This document shows positions 1 to 64,000 of a stretch of DNA of 64,000 nucleotides, one piece after another. This stretch comes from Janibacter sp. HTCC2649. Lineage in GTDB: Bacteria; Actinomycetota; Actinomycetes; Actinomycetales; Dermatophilaceae. How positions within the stretch are numbered: the stretch's first letter is position 1; each line of letters opens with the position of its first letter. A model generated the notes under the pieces. The model did no database searches. It worked only from the letters and a program-made list of their open reading frames with translations, and was not told the origin of the DNA. The position numbers and the translations under genes are program-made. The stretch is taken from the NCBI RefSeq assembly GCF_000152705.1, contig NZ_CH672413.1, positions 558,001-622,000 of the forward strand, written 5' to 3'.

Positions 1-462
1 CCCGCAGGTCTTGGAGCCACAGGTGAAGTGCCCGAAGGCGTGACGGTCTTCACCGACGGGGTTCCGGCGGTGACCAACCTCGATCCCGAGCTGCTGGCTG
101 CCCTGCGTCGAGCGGCGACCGCAGGCAAGGCCCACGGACATGAGTTCGTCGTCAACAGCGGCTGGCGCTCGCCGGACCACCAGGCACAGCTCCTGCGAGA
201 GGCGATCTCGAAGTACGGCTCGGAGAGGGAGGCCGCTCGGTGGGTGGCCACGCCCGAGACCTCGGCCCACGTGGCGGGGGAGGCGGTGGACCTCGGGCCC
301 GCCGCGTCGGCGGGGTGGCTGGCCAGAAACGGTGCTCGCCACGGGCTCTGCCAGATCTACCGGACCGAGCCGTGGCACTTCGAGCTGCGTCCGGACGCCG
401 TCGATGACGGGTGTCCCAGGATGTATGCCGATCCGACGAAGGATCCGAGGATGCGGGGGTGA
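1..462 (+). CDS. M15 (VanY-type) D-Ala-D-Ala carboxypeptidase, 5' end outside window
   Basis: The reading frame is open to the first base of the window, so the N-terminus (probably a signal peptide or membrane anchor) is missing. The visible part has the hallmarks of the M15B/VanY peptidases: an SGWRS segment, the zinc-binding block SAHVAGEAVDLG (His and Asp ligands), and EPWHFE near the C-terminus with the catalytic Glu and third His ligand. The family trims the terminal D-Ala from peptidoglycan stem peptides outside the membrane. It lies 82 bp upstream of an mraY gene on the same strand, so both may act on lipid II metabolism or on resistance to lipid II-binding antibiotics; that link is inferred. 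A GTG at 28 is a possible internal start but is probably not the true one. Confidence 0.85.
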   Translation, partial: PAGLGATGEVPEGVTVFTDGVPAVTNLDPELLAALRRAATAGKAHGHEFVVNSGWRSPDHQAQLLREAISKYGSEREAARWVATPETSAHVAGEAVDLGPAASAGWLARNGARHGLCQIYRTEPWHFELRPDAVDDGCPRMYADPTKDPRMRG

Positions 463-544
463 GTCACGGGCGCGTGTCGATGCCCGGCTAGCGGGTGTGC
501 CTCCTCCAGACTTGCCTGCACATCGAACTTTCTCGGAGGGAATC

Positions 545-1630
545 ATGCGGGCCGTTGGGCTGAGCGGGGCCTTGGCCATGGCCTTCGCCCTCCTGGGGAC
601 CCGCGTCGCGATCGGGTGGTTCACCAAACACGGTTTTGGCCAGCCGATCCGGGTCGATGGCCCCACGACCCACCACGTCAAGCGTGGGACGCCCACCATG
701 GGCGGCGTCGTGATCGTCGTCGGTGCGACCGCGGCATACCTGATCGCGACGTTCCTGACGGGGGGTCGCCCGAGTGCCAGTGCGTGGCTGTTGCTGCTGT
801 TGTTTGCCGGGTGCGCAGTCATCGGCTTCCTGGACGACTTCATCAAGGTGTATCGGCAGCACAACCAAGGGCTGCGCAGTGGCGCCAAGATGGCTGGCCA
901 GACTTTCGTCGCGCTTGCGTTCGGGGTCCTGGCGACCCAGTTCTTCGCCGACGAGAGGGGAGTGACCCCGGCGTCCCAGTACATCTCCACGACGCACGAC
1001 TGGGGGGTCAAGCTGCCCTTGGTCGTGGTCCTGCTCGTGATCTGGTTCGTCGTCACCGCGACCTCCAACGGCGCCAACCTCACGGACGGTGCTGACGGGC
1101 TGCTCACGGGCATCAGTGCCATGATCTTTGGCGCCTACGCACTCGTGAACATCTGGCAGAGCAACCAGTTGTGCGGGTCTTCTCGACCCTCGCTGGTGGA
1201 GGCTCAGTGCTACGAGGTGCGCGACCCCCTGGACCTTGCGGTCTTCGCGATCGCGATCTCCGGGGCGTGTGCAGGATTCCTGTGGTGGAACGCCAAGCCG
1301 GCGCGAATCATCATGGGCGACGTCGGTTCCCTGGCCATCGGGGGAGCCCTCGCTGGCTTCGCGATCATGTCCCGCACCGAGCTGCTCATGGCGGTGATCG
1401 CCGGCGTCTTCGTCCTCGAGACGATGTCCGTGATGATTCAGGTCGGCTACTTCAAGGTGACCAAGCGGCTCACCGGCGAAGGACGCCGAGTCTTCCGGAT
1501 CGCTCCCATTCATCATCACTTCGAACATCTCGGTTGGGACGAGGTCAACGTCGTCATCCGCTTCTGGGTGATCGCCGGCGTCTTCGTCCTCGCAGGGCTG
1601 GGCCTGTTCTACACGGCCTGGCTCATCTGA
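545..1630 (+). CDS. mraY: Phospho-N-acetylmuramoyl-pentapeptide-transferase (MraY), standing alone
   Basis: The 361-residue product has the usual MraY length. It transfers phospho-MurNAc-pentapeptide from UDP to undecaprenyl phosphate at the inner membrane, making lipid I. Visible signatures are HVKRGTPTMGG near residue 40, the DDFIK pair at about 97-98, NLTDGADGLL at about 178-187 (canonical members have DGLDG, so Leu is replaced by Ala), the GDVGSLAIGG loop, and the HHHFE motif at 323-327. About ten hydrophobic segments are present. The ATG at 545 follows a strong GGAGGG ribosome site. mraY normally sits in the dcw cluster between murF and murD; here its neighbours are an M15 peptidase and the dif site, which suggests a paralog. 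Confidence 0.93.
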   Translation: MRAVGLSGALAMAFALLGTRVAIGWFTKHGFGQPIRVDGPTTHHVKRGTPTMGGVVIVVGATAAYLIATFLTGGRPSASAWLLLLLFAGCAVIGFLDDFIKVYRQHNQGLRSGAKMAGQTFVALAFGVLATQFFADERGVTPASQYISTTHDWGVKLPLVVVLLVIWFVVTATSNGANLTDGADGLLTGISAMIFGAYALVNIWQSNQLCGSSRPSLVEAQCYEVRDPLDLAVFAIAISGACAGFLWWNAKPARIIMGDVGSLAIGGALAGFAIMSRTELLMAVIAGVFVLETMSVMIQVGYFKVTKRLTGEGRRVFRIAPIHHHFEHLGWDEVNVVIRFWVIAGVFVLAGLGLFYTAWLI

Positions 1631-1698
1631 GGTGCTCGTTCGTGCAACGTGCAGGGGGGGGCGTTCCTGGGCCCCAGCTCCACCCCTTCTTTGCCTCT

Positions 1699-1726
1699 AC
1701 TTGACATAATGTTGATTATCGGCGTT
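1699..1726 (-). other. dif: dif-like XerC/XerD recombination site (chromosome terminus)
   Basis: Read on the minus strand, the 28 bp divide into AACGCCGATAA (XerC arm), TCAACA (6-bp centre) and TTATGTCAAGT (XerD arm). The XerD arm matches the E. coli arm TTATGTTAAAT at 9 of 11 positions, and the inner ATAA/TTAT symmetry and spacing are those of dif. It is an AT-rich island in an otherwise GC-rich intergenic stretch. Known role: XerCD recombine here to resolve chromosome dimers at the FtsK-active septum. The predominance of minus-strand genes to the right fits a terminus at this point. Confidence 0.85.
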
Positions 1727-1845
1727 ACACGAAGGCGTTGGAGACACCCGCCCTGCTGCGGAGCGCTTCGGACCACGTACTAGCTTTTGCGCCCTTCCCT
1801 GGCAGGGTTATGGTGTTGGGGATTGATGTCAACGGGGGCACAGAG

Positions 1846-2055
1846 ATGAGACAACTGACAGATCGACAGCGCGTGGTCCACCTCGCGCGCGCCAAGAAGC
1901 GCCTGCGGGATGCCCGGGCGATCCTCGCTCGGCTCGCAGAGGAAGACGCTGGAGACGAGGCGGGCGATGCGCGCTTGCTGCTCAAGCCGTTGGAACGGAT
2001 GGACCTGAGTGCAGGCTCTGACGAGGTCAGGGTGGCGACGAGCATCGAGTTGTGA
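1846..2055 (+). CDS. Small hypothetical protein
   Basis: A 69-residue, highly charged, probably helical protein beginning MRQLTDRQRVVHLARAKKR. I do not recognise a family. Codon third positions are GC-rich but less uniformly so than in neighbours. The ATG at 1846 is preceded by a weak CAGAG; an in-frame ATG at 1810 and a further upstream codon would lengthen it with less convincing sequence that runs towards the dif site. It may be a real small gene beside the terminus or a chance frame. There is no membrane segment or signal peptide. Confidence 0.4.
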   Translation: MRQLTDRQRVVHLARAKKRLRDARAILARLAEEDAGDEAGDARLLLKPLERMDLSAGSDEVRVATSIEL

Positions 2056-2152
2056 CTGCGACCACTCCCTGTTTGCCTGCTCATGGCCCATGCAGCGTGG
2101 GACCATCCAAATTCCGTTGCGCCCGCGTTGGCCCGCTCCGTACCGTGAGTGA

Positions 2153-2875
2153 ATGACCGCTCTGCTGCACGCTGTCCGGATCGACGCCCATGACGCACAG
2201 CGAGTCGCTCGGTTCTGGGGTGGCTTGCTCGGCTGGGACGTGATCGACGAGCCGGACGGTTCCGCCACGGTCAGCCCACAGGACGGCGCGACCTATCGCC
2301 TCACCGTTCAGCGGGCCGAGACCCCCAAGCCGGACCAGAACCGGATCCACTTCGACCTCACCAGCACATCGCAGGCGGCCATGGACGCCACCGTCGCTCG
2401 AGCCCTCGAACTGGGTGGCCAACACATCGACATCGGACAGACGCCTGACGACGGCCATGTCGTCCTCGCGGATCCCGAGGGCAACGAGCTCTGCGTCATC
2501 GAGCCCGGCAACAACTTCCTTGCCGACACCGGGGTCATCGGGGCGATCAACTGCGACGGGTCGCAGGCCGTCGGCTACTTCTGGAGCAAGGCGCTGGACT
2601 GGCCACTGGTGTGGGACCAGGACGAAGAAACAGCGATCCAGTCACCTGACGGCGGCTCCAAGATCACATGGAGCGGGCCACCGCTCATGCCCCGCAACGG
2701 TCGGGACCGACTGCACCTCGACCTGTCCGTCGCGAGCGGGACGGAGCTTGAGGCGGAGGCCCAACGGCTCGCCGCCCTGGGCGCCAGCCGCACCGACGAC
2801 TCCACCGGAACACCGGGGTCAATGACCTTGGTCGACCCTGACGGCAATGAGTTCCAGCTGCTGGTTCGCGCCTGA
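2153..2875 (+). CDS. VOC (glyoxalase-like) protein with two tandem domains
   Basis: A 240-residue cytosolic protein made of two vicinal-oxygen-chelate modules, each about 115-120 residues. Each half starts with a beta-strand and helix (HAVRIDAHDAQRVARFW; INCDGSQAVGYFWS) and ends with a DPEGNELCVIEP or DPDGNEFQLLVRA strand, the usual VOC closing motif. This matches the Glyoxalase_6-like subgroup common in actinobacteria, whose substrates are mostly unknown. The ATG at 2153 follows GTGAGTGA rather than a strong ribosome site. It is separated from helR downstream by 145 bp holding that gene's own regulatory region, so it is probably a single-gene unit. Confidence 0.85.
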   Translation: MTALLHAVRIDAHDAQRVARFWGGLLGWDVIDEPDGSATVSPQDGATYRLTVQRAETPKPDQNRIHFDLTSTSQAAMDATVARALELGGQHIDIGQTPDDGHVVLADPEGNELCVIEPGNNFLADTGVIGAINCDGSQAVGYFWSKALDWPLVWDQDEETAIQSPDGGSKITWSGPPLMPRNGRDRLHLDLSVASGTELEAEAQRLAALGASRTDDSTGTPGSMTLVDPDGNEFQLLVRA

Positions 2876-2931
2876 CTCCCCTGGGTACAAAAAGAGGAAG
2901 GCGCGCCTCACGCGTCCTTCCACTCCCAAGC

Positions 2932-2937
2932 TATAAC
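2932..2937 (+). promoter_or_regulatory. Candidate -10 element (TATAAC) for helR
   Basis: TATAAC at 2932-2937 is the best -10 hexamer in the 145 bp between the VOC gene and helR. A start 6-7 bp downstream would fall at the edge of the inverted repeat at 2943-2964. The -35 region is weak, as expected for a promoter that needs activation or derepression. Confidence 0.45.
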
Positions 2938-2942
2938 GCACA

Positions 2943-2964
2943 GGGGGCCTTGCCGCAAGCGGCA
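2943..2964 (-). promoter_or_regulatory. Rifamycin-associated element (RAE) upstream of helR
   Basis: The minus strand of 2945-2960 reads GCTTGCGGCAAGGCCC. As I recall the published consensus (a 19-bp imperfect inverted repeat, GGGGCTTGCGGCAAGGCCC), this covers its last 16 positions exactly. RAEs lie upstream of rifamycin-inactivating enzymes and HelR proteins in actinobacteria and drive rifamycin-induced transcription. Here the element sits about 57 bp before the helR start and just downstream of a TATAAC box, which is the expected arrangement. Confidence 0.8.
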
Positions 2965-3020
2965 GTTCGTGTCCAGAATTGACGGTCGTGGCCGGATGTT
3001 CTGGCCGATCGGAGCACTGA

Positions 3021-5177
3021 GTGAAGACCACGACCCCCCGCTTCTTCGACCTCCCCGAACGACTCTCCCCCAAGGCCGGTCCAGCGCTGATCGCCGCTGA
3101 TGAGAGCCATTTTGGCGCCATCGCGTTCAGCCTGGAACAGACCATTCGCGAACTCTCGGAGCGGCTGACAGCTGCCCGCAAGGCGCCCGGCGGCAAGGGT
3201 CAGGCCGCGATGGATCGCGACCTGGAGATCCACCGCCTCACCGGTCGATTGCGCACCCTGAGCCGCTATGGCGTCGACCTCTGTCTGGGCCACATCGTTG
3301 CTGACGATGACTTCGAGCCCATCTACATCGGGCGCCTGGGCCTCACCGACGCCGAGGGTTCCCGGCTCCTCGTCGACTGGCGCTCCCCCGCCGGTGAAGC
3401 CTTCTTCGGCGCGACCCACGCGAACCCCATGGGCCTTGCCAGTCGGCGCCGCTACCGCTGGCAGAACGGTCGGGTCACGGACTACTGGGACGAGGTGTTC
3501 ACGGCCCACGGCCTCGAGTCCAACGCCGCGCTCGATGACCAGTCGGCGTTCATTGCCAGCCTGGGCAACAACCGCTCCGAACGGATGCGCGACGTGCTCG
3601 GCACGATCCAGGCCGACCAGGACGCCATCGTGCGTGCGGGGTCCAAGGGGGCCCTCGTCGTCGACGGAGGTCCAGGCACGGGCAAGACGGTCGTCGCACT
3701 GCACCGGACGGCATACCTGCTGTATTCAGATCCGCGACTCGGCCACCGCAAGGGCGGGGTCCTCTTCGTTGGACCGCATCAGCCCTATCTGGCCTATGTC
3801 TCTGACGTCCTGCCCAGCCTCGGCGAGGAGGGAGTCCTGACGTGCACCATCCGTGACCTCGTACCCGAGGGCGTCAGTGCACCGATCGAGGCTGATGGCA
3901 CCGTTGCTCGGCTGAAGTCGACGGCCGCCATGGTCTCGGCGATCGAGCCCGCAGTCACGCTCTATGAAGAGCCCCCTCGCGACGGCATGACGGTTGAAAC
4001 GCACTGGGCGGAGGTCTGGCTCAGCCCCGAGGACTGGGCCCTGGCCTTCGACGCCGCCGCCCCCGGAACCCCGCACAACGAGGCGCGCGACGAGATCTGG
4101 GAGGAGCTCGTCGCAATCATCGTCGAGAAGCACGATGACGAGGAGGCCGGTGCCCCGCACGAGTTGCTGCGCAAGACCCTGCGGCAGAACGAGGACCTCC
4201 TCGAGACCTTCCACAGGGCCTGGCCGCTCATCGAGGCCACGCACCTCGTGAGCGACCTGTGGTCGGTTCCGGCCTACCTGCACCGATGTGCTCCGTGGCT
4301 CAGTCTTGAGCAGATCCGTTGCCTCCAGCGCGACGATGCACAGGCCTGGACGCTCTCGGACCTCCCCCTGCTCGATGCGGCACGACAACGCCTCGGTGAC
4401 CCCGAGGCCTCACGACGCAGGCGCCGACAGGAGGCCGCAGCAGAAGCAGAGCGAGAGCGGGTGGCCACCGTCATCGACGACCTCATCGCTGCCGATGACG
4501 ACGGCGAAGGGCTGGTGACGATGCTGCGGCACCCCGACATCCGGACGAACCTCGTCGACTCCGAGATCGTCCCGTCCGCCGCAGTCGACCAACTGGCCGG
4601 CAGGTTTGCGCACATCGTCGTCGATGAGGCTCAGGAGCTCACTGACGCAGAGTGGCAGATGCTCTTGTTGCGTTGCCCCTCACGCAGTTTCACGATCGTC
4701 GGCGACCGCGCGCAGGCACGCCACGGGTTCACCGAGTCCTGGGAGGAGCGCCTGGCTCGCGTCGGCCTCGACCGCGTGATCATGGCGTCGTTGAGCATCA
4801 ACTACCGAACGCCCGAAGAGGTCATGGCAGAGGCCGCTCCAGTGATTCGGGCAGCGATCCCGGACGCCAACGTCCCGACGTCCATCCGCAGCACGGGAGT
4901 TCCGGTCACCCATGCCTCGGTGTCAGACCGCGACACGATCCTCGGTGCGTGGCTGGCCGAACACGACGAGGGTGTCGCCTGCGTCATCGGCGATCCGAGC
5001 TTCGAGGCGACGGCGCGGGTGCACGCTCTCACGCCGGAGCTCTCCAAGGGCCTTGAGTTCGACCTCGTCGTCCTCGTCGACCCCGAGACGTTCGGTGCCG
5101 GGATCGAGGGAGCGGTCGACCGCTACGTCGCGATGACCAGGGCGACCCAGCGGCTCGTCATCCTCACGAGCCGCTGA
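3021..5177 (+). CDS. helR: HelD-family RNA polymerase recycling ATPase, HelR type
   Basis: A 718-residue superfamily 1 ATPase. The N-terminal 160 residues hold a helical arm (FSLEQTIRELSERLTAARK) typical of HelD proteins, which reach into the RNA polymerase channels. Walker A GGPGTGKT is at 216-223, Walker B VVDEAQEL around 535, and the late motif MTRATQRLVIL is at the C-terminus. DNA-helicase features of UvrD are otherwise not conserved. HelD proteins release stalled RNA polymerase; the HelR subgroup displaces rifamycins from polymerase and gives tolerance. The RAE just upstream supports HelR rather than a generic helicase. Start GTG 3021 has GGAG at 3011-3014. It is monocistronic: a convergent gene ends 52 bp downstream. 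Confidence 0.88.
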   Translation: MKTTTPRFFDLPERLSPKAGPALIAADESHFGAIAFSLEQTIRELSERLTAARKAPGGKGQAAMDRDLEIHRLTGRLRTLSRYGVDLCLGHIVADDDFEPIYIGRLGLTDAEGSRLLVDWRSPAGEAFFGATHANPMGLASRRRYRWQNGRVTDYWDEVFTAHGLESNAALDDQSAFIASLGNNRSERMRDVLGTIQADQDAIVRAGSKGALVVDGGPGTGKTVVALHRTAYLLYSDPRLGHRKGGVLFVGPHQPYLAYVSDVLPSLGEEGVLTCTIRDLVPEGVSAPIEADGTVARLKSTAAMVSAIEPAVTLYEEPPRDGMTVETHWAEVWLSPEDWALAFDAAAPGTPHNEARDEIWEELVAIIVEKHDDEEAGAPHELLRKTLRQNEDLLETFHRAWPLIEATHLVSDLWSVPAYLHRCAPWLSLEQIRCLQRDDAQAWTLSDLPLLDAARQRLGDPEASRRRRRQEAAAEAERERVATVIDDLIAADDDGEGLVTMLRHPDIRTNLVDSEIVPSAAVDQLAGRFAHIVVDEAQELTDAEWQMLLLRCPSRSFTIVGDRAQARHGFTESWEERLARVGLDRVIMASLSINYRTPEEVMAEAAPVIRAAIPDANVPTSIRSTGVPVTHASVSDRDTILGAWLAEHDEGVACVIGDPSFEATARVHALTPELSKGLEFDLVVLVDPETFGAGIEGAVDRYVAMTRATQRLVILTSR

Positions 5178-5228
5178 GTCGCTCAGCCATTGGGCAGCTG
5201 GATCGCACATCCGGCAGGATCCGCGAGT

Positions 5229-5639
5229 TCAGGAAGCCTGGTTGATGCGGACGTGGTTGCCAGCGGGGTCACGGAACGCGCAGTCACGCACTCCCCACGG
5301 CTGGTCGGTGGGCTCCTGCGTCACCTCGGCCCCGCTGGCCTGAACCGCGTCGAAGGTCTCGCCGAGGTGTGGCGTCGTCAGCACGATCGTGGCGTAGGTC
5401 CCCTTGGCCATCATCTCGGCGATGGTGCTGCGTTCCTCCTCGGTGATGCCCGGGTCGGCCGCCGGCGGGCTGAGCACGATCGAGGGAGCCGTGGTTCCGG
5501 CCGGTGCGACGGTGATCCAGCGCATCGTGCCCTGGCCCACGTCGGTCAGGACGTCGAAACCCAGGACGTCGCGATAGAACGCGAGCGACGCCTCTGGGTC
5601 GGTGTGCGGAAGGAACGTGTGGTGAATGGTGATGTCCAT
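5229..5639 (-). CDS. VOC family (glyoxalase/bleomycin resistance-like) protein
   Basis: A 136-residue single-domain VOC protein: HTFLPHTDPEASLAFYRDVLGF at the N-terminus and CAFRDPAGNHVRINQ at the end, with the segment WITVAPAG between. It matches proteins annotated as extradiol-dioxygenase or glyoxalase-like whose substrates are undefined. It follows the AraC-type regulator with a 10-bp gap on the same strand, so the two form a regulator-enzyme operon. This pairing is common in actinobacteria and suggests the regulator controls, or responds to a ligand of, the VOC enzyme. The start ATG at 5639 is well placed for the gap. Confidence 0.85.
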   Translation of the reverse strand: MDITIHHTFLPHTDPEASLAFYRDVLGFDVLTDVGQGTMRWITVAPAGTTAPSIVLSPPAADPGITEEERSTIAEMMAKGTYATIVLTTPHLGETFDAVQASGAEVTQEPTDQPWGVRDCAFRDPAGNHVRINQAS

Positions 5640-5649
5640 GCCGCAGACG

Positions 5650-6156
5650 CTAGTTGGGCGGCGCCGACGGTGCTTCTCGATTCCTGATCGGTCTCGTGAC
5701 AGCCCTGGTGACGCAGGAGGGCAACTCGCCGGCGGACTCCTGCGCCATGGCCCGATAGGTGCTGGGCGGCATACCCACGAGCTCGGTGAACCTGGTGCTG
5801 AACGTTCCCAGGGAGGAGAACCCCACGGTGAAACAGACATCGGTGACGCTGAGGTCCCCTCGTCGAAAGAGCGCCATGGCCCGCTCGATCCGACGGGTCA
5901 TCAGGTAGCTGTAGGGCGACTCGCCGTAGGCCGCCCTGAAGGATCGACTGAGGTGCCCGGACGACATGTGTACGTCCTGCGCGAGGGCGTCGACGTTGAG
6001 CGGCAGCGCGAACTCCCGGTCCATCCGATCGCGAACGCGCCGGAGCAGCACGAGGTCGCGCAACCTGTCCTCGGACGCCGAATTCCCGCTCACACCGGCG
6101 ATCCTGCTACGGACCACTCCTTTGGCGCACCCACTCCCCCATGGCCAGTGCCCCAC
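5650..6156 (-). CDS. AraC-family transcriptional regulator (DNA-binding domain only)
   Basis: A 168-residue protein consisting almost entirely of the AraC double helix-turn-helix: LNVDALAQDVHMSSGHLSRSFR is the first helix-turn-helix region, and the second is followed by the hallmark VGFSSLGTFSTRFTELVG and MPPSTYR. No ligand-binding domain is present, so it resembles short MarA/SoxS-like or Ada-like regulators that accompany VOC genes. The GTG at 6156 is the upstream limit; a GTG near 6117 (VVRSRIAG) may be the real start because the first dozen residues look non-conserved. It is divergent from the GNAT gene, leaving a short shared promoter region of about 20-60 bp. Confidence 0.85.
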   Translation of the reverse strand: MGHWPWGSGCAKGVVRSRIAGVSGNSASEDRLRDLVLLRRVRDRMDREFALPLNVDALAQDVHMSSGHLSRSFRAAYGESPYSYLMTRRIERAMALFRRGDLSVTDVCFTVGFSSLGTFSTRFTELVGMPPSTYRAMAQESAGELPSCVTRAVTRPIRNREAPSAPPN

Positions 6157-6176
6157 GAGGGCGCTAGCCTCAGTGA

Positions 6177-6638
6177 ATGGGAACGAGCTTCTCAGCCTCC
6201 ACCAACGACGAATTCCGTTGTGCGGCAGACCTGTTGGTGGACTTCAACACGGAGTATGGCGACCCGTCACCCGAACCAAAGTGGCTCGCAGGTCACCTCT
6301 CCGAACTGGTGGACAACGGCGACACGAGCGTCCTGCTCACGGGCGAGCCGGCCATCGGCCTGGCGATCCTGAGATTCCGCACCGCGACGTGGGCGGCCGA
6401 GAAGGAGGCCTATCTCGCAGAGTTCTACGTCGCTCCCGACCACAGGGGCCACGGCATCGGACGCCAGTTCCTCACCGAGGTCCTCGAGCACGCCCGTGAA
6501 CGCGGAGCCACCTATGTCGACCTCAACACCTCGGAGGACGACGAAGCCGCGCGCCACCTCTACGAGGACTTCGGCTTCAACTGCCATGAGGGACGCGCCG
6601 ACGGCCCGCTGGCCATCTACTACGAACTGGATCTGTGA
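6177..6638 (+). CDS. GNAT-family N-acetyltransferase
   Basis: A 153-residue GNAT protein. The acetyl-CoA pyrophosphate loop is visible as RGHGIG within YVAPDHRGHGIGRQFL, preceded by the beta-4 strand AYLAEFYV. The segment DEAARHLYEDFGF near the C-terminus is the usual helix-4/beta-6 region. Substrate is unknown; similar proteins acetylate aminoglycosides, amines or ribosomal protein N-termini. It is read divergently from the AraC/VOC operon. The 130 bp downstream hold the guanidine-III riboswitch of the next gene, so it is not expected to be cotranscribed without passing through that element. Confidence 0.82.
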   Translation: MGTSFSASTNDEFRCAADLLVDFNTEYGDPSPEPKWLAGHLSELVDNGDTSVLLTGEPAIGLAILRFRTATWAAEKEAYLAEFYVAPDHRGHGIGRQFLTEVLEHARERGATYVDLNTSEDDEAARHLYEDFGFNCHEGRADGPLAIYYELDL

Positions 6639-6710
6639 CGCCCGTCCTGCACGAACTTGCCCGCCACTCCCTCGTGTGAGACCTTCGGGTCAGAGCCTGG
6701 GACCAGGCTT

Positions 6711-6753
6711 CCGGACGAGGGGCGCCGTACCCGGCACGCGACAAGACGGCCCG
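6711..6753 (+). promoter_or_regulatory. Guanidine-III riboswitch (ykkC-III class)
   Basis: The stretch contains CCGGACGAGG (6711-6720), GCGCCGTACCCGG (6722-6734) and ACAAGACGGC (6741-6750) in this order. These are the conserved blocks of the guanidine-III pseudoknot aptamer as known from Thermobifida fusca, with only small length differences in the linker. The ribosome site AGGAG at 6755-6759 follows directly, so folding of the aptamer can mask or release it: guanidine binding is expected to turn translation on. The downstream gene is an SMR exporter of the guanidine (Gdx) subgroup, the best-known client of this class. Confidence 0.92.
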
Positions 6754-6768
6754 CAGGAGTGTCTCGTC

Positions 6769-7083
6769 ATGTCGTGGATCGTTCTCCTTCTCTCCGGTGT
6801 CCTGGAAGCCGTGTGGGCCACCGCGCTCGGTCGCTCCGAAGGTCTCAGCCGCCTGTGGCCCAGCGTCACCTTCGGCACGGCCCTCGCCCTGAGCATGGTC
6901 GGCCTCGCCTTCGCGATGCGCGACCTTCCGGTCGGGACGGCGTATGCCGTGTGGGTCGGCATTGGTGCCGTCCTCACCGTCGGCTACGCGATGGTCACGG
7001 GCCAGGAGCCGACTTCAGCGCTGCGTCTGGTGCTCGTCGGGATGATCGTCGCGGGCGTCGTGGGCCTCAAGCTGACGCACTGA
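6769..7083 (+). CDS. gdx: SMR-family guanidinium exporter (Gdx/SugE type)
   Basis: A 104-residue, four-helix small multidrug resistance protein. Gdx features are visible: Glu-13 in SGVLEAVWATALG, the membrane-embedded proton/guanidinium site, and GTAYAVWVGIGAVLT in helix 3. These place it in the SugE/Gdx branch, which exports guanidinium in exchange for two protons, rather than the EmrE multidrug branch. The guanidine-III riboswitch immediately upstream confirms the substrate by context. The ATG at 6769 is set by the AGGAG at 6755-6759. Its 3' end overlaps the convergent SSB-like gene by 17 bp. Confidence 0.93.
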   Translation: MSWIVLLLSGVLEAVWATALGRSEGLSRLWPSVTFGTALALSMVGLAFAMRDLPVGTAYAVWVGIGAVLTVGYAMVTGQEPTSALRLVLVGMIVAGVVGLKLTH

Positions 7084-7411
7084 CCCGACGACGCGACAGC
7101 TTCGTCACCTCGACCTCGTAGCGGCTCGCCGCACCACCCGGAGTGCGGAAGAAGCGACGCCGCAGGGCCCCAGTGACATGCACCTGGTCACCATCGGCCA
7201 GCCGCCCGGCCGACCGGCGCGCGGCCGCCGACCAGCAAGCCAGGTCGATGGTGTCCACCGGCCCTCCCGTCGGCCGCGCCACGACGAGTCGCAGCGTCAC
7301 CAGCTGATCGCCGCTGGGCAGCTCGCGCAGCTCGGGCTCGCCGCTGACTCGCCCGGACAGTTCGACAGTGTTGACCGACGTCTCCGTCGCGTCAGCGGCC
7401 TTGCTCGCCAT
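7067..7411 (-). CDS. Single-stranded DNA-binding protein-like (OB-fold) protein
   Basis: A 114-residue protein with one OB fold of the SSB family: TVELSGRVSGEPELRELPSGDQLVTLRLVVARP followed by DTIDLACWSAAARRSAGRLADGDQVHVTGALRRRFF, split here by a short linker. It lacks the long Gly-rich tail and acidic C-terminal tip of the main SSB (it ends SRRRVSASA), so it is probably an accessory SSB rather than the replicative one. Start ATG 7411. The region 7412-7553, between it and the GH92 stop codon, shows no recognisable element. Its role (competence, repair) cannot be told from the sequence. Confidence 0.75.
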   Translation of the reverse strand: MASKAADATETSVNTVELSGRVSGEPELRELPSGDQLVTLRLVVARPTGGPVDTIDLACWSAAARRSAGRLADGDQVHVTGALRRRFFRTPGGAASRYEVEVTKLSRRRVSASA

Positions 7412-7553
7412 GTTGGACTCCCTCTTCACGCCGCACGCGGCACCAATGTCTGGTGCCAGCGTGCGTGGGCGCCCTCGCGGGCCGCCAGTCCCGGCGGGTG
7501 ATCTGTGGACAACGATCCACCCGATCACCCGCCTGTGGACAACAGCCACCGAC

Positions 7554-10500
7554 TCACTGCAGCGTCAGCGCGTACACCTCGAAACGGGGGTCGTTCGGCA
7601 GGGTGATCGACTGCAGCTGCTTGCCGCCGTCGGTCGCGCCGTTGGCGGCGAACAGCTGCACCGGTGGCCCGTCGACGCCTGATCCGCCCTTGATGCGATG
7701 GTCCATGGCGATCGCCACCGTGTTGCCGTTGTGGCCACTGCCAGCGGCCCAGTCCGTGAGCGAGACGGGCACATTCGCCACCGATCCATCCGTGTACGTC
7801 ATCCGCAGTGCCGTCGTCACGTCGCCGTTGTGGGTCGCACCGATGAGGCGCACCTGTGACCGCGCCCCTGCCGGGACCAGCAACGTCTGACCCCGAGCTT
7901 CGACAAAGTTGGGCGTTGTCCCGAGAGCCGACGGAACGGCATACGCCACTCCCTCGTGAACCCACGAGCCGGCGGTCGGCAGCAGCGCTCCGTCGAACGC
8001 CCAGCCGCTCCCGTCGAAGTTGCCCTCGGTGCTCGCCGCGACCGTCGCCGTCCCGTCGTGGTTGCGTTCGGCGCCCAGGTCGACCGCGCACGGCGCCGCA
8101 GCACCGGCGCACGTCAGCGGCTCCTTGAGGGTCACCGTCAGGGTGCGAACGACATCGGGCACGCCCGGCGCCGAGGCAGTGACGACGACCTGGTGGTCGC
8201 CTGCAGCCGCCCCAGCGGGCAGACCCAGGGTCACCGGCACCGAGGCGGACGCAGGGACACCGTTGCTCTTGAGGACGACGTCGGTGCTGGCCTTCGTCGC
8301 CGTCCAACCCTCCGGCACGGCCACGGTCACCCGCGCCGGCAGACTCTTCTGTGCCTGCCCGACAAGGTCGACGACGAACTTGCCCGATGTCGCATCGGTC
8401 CCGAGGACAAGGGGATTGGGCCTGGCCGTCATGCTGAGACTCACCTGCGACGAACCCTTCGAGGTCGACACGGTCGGCGGCACATCGGACGGACGGGTGC
8501 CCCACGAGCTGGGCGTGTCCCCCACGACGTGCTGGAGTGAACCACCCGATCGCAGTGCGTCCCAACCGATCCAGCTCTTCGTCGAACGCGAGCCGTTGAC
8601 CGTCAAGGACTGCACGTAGCGACGGTCGTCAGAGACTCCCGGAGCAGTGATCGTGAGGTGTCCACCTTGCCGAGCGGTGCCCGTCTCCGGTCGCGCCACC
8701 GTGATGTCGGTGCGCTCGAACTGCGGCGTGGAGACGACGAAGTAGTTCGCTCCACTCATCGGCGGGTGGAGGCCCCACGAGGACATGACGTACCAGGCCG
8801 ACATCGTGCCGAGGTCGTCGTTGCCGGTCATCCCGTCCGGTCCGGGGTTGAACAGGGTGTATGCCGCCCGCGTCACCGTCGCGGTCTTGGCCGGCTCCCG
8901 CACCCATGCGTACATGTAGGGCGCCAGCAGGTCCGGCTCGTTGTTCGGGTTGTAGGTCGGCTTGGAGTAGTAGGCGTAGGTCGCCTCGATCCAGTCGTTG
9001 CGCACCGTCCCCGCGGGGTCGGTCAGCAGCTTGTCGTAGGCGAAGAAGTCGTCGAGTCGCTGCGAGGCCCTGGCCTGGCCGCCCAGGAGCTTGACGAGGT
9101 CGGCCGGGTCCTGCGGCACGAGCCACTGGTACTGGTAGGCCCCACCCTCGTGGAAGGCGTGCGACGCCTCCACCGGGTCATAGGGGTCGAGCCAGGTGCC
9201 GTCCTCGAGCCGGGGCCGGAACGTGCCCGTGGTTGCGTCGAAGAGGTTGCGGTAGTTGCGACCTCGCTCGTCGAACATCGACGCGTCAGCGGTCTTGCCG
9301 AGTCCCTTGGCCATCTGCGCCAGCGACGCGTCGGCAGCGGCATACTCCAGGGTTGCTGATGCCGGGTGGACGCAGTCGTTGTCACCGCCGTGGTGGACGC
9401 AGTCCGTGCCGAGCTCGAGCCCGAACGGGATGTAGCCGAGCTCCTCGTAGTAGTGCTGACCGCTGCGTCCGTTGAACTGGCTGTCCACCGGCGGTCGCTC
9501 CGTGGCGTTCTGCCTGAGCAACGCGTAGGCCTCGGCCTCGTGCCCGGCAAGGAAACCCTTGGACCAGCCCTCGACCAGGAACGGTGTCACGGGATCACCG
9601 GTCATGATGTTGGTCTCGCTGTTGGCCAGCGCCCAGCGGGGCAGCCACCCTCCCTCACGCCCGATGGCGAGGATCGACAGGTAGGAGTCGCGCGCGACGT
9701 CGGGCTCGAGGATCTCGAGCAGCTGGTTCTGCGGTCGGTAGGTGTCCCACAGGGAGAAGTTCTGACGTGCGGTCCATCCGTCGCTCGTGTGCACCTTGCC
9801 GTCCCAGCCGAAGTACTTGCCGTCGACGTCCTCGGCGAGGTTCGGGTGGAGCAACGCGTGGTACAGCGCGGAGTAGTAGGCCGTGCGTCGAGCCGTCGTC
9901 CCGCCCGTGATCCGCGCCTTGCCCAGCTGGGTCTCCCACCGCTGCGTCAGAGCCGTGCGGGTCGCGTCGAAGTCGAAGGACGTCCCGGTCTCGGCGGCGA
10001 GGTTGGCGCGGGCGCCCGGAACCCCGGTGTAGCTCAGTCCGACCTTGAGGGTGCTGCTCGTGGTGCCTGCGGGGAAGGTCACCCAGGCACCGTTGCCACC
10101 GCGCTCGGTCGAGGCGTCGCGAGCGCCCGGAGTGCGCGTCGACCCGGTCCACGTCCCGAAGCCCTCGAACGGCGCATCGAACTGGGCCGAGAAGTAGATC
10201 GTGTGCTCGTCCTTGCCGGCACAGAAGTTGCCGTTGTGGATGCGTCCCTCGATCGTGCGGTCACCGACGACATGGATCTCGGAGTCGAAGACGGTGCTGT
10301 TGGCCTTGGCCGTGTTGAACAGGACGTTGGCCTGCTGACCCGCCGGGAAGGTGTAGCGCTGCCAGCCCGTGCGGTCGGTCGCCGTCACCTCGGCGTCGAT
10401 GTCGTACTTCGTGAGCCCCACCCGGTAGTACCCCGGCGTCGCCTGTTCGTCGTCGTGGGTGAAACCGCTTCGGTATGCCGTGGTGTCGGTCGACGTGACC

Positions 10501-10841
10501 GCTCCCGTTGTCGGCATGACCGGGAGTTCCCCGACCACGGGACATCCGACACCCGACAGGTGCGTCTGGCTGAAGCCGTGGATGAAGGACTGCGAATAGT
10601 CGTAGCCGCCCTCTCCCCCGGTGTCGGGACTCACCTGGACCATTCCGAACGGCGCGCTGGCGCCGGGGAACGTGTTGCCGTTGTCCTGGGTGCCGATGAA
10701 GGGGTTCACCTCTGACGTCAGCGGTGTGGCCGCCTGCGCTGCGGGCAGGCCTCCGGATCCGCCACCCGGCGCGGCGATGCCGAGTGCAAGGACGAGGCTG
10801 CCGACGAGAGTGGCGGCAGGCCGGGACAGGATGCGGCGCAT
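7554..10841 (-). CDS. Secreted GH92 alpha-mannosidase with C-terminal accessory domains
   Basis: A 1095-residue exported glycosidase. Residues 1-38 form a signal peptide (RR followed by an Ala/Leu-rich core ending AQAA). The GH92 N-domain begins with VNPFIGTQDNGNTFPGA, and the catalytic alpha/alpha barrel contains GNDDLGTMSAWYVMSSWG, the family signature. After it, about residue 780 onward, is a NEW3/Ig-like linker (LPARVTVAVPEGWTATK) and a terminal beta-sandwich like NPCBM domains. GH92 enzymes are calcium-dependent exo-mannosidases acting on alpha-mannans or N-glycans. Start ATG 10841 has AAGGAG upstream. An upstream in-frame extension lacks a signal and was not used. Divergent from the SGNH hydrolase. 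Confidence 0.93.
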   Translation of the reverse strand: MRRILSRPAATLVGSLVLALGIAAPGGGSGGLPAAQAATPLTSEVNPFIGTQDNGNTFPGASAPFGMVQVSPDTGGEGGYDYSQSFIHGFSQTHLSGVGCPVVGELPVMPTTGAVTSTDTTAYRSGFTHDDEQATPGYYRVGLTKYDIDAEVTATDRTGWQRYTFPAGQQANVLFNTAKANSTVFDSEIHVVGDRTIEGRIHNGNFCAGKDEHTIYFSAQFDAPFEGFGTWTGSTRTPGARDASTERGGNGAWVTFPAGTTSSTLKVGLSYTGVPGARANLAAETGTSFDFDATRTALTQRWETQLGKARITGGTTARRTAYYSALYHALLHPNLAEDVDGKYFGWDGKVHTSDGWTARQNFSLWDTYRPQNQLLEILEPDVARDSYLSILAIGREGGWLPRWALANSETNIMTGDPVTPFLVEGWSKGFLAGHEAEAYALLRQNATERPPVDSQFNGRSGQHYYEELGYIPFGLELGTDCVHHGGDNDCVHPASATLEYAAADASLAQMAKGLGKTADASMFDERGRNYRNLFDATTGTFRPRLEDGTWLDPYDPVEASHAFHEGGAYQYQWLVPQDPADLVKLLGGQARASQRLDDFFAYDKLLTDPAGTVRNDWIEATYAYYSKPTYNPNNEPDLLAPYMYAWVREPAKTATVTRAAYTLFNPGPDGMTGNDDLGTMSAWYVMSSWGLHPPMSGANYFVVSTPQFERTDITVARPETGTARQGGHLTITAPGVSDDRRYVQSLTVNGSRSTKSWIGWDALRSGGSLQHVVGDTPSSWGTRPSDVPPTVSTSKGSSQVSLSMTARPNPLVLGTDATSGKFVVDLVGQAQKSLPARVTVAVPEGWTATKASTDVVLKSNGVPASASVPVTLGLPAGAAAGDHQVVVTASAPGVPDVVRTLTVTLKEPLTCAGAAAPCAVDLGAERNHDGTATVAASTEGNFDGSGWAFDGALLPTAGSWVHEGVAYAVPSALGTTPNFVEARGQTLLVPAGARSQVRLIGATHNGDVTTALRMTYTDGSVANVPVSLTDWAAGSGHNGNTVAIAMDHRIKGGSGVDGPPVQLFAANGATDGGKQLQSITLPNDPRFEVYALTLQ

Positions 10842-11010
10842 TGGATGCTCCTTGTGGGGCGACGGTGATCCACGAGCGGGTGAGGTTTCACCATCTCGGC
10901 CGACCAGGGGCGGGTCAAACGGAAGGTCCGCCCTTGTCCACTCAGGTCTGGCGACCGGACAGGTCGGGACGTCCGCGGCTGGTCGCGGGTCTCGTGGAAC
11001 ACTGCTGGAC

Positions 11011-11751
11011 ATGAATGACCGTCTCGAGAACGGTGCACTCGCAGCCCTTCTCGTCCTCACCCTGATCCTCGTGGGCTTCTCGTTGCGCAGTCGGACACCC
11101 GAGGCATCCGCGCCCGCGGGTCCGGCGACCTCGGCGTCGCCGACGGCCACGGCGACGCCTTCACCGTCGACACCGTCCACGTCCGAGTCGGTGGTCTTCC
11201 TGGGTGACTCCGTGGCGGAGGGCAAGAGCGCGACAGCTCCGGCGAAGCGTTGGACGTCCATCGTCGCGGCCGGGCTGGGCCTCAAGGAGGTCAACCTCGG
11301 TCATGCCCGCACCGGCTACCTCCGGAAGGGGCCCGAGGGTTCCTGCGGACAGACGGCGTGCCCCAACTTCGAAGGCGTCGCGGCAGAGGTGGCCAAGGCC
11401 AACCCGAAGACGATCGTCGTGACCGGTGGCGGCAACGACTCGGGACTTCCGGTCGCTGAGTTCGCCCAAGCCGTGAGCGCCACGCTCGCGGATCTCAGGA
11501 AGGCAGCGCCCGGGGCCACGATCTACGTGGTCAACCCGTGGTGGGACCTGCGGCCCGTGCCGGCATCGCTGACTGCTCAGACGTCCGAGGTCGAGACCGC
11601 CGCCAAGAAGGCCGAGGTGGTCTACCTCGACACCAGACAACCGCTCGTCGACAAGCCGGATCTCATGGTGGCTGGTGGCACCAACCCCAACGACGCTGGC
11701 CACGCTGCTCTTGCCAAGGCGGTCGCCGACGCCATCGCGCAGTCCGGCTGA
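11011..11751 (+). CDS. Membrane-anchored or secreted SGNH/GDSL hydrolase
   Basis: A 246-residue protein. Residues 10-27 form a single hydrophobic segment, followed by a Ser/Thr/Pro/Ala-rich linker to about 58. The catalytic domain shows block I FLGDSVAEG with the nucleophile Ser, block III GGGNDSG, and block V NPNDAGHAAL with the Asp/His pair. This matches SGNH esterases acting on surface polysaccharides, acetylated sugars or lipids; the actual substrate is unknown. It is read away from the GH92 gene, from a 169-bp intergenic region that likely holds both promoters. Its linker suggests the enzyme is held outside the membrane. Confidence 0.85.
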   Translation: MNDRLENGALAALLVLTLILVGFSLRSRTPEASAPAGPATSASPTATATPSPSTPSTSESVVFLGDSVAEGKSATAPAKRWTSIVAAGLGLKEVNLGHARTGYLRKGPEGSCGQTACPNFEGVAAEVAKANPKTIVVTGGGNDSGLPVAEFAQAVSATLADLRKAAPGATIYVVNPWWDLRPVPASLTAQTSEVETAAKKAEVVYLDTRQPLVDKPDLMVAGGTNPNDAGHAALAKAVADAIAQSG

Positions 11752-11854
11752 CAGGTACGACGCCACCATCTACTGTTGATGGGGAAGACCGCCGGGTGCT
11801 GCCCGGTCAAGCGCAGGGGGCGCGGTTGACGCGCCCGGAGAGTGAACCTGGACC

Positions 11855-13342
11855 ATGCAACGCAGACGACTGTCGCGAGCGGCGACAGGGTTGGCCGCCA
11901 CTGCGGTCGCCGTTGCGCTGTCCCTGGGGGTTGCATCGGCCGAGCCCGTGACACCGACGGAGACCCCTGCGGTTCCGGTCGAGACGACACCGCCTCCACC
12001 GCCGGAGACGACGACACCGCCCCCGCCCCCTGAGACGACGACTCCCCCGGCGACGACTCCGCCCCCTCCTGCCACGACCACCCCACCTCCGGTGACGACA
12101 CCCCCGCCTGGGACCACACCGCCCCCAGTGCCCAGGCCGACGCCGACTCCGACACCACGACTGCCGTGGCAGCCGCCGAGCCCGGGTGAGTCCGATGACG
12201 GTCCCCGCTCGTTCGACCCCGACACACTGCTGACCACGGCCGACCTGGCCAAGCAGATCGCCGCCGCCGACCAGATCTGGGCCCAGATCACCGCCTCCAA
12301 CACCGTGCTGTCCGTCGCCCTCAAGGAGTTGCAGGGTCTCGCGACCCAGTCCAACGCGCTGTTGGAGTCGTTGACGGAGGCCAGGACGGCTGAGCAGGCG
12401 GCCACCACATCGGCGGACCAGGCCAAGATCGAGCTCGGAGTCCTCCAGGGACGCCTCATCCGAGCGCGCACCATCGTGCGCGAGTGGGCCTTCCAGGCCT
12501 ATGCCGAGGGCGGCACCGGTGGCGAGATGCTCTCGATGCTCGACGCCATGCGCGCAGAGGAAGCCGAGGTGGGCGACCCGCTGGGCGACCTGTCCTACCT
12601 CACCGATCAGCGGGTTCGTGCCGTCGACGAGGTCCGAACGTTGACCGCCCGCGCGAATCAGCTGACGTCCAGTCGTGCCGCGGCGCAGAAGGCCGCGACC
12701 GATGCTGCCGCCAGGATCGTGACCGAGAAGGCCGCACTCGACGCCCTCGTCAAGACCCAGCAGGACAAGCTGGCGCTCCTGCAGAAGACGCAGGCTGCCG
12801 ACGTGGCCAAGGCCGGCCCCATCGCCGCCTACCTCGTGGGCATCCAGACTCCGGAGGCCAAGGCCGCCTACGAGAAGCTGCAGAAGGTCCTTGGTTCCTC
12901 GTTGGCCACGACAGGCGTCGGCAAGCCGTGCAGCACGGCGTCCAGCTCCTACCCCAACGGTCTGTTCCCGGCCTCTGCCCTGTGCCCGTTGTGGCAGGCA
13001 CCCGGCGAGATGCTCTCCCCCCGCGCTGCGGCGGCCTTCAATGCGATGAGCCAGGCCTATGCCAAGCAGACCGGCAGCCCGATCTGCGTCACCGACTCCT
13101 ACCGCTCACTGAGCCAGCAATACATCACCAAGGCCAAGCGGGGACGCTTCGCCGCTCGACCCGGCACGAGCCGTCACGGCCTCGGCATGGCTCTCGACCT
13201 CTGCGGCGGCATTCAGAACTTCGGCGCCCCGGCCCACCTCTGGATGAAGCAGAACGCCCCGCTCTACGGCTGGTTCCACCCGAGCTGGGCCGGGCCGATG
13301 CAGGCCACACCTGAACCATGGCACTGGGAGTTCGCAGGCTGA
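11855..13342 (+). CDS. Secreted coiled-coil protein with C-terminal M15 D,D-carboxypeptidase domain
   Basis: A 495-residue protein in four parts: signal peptide (1-30, ending GVASA); a Pro/Thr-rich low-complexity linker to about residue 115 (PPPPPETTT repeats); a long coiled coil from about 130 to 340 (DLAKQIAAADQIWAQITA, TAEQAATTSADQAKIELG); and an M15B peptidase domain. The last has DSYRSLSQQ, TSRHGLGMALDLCGG (zinc His and Asp) and EPWHWEF. The coiled coil resembles the regulatory segments of RipA/PcsB-type cell-wall hydrolases controlled by FtsEX, here joined to a carboxypeptidase instead of NlpC/P60. That functional analogy is inferred. It starts 103 bp after the SGNH gene. Confidence 0.88.
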   Translation: MQRRRLSRAATGLAATAVAVALSLGVASAEPVTPTETPAVPVETTPPPPPETTTPPPPPETTTPPATTPPPPATTTPPPVTTPPPGTTPPPVPRPTPTPTPRLPWQPPSPGESDDGPRSFDPDTLLTTADLAKQIAAADQIWAQITASNTVLSVALKELQGLATQSNALLESLTEARTAEQAATTSADQAKIELGVLQGRLIRARTIVREWAFQAYAEGGTGGEMLSMLDAMRAEEAEVGDPLGDLSYLTDQRVRAVDEVRTLTARANQLTSSRAAAQKAATDAAARIVTEKAALDALVKTQQDKLALLQKTQAADVAKAGPIAAYLVGIQTPEAKAAYEKLQKVLGSSLATTGVGKPCSTASSSYPNGLFPASALCPLWQAPGEMLSPRAAAAFNAMSQAYAKQTGSPICVTDSYRSLSQQYITKAKRGRFAARPGTSRHGLGMALDLCGGIQNFGAPAHLWMKQNAPLYGWFHPSWAGPMQATPEPWHWEFAG

Positions 13343-13432
13343 GTAGACATACTCGCCCCACACCCCGGGTGGGTGTGCGAAAGTTCGGCACATGACGACG
13401 CAGTCGGCCTTGGCCGCGACCGGGGACCACGC

Positions 13433-14815
13433 ATGAGCGCACCAACCGCGACCGCCGACGTGGCCTCGCTCGACCGACGCCAGCAGCAGAACGCCTGGAA
13501 CTGGTACGACTGGGCGAACTCGGCGTTCTACACCACCGTCCTCTCGGTGATGTTCGCGCCGTACTTGAGCACCATTGCGGGCAACGCCGCCGGTTGCCTC
13601 GATGAGGAGGATCCCTGCAGCCGGACGGTGTCTGTTCTCGGCCTGCACCTGTCGGCCGGTTCGTTGCCGTTCTATCTCACGAGCTTCGCCACCATCGCGA
13701 GCGCGTTCATCCTGCCGATCGTGGGCGCCTTCGTCGACCGCTCGAGCCGCAAGAAGTACAACATGGCCGGCTTCGCGTTCGCTGGCGCGTTCTTCTGTGC
13801 CCTCCTCTTCTTCGTCGAGGGCGACAACTGGCAGATCGGCGCCATTGCCGTGGTGCTCAGCAGCATCCTTGCCGGCTGTTCGTTGATCGCCTATTACGCG
13901 ATCCTGGTCGACATCTCGACCGTGGAGGAGCGTGACGGTGCCTCCAGCCGCGGCTGGGCCTGGGGCTACCTCGGTGGCGGCTTGCTGTTGGCGGTCAACC
14001 TGGGGATGTTCCTCGGCCATGACGCCATCGGGCTGAGTGAAGGCATGGCGGTCCGACTGTCGCTGGTCTCGGCCGCCGTGTGGTGGGCGGCCTTCACCAT
14101 CATTCCGCTGCGCCGGCTGCGCAACTACGCCGCGACGAATGTGGTGCCGGAGGGTCCTTCGGCAGGCTTGTTCCAACGTAGTTTCGGGCAGTTGTTCGCG
14201 ACCCTCAAGGACCTGAAGAACTACCCGATGACGCTGACATTCCTGGTCGCGTACCTGTTCTACAACGACGGCATCCAGACAGTGATCTATGCCGCGTCGA
14301 CGTACGGCGAGAAGCAGTTGAAGTTCGACAAGTCGGTGCTGATCGCGACCATCCTGGTGATCCAGTTCGTGGCCTTCGGCGGTGCGCTGTTCTTCGGCCG
14401 GTTGGCCAGCAAATTCGGCTCCTTCAGGTCGATCCTGTGGGGCACCTACGCCTGGATGGTGATCGTGGTGCTCGCCCTGTTCCTTCCGGAGAAGAACGTC
14501 GCGCTCTTCCTTGCGCTGGCCGTGGCGATCGGCATCGTCCTGGGCGGCACCCAAGCCCTCTCCCGGTCCTTCTTCAGCCTGCTCATCCCCCGTGGTCGAG
14601 AGGGGGAGTACTTCAGCCTGTACGGCGCTGCCGAGCGGGGCACCTCCTGGTTCGGCACCCTGCTGTTCGGTGTGATGTTCCAGCTGACCGGGTCGTACCG
14701 ACCGGCGATCTTCGCCCTGATCATCTTCTTCGTGCTCGGCGCGTTCTTCCTGTTGCGCCTCGACGCCGAGCGCGGGATCAAGGATGCCGGCAACACCCTG
14801 CCCGCGATCGTCTGA
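13433..14815 (+). CDS. MFS transporter, UMF1 (Atg22-like) family
   Basis: A 460-residue polytopic protein with about 12 membrane segments. The N-terminal NAWNWYDWANSAFYTTV is the signature of the UMF1/Atg22-like branch of MFS, as are the cytosolic loop KKYNMAGF and RGWAWGYLGGGLLL. Yeast Atg22 exports amino acids from the vacuole; bacterial members are uncharacterised and may export amino acids or small metabolites. The ATG at 13433 was chosen because the conserved NAWNWYDWAN block follows about 20 residues later. No partner gene is evident: the upstream gene ends 90 bp before, and rbpA with its own promoter follows. Confidence 0.88.
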   Translation: MSAPTATADVASLDRRQQQNAWNWYDWANSAFYTTVLSVMFAPYLSTIAGNAAGCLDEEDPCSRTVSVLGLHLSAGSLPFYLTSFATIASAFILPIVGAFVDRSSRKKYNMAGFAFAGAFFCALLFFVEGDNWQIGAIAVVLSSILAGCSLIAYYAILVDISTVEERDGASSRGWAWGYLGGGLLLAVNLGMFLGHDAIGLSEGMAVRLSLVSAAVWWAAFTIIPLRRLRNYAATNVVPEGPSAGLFQRSFGQLFATLKDLKNYPMTLTFLVAYLFYNDGIQTVIYAASTYGEKQLKFDKSVLIATILVIQFVAFGGALFFGRLASKFGSFRSILWGTYAWMVIVVLALFLPEKNVALFLALAVAIGIVLGGTQALSRSFFSLLIPRGREGEYFSLYGAAERGTSWFGTLLFGVMFQLTGSYRPAIFALIIFFVLGAFFLLRLDAERGIKDAGNTLPAIV

Positions 14816-14868
14816 CGCCGGCACCCGGCACCCGGCACGACGATGTGCCAGTGGCGGTCCAGATCCGC

Positions 14869-14874
14869 TAGACT
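14869..14874 (+). promoter_or_regulatory. Candidate housekeeping -10 (TAGACT) upstream of rbpA
   Basis: TAGACT at 14869-14874 fits the actinobacterial TANNNT -10 consensus. A weak -35 (GTGCCA at 14845-14850) lies 18 bp upstream. It would produce a leader of about 170 nt ahead of rbpA. Together with the second promoter-like element at 14959-14984 it suggests dual control. Confidence 0.45.
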
Positions 14875-14958
14875 GATCTGTCGCGCCGATACGGCGTGAT
14901 TCCGGTCACAGGGGGACCTGCGCCCAAGCACGGGCGGCAGCGAGTCATCGCTGTTCTC

Positions 14959-14984
14959 GGAACAACGGCGGTTCCTCAGCCGTT
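14959..14984 (+). promoter_or_regulatory. SigR/SigH-like promoter (GGAAC-N18-GTT) of rbpA
   Basis: GGAAC at 14959-14963 and GTT at 14982-14984 are separated by exactly 18 bp. This is the spacing and near-consensus of thiol-stress ECF sigma factors (SigR in Streptomyces: GGAAT-N18-GTT; SigH in mycobacteria: GGAA-containing). rbpA is a documented SigR target in Streptomyces coelicolor, so the match is supported by conserved biology. Transcription from here would leave a leader of roughly 55 nt before the ATG at 15049. Confidence 0.7.
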
Positions 14985-15048
14985 TCACACTGTGACACCC
15001 GACGCGGCACCCTCCGTCGGGATCCACGAATTCGTTGGGAGATACCCC

Positions 15049-15411
15049 ATGGCAGAACGCAGCCTGCGCGGCAGCCGACTCGGCGCCCTCAGCATGGAGA
15101 CGGACGAGAACGTCGTCCCGAGCGAGCGTCAGATCACCACGTACCTGTGCCCGCAGGGACACCGCATCGAGCTTCCGTTCTCGATCGAGGCAGAGATTCC
15201 CGCCACCTGGGAGTGCCGTTGCGGCGAGGACGCCAAGCTCCAGGGCGGCGGCCCCGAGCCCGAGGCCAAGCCGGTCAAGCCGGCTCGTACCCACTGGGAC
15301 ATGCTGCTCGAGCGTCGCTCCATCCCCGAGCTCGAGGAGCTCCTCGAGGAGCGCCTCCTGCTCCTTCGCGCCTCCCGTGGCGAGAAGCCGGGCAAGAAGA
15401 AGTCCGCCTGA
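15049..15411 (+). CDS. rbpA: RNA polymerase-binding protein RbpA
   Basis: A 120-residue RbpA with the conserved start MAERSLRGSRLGA, a Cys-containing core (LCPQGH and WECRCG, the zinc-binding or degenerate knuckle), the basic linker, and the C-terminal sigma-interaction domain HWDMLLERRSIPELEELLEE. RbpA binds the group 1/2 sigma factor and stabilises open complexes; it also modulates rifampicin sensitivity. GGGAGATACCCC precedes the ATG at 15049. It is next to convergent fxsA-ppm1-lnt, the same grouping as Rv2050-Rv2053 in M. tuberculosis, which supports orthology. A long hairpin follows its stop codon. Confidence 0.96.
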   Translation: MAERSLRGSRLGALSMETDENVVPSERQITTYLCPQGHRIELPFSIEAEIPATWECRCGEDAKLQGGGPEPEAKPVKPARTHWDMLLERRSIPELEELLEERLLLLRASRGEKPGKKKSA

Positions 15412-15431
15412 GGGTCACTCCCCCACGACGC

Positions 15432-15467
15432 CGTATGCCGTGTGCCCAGTTGGGCACACGGCATACG
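15432..15467. terminator. Bidirectional hairpin between rbpA and fxsA
   Basis: A 36-bp perfect inverted repeat with 17-bp arms (15432-15448 and 15451-15467) and a 2-bp centre. It has no U-tract on either side. It lies between the convergent rbpA and fxsA genes, so it can terminate both. Each arm carries one copy of the over-represented GTATGCC/GGCATAC heptamer. Confidence 0.8.
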
Positions 15468-15522
15468 TGCGTCTGGTGGTGATGTCCTGACGGTGAACCG
15501 CCCAGCAGGTATGCCGGGTGGT

Positions 15523-16023
15523 TCAGTCGACGACTTCGCCGCGGATCGTGCCCTGCGCGCCCGGGGACGACTGACCATCCGCACCTGACGGGAACGGCAT
15601 GCGCACGAGCACCCGGCTGGCGACGAAGGCCTCGAGGAGGCGCCGTGCGAAGACCCGGGTGAACGGGAGCACGAAGAAGAGCCCGATGATGTCACTGACG
15701 AAGCCGGGCAGCAGCAGGAACGCGCCACCGATGAGGACGAGCACCCCGTCGGCGATCTCGCGGCTCGGCATGCGGCCCGTCTGTGAGGCCTCTCGGAGAG
15801 CCTTCCAGGTGCGCGCACCCTCGCGGCGCACGAGCCACGTGCCAAGGAGGGTGAGGAACAGCAGCGCGAGGATCGTCCAGCCCAGACCAATGGTCTTGCC
15901 CACGGCGATGAGGACGGCAATCTCGATGATCGGGGTCAGGACGAGGCCGACCAGGACGAACACGAGCCAACGAGGGCGCTTCTGCCGTCGCGCATAAGGG
16001 GTGGAGCCGATCGGGTGTGTCAC
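15523..16023 (-). CDS. fxsA: FxsA-family membrane protein
   Basis: A 166-residue FxsA homologue. The core has membrane segments around residues 20-60 ([20 protein letters not shown] and [16 protein letters not shown]) and 85-110 ([19 protein letters not shown]), with [13 protein letters not shown] between. E. coli FxsA overproduction relieves F-plasmid exclusion of phage T7; the normal role is unknown. The GTG start at 16023 overlaps the ppm1 stop by 4 bp (GTGA), so the gene is translationally coupled to ppm1 and lnt. The C-terminal 40 residues are polar and cytosolic. Confidence 0.9.
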
Positions 16024-16793
16024 AACTTGTGCCAACGCGCACGGCGCGTCAGCCGTTCCCTCACCTGGTCGGCGCGACGCTGCACTCCCCAGACCGTGAT
16101 GCGGGTCAGGGACTCTCGCACGATGCTCTGGTCCATCTTGGACTCGCCGTGCTCGCGCTCGACGAACGTGATCGGGACCTCGACCACGACGAGGCCCGCT
16201 TGGACGGCGCGACGGGTGAGGTCGACCTGGAAGCAGTAGCCGGCGGACTCGACGCTGGCGAGATCGAGCTGCCTGAGGGCCTCTGCCCGGTAGACGCGGT
16301 AGCCCGCCGTTGCATCGTTGACGTGCATGCCGAGCACGATGCGGGTGTAGATGTTGCCGCCGACGCTGAGGACCTTGCGGTGTGCGGGCCAGTTGACGAC
16401 CTCGCCGCCGGGCACCCACCGCGATCCGATGACGAGGTCAGCCTCCTCGGCCGCCTCGAGCATGCGGCGCAGGTCCTCGGGCCGGTGCGAGCCATCGGCG
16501 TCCATCTCGACGAGCGCGTCGTAGCCGCGCTCCAGGGCCCAGGCAAAACCGTGGAGGTATGCCGCGCCCAGACCTTCCTTGCCGGCTCGGTGCAGGACGT
16601 GGATCCGGTCGTCGGCCTCGGCGAGCTCGTCGGCGAGGGCACCGGTGCCGTCGGGCGAGTTGTCGTCGAGGACGCAGACGTCGATCTCCGGCACGGCTCG
16701 GCGGACCCGGTCAAGGATCGTCGGGAGGTTCTCGCGCTCGTTGTAGGTCGGGATGAGCACGACAACGCGGTCGAGAGGGGGACGTTCAGTCAA
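16020..16793 (-). CDS. ppm1: Polyprenol monophosphomannose synthase (GT2)
   Basis: A 257-residue family 2 glycosyltransferase: [15 protein letters not shown] at the N-terminus, [20 protein letters not shown] with the metal-binding DXD-like Asp pair, and GSRWVPGG. It transfers mannose from GDP-mannose to polyprenyl phosphate, supplying donor for lipoglycan and protein O-mannosylation. There are no membrane segments; in M. tuberculosis the same domain is fused to Lnt, and here the two are separate but overlapping. The TTG at 16793 is preferred because it yields [12 protein letters not shown] and overlaps the lnt stop by 8 bp; an upstream ATG at 16865 would run into lnt. Confidence 0.9.
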
Positions 16794-18378
16794 CGTGGTC
16801 CTTCGTGGATGGTGCCGAATCAAGTTGCTCGACCCTATCCCGTCGACCGCGCAGGCCAGCCGCAAGGACGAGGGCGATGAGCACCACAGTGGCGAGGCGC
16901 TCCGGCCACGGCCCCAGCTGATCGGAGACCGTCCGGTCGGCGCGGATCACGACGGAGCCGATTCCCTGCTCGGCGGTGAAGAGGCCGGTCTTGCCCGTGA
17001 CCGCCCCGTTGGGGGCGATGAAGCCGGAGACTCCGACGGTCGACACGTGCACCACCGACCGGCCGTGCTCGATCGCGCGGATCCGGGAGATGGCGAACTG
17101 CTGCTCCGACTCCGCGGTGTAGCCGAAGGTGGCGTTGTTCGTCTGGACGAGAAGGAGGCTCGCGTCCTTCCCGGGCTGGGTCACGGAGTCGCGCATGAGG
17201 CCGTCATAGGCCACCTCGAAGCAGATCGTCGGCAGGGCCCAGTAGCTGCCGGTCGGCGCATCGACCTTGAAGGCGCCGAGCTGGGTGCCCTGGACGAAGT
17301 CCTTGGTGACGAGGTCGACCTTGTCGCTGAAGTTGCGGAAGAAGGAGCGGTATGGGATGTACTCGGCGAAGGGCACGGGGTGGTTCTTGACGTAGCGCTC
17401 GGGCTCCGCTCCCCCGGGCTGGTAGAACAGCGAGACGTTCGAGACCTTGGGCGCCGGCTCCTGGAGCACGGCCCCGACGATGATTGGCACCCCGACCGCT
17501 GAGACGGCGCGCTGCACCTGGGCCGCGGCGTCGGCGTTGCGGATGGGGTCGATGTCCGAGGCGTTCTCGGGCCACACCACCAGGCTGAGCGGCCCGGGTA
17601 CCCGCTCCCCCAGGTCCGTCTTCGCCTTCTCCGCGAGGAGCTCCGTGCCCCGGACGTGGTTGTCGAGGACGGCGCGACGCTCGGCGTTGAAGTCGAGGCC
17701 GGCGTGCGGCACGTTGCCCTGGACCAGTCCCACTGTGACGCGCTGACCGTCGACGGACGGGGTCATGAAACCGACCAGGACCACCCAGGCAACGGTCACG
17801 GCCGCGATGGCGGCTGACTCGCGCGGGTGCCGACGCAATGCCGCGGCAGCCATGAGGAGCTGGGTGCCCACGACGGCGACTGCAAGGGTCACGCCTGGTG
17901 CTCCGAGCCATTGAGCCCAGTTCGCGAGCGGGCTGTCGGCCTGGCTGAACGCGAGCCTGGCCCAGGGGAATCCGCCGAAGGGTGTCGTCCCGCGGGCGAG
18001 CTCCTGGGCGACCCACGCCAGGGGAATCACGGCATACACGGCGTCCCCCCACCGCGGACGGAGACGTTGGCCGACGTAGCCGACCACGGCGCACATGACG
18101 CCGAAGTACAGCGCTTCGAGCGTGGCCAGGGCGCCCCAGGGGAGCTTGCCCACATAGACCCCGGACCACGAGAGGACGGGAACGAAGAACGCCCAGCCAG
18201 CCACCACACCGAGTCCGAAACCGCGCTTGGCGCCGACATCGAGCGTCACGGCTCCGAGGAGGGCAACGGCGATCGGCGCGAGCCACCAGAGGTTGTGTTC
18301 GGGGAAGGCCAACCACAGCAGGATCCCGGCAAGGATCGCACCGACGAGGCGCACGGCATACGGGATCTTGGGTGGCAC
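16786..18378 (-). CDS. lnt: Apolipoprotein N-acyltransferase
   Basis: A 530-residue protein with an N-terminal membrane region of about six to seven segments (to residue ~200), a periplasmic nitrilase-fold domain, and a final hydrophobic segment ([15 protein letters not shown]). The catalytic Glu-Lys-Cys triad region can be seen: [10 protein letters not shown], the Lys-containing loop with [14 protein letters not shown], and [13 protein letters not shown] with the Cys. It adds the third acyl chain to the N-terminal Cys of lipoproteins. Start GTG 18378 was chosen since sequence upstream lacks hydrophobicity. First gene of the lnt-ppm1-fxsA operon; 23 bp separate it from kal upstream on the same strand. 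Confidence 0.92.
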
Positions 18379-18401
18379 GCAGCCACCGTAGGTCACCAAC
18401 C

Positions 18402-18797
18402 TCAGCGGGGTGGCACCACCACGACACCGCGGGCCGTCGTGGCGACGATCGGCGGGTCGAGGACCTCGGCCGCGGACTCGCCACGCTCGGGAGTGCCCCG
18501 GGTGACGACGCGCACGACGAAGTCCATCTCGCGGCTGCGGGTACCGACGCGCACGAGCGTGGCCTCGATCTCGATGCAGTCGCCGGCGCGCACGGGAGCG
18601 AGGAACTGCACGTCGCTGTAGGACGCGAAGAGCCCCTCGTCGCCGTCGGTGACGATGCACATCTCGGTGGCGACGTCACCGAAGGCGGCCAGCGAGTAGG
18701 CGCCGTCGACGAGGTTGCCGGCGTAGTGCGCGTGGCTGTAGGGGACGTAGCGGCGGTGGGTGACCTTCTGGCCCTCACTCGCGTTCGACGTGGTCAT
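18402..18797 (-). CDS. kal: 3-aminobutyryl-CoA ammonia-lyase (hotdog fold)
   Basis: A 131-residue hotdog-fold protein (YVPYSHAHYAGNLVDGAYSL, GDVATEMCIVTDGDEGLFASY, FLAPVRAGDCIEIEATL). It matches Kal, which deaminates L-3-aminobutyryl-CoA to crotonyl-CoA in the last dedicated step of anaerobic lysine degradation. Without context it could be mistaken for a thioesterase or MaoC-like hydratase; its position 4 bp after kamE settles the assignment. Last gene of the kdd-kamD-kamE-kal operon. Start ATG 18797. Confidence 0.88.
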   Translation of the reverse strand: MTTSNASEGQKVTHRRYVPYSHAHYAGNLVDGAYSLAAFGDVATEMCIVTDGDEGLFASYSDVQFLAPVRAGDCIEIEATLVRVGTRSREMDFVVRVVTRGTPERGESAAEVLDPPIVATTARGVVVVPPR

Positions 18798-18801
18798 GGG
18801 G

Positions 18802-19578
18802 TCATGCTCCCTTGGCCTGGCGGTCGGCGTCACGCTGTGGCACGAGGGCGTGGACGAGATAGCTCGCGACCTCGCCGGGTGTCGTGCCGCGACCGAAGAT
18901 ACGGTCGACGCCGAGGCTGCCGGCCGACCCTTCCTCGAACCGGGGCCCGCCGACCACGAGCAGCGGCACCTTGCCGGCCGGGAAGGCCTCGCGGAAGGCG
19001 GCCGACATCGCCGTCGTGTTGTGGATGTGGGCGTCGCGCTGGGTGACGACCTGGCTCACGAGGACGGCGTCGGCCCTGGCCTCGCGGGCGCGCTCGACGA
19101 GCTCGGGGATGAGGACCTGGGCGCCGAGGTTCACGACGGTGATCTCGCGGTGGTACTCGAGACCCTTCTCCCCGGCGAAGCCCTTGATGTTGAGGATCGC
19201 GTCGATGCCGACGGTGTGGGCGTCGGTGCCGATGCAGGCACCGACGACGACGAGCTTGCGACGCAGCTGCTTCTTGATCGCCGTGTTGATCTCCTTGCCG
19301 GACAGGAGCGGGAACTCGCGCTCGATGACCTCGACGAGGTGCGGCTCGACGAGGTGCTTGACCGATCCGTAGACGACGAAGAAGGTGAACCCGTCGCCGA
19401 TGGCCTTGCTGTGCACGACGATCGCCGGCTCGATGCCCATCTTGCTGGCGAGCTGGAGGGCGGCACCCTCCGCCCGCTTGCTGCTGGCCATCGGGAGGGT
19501 GAAGGAGACCTGGACCATGCCGTCGCCGGTCTGGTCACCGTAGGGCCGGATGACTTGGGGGATGTCCGTGACGCTCAT
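18802..19578 (-). CDS. kamE: Lysine 5,6-aminomutase beta subunit (B12- and PLP-binding)
   Basis: A 258-residue protein carrying the cobalamin-binding motif as GTDAHTVGID (Asp119-x-His121-x-x-Gly124), with the later GG-containing segment LLVVGGPRFEEG. The N-terminal domain (to about 100) holds the PLP-contacting region in OAM enzymes. With KamD it moves the epsilon- or delta-amino group of beta-lysine to give 3,5-diaminohexanoate by an adenosylcobalamin radical mechanism. Its ATG at 19578 overlaps the kamD stop by 4 bp, as expected for an equimolar complex. No B12 reactivase is encoded nearby. Confidence 0.93.
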   Translation of the reverse strand: MSVTDIPQVIRPYGDQTGDGMVQVSFTLPMASSKRAEGAALQLASKMGIEPAIVVHSKAIGDGFTFFVVYGSVKHLVEPHLVEVIEREFPLLSGKEINTAIKKQLRRKLVVVGACIGTDAHTVGIDAILNIKGFAGEKGLEYHREITVVNLGAQVLIPELVERAREARADAVLVSQVVTQRDAHIHNTTAMSAAFREAFPAGKVPLLVVGGPRFEEGSAGSLGVDRIFGRGTTPGEVASYLVHALVPQRDADRQAKGA

Positions 19579-21152
19579 CGGGTGGCTCCCGTCTCAAGAA
19601 GGGTGATCGCGGGGTTGTCGTAGCCCGGGGCGCGCACGATGACACCGTCGAGGCCCTTGCCTGCTGTGGCCGGCCGCTTCATCTCGCCGAAGGTCCCGTC
19701 GGCGATGGCTTCGAGCAGGGGCGCCTTGCCGGGCTCGTCGGTGATCTGCTGGAGCAGGTCGATCGCCTCCCCCAGGACCTGGCGGGCCCGGGTCTGGATG
19801 AAGCCGTTGCGCGGCGGGTGGAAGTCCTCGGTCAGTCCGCCGGCCGCGTTGAGGACGTAGCGCACGTTCTGCAGGGCGATGTCACGGTCGGAGATCCAGG
19901 GCGTGACGACGGCCTCGGTCATCATCCCGACGAGGAGGATCCCCTGGCCGGTGAGTGCACCGACGAGGTTGAAGAAGCCGTCGAGCAGGTTGCCCTTGAA
20001 GACGTCACCCGTCATGTGCTTGGTGGGCGGCATCCACTTCAGGGGTGCGTCCGGGAAGAGGGTGCGCGCGAGCAGGGCGTGCGCGAGCTCCATCCGGAAC
20101 GAGTCGTGCAGGTCTGGGTTGATCTCGAACGCGTGCCCGAGCCCGAGCTGCCAGTCCTCGAGGCCGGCCTCCTTGGCGAAGTACTCGTTGAGCAGCTGGC
20201 TCACGGTGACTGTGTGGGCGGCCTCGACGGCGTCGCTCGTCGTGAGGTAGTTGTCCTCACCGGTGTTGATGATGATGCCGGCGCGCGCATGCACCTGACG
20301 CGAGAACCGTTGGTCCACAAAGGTTCTGATCGGGTTGATGTCGCGAAAGAGGATGCCGTACATCGAGTCGTTGAGCATCATGTCGAGCCGCTCCATGCCC
20401 GCGAGCGCGGCGATCTCGGGCATGCACAGCCCGGACGCGTAGTTGGTCAGCCGGATGTAGCGACCGACCTCCTTGCTCGTCTCATCGAGCGCGGCGCGCA
20501 TGAGCCGGAAGTTCTCCTGGGTGGCATAGGTCCCGGCATACCCCTCGCGTGTCGCACCCTCGGGCACGTAGTCGAGCAGGCTCTGCCCGGTCGAGCGGAT
20601 GACGGCGATGACGTCGGCACCCTCGCGCGCGGCCGCCTGCGCCTGCGGAATGTCCTCGTAGATGTCGCCGGTGGCGACGATGAGATAGATCCAGGGTCGC
20701 TGCTTCGGGTCGCCGTGGCGCTTGACGAGCCGCTCGCGCGCGACGCGCTGCTTGTCCATGGTGCGTATGCCGCGTGCCACCGCCGCGCGGGACTGCTTGG
20801 CTGCCGCTGTGGCGTCCTTGCCTTCGGGGATGCGGAACTCGACCGAACGGCTGCTCGCCATCTGGGCCAACGTCAACAGGTCGGGTGCGAGTCCACGGCG
20901 GAGCGCGTCCCAGACCGGGAGCGTGACGCCATGCTCGAGGCCCGCGCTCTCTCGCACGGCGTCGACGAGGTGGTTGACCCACGGGACGCGTTCGTGGTCG
21001 GCGCCAGCGAGGCCCGCGAGCCTCAGCGTGGCGCGCTCGACCGACACGGTCGTGTGTTTGTTGGCGATGTCGACGACCGGCTTGCCGACCTTGCGCGCGA
21101 GGGCGCGGGCACGTCGGACATCGGCCTTGTCGAGCTCGAGCAGCGGGGTCAC
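19575..21152 (-). CDS. kamD: Lysine 5,6-aminomutase alpha subunit
   Basis: A 525-residue D-lysine 5,6-aminomutase alpha chain, of normal length for the family. Visible features: the N-terminal KVGKPVVDIANKHTTVSVERATLRLAG and the barrel core GLCMPEIAALAGMERLDMMLNDSMYGILFRDINPIRTF, RQVHARAGIIINTGEDNYLTTSDAVE and WQLGLGHAFEINPDL. This TIM-barrel subunit binds PLP and cobalamin between itself and KamE. Overlaps kdd (start side) and kamE (end side) by 4 bp each, giving a tightly coupled operon. No obvious defects, so a functional enzyme is expected. Confidence 0.94.
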   Translation of the reverse strand: MTPLLELDKADVRRARALARKVGKPVVDIANKHTTVSVERATLRLAGLAGADHERVPWVNHLVDAVRESAGLEHGVTLPVWDALRRGLAPDLLTLAQMASSRSVEFRIPEGKDATAAAKQSRAAVARGIRTMDKQRVARERLVKRHGDPKQRPWIYLIVATGDIYEDIPQAQAAAREGADVIAVIRSTGQSLLDYVPEGATREGYAGTYATQENFRLMRAALDETSKEVGRYIRLTNYASGLCMPEIAALAGMERLDMMLNDSMYGILFRDINPIRTFVDQRFSRQVHARAGIIINTGEDNYLTTSDAVEAAHTVTVSQLLNEYFAKEAGLEDWQLGLGHAFEINPDLHDSFRMELAHALLARTLFPDAPLKWMPPTKHMTGDVFKGNLLDGFFNLVGALTGQGILLVGMMTEAVVTPWISDRDIALQNVRYVLNAAGGLTEDFHPPRNGFIQTRARQVLGEAIDLLQQITDEPGKAPLLEAIADGTFGEMKRPATAGKGLDGVIVRAPGYDNPAITLLETGATR

Positions 21153-22240
21153 GCGTGGTCCTCCTGGGTGAGTCGGCCTTCGAACAGGTCACGCACCGCG
21201 GCGTTGCCGCGAATGAGCTCGAGCGCGTATGCCGCGTGTCCGGGAACGTAACCGTTGCCGACCAGCATGGTCACGTCGGCAGCCAGGCCCTCGGCGCCGA
21301 GCGCTGCTGCAGCGAAGTTCGTCGCCATCGAGAAGAAGATGACCGTGCCACCCTCGGCGGTCGCCAGGATCGCTGGCTGCTCACACCCGGTGACGTCGAC
21401 ACAGACGACGGTGAGGTCGGCCGGACCGCCGACGCTCGCGAGCGCTTCGGTGAGCCCGAGCGGGTTGCGGGCATCGGCGATGACGACGTGGGTCGCGAGG
21501 CCCGTGCCCTCGAGGAGGTTGGCCTCGCTCTGGTCGCGCACGACCGACACTCGGCGGGTGGCGCCGGCGTCGGCAGCCGCGGCGAGGGACAACGAACCGG
21601 ACTTGCCGGCTCCTCCGAGCACGACCACGGAAGGTGAGGTGTCAGCGGACCCAGAGCGGGCGGCATACCCCTTGACCGTCCGGGCCACCAGCGCGGGTGC
21701 GCCGCAGACGTCCATGACCATGAGCGCGAGCTCGGGTGACAGGTCCGCGGGGAGTTTCGCCGCGATGGAGCGGCCGAACAGGATGGCGTGACCCTGTGCG
21801 GGCACCCGCTCCCCCAGTCCGTCCCAGCGCGCCAGATCGTCGGTGATCGCCAGCGGCGTGAGCGACAGCGACACGAGGGTGGCCACGCGGTCGCCGGCCG
21901 TGAGTCCCAGGGTCGACTCGGGCCCGACCTCGGCCACGGTGCCGATGAGCATGCCGCCACTGCCGGTGACGGGGTTCTGCATCTTGCCCCGCTCCCCCAC
22001 GATCGCGAGGACCTCGCTGCGGATCGCAGCGCCGTCACCCGCGTGCTTGTCGTGGAGCTGGCGGTAGGACGCGGCGTCGAGGTTGAGCGTCTCGATGTCG
22101 ATGCGCACCTCGTCGGGCCAGATCTCCGGGCGGGGATCGAGGACACGCGCGGCCTGCGGCAGCGATTCTCCGACCGGCTCGAGGACCCTGTGCACTCCGA
22201 ACGGAGAGCTCGTCGTGCTCACCGGTGACGTTCCACGCAC
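21149..22240 (-). CDS. kdd: L-erythro-3,5-diaminohexanoate dehydrogenase
   Basis: A 363-residue NAD(P)-dependent dehydrogenase of the Kdd family. The Rossmann loop is VVLGGAGKSGSLSLAAAADAGA (Gly-rich, about 210-225), preceded by the MQNPVTGSGGMLIGTVAEVG block typical of Kdd. It oxidises 3,5-diaminohexanoate to 3-keto-5-aminohexanoate. First gene of the kdd-kamD-kamE-kal operon; the GTG at 22240 is preceded by AGGAGA at a good distance. The next enzyme in the pathway, the keto-aminohexanoate cleavage enzyme Kce, is not encoded in the window. Confidence 0.92.
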   Translation of the reverse strand: MRGTSPVSTTSSPFGVHRVLEPVGESLPQAARVLDPRPEIWPDEVRIDIETLNLDAASYRQLHDKHAGDGAAIRSEVLAIVGERGKMQNPVTGSGGMLIGTVAEVGPESTLGLTAGDRVATLVSLSLTPLAITDDLARWDGLGERVPAQGHAILFGRSIAAKLPADLSPELALMVMDVCGAPALVARTVKGYAARSGSADTSPSVVVLGGAGKSGSLSLAAAADAGATRRVSVVRDQSEANLLEGTGLATHVVIADARNPLGLTEALASVGGPADLTVVCVDVTGCEQPAILATAEGGTVIFFSMATNFAAAALGAEGLAADVTMLVGNGYVPGHAAYALELIRGNAAVRDLFEGRLTQEDHA

Positions 22241-22268
22241 GGGAAGTTCTCCTGTCTGACAACACTGG

Positions 22269-22282
22269 GCAACAAATATTGC
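22269..22282. promoter_or_regulatory. AT-rich palindrome in the kdd/kamA divergent promoter region
   Basis: GCAACAAATATTGC has perfect 4-bp outer arms (GCAA/TTGC) around an AT-rich centre and lies midway between the divergent kdd (22240) and kamA (22328) starts. Such an AT core is rare in this GC-rich sequence and resembles an operator of the Lrp/AsnC type. One Lrp-family gene lies 4 kb away, but a link is only inferred. Confidence 0.4.
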
Positions 22283-22327
22283 GGGATGAAGATGACTTGC
22301 GAGTGGTCTATCCGTATCCTCGCATGC

Positions 22328-23782
22328 ATGACGACAAACATCGAGCAGCCCTACGTCTATCGGCGTCGCGAGCTCGTCGAGCCCGACTGGACCCGCTTCC
22401 CCGGGTATCGCCAGGTCACGAAGGACGAATGGGCCAGCGCCCAGTGGCAGCGGGCGCACTGCGTCAAGAACGTTGCCCAGCTGCGCGAGCTCATGGGAGA
22501 CCTCCTCACCGAGGACTTCTACGCCGACCTCGAACGCGACCAGGTCGAGCGCGCCACGATGTCGATGCTCGTCCCGCCACAGATGATGAACACGATGGTC
22601 AGCGAGATGTCGTGGGCCGACGGCTCGATGCCTGCTGCCGGCGCGGCGTTCACTGAGGCGTTCCTCGCCGACCCGGTGCGTCGCTACATGCTCCCTGTCT
22701 TCAGCGACCGGCGCACCGACTGGCCCTCGCACCCGTTCGCCGCGCGTGACAGCCTCCACGAGCACGACATGTGGGCGGTCGAGGGCCTGACCCACCGCTA
22801 CCCCACCAAGGTGCTGGCCGAGATGCTGCCGACGTGCCCGCAGTACTGCGGCCACTGCACGCGCATGGACCTCGTCGGCAACTCGACCGCGCAGATCGTC
22901 AAGCTCAAGCTCGCCGGCAAGCCGGTCGACCGCCACGCCGCGATGCTCGACTACCTGCAGCGGACCCCGCAGGTGCGCGACGTCGTCGTCTCCGGTGGCG
23001 ACGTGGCCAACATGCCGTGGAAGAACCTCGAGGGCTTCCTCGACAAGCTCATGCGGATCGACAACATCCGCGACATCCGCCTCGCGACCAAGGCGCTCAT
23101 GGGTCTGCCGCAGCACTGGCTCCAGCCGGACGTCGTCGAGGGCGTCGCGCGGGTCTCCGCTCTCGCACGCTCTCGTGGCGTGTCGCTCGCGATCCACACG
23201 CACGTCAACCACGCGCAGTCCGTCACTCCCCTGGTCGCCGACGCGTCCAAGGCCATGCTCGAAGCGGGCGTGCGCGACGTGCGCAACCAGGGCGTCCTCA
23301 TGCGTGGCATCAACGACACGAGCAAGGACCTGCTCGACCTCTGCTTCGCCCTGCAGGACGAAGCGATGATCACGCCGTACTACTTCTACATGTGCGACAT
23401 GATCCCGTTCTCGGAGCACTGGCGGCTCGCCCTGCACGAGGCGCAGCACCTGCAGCACTCGATCATGGGCTACCTCCCCGGCTTCGCGACGCCGCGCATC
23501 GTCTGCGACGTCCCGTTCGTCGGGAAGCGCTGGGTCCACCAGGTCGACACCTACGATCGCGACAAGGGCATGTCGTTCTGGCGCAAGAACTACCGCACGT
23601 CCATCGAGGGCTCGGACGAGCAGGCGCTGTCGCGCGAGTACGTCTACTACGACCCGATCTACACGCTGCCCGAGGCCGGGCGGCAGTGGTGGAACTCCAA
23701 CACCGATGTCGACCAGGTCCACGCCGCAGCGCTCGCGGGCGCGGGTGCGAGCCGCGAGGCGTCTGCGCGCGACCTGCTCTGA
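22328..23782 (+). CDS. kamA: L-lysine 2,3-aminomutase (radical SAM, PLP)
   Basis: A 484-residue radical SAM enzyme. The cluster motif CPQYCGHC gives Cys170, Cys174 and Cys177; VVSGGDVANMPW follows as the SAM-binding GGD-like segment. The C-terminal third includes the PLP-binding region seen in KamA/EpmB relatives (YMCDMIPFSEHWR). It converts L-lysine to beta-lysine, the first step of the pathway completed by kamDE, kdd and kal. At about 480 residues it is longer than clostridial KamA (~416), with a 120-residue N-terminal extension containing MMNTMVSEMSWADGSM, which fits the actinobacterial subgroup. Start ATG 22328; an in-frame ATG at 22286 would cover the palindrome at 22269-22282. Confidence 0.9.
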   Translation: MTTNIEQPYVYRRRELVEPDWTRFPGYRQVTKDEWASAQWQRAHCVKNVAQLRELMGDLLTEDFYADLERDQVERATMSMLVPPQMMNTMVSEMSWADGSMPAAGAAFTEAFLADPVRRYMLPVFSDRRTDWPSHPFAARDSLHEHDMWAVEGLTHRYPTKVLAEMLPTCPQYCGHCTRMDLVGNSTAQIVKLKLAGKPVDRHAAMLDYLQRTPQVRDVVVSGGDVANMPWKNLEGFLDKLMRIDNIRDIRLATKALMGLPQHWLQPDVVEGVARVSALARSRGVSLAIHTHVNHAQSVTPLVADASKAMLEAGVRDVRNQGVLMRGINDTSKDLLDLCFALQDEAMITPYYFYMCDMIPFSEHWRLALHEAQHLQHSIMGYLPGFATPRIVCDVPFVGKRWVHQVDTYDRDKGMSFWRKNYRTSIEGSDEQALSREYVYYDPIYTLPEAGRQWWNSNTDVDQVHAAALAGAGASREASARDLL

Positions 23783-23791
23783 GCGACTGAC

Positions 23792-23832
23792 GCCGAAGGC
23801 CTGACCCTCCGCTTGAGGGTCAGGCCTTCGGC
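23792..23832. terminator. Bidirectional hairpin between kamA and the ArsR gene
   Basis: Perfect 17-bp arms (23792-23808 and 23816-23832) around a 7-nt loop CCGCTTG. The right arm contains the last codons and stop of the convergent ArsR gene, so the coding end has been recruited into the stem. No U-tract follows. It can stop transcription from both directions. Confidence 0.8.
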
Positions 23833-24140
23833 ACGTTCAGGACGCTGTCGAGCAGTCCGGGGAAGGTGTCGTCGAGCTCCTCGCGGCGCAGTGACACCAG
23901 CCGCCCCCGCCCCAGGGGCTCGTTGCGCACGACGCCCGCTTCTCGCAGGACTTTCATCAGGTGCGACTTCGTCGACTTCGGCAGGGCGGGGTTCGTGGCG
24001 CCGCACTGGGCCATCTCGAGCGGGCCCTCGGCGAGGTCACGCACGATCTGCAGCCGGGCGGGATCGCTCAACGCGAAGAGGACGTCGGTGAGGGCCACGT
24101 CCCCGATCACGGGATGGGGCAGCACCTGGTTGGCGGTCAT
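23820..24140 (-). CDS. ArsR-family winged-helix repressor
   Basis: A 106-residue winged helix-turn-helix protein: LFALSDPARLQIVRDLAEGP (helices 1-2), TKSHLMKVLREAGVV (recognition helix region) and RGRLVSLRREEL (wing). It lacks a clear Cys metal-binding motif (only one Cys, in MAQCGATN), so it probably senses an organic ligand or redox state instead of a metal. A 20-bp inverted repeat touches its own start codon and a second copy precedes the divergent MFS gene, so it most likely represses both. Start ATG 24140. Confidence 0.88.
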   Translation of the reverse strand: MTANQVLPHPVIGDVALTDVLFALSDPARLQIVRDLAEGPLEMAQCGATNPALPKSTKSHLMKVLREAGVVRNEPLGRGRLVSLRREELDDTFPGLLDSVLNVPKA

Positions 24141-24160
24141 GGTTCGATAATAGTCGAACC
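24141..24160. promoter_or_regulatory. ArsR operator copy 1 (GGTTCGA-N6-TCGAACC)
   Basis: A perfect 7-bp inverted repeat around TAATAG, immediately upstream of the ArsR start codon. The same half-sites GTTCGA/TCGAAC with the same 6-bp gap recur at 24199-24216. Binding here would block the repressor's own transcription. Confidence 0.75.
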
Positions 24161-24198
24161 AAATACTGGACACCGGGAATGTCCGGGGCGAAACCACA

Positions 24199-24216
24199 GT
24201 TCGATATCTTTCGAAC
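24199..24216. promoter_or_regulatory. ArsR operator copy 2 (GTTCGA-N6-TCGAAC)
   Basis: Second copy of the ArsR-type palindrome, centre TATCTT, 26 bp before the MFS start at 24242. The centre-to-centre distance from copy 1 is about 57 bp. It is placed to repress the exporter gene. Confidence 0.75.
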
Positions 24217-24241
24217 CATTGTTTCCTCCGAGAGGCCCGTC

Positions 24242-25501
24242 ATGAGCGCGACCAGCAGCATCCAGACCAGCCACGAGACGAGCACTGACCCCGTGGTGTC
24301 GCCCACCAGAGCGTCGTCGTCGCGTCGACTCGGAAGGGGTGCGGGCTTCACCCTGGCCCTCACGTCCGTCGTTGCCCTCATGGTCGGTGCGAGCGCCCCC
24401 TCACCGTTCTACCCGGTGCTCCAGGCGGAGATCGGGTTCTCCGCAGGCACCATGACGACGATCTTCGGGGTCTACGCGCTGGCGCTGCTCGCCACGCTGC
24501 TGGTCACCGGGTCGCTCTCCGACCACATCGGCCGTCGACCGGTGCTCGCCGCAGGGTTCGTCGTCCTCGCCGGGAGCATGGTCGGCTTCTGGCACGCCGA
24601 CAGCGTCACGACCCTGCTCATCTCTCGCGCCGTCCAGGGCCTGGCAGCCGGTCTGCTCATGTCGACGATGACGGCAGCGGTCGCCGACCTCGAACCCGCT
24701 TCCCGGCCCGGCCTCGGCGCGACTCTCAACAGCGTGACTCCGCTGTTCGGCCTGGCCGCAGGCGCCCTCATCGGCGGTGCCGTCCTCGACTCCTCCCCCG
24801 TATCTGCCCTGACGATCGTCTTCGCGACCCTTACCGTGGTCTACCTCGTCATGGCTCTGGGCGCCCTTGCGCTCCCTGAGACGTCGCCGCGCCACGAGGG
24901 CTGGCGTCGATCCCTTCGACCGCGGGTGGGGATCCCTGCTCCGGCCCGTCCGGCCTTCCGACGGAGCGCTCCGGCTCTCTTTGCAGGCTGGGCCACGGGT
25001 GGGCTCTACCTGTCCCTGGGTGCGCCGATCGTCGGCCAGCTCCTCGGTGGTCGCTCGCACTTCGTCCAGGGCTCCGTCGTGGCCGTGCTCACGGGGACCG
25101 GTGCGCTCAGCTCCTTCCTCTTCCGCAACCGCACACCCCGACAGATCACGATCTACGGCACGACGATGCTCGCGCTCGGGACGGCACTCACCCTGGTCGC
25201 ACTGCACGCCGAGTCGCTCACCGGCTTCCTGCTCGCGGCCGTGGTGGCAGGGTCGGGCTTCGGCACCTCCTTCCTCGGCATCATGCGGTCGATCTCGAAC
25301 ACGGTCGGTCCTGACCAGCGCGGCGAGCTCTTCTCGAGCGTCTTCGTCGTCAGCTACCTCGCCTTCGGCCTCCCCGCGGTGGCCGCCGGCTTCGCCGCTC
25401 CCCGACTGGGCCTCGAGACGACGGCCACCATCTACGGACTCGTCGTCGTGGTGCTCTCCGGTGCCGCCGCCCTGACGCGGACGTTCACCACCAAGGCCTG
25501 A
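24242..25501 (+). CDS. MFS drug/metabolite exporter
   Basis: A 419-residue major facilitator protein with about 12 membrane segments. Motif A is visible as GSLSDHIGRRPVL between helices 2 and 3, and the helix-1 region has SAPSPFYPVLQAEIGFS, as in actinobacterial DHA1-type exporters. The substrate is unknown. It is divergent from the ArsR gene and preceded by that regulator's operator, so induction by its substrate is expected. ATG 24242 follows GAGAGG; a longer frame from 24179 would run through the operator and was rejected. Confidence 0.9.
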   Translation: MSATSSIQTSHETSTDPVVSPTRASSSRRLGRGAGFTLALTSVVALMVGASAPSPFYPVLQAEIGFSAGTMTTIFGVYALALLATLLVTGSLSDHIGRRPVLAAGFVVLAGSMVGFWHADSVTTLLISRAVQGLAAGLLMSTMTAAVADLEPASRPGLGATLNSVTPLFGLAAGALIGGAVLDSSPVSALTIVFATLTVVYLVMALGALALPETSPRHEGWRRSLRPRVGIPAPARPAFRRSAPALFAGWATGGLYLSLGAPIVGQLLGGRSHFVQGSVVAVLTGTGALSSFLFRNRTPRQITIYGTTMLALGTALTLVALHAESLTGFLLAAVVAGSGFGTSFLGIMRSISNTVGPDQRGELFSSVFVVSYLAFGLPAVAAGFAAPRLGLETTATIYGLVVVVLSGAAALTRTFTTKA

Positions 25502-25523
25502 CCACACGGCATACTCGCCTGTC

Positions 25524-26018
25524 ATGGCACGCAAGGAACGCGGTGGCTCGGTGGGCACTCCGGCGACCGTTGCGCTGGGCAACGCCGGGATTGCGTATGC
25601 CGTCCGTGCCTATGAGCACGACCCCGCGGCGGAGTCCTTCGGGCTCGAAGCCGCCGAGGCGCTGGGCGTCGAACCAGGTCGGGTCCTCAAGACTCTCCTC
25701 GTCGACACCGGCGCAGGGCTGGCCGTGGGCGTCGTGCCGGTGGATCGCACGCTGGACCTCAAGGCGATGGCCAGTGCGCTGGGTGTCAAGAAGGTCGCCA
25801 TGGCCGATCCCGCTGCGGCAGAGCGCAGTTCGGGCTACGTCGTCGGCGGGATCTCCCCCATCGGACAGAAGCGGGCACTGCAGACGGTCGTGGACTCCTC
25901 CGCGCACGAACACGAAACCGTGCTCGTGTCCGGTGGGCGCCGAGGGTTGGATCTCGAGCTCTCGCCCAGCGACCTCGTCGCAGTCACACGCGCGAAGACG
26001 GGGCCGATCGCGAGATAG
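25524..26018 (+). CDS. ybaK: Cys-tRNA(Pro) deacylase, YbaK/EbsC family
   Basis: A 164-residue YbaK domain protein: FGLEAAEALGVEPGRVLKTLLVD (with the conserved Lys), VVPVDRTLDLKAMASALGVKKVAMADP, and GYVVGGISPIGQKRALQTVVD, the family block. It hydrolyses Cys-tRNA(Pro) formed by prolyl-tRNA synthetase mischarging. It starts 22 bp after the MFS stop and may be cotranscribed with it by read-through, though no functional link is evident. Its stop directly abuts the convergent gene at 26019. Confidence 0.92.
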   Translation: MARKERGGSVGTPATVALGNAGIAYAVRAYEHDPAAESFGLEAAEALGVEPGRVLKTLLVDTGAGLAVGVVPVDRTLDLKAMASALGVKKVAMADPAAAERSSGYVVGGISPIGQKRALQTVVDSSAHEHETVLVSGGRRGLDLELSPSDLVAVTRAKTGPIAR

Positions 26019-26438
26019 TCAGGACGCCATCCTCAGGTGGTCGGGCAGCTCTCGAACGAGGTTGTCCGTCGCGACGTAGGCACCGAGCAGCTCGATCTCG
26101 AGGTCCCGGCAGAGGTCGACCAGGACCTGGTGGCAGGCACGGTCCGTGTCGGTGAACAACGGGGACCCGGTGCGTCCGAGCGCCCCGATGATCGCCTGTG
26201 GTCGGGCTTCGGTCAGCAGTGCTCGCACCGGTATGGCCAGAGCTGGCGGGTCGGCCTCCCCCATCTCGGTGATGAGGACCGGTTGGACGATCCGGTGTGC
26301 GTCATCGAGCAGGACGATGGCGAAGCACCCGTCGAGGCGGTCGAAGTAGCCGACGAACAGGTCGACCACGTCGGCGCGCAGATCGGGGTCATCGAGTGAG
26401 AGGTCGCGCAGGTCATGGGGCAGGTCTTCGAAGGTCAT
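26019..26438 (-). CDS. Hypothetical protein (139 aa)
   Basis: I do not recognise this family. The protein is acidic and begins MTFEDLPHDLRDLSLDDPDLRADVVDLFVGY; it contains CFAIVLLDDAHRIVQPVLI, a beta-strand pair, and ends LVRELPDHLRMAS. It has the look of a soluble alpha/beta domain found in small actinobacterial conserved hypotheticals; segment CHQVLVDLCRDLEIELLGAYVATD alternates hydrophobic strand and helix. Codon use matches neighbours. Start ATG 26438. It sits between ybaK (convergent, zero gap) and the Lrp-type regulator (61 bp upstream, same strand). Confidence 0.65.
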   Translation of the reverse strand: MTFEDLPHDLRDLSLDDPDLRADVVDLFVGYFDRLDGCFAIVLLDDAHRIVQPVLITEMGEADPPALAIPVRALLTEARPQAIIGALGRTGSPLFTDTDRACHQVLVDLCRDLEIELLGAYVATDNLVRELPDHLRMAS

Positions 26439-26499
26439 GCCGGGATCGTGCCGGAGATCGCGATGACGGCCGCCGGGTTTTCCACAGCGGAGCGGGGGC

Positions 26500-26922
26500 C
26501 TACTCCCAGGGAGTGGAGAGAACGACCGTGGTCTTGGTGGAGACGTTGGCCGCGGCGCGAATGCGCGCAAGCAGCTCTTCGAGCTCGAGGGGTGTGGCGA
26601 CCCGGACCTTGAGGATGTAGTTCATGTCGCCCGCGACGGAGTGGCACTCCTCGATCGCGGGGATGTCGCGCAGGTGATCGGGGATGTCGTCCGGTGCCGC
26701 GGGGTCGAGCGGCGTGATCGAGATGAACGACGTGATGGCCACCCCGACGGCGGCGTGGTCGACCCGGGCGGTGTAGCCCTTGATGACGCCGCGCTTCTCG
26801 AGGCGGCGAACGCGCTGGTGCACAGCGGAGGTTGACATGCCGAGGGCGCGTCCGAGGTCGGTGTAGCTCATGCGCCCATCGGTCGAGAGCTGCTCCACGA
26901 TCTTGCGGTCAAGGTCCTCCAC
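26500..26922 (-). CDS. Lrp/AsnC-family transcriptional regulator
   Basis: A 140-residue feast/famine regulator: N-terminal helix-turn-helix (DRKIVEQLSTDGRMSYTDLGRALGMSTSAVHQRVRRLEKRG) shown here in shorter pieces as DGRMSYTDLGRALGMS and VHQRVRRLEKRGVI, then a C-terminal RAM (ligand) domain with CHSVAGDMNYILKVRV and TKTTVVLSTPWE. Such proteins sense amino acids, often Lys, Leu or Asn. The lysine cluster 4 kb away with an AT-rich palindrome is a possible target (inferred). GTG 26922 was chosen over upstream codons because the conserved domain begins immediately. Confidence 0.9.
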   Translation of the reverse strand: MEDLDRKIVEQLSTDGRMSYTDLGRALGMSTSAVHQRVRRLEKRGVIKGYTARVDHAAVGVAITSFISITPLDPAAPDDIPDHLRDIPAIEECHSVAGDMNYILKVRVATPLELEELLARIRAAANVSTKTTVVLSTPWE

Positions 26923-26961
26923 GTCGCCAACAGTAGTCACAACAGGGCACGATGCTCTGTC

Positions 26962-27321
26962 ATGACCACAACAGCCGAGACGCGTCGCCGCCCGCGCGGA
27001 TCCCTCGTCGTCCTCATCGTCCTGGTGGCTCTGTGGGCAGCGTGGCTCCTCTGGTTCACGACGGCACCGGACACGAATCCTGGCGGGCAGTGCTCCGGGC
27101 TCGGTTTCGGGTGCACGCTCACCCCTCATGACCTCGCTGCTTTCGCGGGCGCCATCGTCGTGGCCCCACTGAGTGCCTTGGTCGTGGCCGTGACTCTCGT
27201 CGTGCGGGTTGTGCGGATCGGACGAGGTTCGCCGAGGACGACTTGGGACGTCCTCCTGGGCGCCCTGTTGCTCCTCGTGGGCGTGCTCTGGTTGATCGGC
27301 ACCGTCGCCGGCTCGTTCTGA
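26962..27321 (+). CDS. Small membrane protein, hypothetical
   Basis: A 119-residue protein with three probable membrane helices: residues 14-33 (LVVLIVLVALWAAWLLWF), 57-80 (AAFAGAIVVAPLSALVVAVT) and 96-115 (LLGALLLLVGVLWLIGTV). Between the first two is a Cys pair (GQCSGLGFGC) likely on the outside and able to form a disulfide. No family is recognised. It is divergent from the Lrp gene (39 bp between starts), and ends 37 bp before the exonuclease gene on the same strand. Confidence 0.7.
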   Translation: MTTTAETRRRPRGSLVVLIVLVALWAAWLLWFTTAPDTNPGGQCSGLGFGCTLTPHDLAAFAGAIVVAPLSALVVAVTLVVRVVRIGRGSPRTTWDVLLGALLLLVGVLWLIGTVAGSF

Positions 27322-27358
27322 GGCAGAGTGTCACGGTGGCGCAACTAGGGTGACGGGC

Positions 27359-28360
27359 ATGACTTCGGAACGGCTGCTGCTCCTGGACTCCGCCTCGCTC
27401 TACTTCCGTGCCTTCTTCGGAGTGCCGGACCAGCGATCCTCGTCCGACGAGCCGCCAACCAACGCGCTGCGTGGGTTCCTCGACATGATCGCGACGCTCA
27501 CCACCGCTCACCAGCCGACGCATCTCGTCGCCTGTTGGGACAACGACTGGCGCCCCCAGTTCCGGGTCGACCTCATCCCGAGCTACAAGGCCCACCGGGT
27601 CGGTGAGCCGGTTGGCTCGGCCAAGAACTCCGTCAACGTCGCCGCAGGCGCCGTTCCCGACCAGGCGCACCCAGCCTCTGCCGACACGGCCATCGAAGAG
27701 TTGCCCGACGACCTGTCGCCCCAGGTTCCTTTGATCGCTGACGCGTTGGCGGCGCTCGGTATCGCTCGCTTGGGCGCCGACGGGTTCGAGGCCGACGACG
27801 TCATCGGCACCCTCGTCGAACGGCACCGCGGATCGATGGCCATCGACGTCGTCACCGGCGACCGCGACCTGCTGCAGCTCATCGACGACGCCAACTCGGT
27901 GCGCGTGCTGTACACCGGCAAAGGCGGTGTGCGAGAGCCGGATCAGGGCACTCAGGCGTACCTGCAGGAGAAGTACGCAGTGCCCAACGGCGACGCCTAC
28001 CTGGACATGTCGATCCTGCGCGGGGACACCAGCGACGGCCTTCCGGGGGTCAAGGGCATCGGCGACAAGACAGCGGCCCAGCTCATCGCGGCATACGGAT
28101 CGTTGGAAGGACTGCGCAAGGCGGTCGCTGACGGGGACCCGGCCATCAAGGGTGCCCGACGGGCCAACCTCGAGGCGGCTGCGGCATACCTCGATGTCGC
28201 ACCGCGGGTGGTGCGCGTTGCACGCGACGCTCCGGTCGCCGACACCGACATCTCGCTGCCGACCAAGGTCGCGGACACGCGCCTGCTGAGCCTGCTGGCG
28301 TCGACCTACGGCATCACGAACCCCATCAACCGCGTCCTCGGGGCTCTCCAGATTCCCTGA
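27359..28360 (+). CDS. 5'-3' exonuclease (FEN-like, PolI 5'-nuclease domain homologue)
   Basis: A 333-residue stand-alone 5' nuclease. Metal-binding Asp clusters are seen in LLLDSASLYFRAF, ACWDNDWRPQFR, GFEADDVIGTL and VVTGDRDLLQLI; the helix-hairpin-helix is in LPGVKGIGDKTAAQLIAAYGS. It lacks the polymerase domain, so it is a separate flap/RNA-primer nuclease as in other actinobacteria. The ATG at 27359 has AGGGTG 7 bp upstream; GTG at 27350 would add three residues. An insertion near residues 75-110 (VNVAAGAVPDQAHPASADTA) is Ala-rich and probably a loop. A 22-bp-arm hairpin follows its stop. Confidence 0.92.
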   Translation: MTSERLLLLDSASLYFRAFFGVPDQRSSSDEPPTNALRGFLDMIATLTTAHQPTHLVACWDNDWRPQFRVDLIPSYKAHRVGEPVGSAKNSVNVAAGAVPDQAHPASADTAIEELPDDLSPQVPLIADALAALGIARLGADGFEADDVIGTLVERHRGSMAIDVVTGDRDLLQLIDDANSVRVLYTGKGGVREPDQGTQAYLQEKYAVPNGDAYLDMSILRGDTSDGLPGVKGIGDKTAAQLIAAYGSLEGLRKAVADGDPAIKGARRANLEAAAAYLDVAPRVVRVARDAPVADTDISLPTKVADTRLLSLLASTYGITNPINRVLGALQIP

Positions 28361-28364
28361 GAAC

Positions 28365-28429
28365 CGTCTTCGTGCCCCTGACGGACATGAGGAGTGCAGC
28401 GACGAGCGTCCGTCAGGGGCACGAAGACG
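28365..28429. terminator. Long-armed hairpin between the exonuclease gene and helY
   Basis: Perfect 22-bp inverted repeat (28365-28386 and 28408-28429) with a 21-nt loop. It begins 4 bp after the exonuclease stop and ends 11 bp before the helY stop, so it serves two convergent genes. Only a short A run (GAAAAGG) follows on the plus strand, and there is no U-tract. Confidence 0.8.
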
Positions 28430-28440
28430 AAAAGGGTGCC

Positions 28441-31311
28441 TCAGTCGAGGCGGTCCGCCGACACGACTCCGCGCCGGACGCCGTCGATCGCCTTGCGGGC
28501 CGTGCGTCGCAGCTCGGTGTCGGGTGCGGCATCAGCGATCTGGCCGAGCAGGTCGACGATCTGCTTGCACCGTCGCACGAAGTCACCGGCAGCCATCTCC
28601 TGGCCGCGCAGCACGGCGTCAAGCCGTTCGCCGCTCGCCCAGCGGTGGACCATCCAGGCCATCCCGCCGTCGGGGACGGCGGTGACCTCGAGACCATGAT
28701 CGCCCTCGAGGTCGTCCAGCTCGCTCCACCGGCGCTGCATCTCGGTGATGGCGGCGGCGACGTCTTCGTTGGGCATGCGTGGTGACGGGTCGGCCTGTTC
28801 GTGGCGGGGCTCGTGGACGAGGGTGGAGACACACGCCGCCAGACCCGGTGCGTCGAGGCGCATCCACACGTCGTGGCGCAGGCACTCGGCGGCGAGCAGG
28901 TCGCGCTCGGTGTAGAGGCGTCGCAGCCGCTCCCCACGCTCCGTGACGACATCGTCCTCGAGATAGCCGAGCTGGGTCAGGACGACGCAGATGCGGTCGA
29001 ACGTGCGCGCCACCGAGTTGGTGCGGCCCTCGACCTTGCGCTTCAGCCCCGAGGTCTCACGCTTGAGCCGGTGCCACCGTTCGGCCCACCGTGCGTGGTC
29101 CTCGCGCTCGGGGCACTGGTGGCAGGGGTGGGCCTTGAGTTCGGCGCGCAGGTAGGCAATGCGGTCGTTCTCCTGGGCAGCTTCCTGTGCCACCTCCTTG
29201 GCCCTCATCGGTGGCGGGTCGTGGGGCACGGCGATGCGCATCGAGGTCGCGAGGTCGCGGCGCGCCTTCGGCGACTTGGGGTTGAAGTGCTTGGGGACGA
29301 CGATCGATGCAGCGGCCGACACGGGCACCGGGACGTCGACGAGAGTGAGCCGGCGGAACTGCCGATCCTCGGTCACGACACCCGGGCCACTGGGCGCGCC
29401 CTTTCCGGACCGGGCGGTCTGCACGACGACGGCCCAGCCGGAGCGGCGACCGGCAGGCACCTTGATGATGTCGCCCATCCTGAGGTTCTCGAGGCTGACC
29501 GCGGCCTCGGCCTTGCGACCGGCAGAGCGCTTGCGCACGCCATCCTTCTCGGCATCGGCGATGGCCCGCCTCAGCTCGGCGTACTCGCGGAAGTCGCCGA
29601 GGTGGCAGTGCATCGACTCGGCGTAGCCCTCGAGGGCCTCGTCGTTCCGGCGGACCTTGGTCGCGAGCCCGACGACTGCACGATCGGCCTGGAACTGGGC
29701 GAACGACGTCTCGAGGATGTCGCGGGCCACCTGACGCCCCACCTGGGCGACGAGGTTGACCGCCATGTTGTAGGTCGGCTTGAAGCTCGACCGCAACGGG
29801 TAGGTGCGGGTCGAGGCAAGACCACCCACGGCCAGCGGGTCGAGGCCCCGGCTCCACTGCACGACGGCGTGGCCCTCGATGTCGATGCCGCGTCGGCCGG
29901 CGCGACCCGTGAGCTGGGTGTACTCGGCCGGGGTGATGTCGGCGTGGGTCTCGCCGTTGAACTTCACGAGCTTCTCGAGCACGACCGTCCGGGCCGGCAT
30001 GTTGATCCCGAGGGCCAGGGTCTCGGTGGCGAACACCGCACGGATGCGGCCACCGGTGAACAGCTCCTCGACGATCTCGCGGAACAACGGCAGCATGCCG
30101 GCGTGGTGGCAGGCGAAGCCGCGCGAGAGCCCCTCGACGAAGTCGTAGTAGCCCAGGATCCCGAGGTCCTCCTCGGCCAGGGACCCCATGCGTTCCTCGA
30201 CGTGCCGCCGGATCTGCTCACCCTCGCGCTGCGGGATGAGTCGGGTGTCGGACGACAGCAGCTGACCGACGGCGCCCTCGCACCCCATGCGACTGAAGAT
30301 GAAGGTGATCGCGGGCAGGAGCCCGTCGCGGTCGAGCTGGGCGATGACCTCGGCCCGCGTGGCTCCCCCACCGGGGCGAGCGCCCCGGGTGAAGCCACGA
30401 TCTGCGCGCCCGGCCGACGCACCGGAAACGGCGACCGATCCACCTCGTCCGGGGCCGCGTCCGTGATCACGACTGACCCCGCGACCGCCGCCACGCCCTC
30501 CGTCGCGGCCCTGGTCGCGCGGGCGCTCGGGCCCACGGCCCTTGTCGCGCGTGCTCCCCCGCACCCAGCCGTCGGCGCGCTGCTGCTCGGCGCCCCGGAT
30601 GGCCTGGATGAGGTCTGGGCTGACCCGAGCTGACGCCCCGTCGGCGTCCGGCTCGGACGTCCCCTCGACGAAGAGGTCGAACATCGAGTTGCCGACGAGC
30701 ATGTGCTGCCACAGCGGAACGGGTCGGTGCTCGGAGACGACGACCGCATGGTTGCCACGCACCTCGGCGAGCCAGTCGCCGAACTCCTCGGCGTTGCTCA
30801 CGGTGGCCGACAGCGAGATGACCTGCACCGACTCGGGCAGGTGGATGATGACCTCTTCCCAGACCGCACCGCGGAAGCGGTCGGCGAGGTAGTGCACCTC
30901 GTCCATGACGACGAAGCCGAGTCCCTGCAAGGTGGACGACCCGGCATACACCATGTTGCGCAGCACCTCGGTGGTCATGACGACCACGGGAGCCTCGCCG
31001 TTGACCGACGAGTCACCGGTGAGCAGACCGACCTTGTCGACGCCGTGGACCGCGACGAGGTCGTGGTACTTCTGGTTCGACAGCGCCTTGATGGGCGTCG
31101 TGTAGAACGCCTTGCGTCCCGTGGCCAGCGCCATGTGCACGGCGAACTCGCCGACGATGGTCTTGCCCGCACCCGTGGGTGCCGCGACGAGCACTCCCTG
31201 ACCGCGTTCGACCGCCTCGCACCCCTGCACCTGGAAGTCGTCCAGCGGGAAGTTCAGTGAGGCCACGAACGCGGTCAGGTGTGACGTGGACTCAGTCGTT
31301 GGCCCGCTCAT
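28441..31311 (-). CDS. helY: Ski2/Mtr4-like DEVH-box RNA helicase
   Basis: A 956-residue superfamily 2 helicase. Motif I is AAPTGAGKTIVGEF (about 43-56), motif II MDEVHYLAD, motif III SLSATVSN, motif VI QLTGRAGRRGID, then a helical/ratchet and arch-like region ending near the C-terminus (DSP1-like, LKRKVEGR...). Between the two RecA domains is a 90-residue insertion of low complexity rich in Arg and Gly (RGST RDKGRG, GRGGGRG, DHGRGPGRGG), about residues 250-340. It matches HelY of M. tuberculosis (Rv2092c), which also lies next to tatC; HelY is thought to act in RNA metabolism or DNA repair. First residue ATG 31311. Confidence 0.93.
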   Translation of the reverse strand: MSGPTTESTSHLTAFVASLNFPLDDFQVQGCEAVERGQGVLVAAPTGAGKTIVGEFAVHMALATGRKAFYTTPIKALSNQKYHDLVAVHGVDKVGLLTGDSSVNGEAPVVVMTTEVLRNMVYAGSSTLQGLGFVVMDEVHYLADRFRGAVWEEVIIHLPESVQVISLSATVSNAEEFGDWLAEVRGNHAVVVSEHRPVPLWQHMLVGNSMFDLFVEGTSEPDADGASARVSPDLIQAIRGAEQQRADGWVRGSTRDKGRGPERPRDQGRDGGRGGGRGVSRDHGRGPGRGGSVAVSGASAGRADRGFTRGARPGGGATRAEVIAQLDRDGLLPAITFIFSRMGCEGAVGQLLSSDTRLIPQREGEQIRRHVEERMGSLAEEDLGILGYYDFVEGLSRGFACHHAGMLPLFREIVEELFTGGRIRAVFATETLALGINMPARTVVLEKLVKFNGETHADITPAEYTQLTGRAGRRGIDIEGHAVVQWSRGLDPLAVGGLASTRTYPLRSSFKPTYNMAVNLVAQVGRQVARDILETSFAQFQADRAVVGLATKVRRNDEALEGYAESMHCHLGDFREYAELRRAIADAEKDGVRKRSAGRKAEAAVSLENLRMGDIIKVPAGRRSGWAVVVQTARSGKGAPSGPGVVTEDRQFRRLTLVDVPVPVSAAASIVVPKHFNPKSPKARRDLATSMRIAVPHDPPPMRAKEVAQEAAQENDRIAYLRAELKAHPCHQCPEREDHARWAERWHRLKRETSGLKRKVEGRTNSVARTFDRICVVLTQLGYLEDDVVTERGERLRRLYTERDLLAAECLRHDVWMRLDAPGLAACVSTLVHEPRHEQADPSPRMPNEDVAAAITEMQRRWSELDDLEGDHGLEVTAVPDGGMAWMVHRWASGERLDAVLRGQEMAAGDFVRRCKQIVDLLGQIADAAPDTELRRTARKAIDGVRRGVVSADRLD

Positions 31312-31321
31312 AGCCGTCAGG

Positions 31322-32221
31322 CTACGTCAGGACGGTGACCGCTCCCGGGACGACCTCGCACTCGAGCGGCAGCGGTTCGAACCGCTCCCCGTCGGCGTAC
31401 GACACGATGCCCTTGGCTTCCAGCCGGACGTGCTTGCCACGAATGATCTCGACCGCGGGGTGGCTCACGTGCTGGCCCTTGAAGACCTTGGGGAAAACGC
31501 GCAACAACGTGGGGATCGAGACCTCGTGGAGGATGAGGACGTCGAGGAGGCCGTCGTCGAACTGGGCGTTCGGGACGATTTTCATACCGCCTCCGTATGC
31601 CGGTCCGTTGGCGACCGCGACCAGCATCGCCTTGGTCTCGTGGCGGACTCCGTCCACCTCGACGACGTAGGGAATGGGCTTGAAGACGCCGAGCTCGCGC
31701 GCGATGGCGAGGTTGTAGCGCATCTGACCCTTGGGCCACTGCCAGCCGTTGGCGCGCTCGTTGACGACGGCGTCGAAACCGGCGGCCAGGACACCGGCGA
31801 ACCAGCGCTCCTCACCGTGCGGCGTCACGTGGCGGACGGCATCGATCCGGCGGGTGGCTCCGTGGGTGATGCGCTCGACTGCCTTGGCCGCGTCGCGCAC
31901 GGGGAGTCCGAGCTCACGGGCGTTGTCGTTGCCCGTGCCGGCGGCGATGATGCCGAGAGGCATGTCGGTCCCGGCGACGAGGTTCACACCGAGGTGCACC
32001 ATGCCATCGCCACCGGCGACGACGATGCAGTCGATGCTGCGGTCGGCGATGGCGGCCCGGCCGCGCTCCACCGCATGGGCGCCGTCCATCGCGGACAGGT
32101 CGACGATCTCGTGTCCCGTGGCGGCCAGGAGCGAGGCAGCCTCGCGACCGATGCGGGCGCCGGTGTTCTTGCCAGCCGTCGGGTTGATGACCAACCCGAT
32201 GCGCTGACGGTGCTCACTCAC
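31322..32221 (-). CDS. Diacylglycerol kinase-like lipid kinase
   Basis: A 299-residue DAGK-catalytic-domain protein: GLVINPTAGKNTG at the N-terminus, VVAGGDGMVHLG (nucleotide-binding GGDG), GIIAAGTGNDNAREL, and a C-terminal beta-sandwich with ANGPAYGGGMKIVPNAQFDDGLLDV. It phosphorylates a lipid (diacylglycerol or a related one, such as a precursor of lipoglycan) at the membrane. GTG 32221 overlaps the tatC stop by 4 bp, so it is the third gene of the tatA-tatC-kinase unit and probably coupled to helY, which follows after 10 bp. Confidence 0.9.
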   Translation of the reverse strand: MSEHRQRIGLVINPTAGKNTGARIGREAASLLAATGHEIVDLSAMDGAHAVERGRAAIADRSIDCIVVAGGDGMVHLGVNLVAGTDMPLGIIAAGTGNDNARELGLPVRDAAKAVERITHGATRRIDAVRHVTPHGEERWFAGVLAAGFDAVVNERANGWQWPKGQMRYNLAIARELGVFKPIPYVVEVDGVRHETKAMLVAVANGPAYGGGMKIVPNAQFDDGLLDVLILHEVSIPTLLRVFPKVFKGQHVSHPAVEIIRGKHVRLEAKGIVSYADGERFEPLPLECEVVPGAVTVLT

Positions 32222-33057
32222 AGCGCGGAGGCCTCGTCGTCGGACGTCTCGAGCCAGTCTGGTCGGTCCTTGGCACGACGCCGATCGATGAGTCGGGCGA
32301 CTCCGTAGGCCATGAAGTACAGGAGCATCAGCGGGGCCGCGAGCAGGAACATCGTCATCGGGTCCGCAGTCGGCGTGGCCACCGCGGCAAAGACGAAGAT
32401 CAGCACGACCGCCACGCGCCATCCGCGGATCATCTTGTCGGCGGAGAGGATCCCCACGGCGTTGAAGGCCACGAGGAAGACCGGGAAGAGGAACCCGCCA
32501 CCGAAGACGAGGATGAATCGGGTGACGAACGAGAAGTACGCCGACACCTGCTGGATGTTTGAGGTCCCCTCGGGCGAGAAGCCGTAGAGCAGCTGGAGCG
32601 ACTGCGGCAGCACGATGTAGCCCAGCCAGCACCCACCCAGGAAGAGCGGCACGGTCGCGGCGATGAACGCCAGCGAGATCCGCTTCTCCTTCTTCGTGAG
32701 TCCCGGGACGATGAACGCCCAGACTTGGTACAGCCACACCGGGCTCGATGCGATGACGCCGACGAAGACCGACAACGTGATCAAGTTCGAGAACGCGGAC
32801 GTCGCCTCACCGAAGTTGAGGCTGATGTCGCTCTGCGGGTTGGCGACCTTGTAGTCGTTGAAGGGCGCCGAGAGGAAGTTGAAGATCCGTTCGTAGTTCA
32901 GTCCGGCCGCAACGGCAGCAACGACCACCGTGCCGGCAGCAATGAGCACCCGTCGCCGAAACTCGCGCAGGTGGTCGCCGAGCGACATCCTGCCTTCGGG
33001 GTCGCGCTCACGCCGCTTGGGCAGGTGAGGCCGACCGGGTCTCGCAACTCGGGGCAT
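32218..33057 (-). CDS. tatC: Sec-independent protein translocase TatC
   Basis: A 279-residue TatC with six membrane segments. Family signatures are MSLGDHLREFRRRV at the start of helix 1 (about residue 24, with the signal-binding HLxExRxR-like block), PVWLYQVWAFIVPGLTKKEK, and FLFPVFLVAFNAVGIL. It is the receptor for twin-arginine signal peptides. An N-terminal basic extension (residues 1-23) is present; an alternative start at the internal Met24 (MSLGDHL) is possible. It follows tatA with a 12-bp gap and overlaps the lipid kinase. Confidence 0.95.
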   Translation of the reverse strand: MPRVARPGRPHLPKRRERDPEGRMSLGDHLREFRRRVLIAAGTVVVAAVAAGLNYERIFNFLSAPFNDYKVANPQSDISLNFGEATSAFSNLITLSVFVGVIASSPVWLYQVWAFIVPGLTKKEKRISLAFIAATVPLFLGGCWLGYIVLPQSLQLLYGFSPEGTSNIQQVSAYFSFVTRFILVFGGGFLFPVFLVAFNAVGILSADKMIRGWRVAVVLIFVFAAVATPTADPMTMFLLAAPLMLLYFMAYGVARLIDRRRAKDRPDWLETSDDEASAL

Positions 33058-33069
33058 CGAAGAGATGGG

Positions 33070-33366
33070 TCAGACAGTGGTGCCGGAGGTCGGACCGGAC
33101 TGGTTGTCCGTCCGGGGGGCCGTCTCGTCGATGGGCGATGCGGGCCGCGGGGCAGGACCATCGGTCTCGCGACGAAGGGTCTCGCCCGGGACGGTCTCGG
33201 ACGGCTTCTTGTCCTTGCCGTCGTTCTTCATCTCCTCGACCTCGGACTTGAACACCCGAGCCGAGCGGCCGAGGCTGCGTGCCGCGTCGGGCAGGCGCTT
33301 CCATCCGAAGATGACGATGAGAAGCACGGCGATGACGATGATCTCGGGGGCGCCAATGTTGCGCAT
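33070..33366 (-). CDS. tatA: Sec-independent protein translocase TatA
   Basis: A 98-residue TatA: one N-terminal membrane helix ([13 protein letters not shown]), the [22 protein letters not shown] hinge and amphipathic helix seen as [13 protein letters not shown], and a long charged cytosolic tail rich in Pro, Glu and Thr. TatA oligomers form the Tat translocation path. It is the first gene of the tat operon, preceded at 34 bp by pafC on the same strand; the order pafB-pafC-tatA-tatC-helY is conserved in actinobacteria. Confidence 0.95.
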
Positions 33367-33400
33367 GAGGGTGTGCCTTCTTCCAGTGTGAGGTCGTTGG

Positions 33401-34372
33401 TCAGTCTACGTCTTGGGTCTGTGGATCGAGCGCTGCGTGCGCTCTCGCGGCTATGCGTTCGCTGAGATCTTCCGGTGCAACGACCACCGCGTGGCCGCCC
33501 ATCCGCAGAACGAGACGCTCGATCCAAGCCGTGTCGGCCGTGCGCAGCGTGATGGTGCGCGACCCGTCCTTGGCATCCCAGGAGGATTCCACCGGGTAGT
33601 AGTCGCTCACCCAGAGGGCGCCGGGCAGCAGTCGAACCGTCACCAGGAGGTCGTCCTCGGCAGGGCTGAAGATGCTCTCACCGAGCTCGCGCGGCGCCAG
33701 GCCCTCGGGCGGTGTCCCGTCCTGGTCGAGGACGGTGAGGTTCTCGACGCGGTCGAGCCGGAAGACGCGAATCCCCTCGGCGCGGTGGCAGTAGCCCTCG
33801 AGGTACCAGTGCCCGTCAGCGGCGATCACCCGCATGGGGTCGACGTCGCGCTCGGTCGACTCGTCGCGCCCGGGCACGTGATAGGTCAGGTGGAGGCGGC
33901 GCTGGTTCCTGACGCCCTCGCGGGCACCAGCCAGCGTGGCGTCATCGACGCGCTCTCCCGCAAGATCCACGGAGACCCGCGCAGCGGCCTCGGCAGCGGT
34001 CCCCGATGCGGTCTCGAGCTTGGCCAGGGCCCGCTCGATGGCATCGCGCTCGGTGAGGCCCGGGACGTCAAGGAGGGTGCGCAACCCGACGATGAGCGTC
34101 ACGGCCTCGTCCACGCCGAGCCGGAGGGGCCGCGAGATCGTGTCGGCATTGCCCACGAAGACCCGACCCTCCTCCCAGTCGGCCTCGATGAGCTCGTCGG
34201 GCATCTGCCCGTAGCCACACAGGAAGAGCAGGTTGAGGTCGGACTCGAGCTGCTCGACGCTCACGTCGAGGCCGCGCGCAGCCTCCTCGAGCTCGATGCC
34301 CTGGCGGTTGACGAGCCACGGCACCATCGTCAGGAGCCGGGCGAGCCGGTTGGTTGCGGTCTCGGTGGCCAT
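33401..34372 (-). CDS. pafC: PafC, WYL-domain transcriptional regulator subunit
   Basis: A 323-residue protein with an N-terminal winged helix ([20 protein letters not shown]), a central WYL domain ([32 protein letters not shown]) seen as [11 protein letters not shown] and RVFRLDRV, and a C-terminal WCX extension. With PafB it forms the PafBC activator of the LexA-independent DNA-damage response, which senses single-stranded DNA. Its ATG at 34372 overlaps the pafB stop (TGATG), so the subunits are coupled. Confidence 0.93.
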
Positions 34373-35361
34373 CAGACGCCTGCCTCGTGTGCGGCGAGGG
34401 TGGCCCGCAGCTGGGTCTGGACGCGGTCGAGGAGGTCGGCGGGTTCGAGCACCCGCACGTTGTCGGCGTGCCCGGCGATCTCGGCCGCAAAGCCGTCGAC
34501 GTCGTGGAACTCGATGCTCAGCTCGGACCAGCCACTGTCGACCTCGGTCGTCGACGTGGCCCGGCGGCGCAGGCTGTGGGCGGCACCGGGGCGGACGAGC
34601 AGGGTGGCAGGACGGGCCTCGCCACGCGGAGCCGAGCGCTCGACCATGATGCGGGCCTCGTGATCGGCCGGGACGTCGAAGGACCCCGCCTTGCCTGCTT
34701 TGCGCACCGAACCGTCGACACGCGACAGCCGGAACACTCGGGTGTCCTCGCGGTCGAGGTCGTAGGCCGCGAGGTACCAGCGGCCGTGCCACTGCACGAG
34801 CGACCACGGCTGCACCTTGCGCAGCTGGGCCTCGCCGAGCTCGGGACGTCGGTACGTGAACGTGATGGGCGTGCGACTGAGCACGGCGTCCTTGACGGCC
34901 TCGAAGGCCGGCTCGGTGGTCCGCAGGCGTGGCTCGATGCCGATGAGGGCTCCCTCATCGCGTTCGACGCCAGCTGCGCGCAGCTTGCGCAGCGCCTGTG
35001 CCGCGGGACCGGCCATCGACGCCTGCGCCCAGCTGCGACTGGCCAGACCGAGGACGGCCAGCTCGTCGGGCTCGAACTCGAGGTCGGGCAGCGCGTAGTC
35101 GCGCTGGTGGATCCGGTAGCCCGGCTCGTCCTCGTGGAAGAGGTCGATCTCCTCGGTCGCCAGCGGCACACCGAGTGCGCGCAGCTCGTCCTTGTCGCGT
35201 TCGAACATCCGGTCAAAGGACTCGGTCGACGCGGTCTCGCCGTACTGCGGGACGAGGGCACGGATCTGCGCCTTCGACAACGGTCGGCGCGTGTAGAGAA
35301 GCACGAGCACGAGGTTGAGGAGGCGCTCCGTCTTGGCCGCCGGGCCCGTCGCTGCGCTCAT
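34372..35361 (-). CDS. pafB: PafB, WYL-domain transcriptional regulator subunit
   Basis: A 329-residue protein organised like PafC: winged helix (LLNLVLVLLYTRRPLSKAQIR), WYL domain (QWHGRWYLAAYDLDREDTRVFRLSRV as WHGRWYLAAYDL and RVFRLSRV) and a C-terminal extension (GHADNVRVLEPADLLDRV). Together with PafC it activates DNA repair genes after damage; the Pup-proteasome turns over the response's products. The ATG at 35361 is 34 bp from the divergent DUF3866 gene, so the two share a promoter region. Confidence 0.93.
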   Translation of the reverse strand: MSAATGPAAKTERLLNLVLVLLYTRRPLSKAQIRALVPQYGETASTESFDRMFERDKDELRALGVPLATEEIDLFHEDEPGYRIHQRDYALPDLEFEPDELAVLGLASRSWAQASMAGPAAQALRKLRAAGVERDEGALIGIEPRLRTTEPAFEAVKDAVLSRTPITFTYRRPELGEAQLRKVQPWSLVQWHGRWYLAAYDLDREDTRVFRLSRVDGSVRKAGKAGSFDVPADHEARIMVERSAPRGEARPATLLVRPGAAHSLRRRATSTTEVDSGWSELSIEFHDVDGFAAEIAGHADNVRVLEPADLLDRVQTQLRATLAAHEAGV

Positions 35362-35395
35362 GTCTGCGACGCTACTCGATAGCCTGCACCTCGTG

Positions 35396-36496
35396 ATGCA
35401 GTGGCGCGAGGGCGTAGTCGTCGAAGAGATCCGTGAATGGCCGGGATCGGTTGAGTATGCCGTGAGGCTGGCTTCCGCTGATGACACCGGTTCCGAGGTG
35501 CGTTGCCTCGCCTACACGGCGATGGTCGGGCGCCCCGAGCCGGGCGACCGGGTGATCCTCAACGCCTCGGCCCTCCTCAAGGGTTTGGGCACCGGTGGGC
35601 TGGCGTTCATCGTGGCCATCCCGGATCGCCTTCCCGAGGATGCGCCCGACTCCCCCGGGCACATCGTCAAGGCGCGCTACACCCCACAGCAGCAGATGTT
35701 CCTCGCGGTCGACGAGCAGGACAGCATCCACCATGACGTCCTCATCGACGCGACGTCCCTTGACGCGATGCCTGTCGTCGTCGCGGACCTTCACTCAGCC
35801 CTGCCCGCGATCATCGCCGGTGTGCGGCTGGCGCGACCGGATGCCCGGGTCGCCTATGTCATGACCGACGGCGGCGCGCTGCCGATCGCCTTCTCCCGTG
35901 CGGTCGCCGGGCTGAAGGAGGCCGGGTGGCTCGCGGCGACCCTGACCGTGGGCCAGGCGTTCGGCGGTGACTATGAAGCGGTCTCCTTGCACAGCGGCCT
36001 GCTGGCTGCGCGCCACGTCGTGGACGCCGACGTCACCATCGTCATCCAGGGCCCGGGCAACGTCGGCACGGGAACCCCTTGGGGCTACTCCGGTGTGGCC
36101 GCGGCGGAAGCTCTCCACGCCACCCACGTTCTCGATGGCACGAGCATCGCGGCGCTGCGCGTCTCGGGAGGCGACCCCCGCCCACGGCACCGCGGGATCT
36201 CGCACCACAGCACCACGGCATACGGAAAGGCTCTGCTCTCGCCTGCGATCGTTCCAGTCCTCGCGGGCGGTGGCGAACTCGCCGCCCTCATCCGTCGGCA
36301 GGCCACGGAACTGGCCGCACACAGCCGTGCCGACCTCGACGTCGTCGAGATCGGCACGGAGGGTGTGCTGGAAGCGCTGCGTCAGACCCCGGTCAAGCTC
36401 TCGACGATGGGGCGCGGCCTCGAGGAGGACCTCGCCGCGTTCATCGTCAGCGCTGTCGCGGGTGTCTGCGCGGCTCAGCGGATCAGCGAACGCTGA
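35396..36496 (+). CDS. DUF3866 family protein
   Basis: A 366-residue soluble protein of the DUF3866 family, found next to pafBC and pafA in many actinobacteria. Gly-rich segments VIQGPGNVGTGTPWGYSG and RVSGGDPRPRHRGISHHSTTAYG suggest a nucleotide- or cofactor-binding fold, but no activity is known. It starts divergently from pafB (ATG 35396; GTG 35393 is adjacent and in frame) and ends in a 14-bp convergent overlap with the FKBP gene. Context suggests a role around the proteasome/DNA-damage locus, but this is only guilt by association. Confidence 0.85.
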   Translation: MQWREGVVVEEIREWPGSVEYAVRLASADDTGSEVRCLAYTAMVGRPEPGDRVILNASALLKGLGTGGLAFIVAIPDRLPEDAPDSPGHIVKARYTPQQQMFLAVDEQDSIHHDVLIDATSLDAMPVVVADLHSALPAIIAGVRLARPDARVAYVMTDGGALPIAFSRAVAGLKEAGWLAATLTVGQAFGGDYEAVSLHSGLLAARHVVDADVTIVIQGPGNVGTGTPWGYSGVAAAEALHATHVLDGTSIAALRVSGGDPRPRHRGISHHSTTAYGKALLSPAIVPVLAGGGELAALIRRQATELAAHSRADLDVVEIGTEGVLEALRQTPVKLSTMGRGLEEDLAAFIVSAVAGVCAAQRISER

Positions 36497-36869
36497 CGAG
36501 GTCCACGACGAAGATCAGGCTCTCGCCCGGCTTGATGACGGCGCCGGCGCCGCGTTCACCGTAGGCGAGGTCGCTCGGGATGAGCAGGCGACGTCGGCCG
36601 CCCTCCTTCATCCCGACGATGCCGTCGTCCCAGCCGCGGATGACCTGGCCGACGCCGAGACGGAAGTCCAGGGGTGCACCGCGACCCCACGAGGCGTCGA
36701 ACTCCTCGCCGGTCGAGTGGGCGACACCGACATAGTGCGCCGAGATGGTCGAGCCGACCGTGGCCTCGGCGCCATCACCGACGGTGATGTCCTCGATGAC
36801 GAGCTCGGTGGGTGCTGCATCGCCCGGGAAGTCGATCTCAGGCTTGGTGGTTGCGGGGTCAAAACCCAT
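36483..36869 (-). CDS. FKBP-type peptidyl-prolyl isomerase, cytosolic
   Basis: A 128-residue FKBP domain without signal peptide: TVGSTISAHYVGVAHSTGEEFDASW, PLDFRLGVGQVIRGWDDGIVGMKEGGRRRLLIPSDLAYGERGAGAVIKPGESLIFVVDLV (shown in the protein as GQVIRGWDDGIVGMKEGG and PSDLAYGERGAG). The catalytic pocket residues Tyr, Phe, Asp, Val-Ile, Trp and Tyr are in place. It follows the FKBP lipoprotein with a 62-bp gap on the same strand. Confidence 0.93.
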   Translation of the reverse strand: MGFDPATTKPEIDFPGDAAPTELVIEDITVGDGAEATVGSTISAHYVGVAHSTGEEFDASWGRGAPLDFRLGVGQVIRGWDDGIVGMKEGGRRRLLIPSDLAYGERGAGAVIKPGESLIFVVDLVSVR

Positions 36870-36931
36870 GGAAGGTCCTTCCGGAGGTGTGGTCAGGGTG
36901 GGTCGTGCTGGGTGGTGCCTGGTCGTGCAGG

Positions 36932-37876
36932 TCAGACGGCGCCGAGGATGTCCACGACGAAGACCATGGTGTCAGTGCCCTTGATCTCGCCCTGGCCCTC
37001 CTTGCCGTAGCCATCGGCCGGCGGGACGACGAGCAGGACGCGGCTACCGACGGTCTGGCCGACGATCGCCTTGTCCCAACCGGGAACGACCGCGCCGACA
37101 CCGATGGGCGTCGGGTAGCCGGGCGAGGAGTCGAAGACCTTGCCGTCACGCCAGAGGGCGCCGGTGTAGGCAACCCGCAGGGTCTGGCCGCTCGTGACCT
37201 TGTCGCCCTTACCGGTGATGAGCGGCTGGTTGACGAGAGTCGTCGGGGCCGTGGCCTTGGGGATCGTGATGACGGCGGGCTTGCCGAGGGTCGTCTTGGC
37301 GGTGGGCAGGCCGGCCTTGGGGGCGACGGCCGTGCCTTCGGCCTCCTTGAGCGGGGAGACGACCTTGACGACGTCGACGACGAAGAGGATCGGGTCCTCG
37401 GCCTTGAGCCCGAGATCGGTCTTGCCCTCGGGGCCGTAGACGGCGGAGGTGGGGGCACCGATGAGGATGCGGGCGCCGGGCTTGGCGCCGGGGAGCTGGC
37501 TCGTGAAGATCGGCAGCATGTTCTTGTCGGTGAGGTCGATACCGAGCGTCTGCTCTTCCTTCCACGTGGTCGTGGCGACCTTGCCGTCGGTGCCGTTGAT
37601 GATCTGCGCCTTGATCGAGAGCAGGTCGGTCTTGCCAGCGGCCTGGCCCTTGCCCTCCGTGATGACGCGCTTGCTCTCACCGGTCAGCTTGAGCGGCTTG
37701 GTCCCGAGAGTGACGGTCGGCTCCTTGGCCGGGTCCGTTCCCTCGACCTTGACCGAGGCGAGCGGGCCGGTGTCAGCCTTCGCGTCGCCGGAGCCGGAGG
37801 AGTCGCCGCAGCCGGCGAGGGCCACGACACCGACGGCGAGAGCCGCGGCGAGAGGTGCAAAGCGGGGGCGGAACAC
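36932..37876 (-). CDS. Lipoprotein with tandem FKBP-type isomerase domains
   Basis: A 314-residue lipoprotein. The signal ends in the lipobox LAGC with Cys23. A first, degenerate FKBP-like domain (about 45-170, LLIGAPTSAVYGPEGKTDLG at its end) is followed by a canonical domain (RVAYTGALWRDGKVFDSS, VVPGWDKAIVGQTVGSRVLL and PADGYGKEGQGEIKGTDTM). It likely folds exported proteins at the outer face. The GTG at 37876 was preferred over ATG 37921 because it has a GAGG ribosome site and starts a compact signal peptide (MFRPRFAPLAAALAVG). Sits 96 bp downstream of pafA. Confidence 0.92.
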   Translation of the reverse strand: MFRPRFAPLAAALAVGVVALAGCGDSSGSGDAKADTGPLASVKVEGTDPAKEPTVTLGTKPLKLTGESKRVITEGKGQAAGKTDLLSIKAQIINGTDGKVATTTWKEEQTLGIDLTDKNMLPIFTSQLPGAKPGARILIGAPTSAVYGPEGKTDLGLKAEDPILFVVDVVKVVSPLKEAEGTAVAPKAGLPTAKTTLGKPAVITIPKATAPTTLVNQPLITGKGDKVTSGQTLRVAYTGALWRDGKVFDSSPGYPTPIGVGAVVPGWDKAIVGQTVGSRVLLVVPPADGYGKEGQGEIKGTDTMVFVVDILGAV

Positions 37877-37972
37877 AGGTGATACCTCAGATTTCAGCGG
37901 TGGCTGGGAAGGGGCCACCATAACCAGTGGACCTGTCCCTTTCCTGAATCCCGACCTCGGAGCGACCGGCGA

Positions 37973-39334
37973 TCACATGCCGGCGATGAGCCGTTCGACG
38001 CGGGGGTCCTCGTTGCGGAACGGGTCCTTGCACAGAACGGTGCGCTGGGCCTGGTCGTTGAGCTTGAGGTGCACCCAGTCGACGGTGAAGTCCCGCCGGT
38101 GCTCCTGCGCAGCCCTGATGAAGTCACCGCGCAGCTTGGCCCGGGTCGTGGGCGGTGGCTTGACCTTGGCCTCGAAGATCTCGGGGTCGGTCACTGCCCG
38201 CGCCGCCCGCCCTCGGGCCTGGAGCAGGTAGAAGAGCCCGCGCCGGCGGTTGATGTCGTGGTAGGCGAGGTCGATCTGGGCCAGTCGCGGGTGATCGAGG
38301 TCGAGGCTGTGCTTGGTGGCGTAGTCACTGAGCAGCTTGTGCTTGATGATCCAGTCGATCTCGGTGTCGACGAGCGAGTGGTTGTCGGTCTCGATCGCCT
38401 CGAGCGTGCGCTCCCAGAGGTCGAGCACCGTCTTGTGGTCCGGATCGCTCGTGCCTTCTCGCTCGACGTATGCCGTTGCCGCGGTGAGGTATTCGCGCTG
38501 CAGATCGAGGGCGCTGAGTTCGCGACCGTTGGCCAGGCGCACGAGGCGTCGACCCGTCGTGTCGTGGCTGATCTCGCGGATGGCGCGGATGGGGTTCTCG
38601 AGGGTGAGGTCGCGCATGACGACACCGTCCTCGATCATCCGCAGGACGAGGTCGCACGATCCGACCTTGAGCAGGGTCGTCGTCTCGCTCATGTTGGAGT
38701 CACCGACGATGACGTGCAGACGCCGATAGTGCTCGGCATCGGCGTGCGGTTCGTCGCGGGTGTTGATGATCGGGCGGGAACGGGTGGTTGCCGACGACAC
38801 GCCCTCCCAGATGTGGTCCGCCCGCTGACTCACGGCATACTCCACGCCTTTGGAGGTCCGCACGAGCTTGCCCGCGCCGCAGATGATCTGACGACTGATG
38901 AGGAAGGGCAGCAGGGCGTCGGAGAAGACCTGGAAGTCGCCGGCGCGGCCGACGAGGAAGTTCTCGTGACAGCCGTAGGAGTTGCCAGCAGAGTCGGTGT
39001 TGTTCTTGAAGACGTAGATGTCGCCGCGGACGCCGTCCTCGCGCAGACGCGCCTCGGCGTCGGCGACGAGTCCTTCGACGACCCGCTCCCCCGCCTTGTC
39101 ATGCGCGACGAGCTGGCGCAGCGAGTCACATTCGGCGGTCGCGTACTCGGGGTGGCTGCCGACGTCGAGGTAGAGACGCGAACCGTTGGCGAGGAAGACG
39201 TTGCTGGAACGCCCCCAGGCGACGACCTTGCGGAAGAGGTAGCGGGCGACCTCGTCGGGCGTGAGCGTGCGTTGCCCCTCGGACGAGGCGGTGATGCCGT
39301 ACTCGTTCTCGATCCCGAAGATCCGTCGGTCCAT
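37973..39334 (-). CDS. pafA: Pup-protein ligase PafA
   Basis: A 453-residue Paf[14 protein letters not shown] at the N-terminus with the metal/ATP-binding Glu pair, [20 protein letters not shown], and [31 protein letters not shown] in the glutamine-synthetase-like core (only short parts quoted: [21 protein letters not shown]). It ligates deamidated Pup to substrate lysines, using ATP. The ligase subtype, not Dop, is shown by the absence of the Dop loop and by the normal length. Divergent from the peroxiredoxin gene, with 170 bp between. Confidence 0.96.
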
Positions 39335-39413
39335 GCCGTCACCCTAGCCTCGTGGCCCTGCGCGCCGACCCTGCGACAGGCAACCGACTCCCCCATGACG
39401 TGAACTGTGGCGT

Positions 39414-39445
39414 CCAGCATCCGGAACGTCGATACCAGCATCCGG
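39414..39445 (+). repeat. Tandem CCAGCATCCGG repeats upstream of the peroxiredoxin gene
   Basis: CCAGCATCCGG at 39414-39424 recurs at 39435-39445, start-to-start 21 bp, that is two helical turns apart. The pair lies 60-90 bp upstream of the peroxiredoxin start and about 80 bp from the divergent pafA start. Face-of-helix spacing suggests a regulator binding as a tandem dimer; the regulator is not known. Confidence 0.5.
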
Positions 39446-39504
39446 TACTTAACGGCATGTTTGGTGTCTGACAACTTCGTGTTACCGATGAGAGGACCGT
39501 TCCC

Positions 39505-40140
39505 ATGGCCACGCTGCGTCTCGGCGACAACGCCCCCGACTTCACCGCTGAGACCACCGAGGGTGAGATCAGCTTCCACGAGTGGAAGGGCGACGGCTGG
39601 GCCGTCCTCTTCAGCCACCCGGCGGACTTCACACCCGTCTGCACGACCGAGCTCGGCCGGGTCGCCGCGCTCAAGGACGAATGGGCCAAGCGCGACGCCA
39701 AGGTTCTCGCGGTCTCGGTCGACGCGATCGAGGACCACAACGCGTGGAAGAAGGACATCGAGGAGGTCGGCGGTTCCGCCGTGACCTACCCGATCGTCGC
39801 CGACAAGGACCGCAAGGTCGCCGAGCTCTACGACATGATCCACCCCGGCGAGGGCGACACCTCGAGCGTGCGCTCGGTGTTCCTCATCGACCCCAAGGGC
39901 AAGGTGCGCCTCTCCCTCGTCTACCCCAAGAGCGCCGGCCGCAACTTCGACGAGGTCCTGCGCGCCCTAGACGCCCTGCAGGTCAACGACTCCGGACCCT
40001 TCTCCACCCCCGCGGACTGGAAGCCGGGCGAGCGCGTCATCGTTGCGCCGACCGTCTCCACCGAGGACGCGCGCTCGACGTTCGGCGAGGTCGAGGAGAT
40101 CAAGCCCTACCTGCGCTACACCGCGGCACCCACAGCCTGA
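39505..40140 (+). CDS. 1-Cys peroxiredoxin (Prx6 subfamily)
   Basis: A 211-residue peroxiredoxin: peroxidatic site HPADFTPVCTTELG with Cys46, Thr43 and the conserved Arg further on (SVRSVFLIDPKGKVRL). There is no resolving Cys in the usual 2-Cys position, and the 70-residue C-terminal arm (ADWKPGERVIVAPTVS) is typical of Prx6. It reduces H2O2 and organic peroxides in the cytosol. Its own upstream region holds two tandem repeats; a 20-bp-arm hairpin follows the stop. Sits in the proteasome locus but its link to it is unclear. Confidence 0.92.
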   Translation: MATLRLGDNAPDFTAETTEGEISFHEWKGDGWAVLFSHPADFTPVCTTELGRVAALKDEWAKRDAKVLAVSVDAIEDHNAWKKDIEEVGGSAVTYPIVADKDRKVAELYDMIHPGEGDTSSVRSVFLIDPKGKVRLSLVYPKSAGRNFDEVLRALDALQVNDSGPFSTPADWKPGERVIVAPTVSTEDARSTFGEVEEIKPYLRYTAAPTA

Positions 40141-40147
40141 GGCCTCA

Positions 40148-40207
40148 ACTTATTGCGCAATCCGTCGGATGCGAGCTCTGCGAGCCGCGACGGATTGCGC
40201 AATAAGT
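40148..40207 (+). terminator. Hairpin between the peroxiredoxin and dienelactone hydrolase genes
   Basis: Perfect 20-bp arms (40148-40167 and 40188-40207), 20-nt loop. Each arm contains the palindrome ATTGCGCAAT, so each arm can also fold on itself or be bound by a dimer. The element ends 16 bp before the next ATG (40224) on the same strand, so it could also act as an attenuator or as an operator. Confidence 0.7.
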
Positions 40208-40223
40208 CGAGCAGGATGTCTGC

Positions 40224-40913
40224 ATGGCTGACAACATCGCACTCGACCTTCCCGCAGACCTGCTGATCCCCGCGTCCGGCTCCGGACCGGGGATCGTGCT
40301 GTTCCAGGAGATCTTCGGGGTCACCGACTACATCCGATCGCGCGCGCAGGACCTGGCCGATCTCGGCTACGTCGTCCTCGTCCCCCACTTCTACGGGCGG
40401 CTCGGCGACCCCGTGGTTGAGGAGGGTGGCGACGGACTTCCCCAAGCGATGGGCCTGCTCGAGGAGCTCGACTGGGACCGTGCCGTGACCGACGGTGTGG
40501 CCGCCCTGAACGCGCTGCGCGACCACCCCGCCATCTCTGGCGGCGTCGGCCTCCTCGGCTTCTGCTTCGGTGGCGGCCTGGCCTACAACGTTGCGGCAGT
40601 GGCGGATTCGAAGCCCGATGCCTTGGTCAGCTACTACGGCTCAGCCCTGCCGAACCTGCTCGGTCTCGCGTCCCGGGTCACGACACCGAGCCTGCACCAC
40701 TTCGGGGACAGCGATGACTACATTCCGCTGGACATGGTCCGCGAGATCGAGCAAGCCGTGACCGATGGCCACGACGAGGTCACGTTCGTGGTGCACCCCG
40801 GCGCCGGACACGCCTTCGACAACCCGTCACCGATGTTTCACCACGAAGGTGCCTCACTGGAGGCCTGGGCCAAGACCGTCGCCTGGCTCGCCGCCGAGCT
40901 CCCCACTGCCTGA
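40224..40913 (+). CDS. Dienelactone hydrolase family protein
   Basis: A 229-residue alpha/beta hydrolase of the DLH family. The nucleophile Cys114 lies in GLLGFCFGGGLAYN, the acid Asp in HFGDSDDYIP (about 162-165), and His196 in HPGAGHAFDN. DLH members hydrolyse dienelactone in chlorocatechol breakdown, but many are generic carboxymethylenebutenolidase-like hydrolases of unknown substrate. No aromatic pathway genes lie nearby. The GTC TGC ATG start at 40224 is close to the preceding hairpin. Confidence 0.9.
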   Translation: MADNIALDLPADLLIPASGSGPGIVLFQEIFGVTDYIRSRAQDLADLGYVVLVPHFYGRLGDPVVEEGGDGLPQAMGLLEELDWDRAVTDGVAALNALRDHPAISGGVGLLGFCFGGGLAYNVAAVADSKPDALVSYYGSALPNLLGLASRVTTPSLHHFGDSDDYIPLDMVREIEQAVTDGHDEVTFVVHPGAGHAFDNPSPMFHHEGASLEAWAKTVAWLAAELPTA

Positions 40914-40932
40914 CCGACCCTTCGACTCCTTG

Positions 40933-40986
40933 CGCATGACTGTGCGCGCTCAGTCGCCCTCCGGGCTGCGCGCGCACAGTCATGCG
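40933..40986. terminator. Hairpin between dienelactone hydrolase and prcA
   Basis: Perfect 17-bp arms (40933-40949 and 40970-40986) and a 20-nt loop, located 20 bp after the hydrolase stop; prcA ends convergently at 41070. A degraded further copy of the right arm (CGCACAGCCATGCG) lies near 41038-41051. No U-tract. Confidence 0.75.
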
Positions 40987-41069
40987 GTTCGGTGACACTT
41001 GTCGTGCCAGCGCGCTACGCCCTGCGGTCGAACGCACGCACAGCCATGCGCAGTCGGAGTCGAAGGGCC

Positions 41070-41879
41070 TCAGTCGGAGTCGGGCGTCCCCTCGTCGCCG
41101 TGGCGCTGCGTCTGCGGGTTGCTGGCAGCCTGTCGCGGGCTGTCGTGGTCGACGGGCGGCACGTCGTCCGTCGGGTCGTCTTCGGACAACAGCTGGCCCA
41201 AGAGGTCCCCGTTGATCCGGCGGAACGTGCGTCGCGATCTGGTGCGATCGAGAACCGCCACTTCGAGTGCGTCCGAACCCAATTCACGATCGGGACCCCC
41301 CGCGGGATCATGGGCGAGACCGGCCACGGCGAGCTGCAACGCCTGGGCCAGCGTGAGCCCGGGCCTCCACTGCTCGGTGAGACGCTCCTCGATCTGGTCG
41401 GAGGCGCCACCCATCGCGACGAGACCACGCTCGTCGGCGACCGAGCCGTCGTAGGTGAGCCGATAGATCTGGTCGCCATCGACGTCCTGACCCACCTCGG
41501 CCACGACGATCTCGACCTCGTAGGGCTTGGACTCCTGGGTGAAGACGGTGCCGAGTGTCTGCGCGTAGGCGTTGGCCAGACCGCGCGCAGTCACGTCGCT
41601 GCGGTCGTACGAGTAGCCACGCAGGTCGGCATACCGGACACCCGCAACGCGCAGGTTCTCGAACTCGTTGTACTTGCCGACCGCCGCGAAGGCGATGCGG
41701 TCATAGATCTCACCGATCTTGTGCAGGCTGCGCGACGGGTTCTCGGCGACGAAGGCGATGCCGTGGTCGTAGCCGAGGACGACGACCGAACGACCGCGGG
41801 CGATGCCCTTGCGCGCGAAGTCGGCTCGGTCCTTCATGAGCTGCTCGGGCGAGACGTAGAACGGCATACCCGCGGTCAT
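41070..41879 (-). CDS. prcA: 20S proteasome alpha subunit
   Basis: A 269-residue alpha subunit: [25 protein letters not shown] is the gating N-terminus and helix H0 (quoted in part: [14 protein letters not shown]), with [28 protein letters not shown] and GRYSYDRSD-like strand [14 protein letters not shown]. It forms the outer rings, docks the Mpa ring and gates substrate entry. The ATG at 41879 overlaps prcB by 4 bp. C-terminal 40 residues are polar and probably disordered. Confidence 0.95.
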
Positions 41880-42718
41880 GAGGCACCTCCCCCACGTCGT
41901 CCGCCGGGATTGCCCCGACGATCGGCCACGATGGCGTCGACGACGGGCGCCACACCGTCGTCGGGCACGAAGCGCGCCCCGTCGGAGTCCACGAGAGCCA
42001 CGGTCGGCCAGATGCGGCGGCCCACGTCCGGGCCACCCGTTGCCGAGTCGTCGTCGGCGGCGTCCCACAGAGCCTCGACAGCGATGCGGACGGCCTCGTC
42101 GCTCGACATGCCGGGACGGTAGAGCTTCTTGAGCGCGCCGCGGGCGAAGAGCGAGCCCGATCCGACGCTGTGGTGGTCGTGCTCCTCGTAGCACCCGCCA
42201 GTGACGTCGTAGGAGAAGATGCGGCCGCACTGGCCGTGGTGGTCGAAGCCGGCGAAGACGGGCACGACGCTGAGGCCCTGCATGGCCATCCCGAGGTTGC
42301 CGCGGATCATCGAGGCGAGCCGGTTGGCCTTGCCCTCGAGAGACATGAGCGTGCCCTCGATCTTCTCGTAGTGCTCGAGCTCGACCTGGAAGAGTCGGAC
42401 GAGCTCGATGGCCAGACCAGCCGTGCCGGCGATGCCCACGACGGAGAACTCGTCGGTCGCGAAGACCTTCTCCATGTCGCGGTTGGCGATGATGTTGCCC
42501 ATCGTGGCGCGGCGATCACCTGCCATGAGGACACCGCCCTCATAGGACAGGGTGACGATCGTCGTGCCATGAGGTGCGTCGATCGTTGCTCCCGGCGGCA
42601 GACCGCGCCGCGACGGGATGAGGCTCGGCTCGTGCTCCGCGATGAACTCGGTGAACGACGCAGAACCCGTGCGCAGGTATGCCGCCGGGAGACGGCCGCT
42701 GTCCGACACGGGGCTCAC
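41876..42718 (-). CDS. prcB: 20S proteasome beta subunit (catalytic)
   Basis: A 280-residue beta subunit. A 51-residue propeptide precedes the processing site HG/TTIVTL, leaving Thr52 as nucleophile; Lys and Asp partners lie in [15 protein letters not shown] and the following [15 protein letters not shown]. The product is an N-terminal-nucleophile peptidase of the inner rings. GTG 42718 overlaps the pup stop (GTGA), so pup-prcB-prcA are coupled and made in fixed proportion. Confidence 0.96.
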
Positions 42719-42906
42719 TGGCCGCCCTTCTGGACGAACCCGCGGACGAACTCCTCGGCGTTGGTCTCGAGGACTCCGTCGATCTCGTCGAGGATGTCGT
42801 CGATCTCGGTGTCGGAGACCTGGGCGGCGGGTGCTGCCGCGGGCTCGGGCGCGTCGTCCGGACCGTCGTCCCGTCGACCTGGCTTGATCTGCTCCTGGCC
42901 GGCCAT
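42715..42906 (-). CDS. pup: Prokaryotic ubiquitin-like protein Pup
   Basis: A 63-residue, largely disordered acidic protein with the C-terminal [10 protein letters not shown]. The terminal Gln must be deamidated by Dop before PafA can ligate it. The helical segment [23 protein letters not shown] binds the Mpa coiled coil. Position 53 bp downstream of dop and overlapping prcB is the standard order. Confidence 0.97.
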
Positions 42907-42958
42907 GGGCTCCTCCTCGTGTCGCGTCGAGCACCGTCACGGTGCCTGAGGTCCGAGC

Positions 42959-44485
42959 CTAGTCCGCGGCCCGCTCCACAGCGGCCAAGGACTCGAGGAG
43001 CGACCGGATGTCGGACGCCCCGTCGACGAGGTCGCCGACGGCATCCTTGGTTCCGCGCAGCGGTTCGAGAATGGGAATCCGCTGGAGGGAGCGCTCCCCC
43101 GGCACCTCGACGACGACGGAGTCCCACGATGCGGCGACGACCGACTCGGGGAACTTGCGCAGGCACGCCCCCCGGAACCAGGCCCGGGTGTCCTCGGGGG
43201 CGTTGTCCATCGCGGCGGCAGCCTCGGCCTCGGGGACGAGGACCTCGACGCGACCCGTGGCGGCCAGCCGGTGGGCGAGACCGCGATCGGCGCGCACGTC
43301 GGACCACTGGATGTCGACGGCCTTGAGACGGGGGTCGCCCCAGCCGAGCGAGTCCCGCTCGCGATAGGCCTCGAGCACCGACAGTTTGGCCACCCAGTCC
43401 ACCCAGCGACGCGCGTCCATCGGGTCCCCCTCGAGCGCGGTGAGCACGGTGTCCCACCAGTGCAGGACCTCGGTGGTCTCGGCATCGACGTCAGCACCCC
43501 ACTTGTTGTCGACGTAGCGGGCGGCGAGCTCGTGGAAGGTGCGCAGCAGCTCAACGGATCGGATCGACCGACCGTCCACGAGCTCGATCGTCGACCTCAG
43601 GGTTGGGTCGTGGCTGATTGCTCGCAGCGTGGGCACGGGCGATCGAACGCTGAGGTCGGTCGTGAACGCGTCGTCCTCGATCATGGCGAGGACGAGCGAG
43701 GTCGACCCCATCTTCACGAGGTTCGCGACGTCGCAGTGGTTGGCGTCGCCGAGGATGACGTGCAGTCGTCGATACAGGTCGGCGACAGCATGCGGTTCGT
43801 CGCGGGTGTTGATGATGGGGCGCTTGAGCGTCGTCTCGAGTCCGACCTCGGCCTCGAAGAAGTCAGAGCGCTGGGCGATCTGGTAGCCCGTCGTGCGCGA
43901 GTCCACGCCGATCCCGACCCGACCCGAGCCGGACATCACCTGGCGCACGACGAAGAACGGCGTGAGCTGGGAGATGATCCTCGCGAAGGGCGTCCGGCGC
44001 GACATGAGGTAGTTCTCGTGGGTGCCGTAGGACGCACCCTTGCCGTCAGTGTTGTTCTTGTAGAGGTTGACGCCCGGGGGCACCGTCGCGAGTCGCTGGA
44101 CAGCCTCGCGCATGACGAGCTCCCCGGCCTTGTCCCAGACGACCGCGTCGCGCGGGTTCGTCACCTCGGGCGAGGCGTACTCGGGGTGGGCGTGGTCGAC
44201 GTAGAGCCGGGCACCGTTGGTGAGGACGACGTTGGCCATCGTCGGGTCCTCGATGTCGGTGAGCTGGCTCGAATGGGCCGCTCCCCGCCCCATGTCGAAC
44301 CCACGGGCGTCGCGCAGCGGCGCCTCGTCGGCGTAGTCCCAGGAAGCCTGCGCGGGACGGATTCCCCGGCTCGCGGCATACGTGGTCACGACGTCTCCGG
44401 ACAACACCATGGGGTTGGCCGAGGGTGACCCCGGGACCGAAATGCCGTACTCGGTCTCGATACCCATGACTCGTCGCACTGACAT
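42959..44485 (-). CDS. dop: Deamidase/depupylase Dop
   Basis: A 508-residue Dop: MGIETEYGISVPG with the Glu-rich ATP/metal site, the Dop-loop region near residues 40-80 (DEAPLRDARGFDMGRGAAHSSQ as ARGFDMGRGAAHSSQ), LYKNNTDGKGASYGTHENYL and [19 protein letters not shown]. It converts Pup-Gln to Pup-Glu and removes Pup from substrates. ATG 44485 gives MSVRRVMGIETEYG; an upstream frame extension is ignored. The 61 bp to the divergent lipase likely hold the promoter of the dop-pup-prcB-prcA operon. Confidence 0.96.
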   Translation of the reverse strand: MSVRRVMGIETEYGISVPGSPSANPMVLSGDVVTTYAASRGIRPAQASWDYADEAPLRDARGFDMGRGAAHSSQLTDIEDPTMANVVLTNGARLYVDHAHPEYASPEVTNPRDAVVWDKAGELVMREAVQRLATVPPGVNLYKNNTDGKGASYGTHENYLMSRRTPFARIISQLTPFFVVRQVMSGSGRVGIGVDSRTTGYQIAQRSDFFEAEVGLETTLKRPIINTRDEPHAVADLYRRLHVILGDANHCDVANLVKMGSTSLVLAMIEDDAFTTDLSVRSPVPTLRAISHDPTLRSTIELVDGRSIRSVELLRTFHELAARYVDNKWGADVDAETTEVLHWWDTVLTALEGDPMDARRWVDWVAKLSVLEAYRERDSLGWGDPRLKAVDIQWSDVRADRGLAHRLAATGRVEVLVPEAEAAAAMDNAPEDTRAWFRGACLRKFPESVVAASWDSVVVEVPGERSLQRIPILEPLRGTKDAVGDLVDGASDIRSLLESLAAVERAAD

Positions 44486-44546
44486 GGATGCAAGGAAACC
44501 ACGCGTGACGCCGGATGCCCGTCGCGCCCCCCGGCATACTCCTCGC

Positions 44547-45515
44547 ATGCGCTCCTACCGCGGGATGTCCCCGTTGACCACCGCGACCGTGGCCGTCGTC
44601 GACCGGATGCGGACGCCCGTCGAGCAGATGAGCGAGGAACAGCGCCACCAAGCCCGAGCCAGGACCTATCCGGCCAAGCCGCCGTACTCGTGGATCACCG
44701 GCGCGGTCGACCCTGCCGTCGGCATCACGTTCGGGACAGCACCCGCGCGCGACGGCTACGAGATCCCGCTGCGGATCTATCGTCCGCGGGCCATCCGGGA
44801 CTCACAGACCGACGTGCCGGTCATCGTCTACTTCCACGGTGGTGGTTGGGTTCTCGGCAACGTCGTGAACTACGACCCACTCTGCACGCATCTCGCGGCC
44901 GAGGTCGGAGCCGTCGTCGTGAGCGTTGACTACCGGTTGGCGCCCGAGCATCCGGCGCCCACAGGCGTCAACGATGCCGTCGACGCCACGACCTGGATCG
45001 CGGCCCAGTCGGACGTGTTGCGGGCAGACGCCCACCGCATCGCGGTCTGCGGCGACTCCGCCGGTGGGCACCTCGCCTCCGTGGTCGCCCAGGTCGTCCA
45101 TGGCAGCGGCGCCGACTGGATTCGCCATCAGGCGCTCATCTATCCGGCCACCGACCTGACGATGCAGTCGCCGTCGATCGACGAGCACGCCAACGCTCCG
45201 ATCCTCACCAAGGCGTCGATCGTGGCCTTTCGGGAGATGTATGCCGATGGGCAGGATCTCGCGGCTGCGGTGCACTCACCGTTGTTCGGCCAGCTCGTCG
45301 GCCTTCCTCCCGCGCTGATCCAGACTGCGGACCTCGACCCGATCCGGGACGACGGATACCGGTATGCCGCCGCGTTGCGTTCCGCGGGAGTCGACGTGCG
45401 CCACACCAACTACCTTCGGGTGCCGCACGGTTTCGCGAGCTTCCCCGGCGCGGCTGCCGCGGGCGCCCAGCATCGTTGGGAACTCGTGAGCGAACTCCGT
45501 GCTCACCTGACCTGA
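44547..45515 (+). CDS. Alpha/beta hydrolase, hormone-sensitive-lipase family
   Basis: A 322-residue carboxylesterase: the oxyanion motif HGGGW in VIVYFHGGGWVLG, SVDYRLAPEHPAPTGVND, and the nucleophile elbow GDSAGG. The catalytic Asp is probably in QTADLDPIRDDG and His in LRVPHGFASFP. It hydrolyses short- to medium-chain esters. Start ATG 44547, divergent from dop. The stop is 21 bp before the next gene on the same strand. It opens the accessory block. Confidence 0.9.
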   Translation: MRSYRGMSPLTTATVAVVDRMRTPVEQMSEEQRHQARARTYPAKPPYSWITGAVDPAVGITFGTAPARDGYEIPLRIYRPRAIRDSQTDVPVIVYFHGGGWVLGNVVNYDPLCTHLAAEVGAVVVSVDYRLAPEHPAPTGVNDAVDATTWIAAQSDVLRADAHRIAVCGDSAGGHLASVVAQVVHGSGADWIRHQALIYPATDLTMQSPSIDEHANAPILTKASIVAFREMYADGQDLAAAVHSPLFGQLVGLPPALIQTADLDPIRDDGYRYAAALRSAGVDVRHTNYLRVPHGFASFPGAAAAGAQHRWELVSELRAHLT

Positions 45516-45536
45516 CGTCTGGCCTAGGGTCGACCC

Positions 45537-46526
45537 ATGCGCGAGATCGTCGTCTTCTCCGGTAGTGCCCACAAGACCCTCGCCTCCCAGATCTGCGACC
45601 AGCTCGGGGTGCCCCTGTCCGGCAGTGAGATCAAGCGGTTCAGCAACGACTGCCTCCAGGCGCAGCTGCTCGCGAACTGCCGCCAGCGGGACGTCTACAT
45701 CATCCAGCCGCTCGTCCCGCCGACGCAGGAGCACCTCATGGAGCTGCTCCTCATGATCGACGCAGCCCGTGGTGCGTCGGCCGCGCAGATCACCGCGGTG
45801 ATCCCCCACTACGCCTATGCCCGGTCGGACAAGAAGGACGCATCGCGGATCTCACTCGGTGGCCGACTCGTCGCTGACCTGATCTCCACCGCTGGCGCCC
45901 ACCGCGTGCTGACGATGAACCTGCACGCCCCACAGGTGCACGGCTTCTTCTCCGTCCCCGTCGACCACCTCACGGCGCTCGGTGTCCTCGCCGACCACTT
46001 CCGCGGCACCGACCTCACGAACTCCGTCGTCATCTCCCCTGACCTCGGCAACGCCAAGGAAGCGACCCAGTTCTCGCGCCTGCTCGGCCTGCCCGTCGCG
46101 GCCGGAAGCAAACAGCGCCAGAGCGACGACAAGGTCGTCATCGACTCGATCGTCGGCGACGTGCGAGGCAAACGCGCCATCGTCCTCGACGACGAGATCG
46201 CCACCGGCGGCTCGATCATCGAGCTGCTCGACCGGCTCGCCGACTTCGGCGTGACCGAGGCCGCTGTCGCGTGCACCCACGGCCTCTTCGCCGGCAAGGC
46301 CGTCGAGCGCCTGCGCGGCCACCCGATGGTGACCCAAGTCGTCACCACGGACACCGTGCCGGCCCCGGCCGACTGGCCCGAGCTCCAGGTCCGCACCGTC
46401 TCGGGCCTCTTCGCCGAGGCGATCACCCGCATCCACGGAGGTGAGTCGGTGAGCATCCTGTTCGACGGCGTCGACCCGACGCACGCACCGCCCCAGGGAT
46501 CGCTCTTCGACAAGGTTGGTGGGTGA
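45537..46526 (+). CDS. Ribose-phosphate pyrophosphokinase-like protein (second Prs)
   Basis: A 329-residue PRPP synthetase homologue: two phosphoribosyltransferase-like halves, the segment HYAYARSDKKDASRISLGG with the flexible catalytic region, and VVISPDLGNAKEATQFSRLL, then IVLDDEIATGGSIIEL with the PRPP loop (DDEIATGGS). It is most like the extra, non-housekeeping prs copies seen in actinobacteria; a true prs is expected elsewhere near glmU. It makes PRPP from ribose-5-phosphate and ATP. Overlap by read-through with the 5' upstream lipase is possible. Confidence 0.85.
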   Translation: MREIVVFSGSAHKTLASQICDQLGVPLSGSEIKRFSNDCLQAQLLANCRQRDVYIIQPLVPPTQEHLMELLLMIDAARGASAAQITAVIPHYAYARSDKKDASRISLGGRLVADLISTAGAHRVLTMNLHAPQVHGFFSVPVDHLTALGVLADHFRGTDLTNSVVISPDLGNAKEATQFSRLLGLPVAAGSKQRQSDDKVVIDSIVGDVRGKRAIVLDDEIATGGSIIELLDRLADFGVTEAAVACTHGLFAGKAVERLRGHPMVTQVVTTDTVPAPADWPELQVRTVSGLFAEAITRIHGGESVSILFDGVDPTHAPPQGSLFDKVGG

Positions 46527-46530
46527 GTCG

Positions 46531-46875
46531 ATGAGTCGCCTCCTCGCCCCACTCCTCGACCTGCTGGCCGTCGCGATCTTCGCCCTCGTCGGGCGACGCT
46601 CGCACGCGCACGGGATCACCCTCGTCGGCGTCCTCGAGACCGCGGCACCCTTTCTCTGCGGCACCGCAGCGGGCTACCTCGTCGCCTCGATCGCGACGGA
46701 CGCGGCACCTCGCTCCTGGCAGTTCGGCACGATCGTCGTCGTGGCCACCGTCGTGGTCGGCATGCTCTTCCGCCGGCTCGCCGCAGCGGGCACGGCCCCA
46801 TCCTTCATCGTCGTGGCCACGATCTTCCTTGCGGTGACGATGCTTGCCTGGCGCGTCATCGCGCGGTTCGTTTAG
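46531..46875 (+). CDS. DUF3054 small membrane protein
   Basis: A 114-residue protein with about four membrane segments: LLDLLAVAIFALVGRRSH at the N-terminus, TAAPFLCGTAAGYLVASI, FGTIVVVATVVVGMLFRRL and IVVATIFLAVTMLAWRV. It matches DUF3054, a family of unknown role that is widespread in actinobacteria. The ATG at 46531 follows the prs stop by 4 bp and is probably cotranscribed with it; a GTG at 46516 would overlap. The 197 bp after its stop (46876-47072) show no gene; a GCTAGCTGT near 46909 resembles the IS target but is not supported further. Confidence 0.8.
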   Translation: MSRLLAPLLDLLAVAIFALVGRRSHAHGITLVGVLETAAPFLCGTAAGYLVASIATDAAPRSWQFGTIVVVATVVVGMLFRRLAAAGTAPSFIVVATIFLAVTMLAWRVIARFV

Positions 46876-47067
46876 GTCGGCGGTCCGTCCTCGCATTGCG
46901 TGGGACGCGCTAGCTGTCCTGCGGTCTGCACGCGCCCACGAATGCTGCGCGCTCAACTCTCGTTGTCAGGCGCGCCCAGACCTTCGGCCAGACGCACGTC
47001 CCACGTAATGCCACGGCCGACCTCGCGTCACGAGTTGCTGGCTCTTCCCGGGTCTTGGGGGGCGCGG

Positions 47068-47250
47068 CTAGCTGTACTGACCCGACAGGTTGGTTAAGCG
47101 GGTGATGGGTGGCTTGTTCCCGCAGGCGGTGTGGGGTCGGTGGTGGTTGTACTCGTGGAGCCATGCTGGCAGAGCTTGGCGTCGTTCGGTTTCTGAGGTG
47201 TAGCAGCGGGCGTATCCCCACCCGTCGGCCATGGTGCGGTGGAAGCGTTC
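47068..47250 (-). pseudogene. IS481 transposase, 3' fragment (residues 269-328)
   Basis: The minus strand encodes ERFHRTMADGWGYARCY at its upstream end, the catalytic-Glu motif and following helix of IS481 transposases, and ends RLTNLSGQYS. It continues in frame from the 5' fragment that stops at NGKI (48614) if the IS110 is removed. Glu269 is the third acid of the DDE triad. The fragment has no start of its own, so it is silent unless the inner element excises precisely. Confidence 0.93.
47073..47095 (+). repeat. IS481 terminal inverted repeat, left
   Basis: Begins TGTACTGACCCGACAGG and is the exact inverse of 49517-49539 over 23 bp. The duplication GCTAGC abuts it at 47067-47072. The transposase stop codon (47068-47070 on the minus strand) falls inside that duplication. 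Confidence 0.95.
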
Positions 47251-47266
47251 GATGCTCCTATGTTCG

Positions 47267-48379
47267 TCAAGCGGCAGTTTCGACCGTGCGCGCGAGTGGG
47301 TCCGCGATGGCGGGTGTGGGCAGGTTGTTGAAGACCTCGCGGGCGATGTAACGCTTGAGGCACCGGATGATCTCGCGTTTGCTCAGGCCCTCGGCGGTTC
47401 GGCGCTCGACGTATTCACGAGTTGGTTGGTGGTGGCGCATCCGGACGAGCGTGACGATGTACAGCGCGCTGTTGGCGGCCCGGTCACCACCTCGGCTGAG
47501 GCGGTGTCTCCCGCGGGTGCGGCCGCTGCTGGCAGGTTGAGGCGCGACACCGCAAAGCTTCGCGAACGCGGCCTCGTTGCGGATCCGATCAGTGTTGTCA
47601 CCGGCGGTGACGAGGAACTGGCCGGCGATCTCTACTCCGACGCCATGCAGCTCCAGCAGTTCCGGTGCAGCCGCCTGGACGAGGGCCTCGATCTGCTTGT
47701 TCAGAGTCTTGATCTCGGCGTCGAGGCCCTTCCAGCGGCGGGCCAAATCCCGCAGCGCGGTCTTGACCCCTGCCATCAGCATCCGGTTGGGGTCGTGGGC
47801 CAAAGACTGCAGGTCATCAGTTTCCGGACGTAGCCCGAGGCAGCGGTTGACTAAGGTTCGTTTGCTGAGGATCACCAGTTCGTCACGCAACGGTGACGGG
47901 GAACCGATCATTACCCCGAACAGGGTGTTGAACGCCTGCGTGCGCGCTTTCACGGCACTGGTGCGGGTCACTCGTAAGGTGCGGATCACCTCAACGGCAC
48001 CGGACTTGGCCTTCGGGGTTGCTGTCGACGTTTCGCCGAGTACGGCGCGCGCGATCTGCTCGGCGTCCAGGCGATCAGATTTGCCATCCATGCGCCTGGC
48101 TGCCCGGTTGGGTCGGTTGACTTCGACCACTCGTTCACCAGCGGTCGTGAGCGCCCTGGTCAGCGTCGCGCCGAAGGAGCCGGTGCTCTCGACGCCGATT
48201 GCCTGCACGGTCCCGTGCTGGCGAATCCAGCCCAGGAGCGCCTGGTAGCCCGAATCGTTTGCCGGGAACTCGTGGTGGCCGAGCAACCTGCCGTGGTCGT
48301 CGATGGCTGCTGCGTAGTGGGTGTGCTTGTGGGTGTCGACGCCGCCAATCACGGTGACAGTCGCGGTGGTGGTTGTCAT
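47267..48379 (-). CDS. IS110-family transposase (DEDD recombinase)
   Basis: A 370-residue recombinase. The N-terminal RuvC-like DEDD domain starts VIGGVDTHKHTHYAA (Asp15), with AIGVESTGSFG and KSDRLDAEQIARAV supplying Glu and further Asp residues. A coiled-coil segment (RRWKGLDAEIKTLNKQIEAL) links to the C-terminal Tnp domain LLELHGVGVEIAG and PQPASSGRTRGRHRLSRGGDR, where the catalytic Ser is expected. Length and motifs are intact, so it appears functional. Start ATG 48379. IS110 recombinases act with a bridge RNA that pairs with both donor and target. Confidence 0.95.
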   Translation of the reverse strand: MTTTTATVTVIGGVDTHKHTHYAAAIDDHGRLLGHHEFPANDSGYQALLGWIRQHGTVQAIGVESTGSFGATLTRALTTAGERVVEVNRPNRAARRMDGKSDRLDAEQIARAVLGETSTATPKAKSGAVEVIRTLRVTRTSAVKARTQAFNTLFGVMIGSPSPLRDELVILSKRTLVNRCLGLRPETDDLQSLAHDPNRMLMAGVKTALRDLARRWKGLDAEIKTLNKQIEALVQAAAPELLELHGVGVEIAGQFLVTAGDNTDRIRNEAAFAKLCGVAPQPASSGRTRGRHRLSRGGDRAANSALYIVTLVRMRHHQPTREYVERRTAEGLSKREIIRCLKRYIAREVFNNLPTPAIADPLARTVETAA

Positions 48380-48426
48380 GCTGGATTTCGCTCCTCCGTT
48401 AGGGCTGATCTGACGGATGCGGCGAA

Positions 48427-48598
48427 CCGGCCGGACGGACGACAGGTCTGTGACGGGGCTTCTAGTCCAAGCTCCTATCAGGTCAGTTCCGTCTGGCCGG
48501 TGCGCGCCACGGCGCTGCACCAGCACCGGTCGACAAATCGAACGCAGGACACCTTGGTCATACCTTGGCCGGGGTCAGACCGGGCCGGTGCAGCGCCT
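48427..48598 (-). ncRNA. Bridge RNA of the IS110 element
   Basis: Read 5' to 3' on the minus strand, two stem-closed loops follow each other. Loop 1 is closed by GGCGCTGCACCGG (48585-48597) with 48511-48529. It contains CAAGGT (48567-48562 or 48556-48551; left target guide, pairs with CAAGAT allowing G-T) and GCGTTCGAT (48545-48537; right target guide, exact complement of ATCGAACGC at the insertion site). Loop 2 is closed by 48488-48500 with 48427-48439. It contains ATAGGAGC (48478-48471; left donor guide, identical to the element's right end) and TCACAGA (48453-48447; right donor guide, complement of the left end TCTGTGA). The order of the four guides and the length of about 172 nt match IS621. 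Its promoter would form only in the excised circle. Confidence 0.85.
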
Positions 48599-48613
48599 AC
48601 CAACATGCTCACA

Positions 48614-49417
48614 GATCTTGCCGTTGGTCTGCGGACGGCGGGGTCGGGTGCGGGAGTGCTTGATCCCGAGCTCGGCGCACAGGTCGCGCCACAGGTGCGA
48701 GATGTAGGCGGATCCGTTGTCGGACAGGACTCTGCGTGTGGTGATGCCACGGACAGCGAACCAGGCGACGGCGCGGCGTAGGACACCAGTGGCGGTCACG
48801 GCGGTTTCGTTGTCGTGGACCTCGGCGTAGGCCACACGAGAGTGGTCATCGATGACGGTGTGCACGAACGCGTGGCCCATCTTCGGCTGGTAATGCTTGT
48901 TCCTCGGTTTGCCCGGGGTGCCTGCCCGGTTCTTCCCGCCTTGGGCTCGGCCCACGAAGCGCCACCCGCCACCGTCGGGGATGTTTCCGAACTTCTTGAC
49001 GTCCACGTGCAGCATGTCCCCGGGGCGCTCGTGCTCGTAACGGCGCACCGGCTCCCCGGTGGCACGGTCGACGTGCGCCAACCGGTTGAGGTGGCACCTG
49101 GTGAGCACCCGGTGCACTGTGGAGGGTGCAACCCCCACGTGTGCGGCGAGCTGGACCGGGCCCAACCGTTTGCGCAGCCGCAACGACACGATCCGCTTCG
49201 TCGTCGAGGGAGACGTCTTGGCGGGCATCGCGTGTGGACGGCTCGAGCGGTCGCTCATCGGTTCACCAGCGGCGTACCGATCGGCCCATCGCTTCACCGT
49301 CGGCCAGGAACATTGGAATCGTGCCGCGACCTCGCTGATCGGGACTCGCTGATCGACGACGAGCTGAGCGACCTTGAGCCGGTGACGAACCGTCAGAGCG
49401 GCGTTAGCGTGGGACAT
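48614..49417 (-). pseudogene. IS481 transposase, 5' fragment (residues 1-268)
   Basis: Starts at ATG 49417 and is intact to residue 268. It has the helix-turn-helix (VPISEVAARFQCSWPTVKRW), catalytic Asp139 in MLHVDVKKF and Asp233 in RVLSDNGSAY, and the conserved RPRRPQTNGKI. Reading then enters the IS110 and stops after about 13 foreign residues (CEHVGRRCTGPV). The third catalytic residue, Glu269, is on the far side of the insertion, so the protein as made should be inactive. Precise excision of the IS110 would restore a 328-residue transposase. Confidence 0.94.
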
Positions 49418-49516
49418 GAGGGCCTCCTGTGTGTGGCAGTGGTGACTTGGCAGTTCCACTCCACCGCGGGAGGCCCTTCCCGCGCCACTGATCAGATCAG
49501 CGGATCGCAATCACTC

Positions 49517-49539
49517 AACCAACCTGTCGGGTCAGTACA
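49517..49539 (-). repeat. IS481 terminal inverted repeat, right
   Basis: Exact inverse of 47073-47095 over 23 bp. The second copy of the GCTAGC duplication follows at 49540-49545. No mismatches between the two ends suggest a recent insertion. Confidence 0.95.
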
Positions 49540-49559
49540 GCTAGCCTCTGGGGGTGGCG

Positions 49560-49868
49560 ATGATCGAGTGGCTGACGGATGAGCACTTTGGCTCGCGTGT
49601 CGGGGAGCGGTTCGACGCGATGGCTGGCGACGGGGTGGCGGTCGTTCTCGAGTTGGTGGAAGTTGTCACGAGCGACGAGCCGGGTGGTCGTGGGCCCGAT
49701 GGGCAGGAGCGGACGCAGTTCTCGCTGCTCTTCCGCGGGCCGTTGTCGCCTGCTCTGGGCCAGGGCACGTATGACGTGAGGCATGCAGAGCTCGAGGACT
49801 TCGTTCTTTTCCTGGTGCCGCTGGGGCCAGACGCTGACGGGCCCCGCTATGAGGCGTCCTTCGCCTGA
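49560..49868 (+). CDS. DUF6916-like small hypothetical protein
   Basis: A 102-residue soluble protein (MIEWLTDEHFGSRVGERF at the start; FSLLFRGPLSPALGQGTYDVRHAELEDFVLFLVPLG at the end, quoted in part as FSLLFRGP and DFVLFLVPLG). It resembles DUF6916 proteins, which I recall as being encoded beside tail-collar proteins, as it is here. A two-codon longer start (GTG 49554) is possible. The IS481 sits directly upstream, so its native promoter has been displaced; any transcription now starts in or near the IS end. The Ala-free IS junction is at 49546. Confidence 0.65.
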   Translation: MIEWLTDEHFGSRVGERFDAMAGDGVAVVLELVEVVTSDEPGGRGPDGQERTQFSLLFRGPLSPALGQGTYDVRHAELEDFVLFLVPLGPDADGPRYEASFA

Positions 49869-49886
49869 GCGAGCGGCCGAAGCAGG

Positions 49887-50363
49887 TCATCGGCCACGCC
49901 ACTCCATGCGTCGGTAGGGGCCACGCTCGGCCACCACCTCGAAGCCCAGACGGGCATAGAGCAGTGCGGCCCGGTTGTGGATCTCCACGTGCATGCTGAC
50001 CATCCGACCGGTCGCCGCAGCCTCGTCGGTGAGCCGGGTGACGAGGTCGCCGCCGATGCCACGGCTCCGGAACTGCGGCAGGAGGGAGATGTCGACGAGC
50101 CGGATCTCGGCCGGGCGGCGATCGACGTACATCCGTCCTGCGTCGATTCCATCGACCTCGACCACGTCGAAGCAGCCATGGGGGTTCTGGGCTCGGTACG
50201 ACCTGTCCTGGGCGTCGAACTGAAGACGCACGAACGCCTCCATCGCGCCCTCTGGCCAGTCGACCGACGCCAGCTCATCCTCGCGAGTCGACCCGTAGAC
50301 ACCGACGAGGAAGTCGCGGTCCCGTTCGGTGACGGGTCGCAACCTCACGGCGGATGCCGTCAC
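49887..50363 (-). CDS. GNAT-family N-acetyltransferase
   Basis: A 158-residue GNAT protein: RLRPVTERDRDFLVGVY at the N-terminus, RLVDISLLPQFRSRGIGGDLV with the acetyl-CoA loop (RSRGIGG), and HNRAALLYARLGFEVV. The substrate is unknown. GTG 50363 begins 11 bp after the collar-protein stop on the same strand, so it belongs to the collar operon. In other actinobacteria GNATs are also found in this module, which may point to acetylation of the surface proteins; that is speculative. Confidence 0.85.
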   Translation of the reverse strand: MTASAVRLRPVTERDRDFLVGVYGSTREDELASVDWPEGAMEAFVRLQFDAQDRSYRAQNPHGCFDVVEVDGIDAGRMYVDRRPAEIRLVDISLLPQFRSRGIGGDLVTRLTDEAAATGRMVSMHVEIHNRAALLYARLGFEVVAERGPYRRMEWRGR

Positions 50364-50374
50364 GGCGACGTCCG

Positions 50375-50896
50375 CTAACTCCGCGGCGGGAAGATGCCCT
50401 GCAACGCGATGCAGAAGTTCACGGTCAGGTAGGGCTGCATGTTGTTGTGCGGCAGGTCGCCGCCCGCAGGTGCCACCGCCTCCGCCGCCAGCTGGGTGTC
50501 CTGCGCCGACTGGTAGATCCCGCCGCCCTGACTGAGCGACCACGACGCCGACGGGTTGACCGCCTTCGCGAGGGCCGGGTCCTGGGCCGCCCCTTGCATC
50601 TGGTGGGTGTGGGTGGCGAGCTCGCTCTGCAGCAGGGTCACGCTCTCACTCCCCCCGGACTGACCAAGGTCGTAGAAGCTGAGCCCCGGACCTTGCCCGG
50701 GATGCATCGGCGCCGCGCCCCTGAGGTCAGGGAGCGCGAAGGTCACCTTGCCGTCCCCGCCGTAGACCGTGCCGAGGAGGGAGAAGAGTGCGGTGTTCTG
50801 CGAGATCGGCATGAGCTGTCCGTTGCACATCGCCCAACCAGTGGGGGCGAAGTTGAACGGAAAGATGCGGATCTCGGCCACGAATTGGTCAGTCAT
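50375..50896 (-). CDS. Phage tail-collar domain protein (microcystin-dependent protein-like), copy 3
   Basis: A 173-residue collar-domain protein: EIRIFPFNFAPTGWAMCNGQLMPISQNTALFSLLGTVYGGDGKVTFALPDLRG (signature pieces GWAMCNGQLM and YGGDGKVTFALPDLRG), and the end NNMQPYLTVNFCIALQGIFP. The family forms short adhesive tips in phage tails, but chromosomal triplets like this one are not prophage parts. No signal peptide is present, so export is unexplained. It shares about half its residues with the two upstream copies. Confidence 0.9.
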   Translation of the reverse strand: MTDQFVAEIRIFPFNFAPTGWAMCNGQLMPISQNTALFSLLGTVYGGDGKVTFALPDLRGAAPMHPGQGPGLSFYDLGQSGGSESVTLLQSELATHTHQMQGAAQDPALAKAVNPSASWSLSQGGGIYQSAQDTQLAAEAVAPAGGDLPHNNMQPYLTVNFCIALQGIFPPRS

Positions 50897-50904
50897 GTCG
50901 GCTC

Positions 50905-51408
50905 CTAGGTGGGTGAGGGGAAGATGCCGAACAACGAGATGATGAAGTCGACGCAGAGATAGGGCTGCAGGTTCGTGTGCGGCTGCGAGCCCCCAGCGGG
51001 TCCGATCGCGGACGCGTTGAATGCCGAGTCCGGAGCGGTGTTGAGGTAGGGCGTGATGGTCACCGAGTTGGCCGGGAGGGCGCCGCCGGCGCTGGCCTGG
51101 TCGGCCGTGACCGCCGCCCCGATCGCGGGATGGTTGTGAGAGGGGATCTGCTGCGTGGTGAGGGTGACCTCCTCCGCTCCGCCGTTCTGGGACAGGACCA
51201 GGCCATTGCCCTGGTGCACCGGGACCCTGCCCCGAAGGTCGGGCAGCATGAAGGTGCTCTCCCCATCTCCGCCGTAGGTCGTCCCGATGAGCTGGAAGAG
51301 AATCTCGTTCTCGGAGATCGAAAGCGGCTGGCCGTCGCAGAACAGCCAGCCTGCCGGCGCGAAGTTGCCTGCGAACATCCTGATTTCGCCGACGAAGGGT
51401 TGCGACAT
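50905..51408 (-). CDS. Phage tail-collar domain protein, copy 2
   Basis: A 167-residue collar protein: EIRMFAGNFAPAGWLFCDGQPLSISENEILFQLIGTTYGGDGESTFMLPDLRG in parts GWLFCDGQPLSI and YGGDGESTFMLPDLRGR, VTLTTQQIPSHNHPAIG, and LQPYLCVDFIISLFGIFPS at the end. It is the most divergent of the three. It is separated by 8 bp from copy 3 and 10 bp from copy 1, so all three are cotranscribed and probably assemble together. Confidence 0.9.
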   Translation of the reverse strand: MSQPFVGEIRMFAGNFAPAGWLFCDGQPLSISENEILFQLIGTTYGGDGESTFMLPDLRGRVPVHQGNGLVLSQNGGAEEVTLTTQQIPSHNHPAIGAAVTADQASAGGALPANSVTITPYLNTAPDSAFNASAIGPAGGSQPHTNLQPYLCVDFIISLFGIFPSPT

Positions 51409-51418
51409 GTCCGTGACC

Positions 51419-51919
51419 TCAGTTCGGGGAGGGGAAAATACCTTGCAGGGCGATGCCGAAGGTCAGCGTGAGGAACGGCTGCATGTTTTCGTGCGCCTGG
51501 CTCCCGCCGGTGTTCGTGATCGTCCCGGGGTTGAGGGTCTGAAAACTCACCGGCGAGTGATAGAGATTGCTCGCGCTGCCGAGGAAGCGACCAGTGGGAT
51601 CGTCCGACCCGCCCGATGCCGTCGTCGACCCGTTCATCGCATGGCCATGGGTCGGCATCTCGTTGGTCGTGAGGGTGTGCGCCTGCTCGCCGGCGACCTC
51701 ACCCAGCGAATGGCCAGCGCCCTCGCTGATCGGCACCCGTGAGCGCAGGTCCGGCAACGCGAACGTGGTCTGACCATTGCCGCCGTAGATCGTGCCGAGC
51801 AGGGAGAACAGCGCCTGGTTCTGGTTGATCGGCAGCAGCTGCCCGTTGCACATCGCCCAACCTCGTGGCACGTAGTTGAACGAGAACAGCCTGATCTCCG
51901 ACAGGTACGGTTCTGCCAT
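51419..51919 (-). CDS. Phage tail-collar domain protein, copy 1
   Basis: A 166-residue collar protein: EIRLFSFNYVPRGWAMCNGQLLPINQNQALFSLLGTIYGGNGQTTFALPDLRSR in parts GWAMCNGQLLPINQ and GGNGQTTFALPDLRS, HTLTTNEMPTHGHAM, and MQPFLTLTFGIALQGIFPS. ATG 51919 has AGGAGACACCGCG upstream. It follows the giant repeat protein by 43 bp on the same strand, so the giant protein, the three collar proteins and the GNAT form one operon. Confidence 0.9.
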   Translation of the reverse strand: MAEPYLSEIRLFSFNYVPRGWAMCNGQLLPINQNQALFSLLGTIYGGNGQTTFALPDLRSRVPISEGAGHSLGEVAGEQAHTLTTNEMPTHGHAMNGSTTASGGSDDPTGRFLGSASNLYHSPVSFQTLNPGTITNTGGSQAHENMQPFLTLTFGIALQGIFPSPN

Positions 51920-51962
51920 CGCGGTGTCTCCTTCTGGTCGGGCCCGAGTCGGGCGAGGTGGA

Positions 51963-54900
51963 TCAGGGGCAGGTGGACCCCGCCCCGCTGAACGTGCCTG
52001 GTGCGTTGGCCACGGCTGTGCCCGCGGCTCCGCTGCCGATGAGTGAAGCGGCGTAGTTGGCGAACGCCGTGCCGTCGGTGCTGCCACCCACGTAGCCGGG
52101 CTGGCGCAGTGTCGTCTGCTGGCTCGCGACCAACCGGAAGTCGCGCCCGGCGCTTCCTCCCGCACCACTGATGGAGTTCGCGCCGAACTTCACACAGGTG
52201 GAGAACGTGTCGGCCGTGTCGACACCGCTGTCGACGCGAATGCCCTGCAACAGGGTGATCAACGGGTTGGTACCCGGATTGCCGACCACGTTGCCGCTGA
52301 CGTTGAGGTTCATCTGACCCGTGGCCGTCACACCAGATCCGGCGACGAACTGAATACCGCTGGAGTTGTACTGGCTGATGTTGTTGTTCAGCACGTTGAA
52401 CGTCGCGTTGCCGTCGCCGAACGTCGTGATCTCCATGCCGTCACCCTCGAACGAGCCGGAGTTGGCCGTGGCTGCGACACCGATGGTGTTCCCGGTGATG
52501 TTGCTGACCAGGGGGTTCGTCCCGGCCGTCGCATCCGCGCTCTTGATCACCGTCAGGGCGTTCGTCAGCGAGTCCCGGAACGTGTTGCTCACGATGTCGA
52601 GCGTCGCAGCGCCCTTGGCGCCGGCCACGATCGCGACACCGCCACCACCGGTGGCGATGCTCGGCTCGTTGTTGGTGAACGCGTTGGACGTGAGGTCGAG
52701 GTTCCCACCGCCCGTCCCGTCGCCGATGTACTGGAAGAGGTCACCCGTCGCCGTGCCGATCGCGCTGTTCTTGTAGTCCACGTTCATCGTCGATGTGCCG
52801 ATGCCCTCGAACTGGACCGCGTCGTCGCCGCCAGTGGCGTTGATCGTCCCGCTGTCGACATTGTCGAAGGTTCCGTTGAGGATTCCCGCGGTGTTGTCGA
52901 CCATGAGGTTGGTGAAGTACCCGCCGCTGAGCGCCACGTTGGTCATGGCCACCGTGCCGGTCAGCTCCACGAAGCGGACGCTGCCGTCCTTGAAGGTCGT
53001 GGTTCCGTTGGTGCCGTTCACGCCGTTGACCACACTGTCCACCATTGAGAAGCCGACCACGGACGTGCCGCGTATGCCGTAGTTGGAGTGATCGTGGAGG
53101 TGCATCCGGGTGAGCGAGACTCCCCGGGTGTTGTTGAGGACGATGCCCGTGCCGGTAGGCAGCGCTCCGCTGTCGTCGACACCGGTGGCGCTGCGGATCT
53201 CTCCACCTGTGCAACCGCTCTGGTCAGCGGCAGTACAGGTGCCCGAGCCGCTGCTCGCGACCACGAGGGCGTTGTTGGAGCCGGTGTTGCTGAGGGTGAT
53301 CCCTGCACCCCCCAGCGAGGAGATGCGTTGCAACGACAACGGACTGGGCCCGACATCGGTGTCCGAGACACTCAACGCCTTGCCCGCGCTGGTGTCGATG
53401 GTGTTGCCTGCGCCGGTGATGTTCAGCGTCCCGGAACTGGCCGCGTCGACGCCTGTCCCCGAGACCGTGTCGATGTCCAGGCCACCGCCGGAGAGGGTCA
53501 GCGTGTGACCGTCGCTGCTGCTGAAGTCCACCGCCTTCTCGCTGCCGGTGTTCAAGGTCTTCGTCGTGCCGCTCAGGACCGTTGAGCCGCCCGAGTTGCC
53601 CGTGACGAAGATCCCGCCACCGACATCGTTCGTGTCGTTGATGTTGCCGGTCAGGGTCACGGTGCCACCTGTGCGGGCCGAGACCTCCACGCTCCTGCCG
53701 GAGCCGTTGTTGATCGTGCCGCCATAGCTGATCGGGCCGTTGCCGGTTCCGGTGGTGAACGCCGTTCCGGCGGTGTTGGAGATGCTTCCGGTTGCTGCGC
53801 TGAACGACCCAGTGCCCAGGGCCACAGCCGCGATCCCGACACCGCTGGGGTTGCTCACCACGGTGACGTCGTCGAACGCCAGGGAGGATCCGGACGAACC
53901 GTTGACGAAGACCCCGGCCCCGGCCGTCGCATTCACGTTCGCCGTCCCGGCAGCGGGCACGGAGACCGTGCCGGTGCCCTGGAGGTTGAACGCGGACCCG
54001 CCCGTCGTCGTCAATGCAAGGTCGACTCCGACGCCGTCACCAAAGGCCGTGCCCGAACCAAGACTGTTCACCATCGAGACACCGCCGGTGGGTGAGCCGG
54101 TGACCGTGATGTCGTCGAAGACACTGGCCAGGCCCATGTTGGCGCCTGTCACCTCGAGAGCCTTCGCGCCCTTGGTCGTGAGGGAGATCGTCCCGGCCGA
54201 TGCGAAGTTCGCCGTGAAGCCGAGGATGTTGCGATTGAGCCGGACTCCGATCGAGCCGGCGGTCTGGCCAGTCGCTGCTGAGTTGTCGACGGTGAGGTCG
54301 GAGATGTCGTAGGTGCCCTCCACGCCGTCGAGCTCGAGACCTGGCTGCGTTCCAGCCGTCCCGGTGTCGATGATGCGCACGTCGGCGATCGTGCTCGTGC
54401 CCGGACCAGAAGCGGTGCCGATGCCCGCGATGCCTCCGCCCGCGCCCTGTGGGTCGAGCTGGACACCGCGCACGGTGGTCGCGTTCGCCAGCGTCACCAC
54501 GTCCTCGTCGTTGGCGGTGAGCGTCGGGCGGTTCGCCGGAACGCCCGTGTAGAGGACGTCGGCACCCACCTGGAGGGTGACGGCCTCCCCCAACAGCCGT
54601 TCGCCCGCAGCCATCACGAACCCGGAACCGAGGTTGAGCGAGGTGTTGTCACCGTCGAAGACGTAGGTCGTGTCGCCGGCGTCGGCGGCTGTCTCGGCCT
54701 CGCCCAGGGTGTCGAACGGCGCCTCAGAAGTGCCGTCGCCTCCGGCCACTGCGTTGTTCCTCACGTACCAGACCTGCGAGCTGCTGATGGGAAGGTTCAG
54801 GGTGCCCGTTGCATTGGCAACGGTGCTCGCGTTGCAGGGCGAGGCGTCGCACACCCGATAGGTGAACGAGTCGGTGACGCCGGAGTCCCCGTCGTCGGGG

Positions 54901-57900
54901 TAGAAGGTGAAGTTGCCGTCGGACTCGATCGTGATGCTGCCGCCGAGTGTCGTCGGCGCGTTCGTCACGGGCTCCGCAACCAGGTTGGCCTGGGCGGTGT
55001 CAGGGTCGGTGTCGTTGGTGAGGACGGACCCGGTGAGCACCTTGCCCGCCTCGCCTACCGGTCGTGACGTCCCGACGAACAGGTTGGTGTTGCCGTGCGT
55101 CTGGAAGGAGTCGGTCACGGCCGTCGGGGCATCCGAGACACCATTGATCGTGATGGTCACGGTCGCTGTGCTCTGTGCCCCGCTCCCGTCCTGAGCCGTG
55201 TAGGTGAAGGTGTCCGTTGCGGACTGTCCCGTCGACAAGCCCTGGAAGAGGCCGCCGGGGTTGTAGGTGAAGGAGCCATTGGCGGCGATCGACACGGCAG
55301 CCCCGCTGGTCGACGTGCCCGTCAGAGTTGCGCTTCCGTTGAGCCGGGTGACGGTCCTGGTGTCCCCCGTGTCGGGATCGGTGTCGTTGGCGAGGACGCC
55401 CGGTGCGCTCTGGCTGAGGGTGGTGTCCTCGTCCGTCGTCCCGGTGTCGTTCACGGCGACGAGGGGGTCGTTGGCCCCGGTGACGGTCACCGTCACCACG
55501 GCTGTGTCCGTTCCGCCGTTCCCGTCCGAGACGGTGTAGCTGAAGGTGTCGGTGGCGGTCGCCCCGGCGGCAAGGTACTCGAACTGGCCGTTGGGGTTGT
55601 AGGTGACCACCCCGCCGACCAGGCTGACCCCGCCGATGGTCCCGGTCGTGTCGACCGAGGTCACGGAAAGCACGTCGGTGGGGTCCGGGTCGGTGTCGTT
55701 GGCGAGTACTGGGACGGCTGCGCCGGCAGCGCCTTCGCCCACACTCGTGGCGTCGTCGACCGCGTTCGGTGGGTCGTTGACGCACGTCACGGTCAGGCTG
55801 ACGGTCGCCGTGGAGCCACCGGGCGTGAGTGTGTAGGTGAAGGTGTCCAGGGTCGTGCCTGGCGGGTTGTTGCAGTAGTTCGCGTCCGGCTGATAGGTCA
55901 GGCCGGTGCCGCCGCCGCTGATCACCACGGTCCCGTTTGTCGGCTGGTTGACCGACGCGATGGAGATGGGACCACCGTCGACATCGGTGTCGTTGGCCAA
56001 CACGTCGACTGCCGTCGCTGCAGCATCCTCGACCACGGTCTTGGCGTCGTCGACCGCGACCGGAAGGTTGTCCACGCAGGTGACCGTCACTGACACGGTC
56101 GCTGTCGAGCCACCGGGCGTGAGTGTGTAGGTGAAGGTGTCCAGGGTCGTGCCGGGCGGGTTGTTGCAGTAGCTCGCATCCGGCTGATAGGTCAGGCCCG
56201 TGCCACCGCCGGTGATCACCACGGTCCCGTTTGTCGGCTGGGTCGCCGACGCGATGGAGATGGGACCACCGTCGACGTCGGTGTCGTTGGCCAACACGTC
56301 GACTGCTGTCGCTGCGGCGTCCTCGACCACGGTCTTGGCGTCATCGACTGCGACCGGTGGGTCATCGCACACGACCCTCACGCTCACCATCGCGGTCGAA
56401 CCGCCGTTGAGGGTGTAGGTGAACGTGTCCGGTGTCGTGCCGGGCGGATCGTCGCAGTAGCCAGCGTCCGGCTCATAGGTCAGGCCCGTGCCACCGCCGG
56501 TGATCACCACGGTCCCGTTCGTCGGCTGCGTCACCGACGCGATCGACAGCGCCCCACCGTCAACGTCCGTGTCATTGGCCAGGACCATGAGGGCGGTCGC
56601 GGTCGCATTCAGCGTGACCTGTTCGGAGTCGTCGACTGCGACGGGAAGATCGTCCACGCAGGTGACCATGACGCTGACGGTGCCCGTGGACCCGCCGTTG
56701 ACGGTGTAGGTGAAGGTGTCCGGAGTGGATCCGGGTGGGTCGTTGCAGTAGTTCGCGTTCGGGTCGTAGGTCAGGCCCGTGCCGCCGCCGGTGATCGCCA
56801 CCGTCCCGTTCGCAGGCTGGGTCACCGAGGTGATGGAGATCGGGTCACCGTCTGGGTCGGTGTCGTTGGCGAGAACGTCGACTGCTGTCGCTGCGGCGTC
56901 CTCGACCACGGTCTTGGCGTCGTCGACCGCGTTCGGTGGGTCGTTGACGCAGGTCACGGTCAGGCTGACGGTCGCCGTGGAGCCGCCGGGCGAGAGCGTG
57001 TAGGTGAACGTGTCCAGGGTCGTGCCGGGCGGGTTGTTGCAGTAGTTCGCGTCCGGCTGATAGGTCAGGCCGGTGCCGCCGCCGGTGATCACCACGGTCC
57101 CATTTGTCGGCTGGGTGACTGACGTGATGGAGATGGGACCACCGTCGACATCGGTGTCGTTGACCAGCACGTCGACGGCTGTCGCTGCGGCATCCTCGAC
57201 CAGGGTCTTGGCGTCGTCGACCGCGACCGGAAGGTCATCCACGCAGGTCACCGTCACCGACACGATCGCCGTGGAACCACCGGGCGTGAGTGTGTAGGTG
57301 AAGGTGTCCGGGGTCGTGCCGGGCGGGTTGTTGCAGTAGCTCGCATCCGGCTGATAGGTCAGGCCCGTGCCACCGCCGGTGATCACCACGGTCCCGTTCG
57401 CAGGCTGGGTCACCGACGCGATGGAGATGGGACCACCGTCGACATCGGTGTCGTTGGCCAACACGTCGACTGCCGTCGCTGCAGCATCCTCGACCACGGT
57501 CTTGGCGTCGTCGACCGCGACCGGCAGGTCATCCACGCAGGTCACCGTCACCGACACGGTCGCGCTCGAACCACCTGGCGCCAAGGTGTAGGTGAACGGG
57601 TCAGCGGGACCGGCGACCGAATTGCAGTAGCCGGCGTCCGGCTCATAGGTCAGGCCCGTGCCACCACCGGTGATCACCACAGTCCCGTTCGCGGGCTGCG
57701 TCACCGACGCGATCGACATCGGCCCACCATCAACGTCCGTGTCGTTGGCCAGCACGTCCACCGTCGTTGCTGGGGCGTCCTCGACCACGGTCTTGGAGTC
57801 GTTCACGGCGACAGGAGGATCCGCCAGTCCGGTGACCGTGACGGTGACGGTTGCGCTGTCGGAGCCGCCGAAGGCGTCGGTGATCGTGTACGTGAAGGTG

Positions 57901-59018
57901 TCCGTGTCCTGCTCGCCGGGTGCGAGGTTGTCGAACTTCCCGTCCGGGTCGTAGGTCAGCCCGGTTCCGCCGCCCGTGATGGTGACAGCGCCCTGCGTGC
58001 CGGTGGTGCCGATCGCGGAGATCGTGAAGGCGTCACCGTCCGGGTCCGAGTCGTTCGTCCGCGGATCGAACGAGGTCGAGCTGTCCTCGTCGATCGTCAC
58101 GGCGTCGTCGCTGGCGTTCGGCGGGGTGTTGAGCGCCGTGTAGCCGGTGAGCGTCGTCAGCGGCGAGGTGCGGTTGGTCGCAGAGCCGATCTTCGCGATG
58201 ACGGTCTTGCCCGGACCGGCGAGCGTGGTGATGGTGACATTGCTCCACCTGCCGAGCACGACGCTCGCGGTGGTGGGCGCAACGGGACCTGAGGAGAAGG
58301 CCCCCTGCCCCGCGAGGAAGGTTCCCCCCAGGCTGGACTGGGCTGCTGTCGGTGTCAGCGTGCCGGTGGTGCGGTTGCGGCCGCAGATGACGATCGTGTG
58401 CCCAGCACTCCCGGTGACAGCACTCTTGGCCGGCGACGGACAGGCGCTTCCCACCGTGCTCGTCGCGGGGTCGACGACCGCGTCGAGGATCTGGAAGGAG
58501 TGTGCCGTGATTCCGAGGCCGGGCGAGGTGGACGCTGCGGCAATGAGCTTGCTCTTGGTGTCGAAGTTGCTGGAGCGGCTCACCTTCACCGGCCAGGTTC
58601 CGGTGAGGTTCTGCGTCCCGGGCGCCACGACGGCGGTGACCCGGAAGGCCGTGGTCTGCTGACCCGGCGCGATGTCGTCGCCGGTGCCGGCTGCACTGCG
58701 GAAGCGGCATGCAGTGTCGGAGCGTTGCGCGCTCCATCCGGTGGGCGCGGACGGACAGCCGGTGATCTGCCACTGTTTGCCCGGTCGGTCGATCTCGACG
58801 GCGCCGATGGAGTCCGCCGTCCCCGTGTTCGCCACCATGAACGTGAAGGTGACGCCGGTGGAGTCGCCGAGATACTGCACCCCCGGCGAGACCGACGCAA
58901 CAGCCGCGTAGGGCGCTGCGGCGGCGCTGGGCGTGAGCCCCATCGCCGCGACGACCACCCCGATCCCCGTCAGGGCGCACCAGCGACTCAACATGGGGCG
59001 CACGTGCTGAGATGTCAT
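51963..59018 (-). CDS. Giant secreted protein: cadherin-like/Ig repeats plus parallel beta-helix
   Basis: A 2351-residue exported protein. Signal peptide 1-31 (ends SAAAA); an N-terminal region to about 290 with surface-protein-like segments and several Cys; then 11 tandem Ig/cadherin-like domains (about 295-1416), each starting PPxAVDDAKTVVEDAAATAVDVLANDTD-like (short form VLANDTDVDGG) and including GGGTGLTYxPD; then a C-terminal right-handed beta-helix (about 1420-2351) with Asn/Gly/Ser-rich coils such as NNTRGVSLTRMHLHDHSNYG. Ca-binding DxDxDG-like residues (NDTDVDGG) suggest calcium-stiffened rods. There is no LPXTG or membrane anchor, so attachment is unexplained. First gene of the collar operon. 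Confidence 0.9.
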   Translation of the reverse strand: MTSQHVRPMLSRWCALTGIGVVVAAMGLTPSAAAAPYAAVASVSPGVQYLGDSTGVTFTFMVANTGTADSIGAVEIDRPGKQWQITGCPSAPTGWSAQRSDTACRFRSAAGTGDDIAPGQQTTAFRVTAVVAPGTQNLTGTWPVKVSRSSNFDTKSKLIAAASTSPGLGITAHSFQILDAVVDPATSTVGSACPSPAKSAVTGSAGHTIVICGRNRTTGTLTPTAAQSSLGGTFLAGQGAFSSGPVAPTTASVVLGRWSNVTITTLAGPGKTVIAKIGSATNRTSPLTTLTGYTALNTPPNASDDAVTIDEDSSTSFDPRTNDSDPDGDAFTISAIGTTGTQGAVTITGGGTGLTYDPDGKFDNLAPGEQDTDTFTYTITDAFGGSDSATVTVTVTGLADPPVAVNDSKTVVEDAPATTVDVLANDTDVDGGPMSIASVTQPANGTVVITGGGTGLTYEPDAGYCNSVAGPADPFTYTLAPGGSSATVSVTVTCVDDLPVAVDDAKTVVEDAAATAVDVLANDTDVDGGPISIASVTQPANGTVVITGGGTGLTYQPDASYCNNPPGTTPDTFTYTLTPGGSTAIVSVTVTCVDDLPVAVDDAKTLVEDAAATAVDVLVNDTDVDGGPISITSVTQPTNGTVVITGGGTGLTYQPDANYCNNPPGTTLDTFTYTLSPGGSTATVSLTVTCVNDPPNAVDDAKTVVEDAAATAVDVLANDTDPDGDPISITSVTQPANGTVAITGGGTGLTYDPNANYCNDPPGSTPDTFTYTVNGGSTGTVSVMVTCVDDLPVAVDDSEQVTLNATATALMVLANDTDVDGGALSIASVTQPTNGTVVITGGGTGLTYEPDAGYCDDPPGTTPDTFTYTLNGGSTAMVSVRVVCDDPPVAVDDAKTVVEDAAATAVDVLANDTDVDGGPISIASATQPTNGTVVITGGGTGLTYQPDASYCNNPPGTTLDTFTYTLTPGGSTATVSVTVTCVDNLPVAVDDAKTVVEDAAATAVDVLANDTDVDGGPISIASVNQPTNGTVVISGGGTGLTYQPDANYCNNPPGTTLDTFTYTLTPGGSTATVSLTVTCVNDPPNAVDDATSVGEGAAGAAVPVLANDTDPDPTDVLSVTSVDTTGTIGGVSLVGGVVTYNPNGQFEYLAAGATATDTFSYTVSDGNGGTDTAVVTVTVTGANDPLVAVNDTGTTDEDTTLSQSAPGVLANDTDPDTGDTRTVTRLNGSATLTGTSTSGAAVSIAANGSFTYNPGGLFQGLSTGQSATDTFTYTAQDGSGAQSTATVTITINGVSDAPTAVTDSFQTHGNTNLFVGTSRPVGEAGKVLTGSVLTNDTDPDTAQANLVAEPVTNAPTTLGGSITIESDGNFTFYPDDGDSGVTDSFTYRVCDASPCNASTVANATGTLNLPISSSQVWYVRNNAVAGGDGTSEAPFDTLGEAETAADAGDTTYVFDGDNTSLNLGSGFVMAAGERLLGEAVTLQVGADVLYTGVPANRPTLTANDEDVVTLANATTVRGVQLDPQGAGGGIAGIGTASGPGTSTIADVRIIDTGTAGTQPGLELDGVEGTYDISDLTVDNSAATGQTAGSIGVRLNRNILGFTANFASAGTISLTTKGAKALEVTGANMGLASVFDDITVTGSPTGGVSMVNSLGSGTAFGDGVGVDLALTTTGGSAFNLQGTGTVSVPAAGTANVNATAGAGVFVNGSSGSSLAFDDVTVVSNPSGVGIAAVALGTGSFSAATGSISNTAGTAFTTGTGNGPISYGGTINNGSGRSVEVSARTGGTVTLTGNINDTNDVGGGIFVTGNSGGSTVLSGTTKTLNTGSEKAVDFSSSDGHTLTLSGGGLDIDTVSGTGVDAASSGTLNITGAGNTIDTSAGKALSVSDTDVGPSPLSLQRISSLGGAGITLSNTGSNNALVVASSGSGTCTAADQSGCTGGEIRSATGVDDSGALPTGTGIVLNNTRGVSLTRMHLHDHSNYGIRGTSVVGFSMVDSVVNGVNGTNGTTTFKDGSVRFVELTGTVAMTNVALSGGYFTNLMVDNTAGILNGTFDNVDSGTINATGGDDAVQFEGIGTSTMNVDYKNSAIGTATGDLFQYIGDGTGGGNLDLTSNAFTNNEPSIATGGGGVAIVAGAKGAATLDIVSNTFRDSLTNALTVIKSADATAGTNPLVSNITGNTIGVAATANSGSFEGDGMEITTFGDGNATFNVLNNNISQYNSSGIQFVAGSGVTATGQMNLNVSGNVVGNPGTNPLITLLQGIRVDSGVDTADTFSTCVKFGANSISGAGGSAGRDFRLVASQQTTLRQPGYVGGSTDGTAFANYAASLIGSGAAGTAVANAPGTFSGAGSTCP
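55785..57830 (-). repeat. Seven near-identical 288-294-bp repeats in the giant gene
   Basis: Domains 2-8 of the giant protein recur with a period of 288-294 bp (about 97 residues), and their DNA is nearly identical at many positions, not only their protein. Each encodes one Cys in PDxxYCNNPPG and one in VSVTVTC, a likely disulfide per domain. Such DNA similarity favours change in repeat number by recombination, and may collapse in short-read assemblies. Confidence 0.88.
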
Positions 59019-59114
59019 GAGACTCTCCAAGCATTGTGTCGCGACGAGCCGACGCACGGGCATCAGCGATTGACGTCTGTCGCGAAGGAATTTGCCCCGT
59101 GCGCTCGTGACGCT

Positions 59115-59145
59115 AGAACTCGCGCAGCGCGAGCAAAATGGTTCT
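59115..59145. promoter_or_regulatory. Possible operator upstream of the giant gene
   Basis: On the plus strand, AGAACTCGCGCAGCGCGAG contains CTCGCG-CAG-CGCGAG, a perfect 6-bp inverted repeat, and outer AGAAC/GTTCT arms follow with an asymmetric gap. It lies about 100 bp before the giant gene's start in an otherwise featureless 214-bp intergenic region (59019-59232). It could be an operator or a hairpin. Confidence 0.35.
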
Positions 59146-59232
59146 ATCTGGCCACCCCGATGGACACATCATGCTCACGCGCAGGGGGCCCGCCCTCCCC
59201 GGCCGCCTGCTCGTCGGGGCCGCCCGATGGGG

Positions 59233-60342
59233 TCACCCCTGCAGGGTCAGGTCCCTGCCCAGCAGCTCGGCCAAGCGGTCGACCTCACTCGCAAGGGCCG
59301 CCTCTGGGCGCCGTCCCGGACCGAGCCAGGTCACTGTCACGGCGTCGCGGGCGCGAGCCCACGTGCCGCACACGACACCCCCATCGATGACGGGGTTCGC
59401 CTTTCGAGTCATCAGATCTCGGTGTGCCGGCGGTGTCACGTGGCCATCGCTCGTTCCGGGCCCCATGATCCATTGGTCGTGCCCGGGGAGGAGCCGAACC
59501 ACGTCCGAGGGCGTGGCAGCCTCAAGGGCGTCAACATCCTGCCGCGCCACGTAGGCAAGTCCTCCCTCGAGGTCGACGGGGACCAACTCGTCCCCGAGGT
59601 CGTCGAGCCACCCGCCAAGCCTCTTGCGCCCAGCGCTCAGACCCTTTCCCAGCCAGTGGTCGAGGTTGTCGAGCGACGCCGGCCCATAGACGCTGAAGTA
59701 GGCCTTGATCGCTCGTGGACCGGCGACGTCGAGCTCAGGGATGCCGCCCCACCGGGGGTTGCTCTCGAGGAGCTGCAGCGTCAGGCGTCCCTCCCGCCGC
59801 GGCCCCAGAGTCAGGTCCCCCTGCCAGCTCAGGGGTTTGATCAGCGTTCCCGCTCCGTCGTCGAAGACCGGTCGCAGGTGCTGGTAGGCACGGTGCTTCG
59901 CCACCGCCTCGCCGAGCTCGGCAACGGTGAGCGGTCCGTCGGCCAGTGCCTCCCGCACTGCGGCCCTGAAGTCCGGCCAGTCGGAGGGCGTCAGCTGGTA
60001 GTGCTCCACCCAGCTCGGCAGCTCCCACTGTCGACCTGCTTGTCGGAGGGACAGGTAGACACCACCCTCTTCCGGCGAAAGGTAGTGCACGGCTCCCCGG
60101 AACGCGAAGGCCTTGATCACCTCGCCTGCCGCGAGGGCCCTCGTCAGATCTCCCGACTGCACCGAGCTGCTACGGGCGTGGACCGCGAGCTCGGCCAGGG
60201 ACTCGTCCATGGAGAGCACTGCACCCAGACGACCCACAACCTCCGCTGCTGACCGCGACACCAAGGGTCCGAGGAACTGTCGCTCCGTCCGCCACGACAG
60301 GGCCTGCGCACGGGTCACCGAAACGTGTGCAGTGGTCTTCAT
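59233..60342 (-). CDS. Winged-helix DNA-binding protein, AlkZ/YcaQ-like (HTH_42)
   Basis: A 369-residue protein of the HTH_42 family: RTERQFLGPLVSRSAAEVVGRLGAVLSMDESLAELAVHAR at the N-terminus (quoted as RQFLGPLVSRSAAEVV), a run of winged-helix modules including LTVAELGEAVAKHRAY, and a C-terminal barrel (VVRLLPGHDQWIMGPG). Characterised relatives (AlkZ, YcaQ) are DNA glycosylases that unhook crosslinks or protect antibiotic producers. Whether this one retains a glycosylase site cannot be told from sequence alone. Start ATG 60342, 67 bp upstream of it is the mpa stop on the same strand. Confidence 0.82.
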   Translation of the reverse strand: MKTTAHVSVTRAQALSWRTERQFLGPLVSRSAAEVVGRLGAVLSMDESLAELAVHARSSSVQSGDLTRALAAGEVIKAFAFRGAVHYLSPEEGGVYLSLRQAGRQWELPSWVEHYQLTPSDWPDFRAAVREALADGPLTVAELGEAVAKHRAYQHLRPVFDDGAGTLIKPLSWQGDLTLGPRREGRLTLQLLESNPRWGGIPELDVAGPRAIKAYFSVYGPASLDNLDHWLGKGLSAGRKRLGGWLDDLGDELVPVDLEGGLAYVARQDVDALEAATPSDVVRLLPGHDQWIMGPGTSDGHVTPPAHRDLMTRKANPVIDGGVVCGTWARARDAVTVTWLGPGRRPEAALASEVDRLAELLGRDLTLQG

Positions 60343-60409
60343 GCCGCCGAGCCTTGCACGGGATCCGGACGAAAATCGTCCTGGTTCTCAACTGCCGGTC
60401 TGGGCAGGC

Positions 60410-62071
60410 TCAGAGGTACTGGCCGGTGTTGGCGATCGTGGAGATCGAGCGGCCGGGCTCGTTGCCTTCCTTGGTCTTGATGAGCGTGCGGATGTAGACG
60501 ATCCGCTCACCCTTCTTGCCCGAGATCCTCGCCCAGTCGTCGGGGTTGGTCGTGTTCGGAAGGTCCTCGTTCTCCTTGAACTCGTCGACGCAGCTCGCCA
60601 GGAGGTGGTCGACGCGCAGGCCGCGGTGACCCGTGGTGAGGAAGTCCTTGATGGCCATCTTCTTGGCGCGGTCGACGATGTTCTGGATCATGGCGCCACT
60701 GTTGAAGTCCTTGAAGTAGAGGACCTCCTTGTCGCCGCCGGCGTAGGTCACCTCGAGGAACTCGTTGTCCTCGTCCTCCGCATACATACGGGTCACGACG
60801 GCCTCCGTCATGGCCTCGACCGTGGCCTCGGGAGAGCCACCGTTGACGGCGAGGTCGTCGGTGTGGAGCGGCAGGTCGGGGGTGAGGTACTTGAGGAAGA
60901 TCTCGGTCGAGGCCTGGGCATCGGGGCGCTCGATCTTGATCTTCACGTCGAGGCGGCCAGGGCGCAGGATGGCCGGGTCAATCATGTCCTCGCGGTTGCT
61001 GGCGCCAATGACGATGACGTTCTCGAGGCCTTCGACACCATCGATCTCGCTGAGGAGCTGCGGGACGATCGTGGTCTCGACGTCGCTGGAGACGCCCGAT
61101 CCACGGGTGCGGAAGAGGCTGTCCATCTCGTCGAAGAACACGACGACGGGGAAACCTTCGGAGGACTTCTCGCGAGCTCGCTGGAAGATGAGCCGGATGT
61201 GGCGCTCGGTCTCACCGACATACTTGTTGAGCAGCTCGGGGCCCTTGATGTTGAGGAAATAGCTCTTGCCCGGCTCACGCCCTTCCTTCTCCGCGATCTT
61301 GCGCGACAGGGAGGCGGCGACGGCCTTGGCGATCATCGTCTTGCCACAGCCGGGAGGGCCGTAGAGGAGCACACCCTTGGGGGCCTTGAGGTGGTGCTCG
61401 GTGAACAGATCCGGGTGAAGGTAGGGCAGCTCGACGGCGTCACGGATGAGCTCGATCTGGCTGCCCAGGCCCCCGATGTCGTCGTAGGCGATGTCGGGCA
61501 CCTCTTCGAGGACGAGGTCGGCGACCTCGGCCCGAGGGATCTGCTCGTAGACGAACGCGCTGCGCGACTCGAGGAGGAGGGCGTCTCCGACACGCAACTT
61601 GACGTCCTTGAGGGACGCAGCCACGCGGCATACCCGCTCTTCGTCGGCACGCGAGAGGACGAGAACTCGGCCGTCGTCGAGGATCTCCTTGAGGAGGACG
61701 ATCTCGCCAGCACGCTCGAAGCCATGCACCGCAACGACATTCATCGCCTCGTTGAGCATGACCTCGCGACCGACCTCGATGTCGCTCGCATCGATCGTCG
61801 GGCTCACGGCAACGTGCATCTTGCGGCCGCCAGTGAGCACGTCGACCGTCTTGTCGGGAAAGGTCTCGGCGACGATGCCGTAGCCCGAGGGCGGCTGCCC
61901 GAGACGGTCGACCTCGGTCTTGAGCGTGACGATCTGCTCGCGAGCGTCACGCAGGGTGCGCACGAGTCGCTCGTTCTGTGCCGACACGGTGTTGACCTGC
62001 GAACGCAGGTCGTTCACGGTGCCTTCAAGACGGCGCGTGGCATCGCGTTCGGACGGAGTGAACTCGGTCAT
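60410..62071 (-). CDS. mpa: Proteasome-activating AAA ATPase Mpa/ARC
   Basis: A 553-residue AAA protein. N-terminal coiled coil (about 10-60) binds Pup; two OB folds follow (65-160); the AAA module has Walker A GPPGCGKT (238-245), Walker [12 protein letters not shown] and the sensor/Arg region [17 protein letters not shown]. The C-terminus ends TGQYL, the HbYX-like tail that docks on and opens the 20S alpha ring. It unfolds pupylated substrates. ATG 62071. It is separated from dop by a 16-kb accessory block, while in most genomes the two are close. Confidence 0.96.
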
Positions 62072-62105
62072 CGGGGCCTCCTGAAGCTCTGCTGGCCCCT
62101 CAACG

Positions 62106-63107
62106 CTAACCCGTGATGCTGCGACGGACCTTGCGGACTCGCTTGTCGGACGGAACACGTTCGCCGATGGCCTCCGAGGTCCACTCCTCATCAGTCGAAC
62201 CGGGCAGGCCCTCGATGGGGTTGCCCTCGGCATCTTCGGTGCCCTCGTAGCCCTTGCCGGGGCGGCGCTTGCGCAGTGGCGGGGTGACTCCGGGCGCCAG
62301 TCGACGCGTGGTGATGAGGAAGCCCGTGTGGCCGTGCATGCGGTGCTCGGGGCGGACGGCGAGGCCCTCCAGGTGCCATCCGCGCACGAGCGACTCCCAC
62401 GCCGAGGGCTCGGTCCAGTTGCCGGCGTCACGCATGGCTTCGGCGACCTTGGACAGCTGCGTGGCGGTGGCGACGTAGCAGATGAGCACACCACCGGGCG
62501 CGAGCGCCTCACCGACGACGTCGAGGCACTCCCAGGGGGCGAGCATGTCGAGGACGACGCGGTCGACGGTTCCGGGCTCGACGTTCTGGGGCAGGGCCTC
62601 GACGAGGTCGCCGACCGTGACGGTCCACGCCGGGTGGTCCTCACCGAAATAGGTGCGGGCGTTGGCCATGGCGATGGCGGCGAAGTCCTCGCGGCGCTCG
62701 AAGGAGTGGAGCTTGCCCGTCTCGCCCACGGCCCGCAGCAGTGACATCGACAGTGCGCCCGAGCCGACACCGGCCTCGACGACGACGGCACCGGGGAAGA
62801 TGTCGGCGAAGGTGACGATCTGGCCGGCGTCCTTGGGATAGACCACGGCGGCGCCGCGCGGCATGGACATGACGTAGTCGGAGAGCAGCGGCCGCAGCGC
62901 GAGGTACTGGAAGCCGGCAGTGTTGCTCACGGTCGAGCCGTCGGGCGAGCCGATGAGGTCGTCGTGCTGCAGGTAGCCGCGGTGGGTGTGGAACTGCTTG
63001 CCGGGCGCCAGCGTGATGGTGTGGAGCCGCCCCTTGGCGTCGGTGAGCTGCACCCGCTCACCTTCGGCAAAGGGTCCACGTCGCAGGTCAGAACCGGTCG
63101 CACTCAT
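62106..63107 (-). CDS. trmI: tRNA (adenine-58-N1)-methyltransferase TrmI
   Basis: A 333-residue SAM-dependent methyltransferase: an N-terminal beta-domain ([19 protein letters not shown]), the SAM motif [17 protein letters not shown] (about 105-121), [18 protein letters not shown], and a C-terminal tail rich in Arg/Lys/Gly ([13 protein letters not shown]). It methylates A58 in the T-loop of tRNAs as a tetramer. It lies 34 bp upstream of mpa and 11 bp downstream of the M50 protease, a conserved gene string in actinobacteria. Confidence 0.94.
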
Positions 63108-63118
63108 GAGGGTGGAGT

Positions 63119-64000
63119 CTAGTTGGCGGCGATGGCCGCGTTGACCGCCTCGACGGTGACGAGCCCGAGGACCCGACCACCCTCGACAGCCACGACGACG
63201 TTGCTCGTGGATTCCTGGATCGCGGTGACGACGGCGGTGAGGTCATCCTGTGGCCTGGTGTCGGCGACCCATCGTTCGGGTTGCACCCTGGCAAGGGCGG
63301 AGGCGGGCGTGCTGGCCCATCGTTCGCGCGGCACGGTCTGGGCGTCCTGCGGGAGGACCAGCGAGGTGGGGCGCCCGGATTCGTCGACGACGACGGCGAG
63401 GCCTCCGGTGGCGGCGGCCGCCTCGAGCAGGTCGCTGCCGCGCAGCACCGGAACCGGGCGCACGACCTGCGCCACGGTGCCCCGGGCGAGCATTTGCCTC
63501 GCCTGGCCGGTGCGGATGGCGCCGGTGGCTCCCTGCCACATGAAGACGCAGATGAGCCCCATCCAGATGATGGAGGTCAGCGACGGTTGGCTGCCTTCGA
63601 CCAGTGGGCGCACGACGAACCATCCGATGACGCCGAGGGTCACGACCCGGCCGGTCCAGCCGGCGGCGATGAGGCCCTTCTCGCGTCGCCCGGTGAGCTT
63701 CCACACCAGGGCGTCGACGAGCTGTCCTCCGTCGAGGGGCAGGCCGGGGAGCAGGTTGAAGCCCGCGAGCAGCAGGTTGACGAACGCGATGCCGAAGAGG
63801 ATCCGGCTCGGCACGTCCGCACTGACGGCGAGCGACGCGATCCACGCGACGAGGGCCAGTGCCCCGTTGGCGACCGGGCCGACGACGGCGATCGCCGCCG
63901 CCCTTCCGGGCGTCGAAAGACGTGCGTCGTATGCCGTGTGCCCACCCCAGAGGTCGGCCACCACTCGGTGGACCGGGAACCCGAGTGCACGGGCCATGCC
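63119..64000 (-). CDS. M50 site-2 protease family protein with CBS domains, 5' end outside window
   Basis: The minus-strand frame runs off the window end, so the N-terminus with the HExxH zinc motif is missing; the visible part begins right after it (ARALGFPVHRVVADLWGGH). Present are the membrane segments, the third zinc ligand motif NLLPGLPLDGGQLVDALVW (quoted as NLLPGLPLDGGQ), and a C-terminal CBS pair (RPVPVLRGSDLLEAAAA; VVVAVEGGRVLGLVT). It is an intramembrane zinc protease of the type found upstream of trmI in actinobacteria; substrates are unknown. Confidence 0.9.
   Translation of the reverse strand, partial: GMARALGFPVHRVVADLWGGHTAYDARLSTPGRAAAIAVVGPVANGALALVAWIASLAVSADVPSRILFGIAFVNLLLAGFNLLPGLPLDGGQLVDALVWKLTGRREKGLIAAGWTGRVVTLGVIGWFVVRPLVEGSQPSLTSIIWMGLICVFMWQGATGAIRTGQARQMLARGTVAQVVRPVPVLRGSDLLEAAAATGGLAVVVDESGRPTSLVLPQDAQTVPRERWASTPASALARVQPERWVADTRPQDDLTAVVTAIQESTSNVVVAVEGGRVLGLVTVEAVNAAIAAN

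What the first reader, a model, noticed from the sequence alone, without database searches (positions are those of the whole stretch)
47245..48620. The IS110 is aimed at the catalytic-Glu codon of another transposase
The insertion lies between NGKI and ERF of the IS481 transposase, directly before the GAA codon for the third catalytic acid (Glu269). The target guide GCGTTCGAT covers this Ile-Glu-Arg stretch. This motif (RPQTNGKxER-F) is among the most conserved DNA in IS481 and many IS3-type transposases, so a guide fixed on it would give the element a broad range of safe, mobile landing sites: one mobile element parasitising another by RNA-guided targeting.
Basis: partly seen in the sequence, partly recalled or inferred. 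Interest (0 to 1): 0.85.

Follow-up and report, generated by a model that had tools for sequence, protein, structure and literature searches.

The report
RNA-guided transposon hitting transposase active-site codons
A small mobile element carries a guide RNA matching the codons around the third active-site acid (Glu) of another family of mobile elements, and in 20 of 21 insertions of its clade across actinobacteria it sits exactly there, so one jumping gene homes into and breaks the catalytic core of others; a distant relative (ISEc21) was already known to do this at a different active-site codon.

Summary
A 1,363-bp IS110 element (window 47251-48613, minus strand) sits between codon 268 (Ile) and codon 269 (Glu, third catalytic acid) of an IS481 transposase. 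Three empty copies of that IS481 in the same genome show the uninterrupted site.

The second, identical copy in the genome sits at the same motif (GKV|ERF) of a different IS481-family transposase. Of 21 insertions read in its clade (down to about 62% protein identity), 20 lie at GK(I/V)|E and one does not. The interrupted transposases are as little as 28% identical to the window's.

Two corrections. In the insertions found, this guide reaches IS481-family transposases only; IS3 transposases are hit by sister lineages with other guides, at the second-Asp motif (HSD|QG, HSD|RG) and at the third-Glu motif (D|NAMAES). And the principle is partly known: Siddiquee et al. 2024 showed that ISEc21 targets the second-Asp codons of IS3 transposases.

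New here, as far as the held papers show: a separate clade aimed at the catalytic Glu of IS481, an IS3-Glu lineage, and guide-target covariation. Direct proof that this RNA guides insertion needs an experiment.

The parts
47251..48613 (-). IS110 element, 1,363 bp (left end TGTGAGCATG..., right end ...CATAGGAGCATC)
   Evidence: Ends set by comparison with 3 empty IS481 sites and a second identical copy at another site
47267..48379 (-). IS110 transposase/recombinase, 370 aa; DEDD residues D15, E64, D102, D105 conserved in all five aligned relatives
   Evidence: Pfam PF01548 + PF02371, NCBIfam NF033542, alignment A1
48429..48613 (-). Upstream non-coding region: predicted bridge RNA (seekRNA), two hairpins (target loop and donor loop)
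   Evidence: MFE -86.5 kcal/mol, z -3.0; 12 base pairs with changes on both sides across 16 relatives
48562..48567 (-). Predicted left target guide CAAGGT (matches CAAG(A/G)T of the Lys-Ile/Val codons; G tolerates A or G)
   Evidence: Sequence and alignment A4; left flanks
48537..48545 (-). Predicted right target guide GCGTTCGAT (pairs with ATC GA(A/G) CGC; U faces the third base of the Glu codon)
   Evidence: Sequence and alignment A4; right flanks and pairing table
48471..48478 (-). Predicted left donor guide ATAGGAGC (same as right end CATAGGAGC)
   Evidence: Sequence comparison, alignment A4
48447..48453 (-). Predicted right donor guide TCACAGA (complement of left end TCTGTGA)
   Evidence: Sequence comparison, alignment A4
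47248..47250 (-). GAA codon of catalytic Glu269 of the interrupted IS481 transposase; the insertion lies directly before it
48614..49417 (-). 5' part of the IS481 transposase gene (ATG to Ile268), with rve domain
   Evidence: NCBIfam NF033577 IS481, Pfam rve
47071..47250 (-). 3' part of the IS481 transposase gene (ERFHRT...)
   Evidence: Pfam rve_3
47073..49539 (-). Host IS481 element interrupted by the IS110; 23-bp inverted repeats intact
   Evidence: 4 copies in the genome, 3 uninterrupted
47067..47072 (.). Left copy of the 6-bp IS481 target duplication GCTAGC
49540..49545 (.). Right copy of the 6-bp IS481 target duplication GCTAGC

Best explanation
This is an IS110-family element whose upstream bridge RNA (seekRNA) carries target guides for the DNA coding Gly-Lys-(Ile/Val)|Glu-Arg, the third-acid motif of IS481-family DDE transposases. 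The recombinase and RNA bring the circularised element to that stretch of about 15 bp and insert it in one orientation between the Ile/Val codon and the catalytic Glu codon. This inactivates the host transposase and leaves the element inside another mobile element. Shown here: the insertion point to the base, the same point in 20 of 21 clade members, guide sequences in the right places of a conserved two-hairpin RNA, and guide-target covariation in the sister clade. Inferred: that the RNA directs insertion (shown by others for ISEc21 and IS621), and that the choice of target is favoured because transposase genes are dispensable, multicopy and mobile.
For: Two identical copies in one genome lie in two IS481-family transposases that share little beyond the motif. 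Mycobacterium triplex likewise has exactly two identical copies, in transposases of different type. 20/21 insertions lie at GK(I/V)|E; 13/13 readable left flanks hit the IS481 model and rve, with invariant columns only at D, D, R, D, N, G. The right guide GCGTTCGAT matches the target; the Glu third base varies A/G across targets and faces a U; at most one base is unpaired in 16 of 17 cases over 6 bases. The hairpin stems vary with compensatory changes while the guides stay nearly fixed. In the sister clade the guide covaries with the target: Gln-type guides at Gln codons 25 against 1 at Arg, Arg-type guides at Arg codons 9 against 0 at Gln (Fisher p = 1.4e-7); 5 of 6 phylogenetically independent guide switches go with the target switch, none against. 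Shuffling guides among all elements: own match 4.94 of 6, shuffled mean 3.55, p = 5e-5. The clade is one supported branch with one off-type member.
Against: No experiment was possible. Within the IS481-targeting clade the guide is nearly fixed, so it gives no covariation signal (p = 0.41). The left guide matches only about 6-7 bases. In the own genome 12 of 16 exact 12-base matches lie outside transposases; with a longer pattern 5 of 9 do. One relative (L050) sits outside a transposase. Two junctions carry 2 unexplained extra bases (L011, L041).
Confidence: 0.88

Rival explanations
1. The recombinase protein itself recognises the DNA around the catalytic motif; the RNA matches are incidental.
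For: The guide is nearly invariant within the clade, so protein and RNA cannot be told apart there.
Against: In the sister clade, close relatives differ in target codon together with the guide. In one Paraburkholderia genome L071 has guide CAGGG at Gln, and L077 has AAGGG at an Asn codon. L065 has guide AATGG at target AATGG. RNA guidance has been shown for ISEc21 and for IS621 (PMC11208160).
Confidence: 0.05
2. Insertion is much less choosy; only insertions in dispensable transposase genes survive, so the pattern reflects selection rather than aiming.
For: Over half of the guide-matching sites in the own genome are outside transposases, yet 20/21 insertions are in transposases.
Against: All insertions lie at one codon boundary, in one orientation, at the guide match; selection alone would scatter them along transposases and intergenic DNA. 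The single non-transposase insertion (L050) also lies at a guide match (AACGGGAAGGTC|GAGTGC).
Confidence: 0.1
3. Shared ancestry: the composite IS481::IS110 spread as one unit, so all copies reflect one insertion.
For: All close relatives share the site.
Against: The host transposases differ down to 28% identity, while IS110 copies in the same genome are identical; uninterrupted copies of the host IS481 exist in the same genome.
Confidence: 0.02

Closest known systems
ISEc21 (IS110 family, upstream seekRNA; Siddiquee et al. 2024, PMC11187229)
   Same: IS110 element with upstream guide RNA inserted in codons of a catalytic residue of another DDE transposase; same codon-boundary geometry and similar right end (GGGCGTC| and GGAGCATC|); the ISEc21-like clade is about 42-48% identical in the protein.
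   Different: ISEc21 targets the second Asp of IS3 transposases; the window element targets the third acid (Glu) of IS481 transposases, with different guides, in Actinomycetota.
IS621 and the bridge-RNA IS110 elements (Durrant et al. 2024, PMC11208160)
   Same: DEDD + Transposase_20 recombinase; left-end RNA with target and donor loops.
   Different: IS621 targets REP sequences, not transposase genes.
IS4321/IS5075 (IS1111 group) and IS1383
   Same: Elements of the family that insert specifically in other mobile elements (cited in PMC11208160).

Membership tests
IS110 family | DEDD_Tnp_IS110 and Transposase_20 domains above cut-off | tested here: met
   Pfam 83.1 and 64.7 bits; NCBIfam NF033542 198.7 bits, cut-off 140
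IS110 family | Catalytic D-E-D-D residues | tested here: met
   D15, E64, D102, D105 invariant in alignment A1; their assignment as catalytic rests on general knowledge of the family
IS110 family | Non-coding region upstream of tnp forming a two-loop bridge RNA | tested here: met
   Two hairpins, z -3.0, compensatory changes at 12 pairs; no Rfam match at gathering threshold
IS110 family | RNA bound to the recombinase and guiding insertion | not testable with these tools
   Needs an assay; inferred from guide matches and sister-clade covariation
IS1111 group | Long non-coding region downstream of tnp | tested here: not met
   The long non-coding region lies upstream; tnp ends 16 bp from the right end
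IS1111 group | Subterminal inverted repeats | not tested
   The repeat search failed for a format reason and was not repeated
ISEc21-like (IS3 second-Asp targeting) | Insertion after the second Asp codon of IS3 transposases | tested here: not met
   Window clade inserts before the third-acid Glu codon of IS481 transposases; separate supported branch
IS481 (interrupted host) | IS481 transposase model and terminal inverted repeats | tested here: met
   NF033577 254 bits, cut-off 224; 23-bp repeats with 6-bp duplication

The most novel reading that the evidence does not exclude
A large part of this IS110 branch specialises in DDE transposases: separate lineages aim their guides at different active-site motifs (IS481 third Glu, IS3 second Asp, IS3 third Glu, perhaps an IS3 C-terminal motif), re-aim naturally by changing a few guide bases, and in the window clade use G-U type wobble at degenerate codon positions, so that the RNA reads a protein motif rather than one fixed DNA sequence.
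Probability: 0.5. Interest if true: 0.75.

Novelty: new variant of a known kind. Interest (0 to 1): 0.62.

Why it matters
It shows RNA-guided transposons repeatedly choosing the most constrained codons of rival transposons as landing sites, which gives many sites in many hosts that the target cannot easily mutate away while staying active. It supplies natural guide-target pairs, including re-aimed close relatives, for working out the pairing rules of bridge recombinases, and it suggests that IS110 elements may act as natural suppressors of IS481 and IS3 elements.

Tried and rejected
Within-clade guide covariation: none detectable, guide nearly fixed. Wobble as a general rule: it fits the Glu, Lys and Ile/Val positions of the window clade, but the ISEc21-like clade often uses a C opposite the Gln third base that cannot pair with CAA, so it is not claimed as general. 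Phylum and order samples of 396 genomes each gave one new relative: the clade is rare. Phage collection: no match to the guide-RNA region. Viral contigs: four ISEc21-like relatives or fragments, none of the window clade. Rfam at gathering threshold: no bridge-RNA match. L014 and L054 have no readable left flank, L051 and L127 no readable right flank. The inverted-repeat search on the element failed for a format reason and was not repeated. IS481::IS110 spreading as one composite was considered and rejected because the hosts are too unlike.

Full report
What is there. The IS110 runs from 47251 to 48613 on the minus strand. Its transposase (370 aa) meets the Pfam and NCBIfam models. It lies in an IS481 element with intact 23-bp inverted repeats and a 6-bp duplication GCTAGC. 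The genome holds four copies of this IS481; three are uninterrupted and match the joined flanks at 199 of 200 bases. The insertion is directly before the GAA codon of Glu269 of the 328-aa transposase.

The second copy. The genome carries one further copy, 100% identical. It lies at GGCAAGGTC|GAACGC, that is HPQTQGKV|ERFQQT, of a different IS481-family transposase, about 30% identical to the first over the left flank. So the element has inserted in two transposase genes at the same codon boundary.

The clade. Relatives came from genome contigs, family genomes, plasmids and an order sample. After removing repeats, 21 insertions could be read on one or both sides. Twenty are at GK(I/V)|E; hosts include Nocardioides, Janibacter, Arsenicicoccus, Mycobacterium, Mycolicibacterium, Agromyces, Cellulosimicrobium, Lentzea, Acidipropionibacterium and Acidimicrobiia. 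The left flank keeps the target's own codon (ATC, GTC, GTG or GTA) while the element's right end is ATC. All 13 left flanks scanned hit the IS481 model and rve; of 18 right flanks scanned, 14 hit rve_3 and 2 hit rve_2. The exception, L050 in Actinopolymorpha, lies at DNGKV|ECFCGM in DNA where I see no transposase; its right flank differs from the guide at two bases that can both form wobble pairs. M. triplex has two identical copies, again in two different transposases.

The guide RNA. The 185 bases from the left end fold better than shuffles (z -3.0), into two hairpins; across 16 relatives 12 pairs, nearly all in the first hairpin, keep pairing through changes on both sides. The first loop holds CAAGGT and GCGTTCGAT, which match the left and right parts of the target. 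The second holds ATAGGAGC and TCACAGA, which match the element's own right and left ends. The layout is that of published IS110 bridge RNAs. The tnp stop codon is embedded in a TTGAC sequence in most relatives, which by position could be the -35 box of the promoter formed when the ends join; this was not tested.

Is the guide the cause? Within the clade the guide hardly varies, so pairing it at random with the clade's targets scores as well (p = 0.41). Across clades the pairing is specific (p = 5e-5). In the ISEc21-like clade the guide's codon changes with the target's: Gln guides 25 at Gln and 1 at Arg, Arg guides 0 at Gln and 9 at Arg. On the tree, 5 of 6 independent guide switches go with the target and none against, two-sided p = 0.06. 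The left guide's Ser codon type also follows the target (14/6 against 0/7, p = 0.002; not corrected for kinship).

How selective is it? The own genome has 16 exact CAARRTCGARCG sites: four in unoccupied IS481-type transposases, twelve elsewhere, mostly in-frame K(I/V)ER of other genes. With GGNAARRTNGARYG there are nine, four in transposases. Transposase genes are thus greatly over-represented among matches but do not make up all of them. The near-absence of insertions in other genes may add an effect of selection.

Wider picture. The 42-50% identical relatives fall into an ISEc21-like clade inserted after HSD of IS3 transposases (31 of 31 right flanks scanned hit the IS3 model) and a small actinobacterial lineage inserted before NAMAES/NPFSES, the third-acid motif of IS3 (5 of 5 scanned); a single copy, L031, lies in what reads by eye as an IS3 C-terminal motif. 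Other relatives insert elsewhere, so this is not a property of all IS110 elements. The tree supports the window clade and the ISEc21-like clade as separate branches.

Known or new. Siddiquee et al. 2024 (PMC11187229) showed that ISEc21 is guided to the codons around the second Asp of IS3 transposases, and reported a redirected relative, ISMch6. I found no paper in the held library on IS481 or on the third acid; most subscription papers and all preprints are not held. I rate it a new variant of a known kind.

Noticed in passing
L011:2450-2490 and L041:2240-2275: Left junctions read AAA-GCATC|TGTGAA, two bases longer than expected; GCATC equals the element's own right end. Seen in two different elements and hosts; no explanation found.
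   Followed up: partly
L079 (Citrobacter freundii), 2100-3640: An ISEc21-like copy has an IS3 transposase on its left but unrelated DNA on its right, as after recombination between copies.
   Followed up: no
L065 and L071/L077: ISEc21-like elements re-aimed to HSD|NG motifs; in one Paraburkholderia genome two close relatives carry different guides and sit at different codons.
   Followed up: partly
L031, right flank of the element: A relative inserted before a motif NSRLHGHCGDIPP that reads by eye as the C-terminal part of an IS3 transposase.
   Followed up: no
window 6690-6755: Guanidine-III riboswitch aptamer, 67.3 bits against a gathering score of 36.
   Followed up: no

What the first reader, a model, noticed from the sequence alone, without database searches (positions are those of the whole stretch)
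48427..48598. A complete bridge RNA can be read from the IS110 element, with all four guides in place
Minus-strand 48598-48427 folds into two stem-closed loops. Loop 1 holds CAAGGT then GCGTTCGAT; loop 2 holds ATAGGAGC then TCACAGA. GCGTTCGAT is the exact complement of the 9 bp ATCGAACGC at the insertion point; CAAGGT pairs with the left flank CAAGAT using one G-T wobble. ATAGGAGC equals the element's right end, and TCACAGA is the complement of its left end. The guide order (left target, right target, left donor, right donor) and the length of about 172 nt reproduce the IS621 design, where the bridge RNA programmes recombination. A 9-bp match by chance in so short a region is unlikely.
Basis: partly seen in the sequence, partly recalled or inferred. 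Interest (0 to 1): 0.92.

Follow-up and report, generated by a model that had tools for sequence, protein, structure and literature searches.

The report
RNA-guided transposon that breaks other transposases
This is a small jumping DNA element that carries its own guide RNA, and that guide is addressed to the codons next to the catalytic glutamate of other jumping elements' enzymes, so it inserts by landing in, and interrupting, rival transposase genes.

Summary
An intact 1360-bp IS110-group element (window 47254-48613, minus strand) has a predicted bridge RNA (48598-48427) with all four guides in the IS621 order. An identical second copy in the same genome sits in a different gene and matches the left target guide exactly. 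Three uninterrupted copies of the interrupted gene give the empty site. In 15 relatives the RNA fold is kept by compensatory changes. Across 14 distinct guide sets the guides track the insertion sites (0 of 20,000 permutations as good).

The guide spells the codons N-G-K-(I/V)|E-R of IS481-family DDE transposases; the element lands directly before the catalytic Glu. Of 19 elements of this lineage, 17 interrupt a DDE transposase at this motif; one is too truncated to score, one is an exception. A separate IS110 clade with different guides lands mainly in IS3 transposases, just before their catalytic Glu.

The mechanism is known (IS621; ISEc21), and ISEc21 already targets codons of the second catalytic Asp of IS3 transposases. 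The recurrence and the IS481 Glu target appear undescribed in the papers I could search. No RNA was measured.

The parts
47254..48613 (-). IS110-group element, 1360 bp, without the shared TC core
   Evidence: Compared with three uninterrupted IS481 copies and an identical second copy elsewhere in the genome
47267..48379 (-). DEDD recombinase, 370 aa, ATG start behind GGAGGAG; its TGA stop overlaps the TTGACG box
   Evidence: Pfam DEDD_Tnp_IS110 2e-23 and Transposase_20 1e-17; PDB IS621 and ISCro4 recombinases
48427..48598 (-). predicted bridge RNA with target-binding loop then donor-binding loop
   Evidence: Fold z -4.2; compensatory changes in 15 relatives
48562..48567 (-). left target guide CAAGGT
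   Evidence: Pairs with CAAGAT here through one rG:dT wobble and exactly with CAAGGT at the second copy
48537..48545 (-). right target guide GCGTTCGAT
   Evidence: 9 of 9 to ATCGAACGC at both copies
48471..48478 (-). left donor guide ATAGGAGC
   Evidence: Identical to the element's right end
48447..48453 (-). right donor guide TCACAGA
   Evidence: Reverse complement of TCTGTGA at the left end
48614..48620 (-). left half of target, CAAGATC (Lys-Ile codons of the host transposase)
   Evidence: Empty site AACGGCAAGATCGAACGC in L010-L012
47245..47253 (-). right half of target, ATCGAACGC (core, then catalytic Glu and Arg codons)
   Evidence: Empty site in L010-L012
48609..48615 (-). left donor end TCTGTGA (with core TC)
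   Evidence: Pairs with the right donor guide
47254..47261 (-). right donor end ATAGGAGC
   Evidence: Matches the left donor guide; kept in relatives
47265..47270 (-). TTGACG, candidate -35 box that meets a RAnnnT box 17-18 bp away only when the ends are joined in a circle
   Evidence: Same arrangement at the joined ends of 14 elements; by analogy with the ISEc21 circle promoter (PMC11187229)
48614..49510 (-). 5' part of the interrupted IS481-family transposase gene (start codon uncertain)
   Evidence: Joined flanks: rve 1e-19, NCBIfam transpos_IS481 at its cut-off
47068..47250 (-). 3' part of the interrupted IS481 transposase, beginning with the catalytic Glu
   Evidence: rve_3 5e-21; Asp-35-Glu spacing

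Best explanation
This is an intact IS110-group element that moves by bridge-RNA-guided recombination. Shown from sequence: its left end encodes a two-loop RNA whose first loop matches both halves of the insertion site and whose second loop matches both ends of the element. Inferred: the element excises as a circle whose joined ends form a promoter, the RNA and recombinase are made from it, and the complex pairs target and circle and exchanges strands at a TC core. The address is the codons N-G-K-(Ile/Val)|Glu-Arg of IS481-family DDE transposases, so each insertion splits a rival transposase directly before its catalytic Glu. The two positions where the motif varies silently or conservatively (A or G in the Ile/Val codon, A or G in the Glu codon) face a G and a U in the guide, which can wobble, so one guide fits most versions. 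A conserved, dispensable, multi-copy motif gives the element safe landing sites in many actinobacteria.
For: Four guides in place and in order. A second 100% identical copy lies in a different IS481-type gene, with left flank CAAGGT matching the guide exactly. Three empty sites in the same genome. Structure with covariation. Guides track targets over 14 guide sets, 0 of 20,000 permutations. 17 of 19 lineage members interrupt an rve-domain gene at this motif, and the five hosts tested score best against the IS481 model. In the own genome all four intact GGCAAGRTCGAACG sites lie in transposase reading frames. Wobble positions: GTC 8 sites, ATC 5, GTG 1; GAACG 10, GAGCG 4. Recombinase domains and solved relatives.
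Against: No transcript, circle or transposition was measured. The core dinucleotide is inferred. L034, with nearly the same guide, sits in a gene without an rve domain. In the own genome 18 of 22 looser matches (AAGRTCGARCG) are not in transposases and are unoccupied, so avoidance of essential genes may add to the guide's choice. Relatedness inflates the permutation result somewhat, though clearly unrelated guide sets (L067, L093) match 9 of 9 on the left.
Confidence: 0.93

Rival explanations
1. Guided as described, but the transposase target has no adaptive meaning beyond being a common, dispensable sequence. Insertions elsewhere are made but lost by selection, and breaking rivals is a side effect. 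(This concerns the evolutionary reading, not the mechanism, so it is compatible with the best explanation.)
For: Exact guide matches also occur outside transposases in the own genome: CAAGRTCGAACGC has 6 intact sites, 2 not in transposases. One lineage member sits in another gene (L034), and a sister-clade copy with the same guide as a transposase-inserted one sits in another gene (L104).
Against: At least two separate IS110 clades with different guides arrive at the catalytic region of DDE transposases, and ISEc21 is a third case (PMC11187229). Safe sites alone would not obviously favour that region so often.
Confidence: 0.5
2. The site is chosen by the recombinase protein, and the RNA match is a by-product of shared ancestry.
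For: Within the lineage both guide and target are nearly constant, so that lineage alone cannot separate the two.
Against: In relatives with different guides the targets differ in step. IS621 and ISEc21 were shown experimentally to be RNA-guided and reprogrammable (PMC11208160, PMC11187229).
Confidence: 0.03
3. The element is a dead fossil whose guides only record an old insertion.
For: No activity data.
Against: Two 100% identical 1360-bp copies in different genes with open recombinase frames and intact ends.
Confidence: 0.07

Closest known systems
IS621 (IS110 group) and its bridge RNA (PMC11208160, PMC11208158)
   Same: Recombinase domains, RNA in the long left end, two loops, guide order left target, right target, left donor, right donor, tolerance of an rG:dT wobble in the left target guide
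   Different: Core apparently TC instead of CT; right target guide of 9 nt including core (longer guides in some orthologues are noted in the paper); distant recombinase; target is a coding motif instead of a REP sequence
ISEc21 (IS110 type) and its seekRNA (PMC11187229)
   Same: Upstream non-coding region, RNA matching both target strands in the same order, target inside catalytic codons of DDE transposases, promoter at the circle junction (shown for ISEc21, only a candidate here)
   Different: ISEc21 targets the codons around the second Asp of certain IS3 transposases; this lineage targets the codons before the Glu of IS481 transposases, in actinobacteria. One relative found here (L056) splits an IS3 gene at the second Asp, like ISEc21
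IS4321/IS5075 (IS1111 group), which target Tn21 terminal repeats (cited in PMC11208160)
   Same: A DEDD element that specialises on another mobile element
   Different: Targets transposon ends, not the transposase's catalytic codons; as an IS1111-group element its RNA would lie in the right end

Membership tests
IS110 family, IS110 group | DEDD_Tnp_IS110 and Transposase_20 domains | tested here: met
   Both above Pfam cut-offs; PDB IS621 match
IS110 family, IS110 group | Long non-coding left end, short right end | tested here: met
   234 bp upstream, 13 bp downstream of the gene
IS110 family, IS110 group | Insertion without a long target duplication, short core only | tested here: met
   Empty sites show at most ATC shared at the two junctions
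IS110 family, IS110 group | Circular intermediate with a junction promoter | not testable with these tools
   Only the candidate promoter boxes at joined ends were seen
Bridge RNA (IS621 type) | Two internal loops with target guides then donor guides | tested here: met
Bridge RNA (IS621 type) | Guides covary with targets across orthologues | tested here: met
   14 guide sets, 0 of 20,000 permutations
Bridge RNA (IS621 type) | Expressed RNA bound by the recombinase | not testable with these tools
   No expression data
IS1111 group | RNA in the right end | tested here: not met
   Right end beyond the gene is 13 bp; RNA lies in the left end

The most novel reading that the evidence does not exclude
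Several IS110 lineages have independently been selected to aim guide RNAs at the catalytic codons of DDE transposases, with wobble bases placed where the codons vary, making them RNA-guided specialists that live on and disarm competing transposons.
Probability: 0.35. Interest if true: 0.72.

Novelty: new member of a known kind. Interest (0 to 1): 0.52.

Why it matters
It gives a clean natural case in which guide, target, empty site and a second copy all lie in one genome, useful for choosing new bridge recombinases with longer right guides. It also turns one reported oddity (ISEc21) into a pattern: RNA-guided elements repeatedly settle on the most conserved codons of rival transposases. That makes it testable whether transposons use programmable RNA to exploit each other.

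Tried and rejected
Viral contigs: no relative. Phages: one weak match only. Plasmids: one close relative, L078. Class-level and Mycobacterium-family genome searches added nothing close, so the lineage is widespread but thinly scattered. Rfam gave no match here at gathering score; I do not know that Rfam holds a bridge RNA family, so this was not held against membership. Considered that the second CAAGGT (48556-48551) is the left guide: rejected, relatives change it. Considered that the exact 9-bp match could be chance: rejected on copies, relatives and covariation. The in-genome 49% relatives (L003-L006) were considered as further copies: they have other left ends and sit at sites without transposase matches, and their guides were not resolved.

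Full report
Observation. Read on the minus strand, the element runs from 48613 to 47254 (1360 bp). It interrupts a gene between the codons for Ile and Glu of the motif N-G-K-I-E-R-F. Three uninterrupted copies of that gene in the same genome (L010-L012) carry AACGGCAAGATCGAACGC, which is the empty site. The loop also holds a second CAAGGT (48556-48551), but in relatives that one becomes ACGGT or ATGGT while the first (48567-48562) stays, so the first is the left target guide.

Second copy. The genome holds one further copy, identical over all 1360 bp. Its left flank is GGCAAGGTC and its right flank ATCGAACGCTTCCA, in a different transposase with the motif Q-G-K-V-E-R-F. There the left guide pairs exactly, without the wobble. 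Different flanks with an identical element mean movement, not duplication of a segment.

Structure. The strand folds with z -4.2 against shuffles. In an alignment of 15 relatives, 96.7% of pair cells are kept and 12 pairs change on both sides. Ten of these are in the 23-pair outer helix of the target loop. None of 500 shuffles reaches the observed number of such pairs, and slid structures fall to 32-45% paired. The donor loop is too conserved to be tested by covariation.

Guides against targets. I read both junctions and both target guides for 17 elements, the right side alone for one more, and compared 14 distinct guide sets. Scoring the non-core positions, the true pairings reach 115.5 of 154. 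Permuted pairings average 67.7 (sd 8.0), and none of 20,000 is as high. Examples with unrelated guides: L067 CGGCCTGAC and L093 ATTGTCGAC match their left flanks 9 of 9, and L099 matches its own site 8 of 9 on each side. The weak cases (L053, L060, L104) were kept in.

The target is a transposase catalytic motif. For 19 elements 66-100% identical in recombinase sequence I translated the flanks. Seventeen give Pfam rve or rve_3 matches at or above cut-off; some of these are read from one flank only because the contig or the fetched stretch ends. L041 is cut by its contig end but reads P-Q-T-N-G-K-I. L034 is a true exception. Of five hosts tested with NCBIfam, all score best as IS481 family. In the window's gene exactly 35 residues lie between the Asp of S-D-N-G and the Glu, the D-35-E pattern, so it is the catalytic Glu (the pattern itself is from general knowledge of DDE transposases). 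Spacing differs in other IS481 hosts.

Wobble. At the Ile/Val codon the target is GTC in eight sites, ATC in five and GTG in one. The guide base there is G, which pairs with C or wobbles with T. At the third base of the Glu codon the target is A in ten sites and G in four, facing U in the guide. The places where the protein motif varies in DNA are thus places where the guide tolerates it. Whether this is tuned or simply filtered by what can pair is not shown.

How specific is the guide? In the own genome AAGRTCGARCG occurs at 22 intact sites, four in transposases (judged from reading frames, not family scans). CAAGRTCGAACGC occurs at six, four in transposases. GGCAAGRTCGAACG occurs at four, all in transposases. 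The guide alone therefore goes most of the way to the observed preference. Two further G's upstream of CAAG, which the RNA also has with one extra C between (GGCCAAGGT), may add to it.

A second clade does the same with other guides. Relatives at about 48% identity carry left guides near TTACGAC and right guide GCGTTGA. Most sit in IS3-family genes between Asp and Asn of D-S-Y-D|N-A-L-A-E, four codons before the catalytic Glu. L099 has its right flank in an IS3-type gene at N-D|N-P-Y-S-E, and L056 splits an IS3-type gene at the second Asp, H-S-D|R-G. On a recombinase tree the IS481-targeting clade and the IS3-targeting clade are separated by a well-supported branch, with elements that use other targets between. 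The tree is a quick one and the set is a sample drawn by similarity to this element, so I do not give a family-wide frequency.

Comparison with the literature. Bridge RNAs and their programmability are established for IS621 (PMC11208160). ISEc21 was traced to the codons around the second Asp of DDE in certain IS3 transposases, with natural retargeting in a relative (PMC11187229). The mechanism and the idea of a transposase target are therefore known. I found no paper in the held library describing the IS481 Glu-codon target or the recurrence across clades, but subscription papers and preprints are not held.

What remains inferred. Transcription, RNA-protein binding, circle formation, the exact core and present activity are inferred. 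The joined ends show TTGAC(G/A/C) and an RAnnnT-like box 17-18 bp apart in 14 elements, in line with a circle-junction promoter.

Noticed in passing
L026:2254-2270 and L078:2212-2228: Two lineage members from different genera have AAAGCATC instead of the expected AAAATC at the left junction: an extra GC that looks like part of the donor end (GGAGCATC) carried to the left side, perhaps a shifted strand exchange.
   Followed up: partly
L034:2227-2256 and 3513-3545: The one member of the lineage (Actinopolymorpha) that sits in a gene without an rve domain, at a site that still reads AACGGGAAGGTC|GAGTGC.
   Followed up: partly
L075, right junction about 2370-2450: An IS110 relative whose right flank, read on the other strand, encodes A-D-N-A-A-M-E of an IS3-type transposase: the same motif hit in the opposite orientation.
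   Followed up: no
L050, L052, L053, L067: Related elements inserted at or beside what looks like the stop codon of a host gene, with the element's AGTGA left end following TGAC; possibly a second safe-site strategy.
   Followed up: no
L003-L006: A second IS110 type in the same genome (49% identity), three intact copies and one with five stop codons, at non-transposase sites; its guides were not resolved.
   Followed up: no
window 6690-6755: Guanidine-III riboswitch (Rfam 67 bits) upstream of a frame that looks like a small multidrug-resistance type guanidinium exporter; ordinary.
   Followed up: partly
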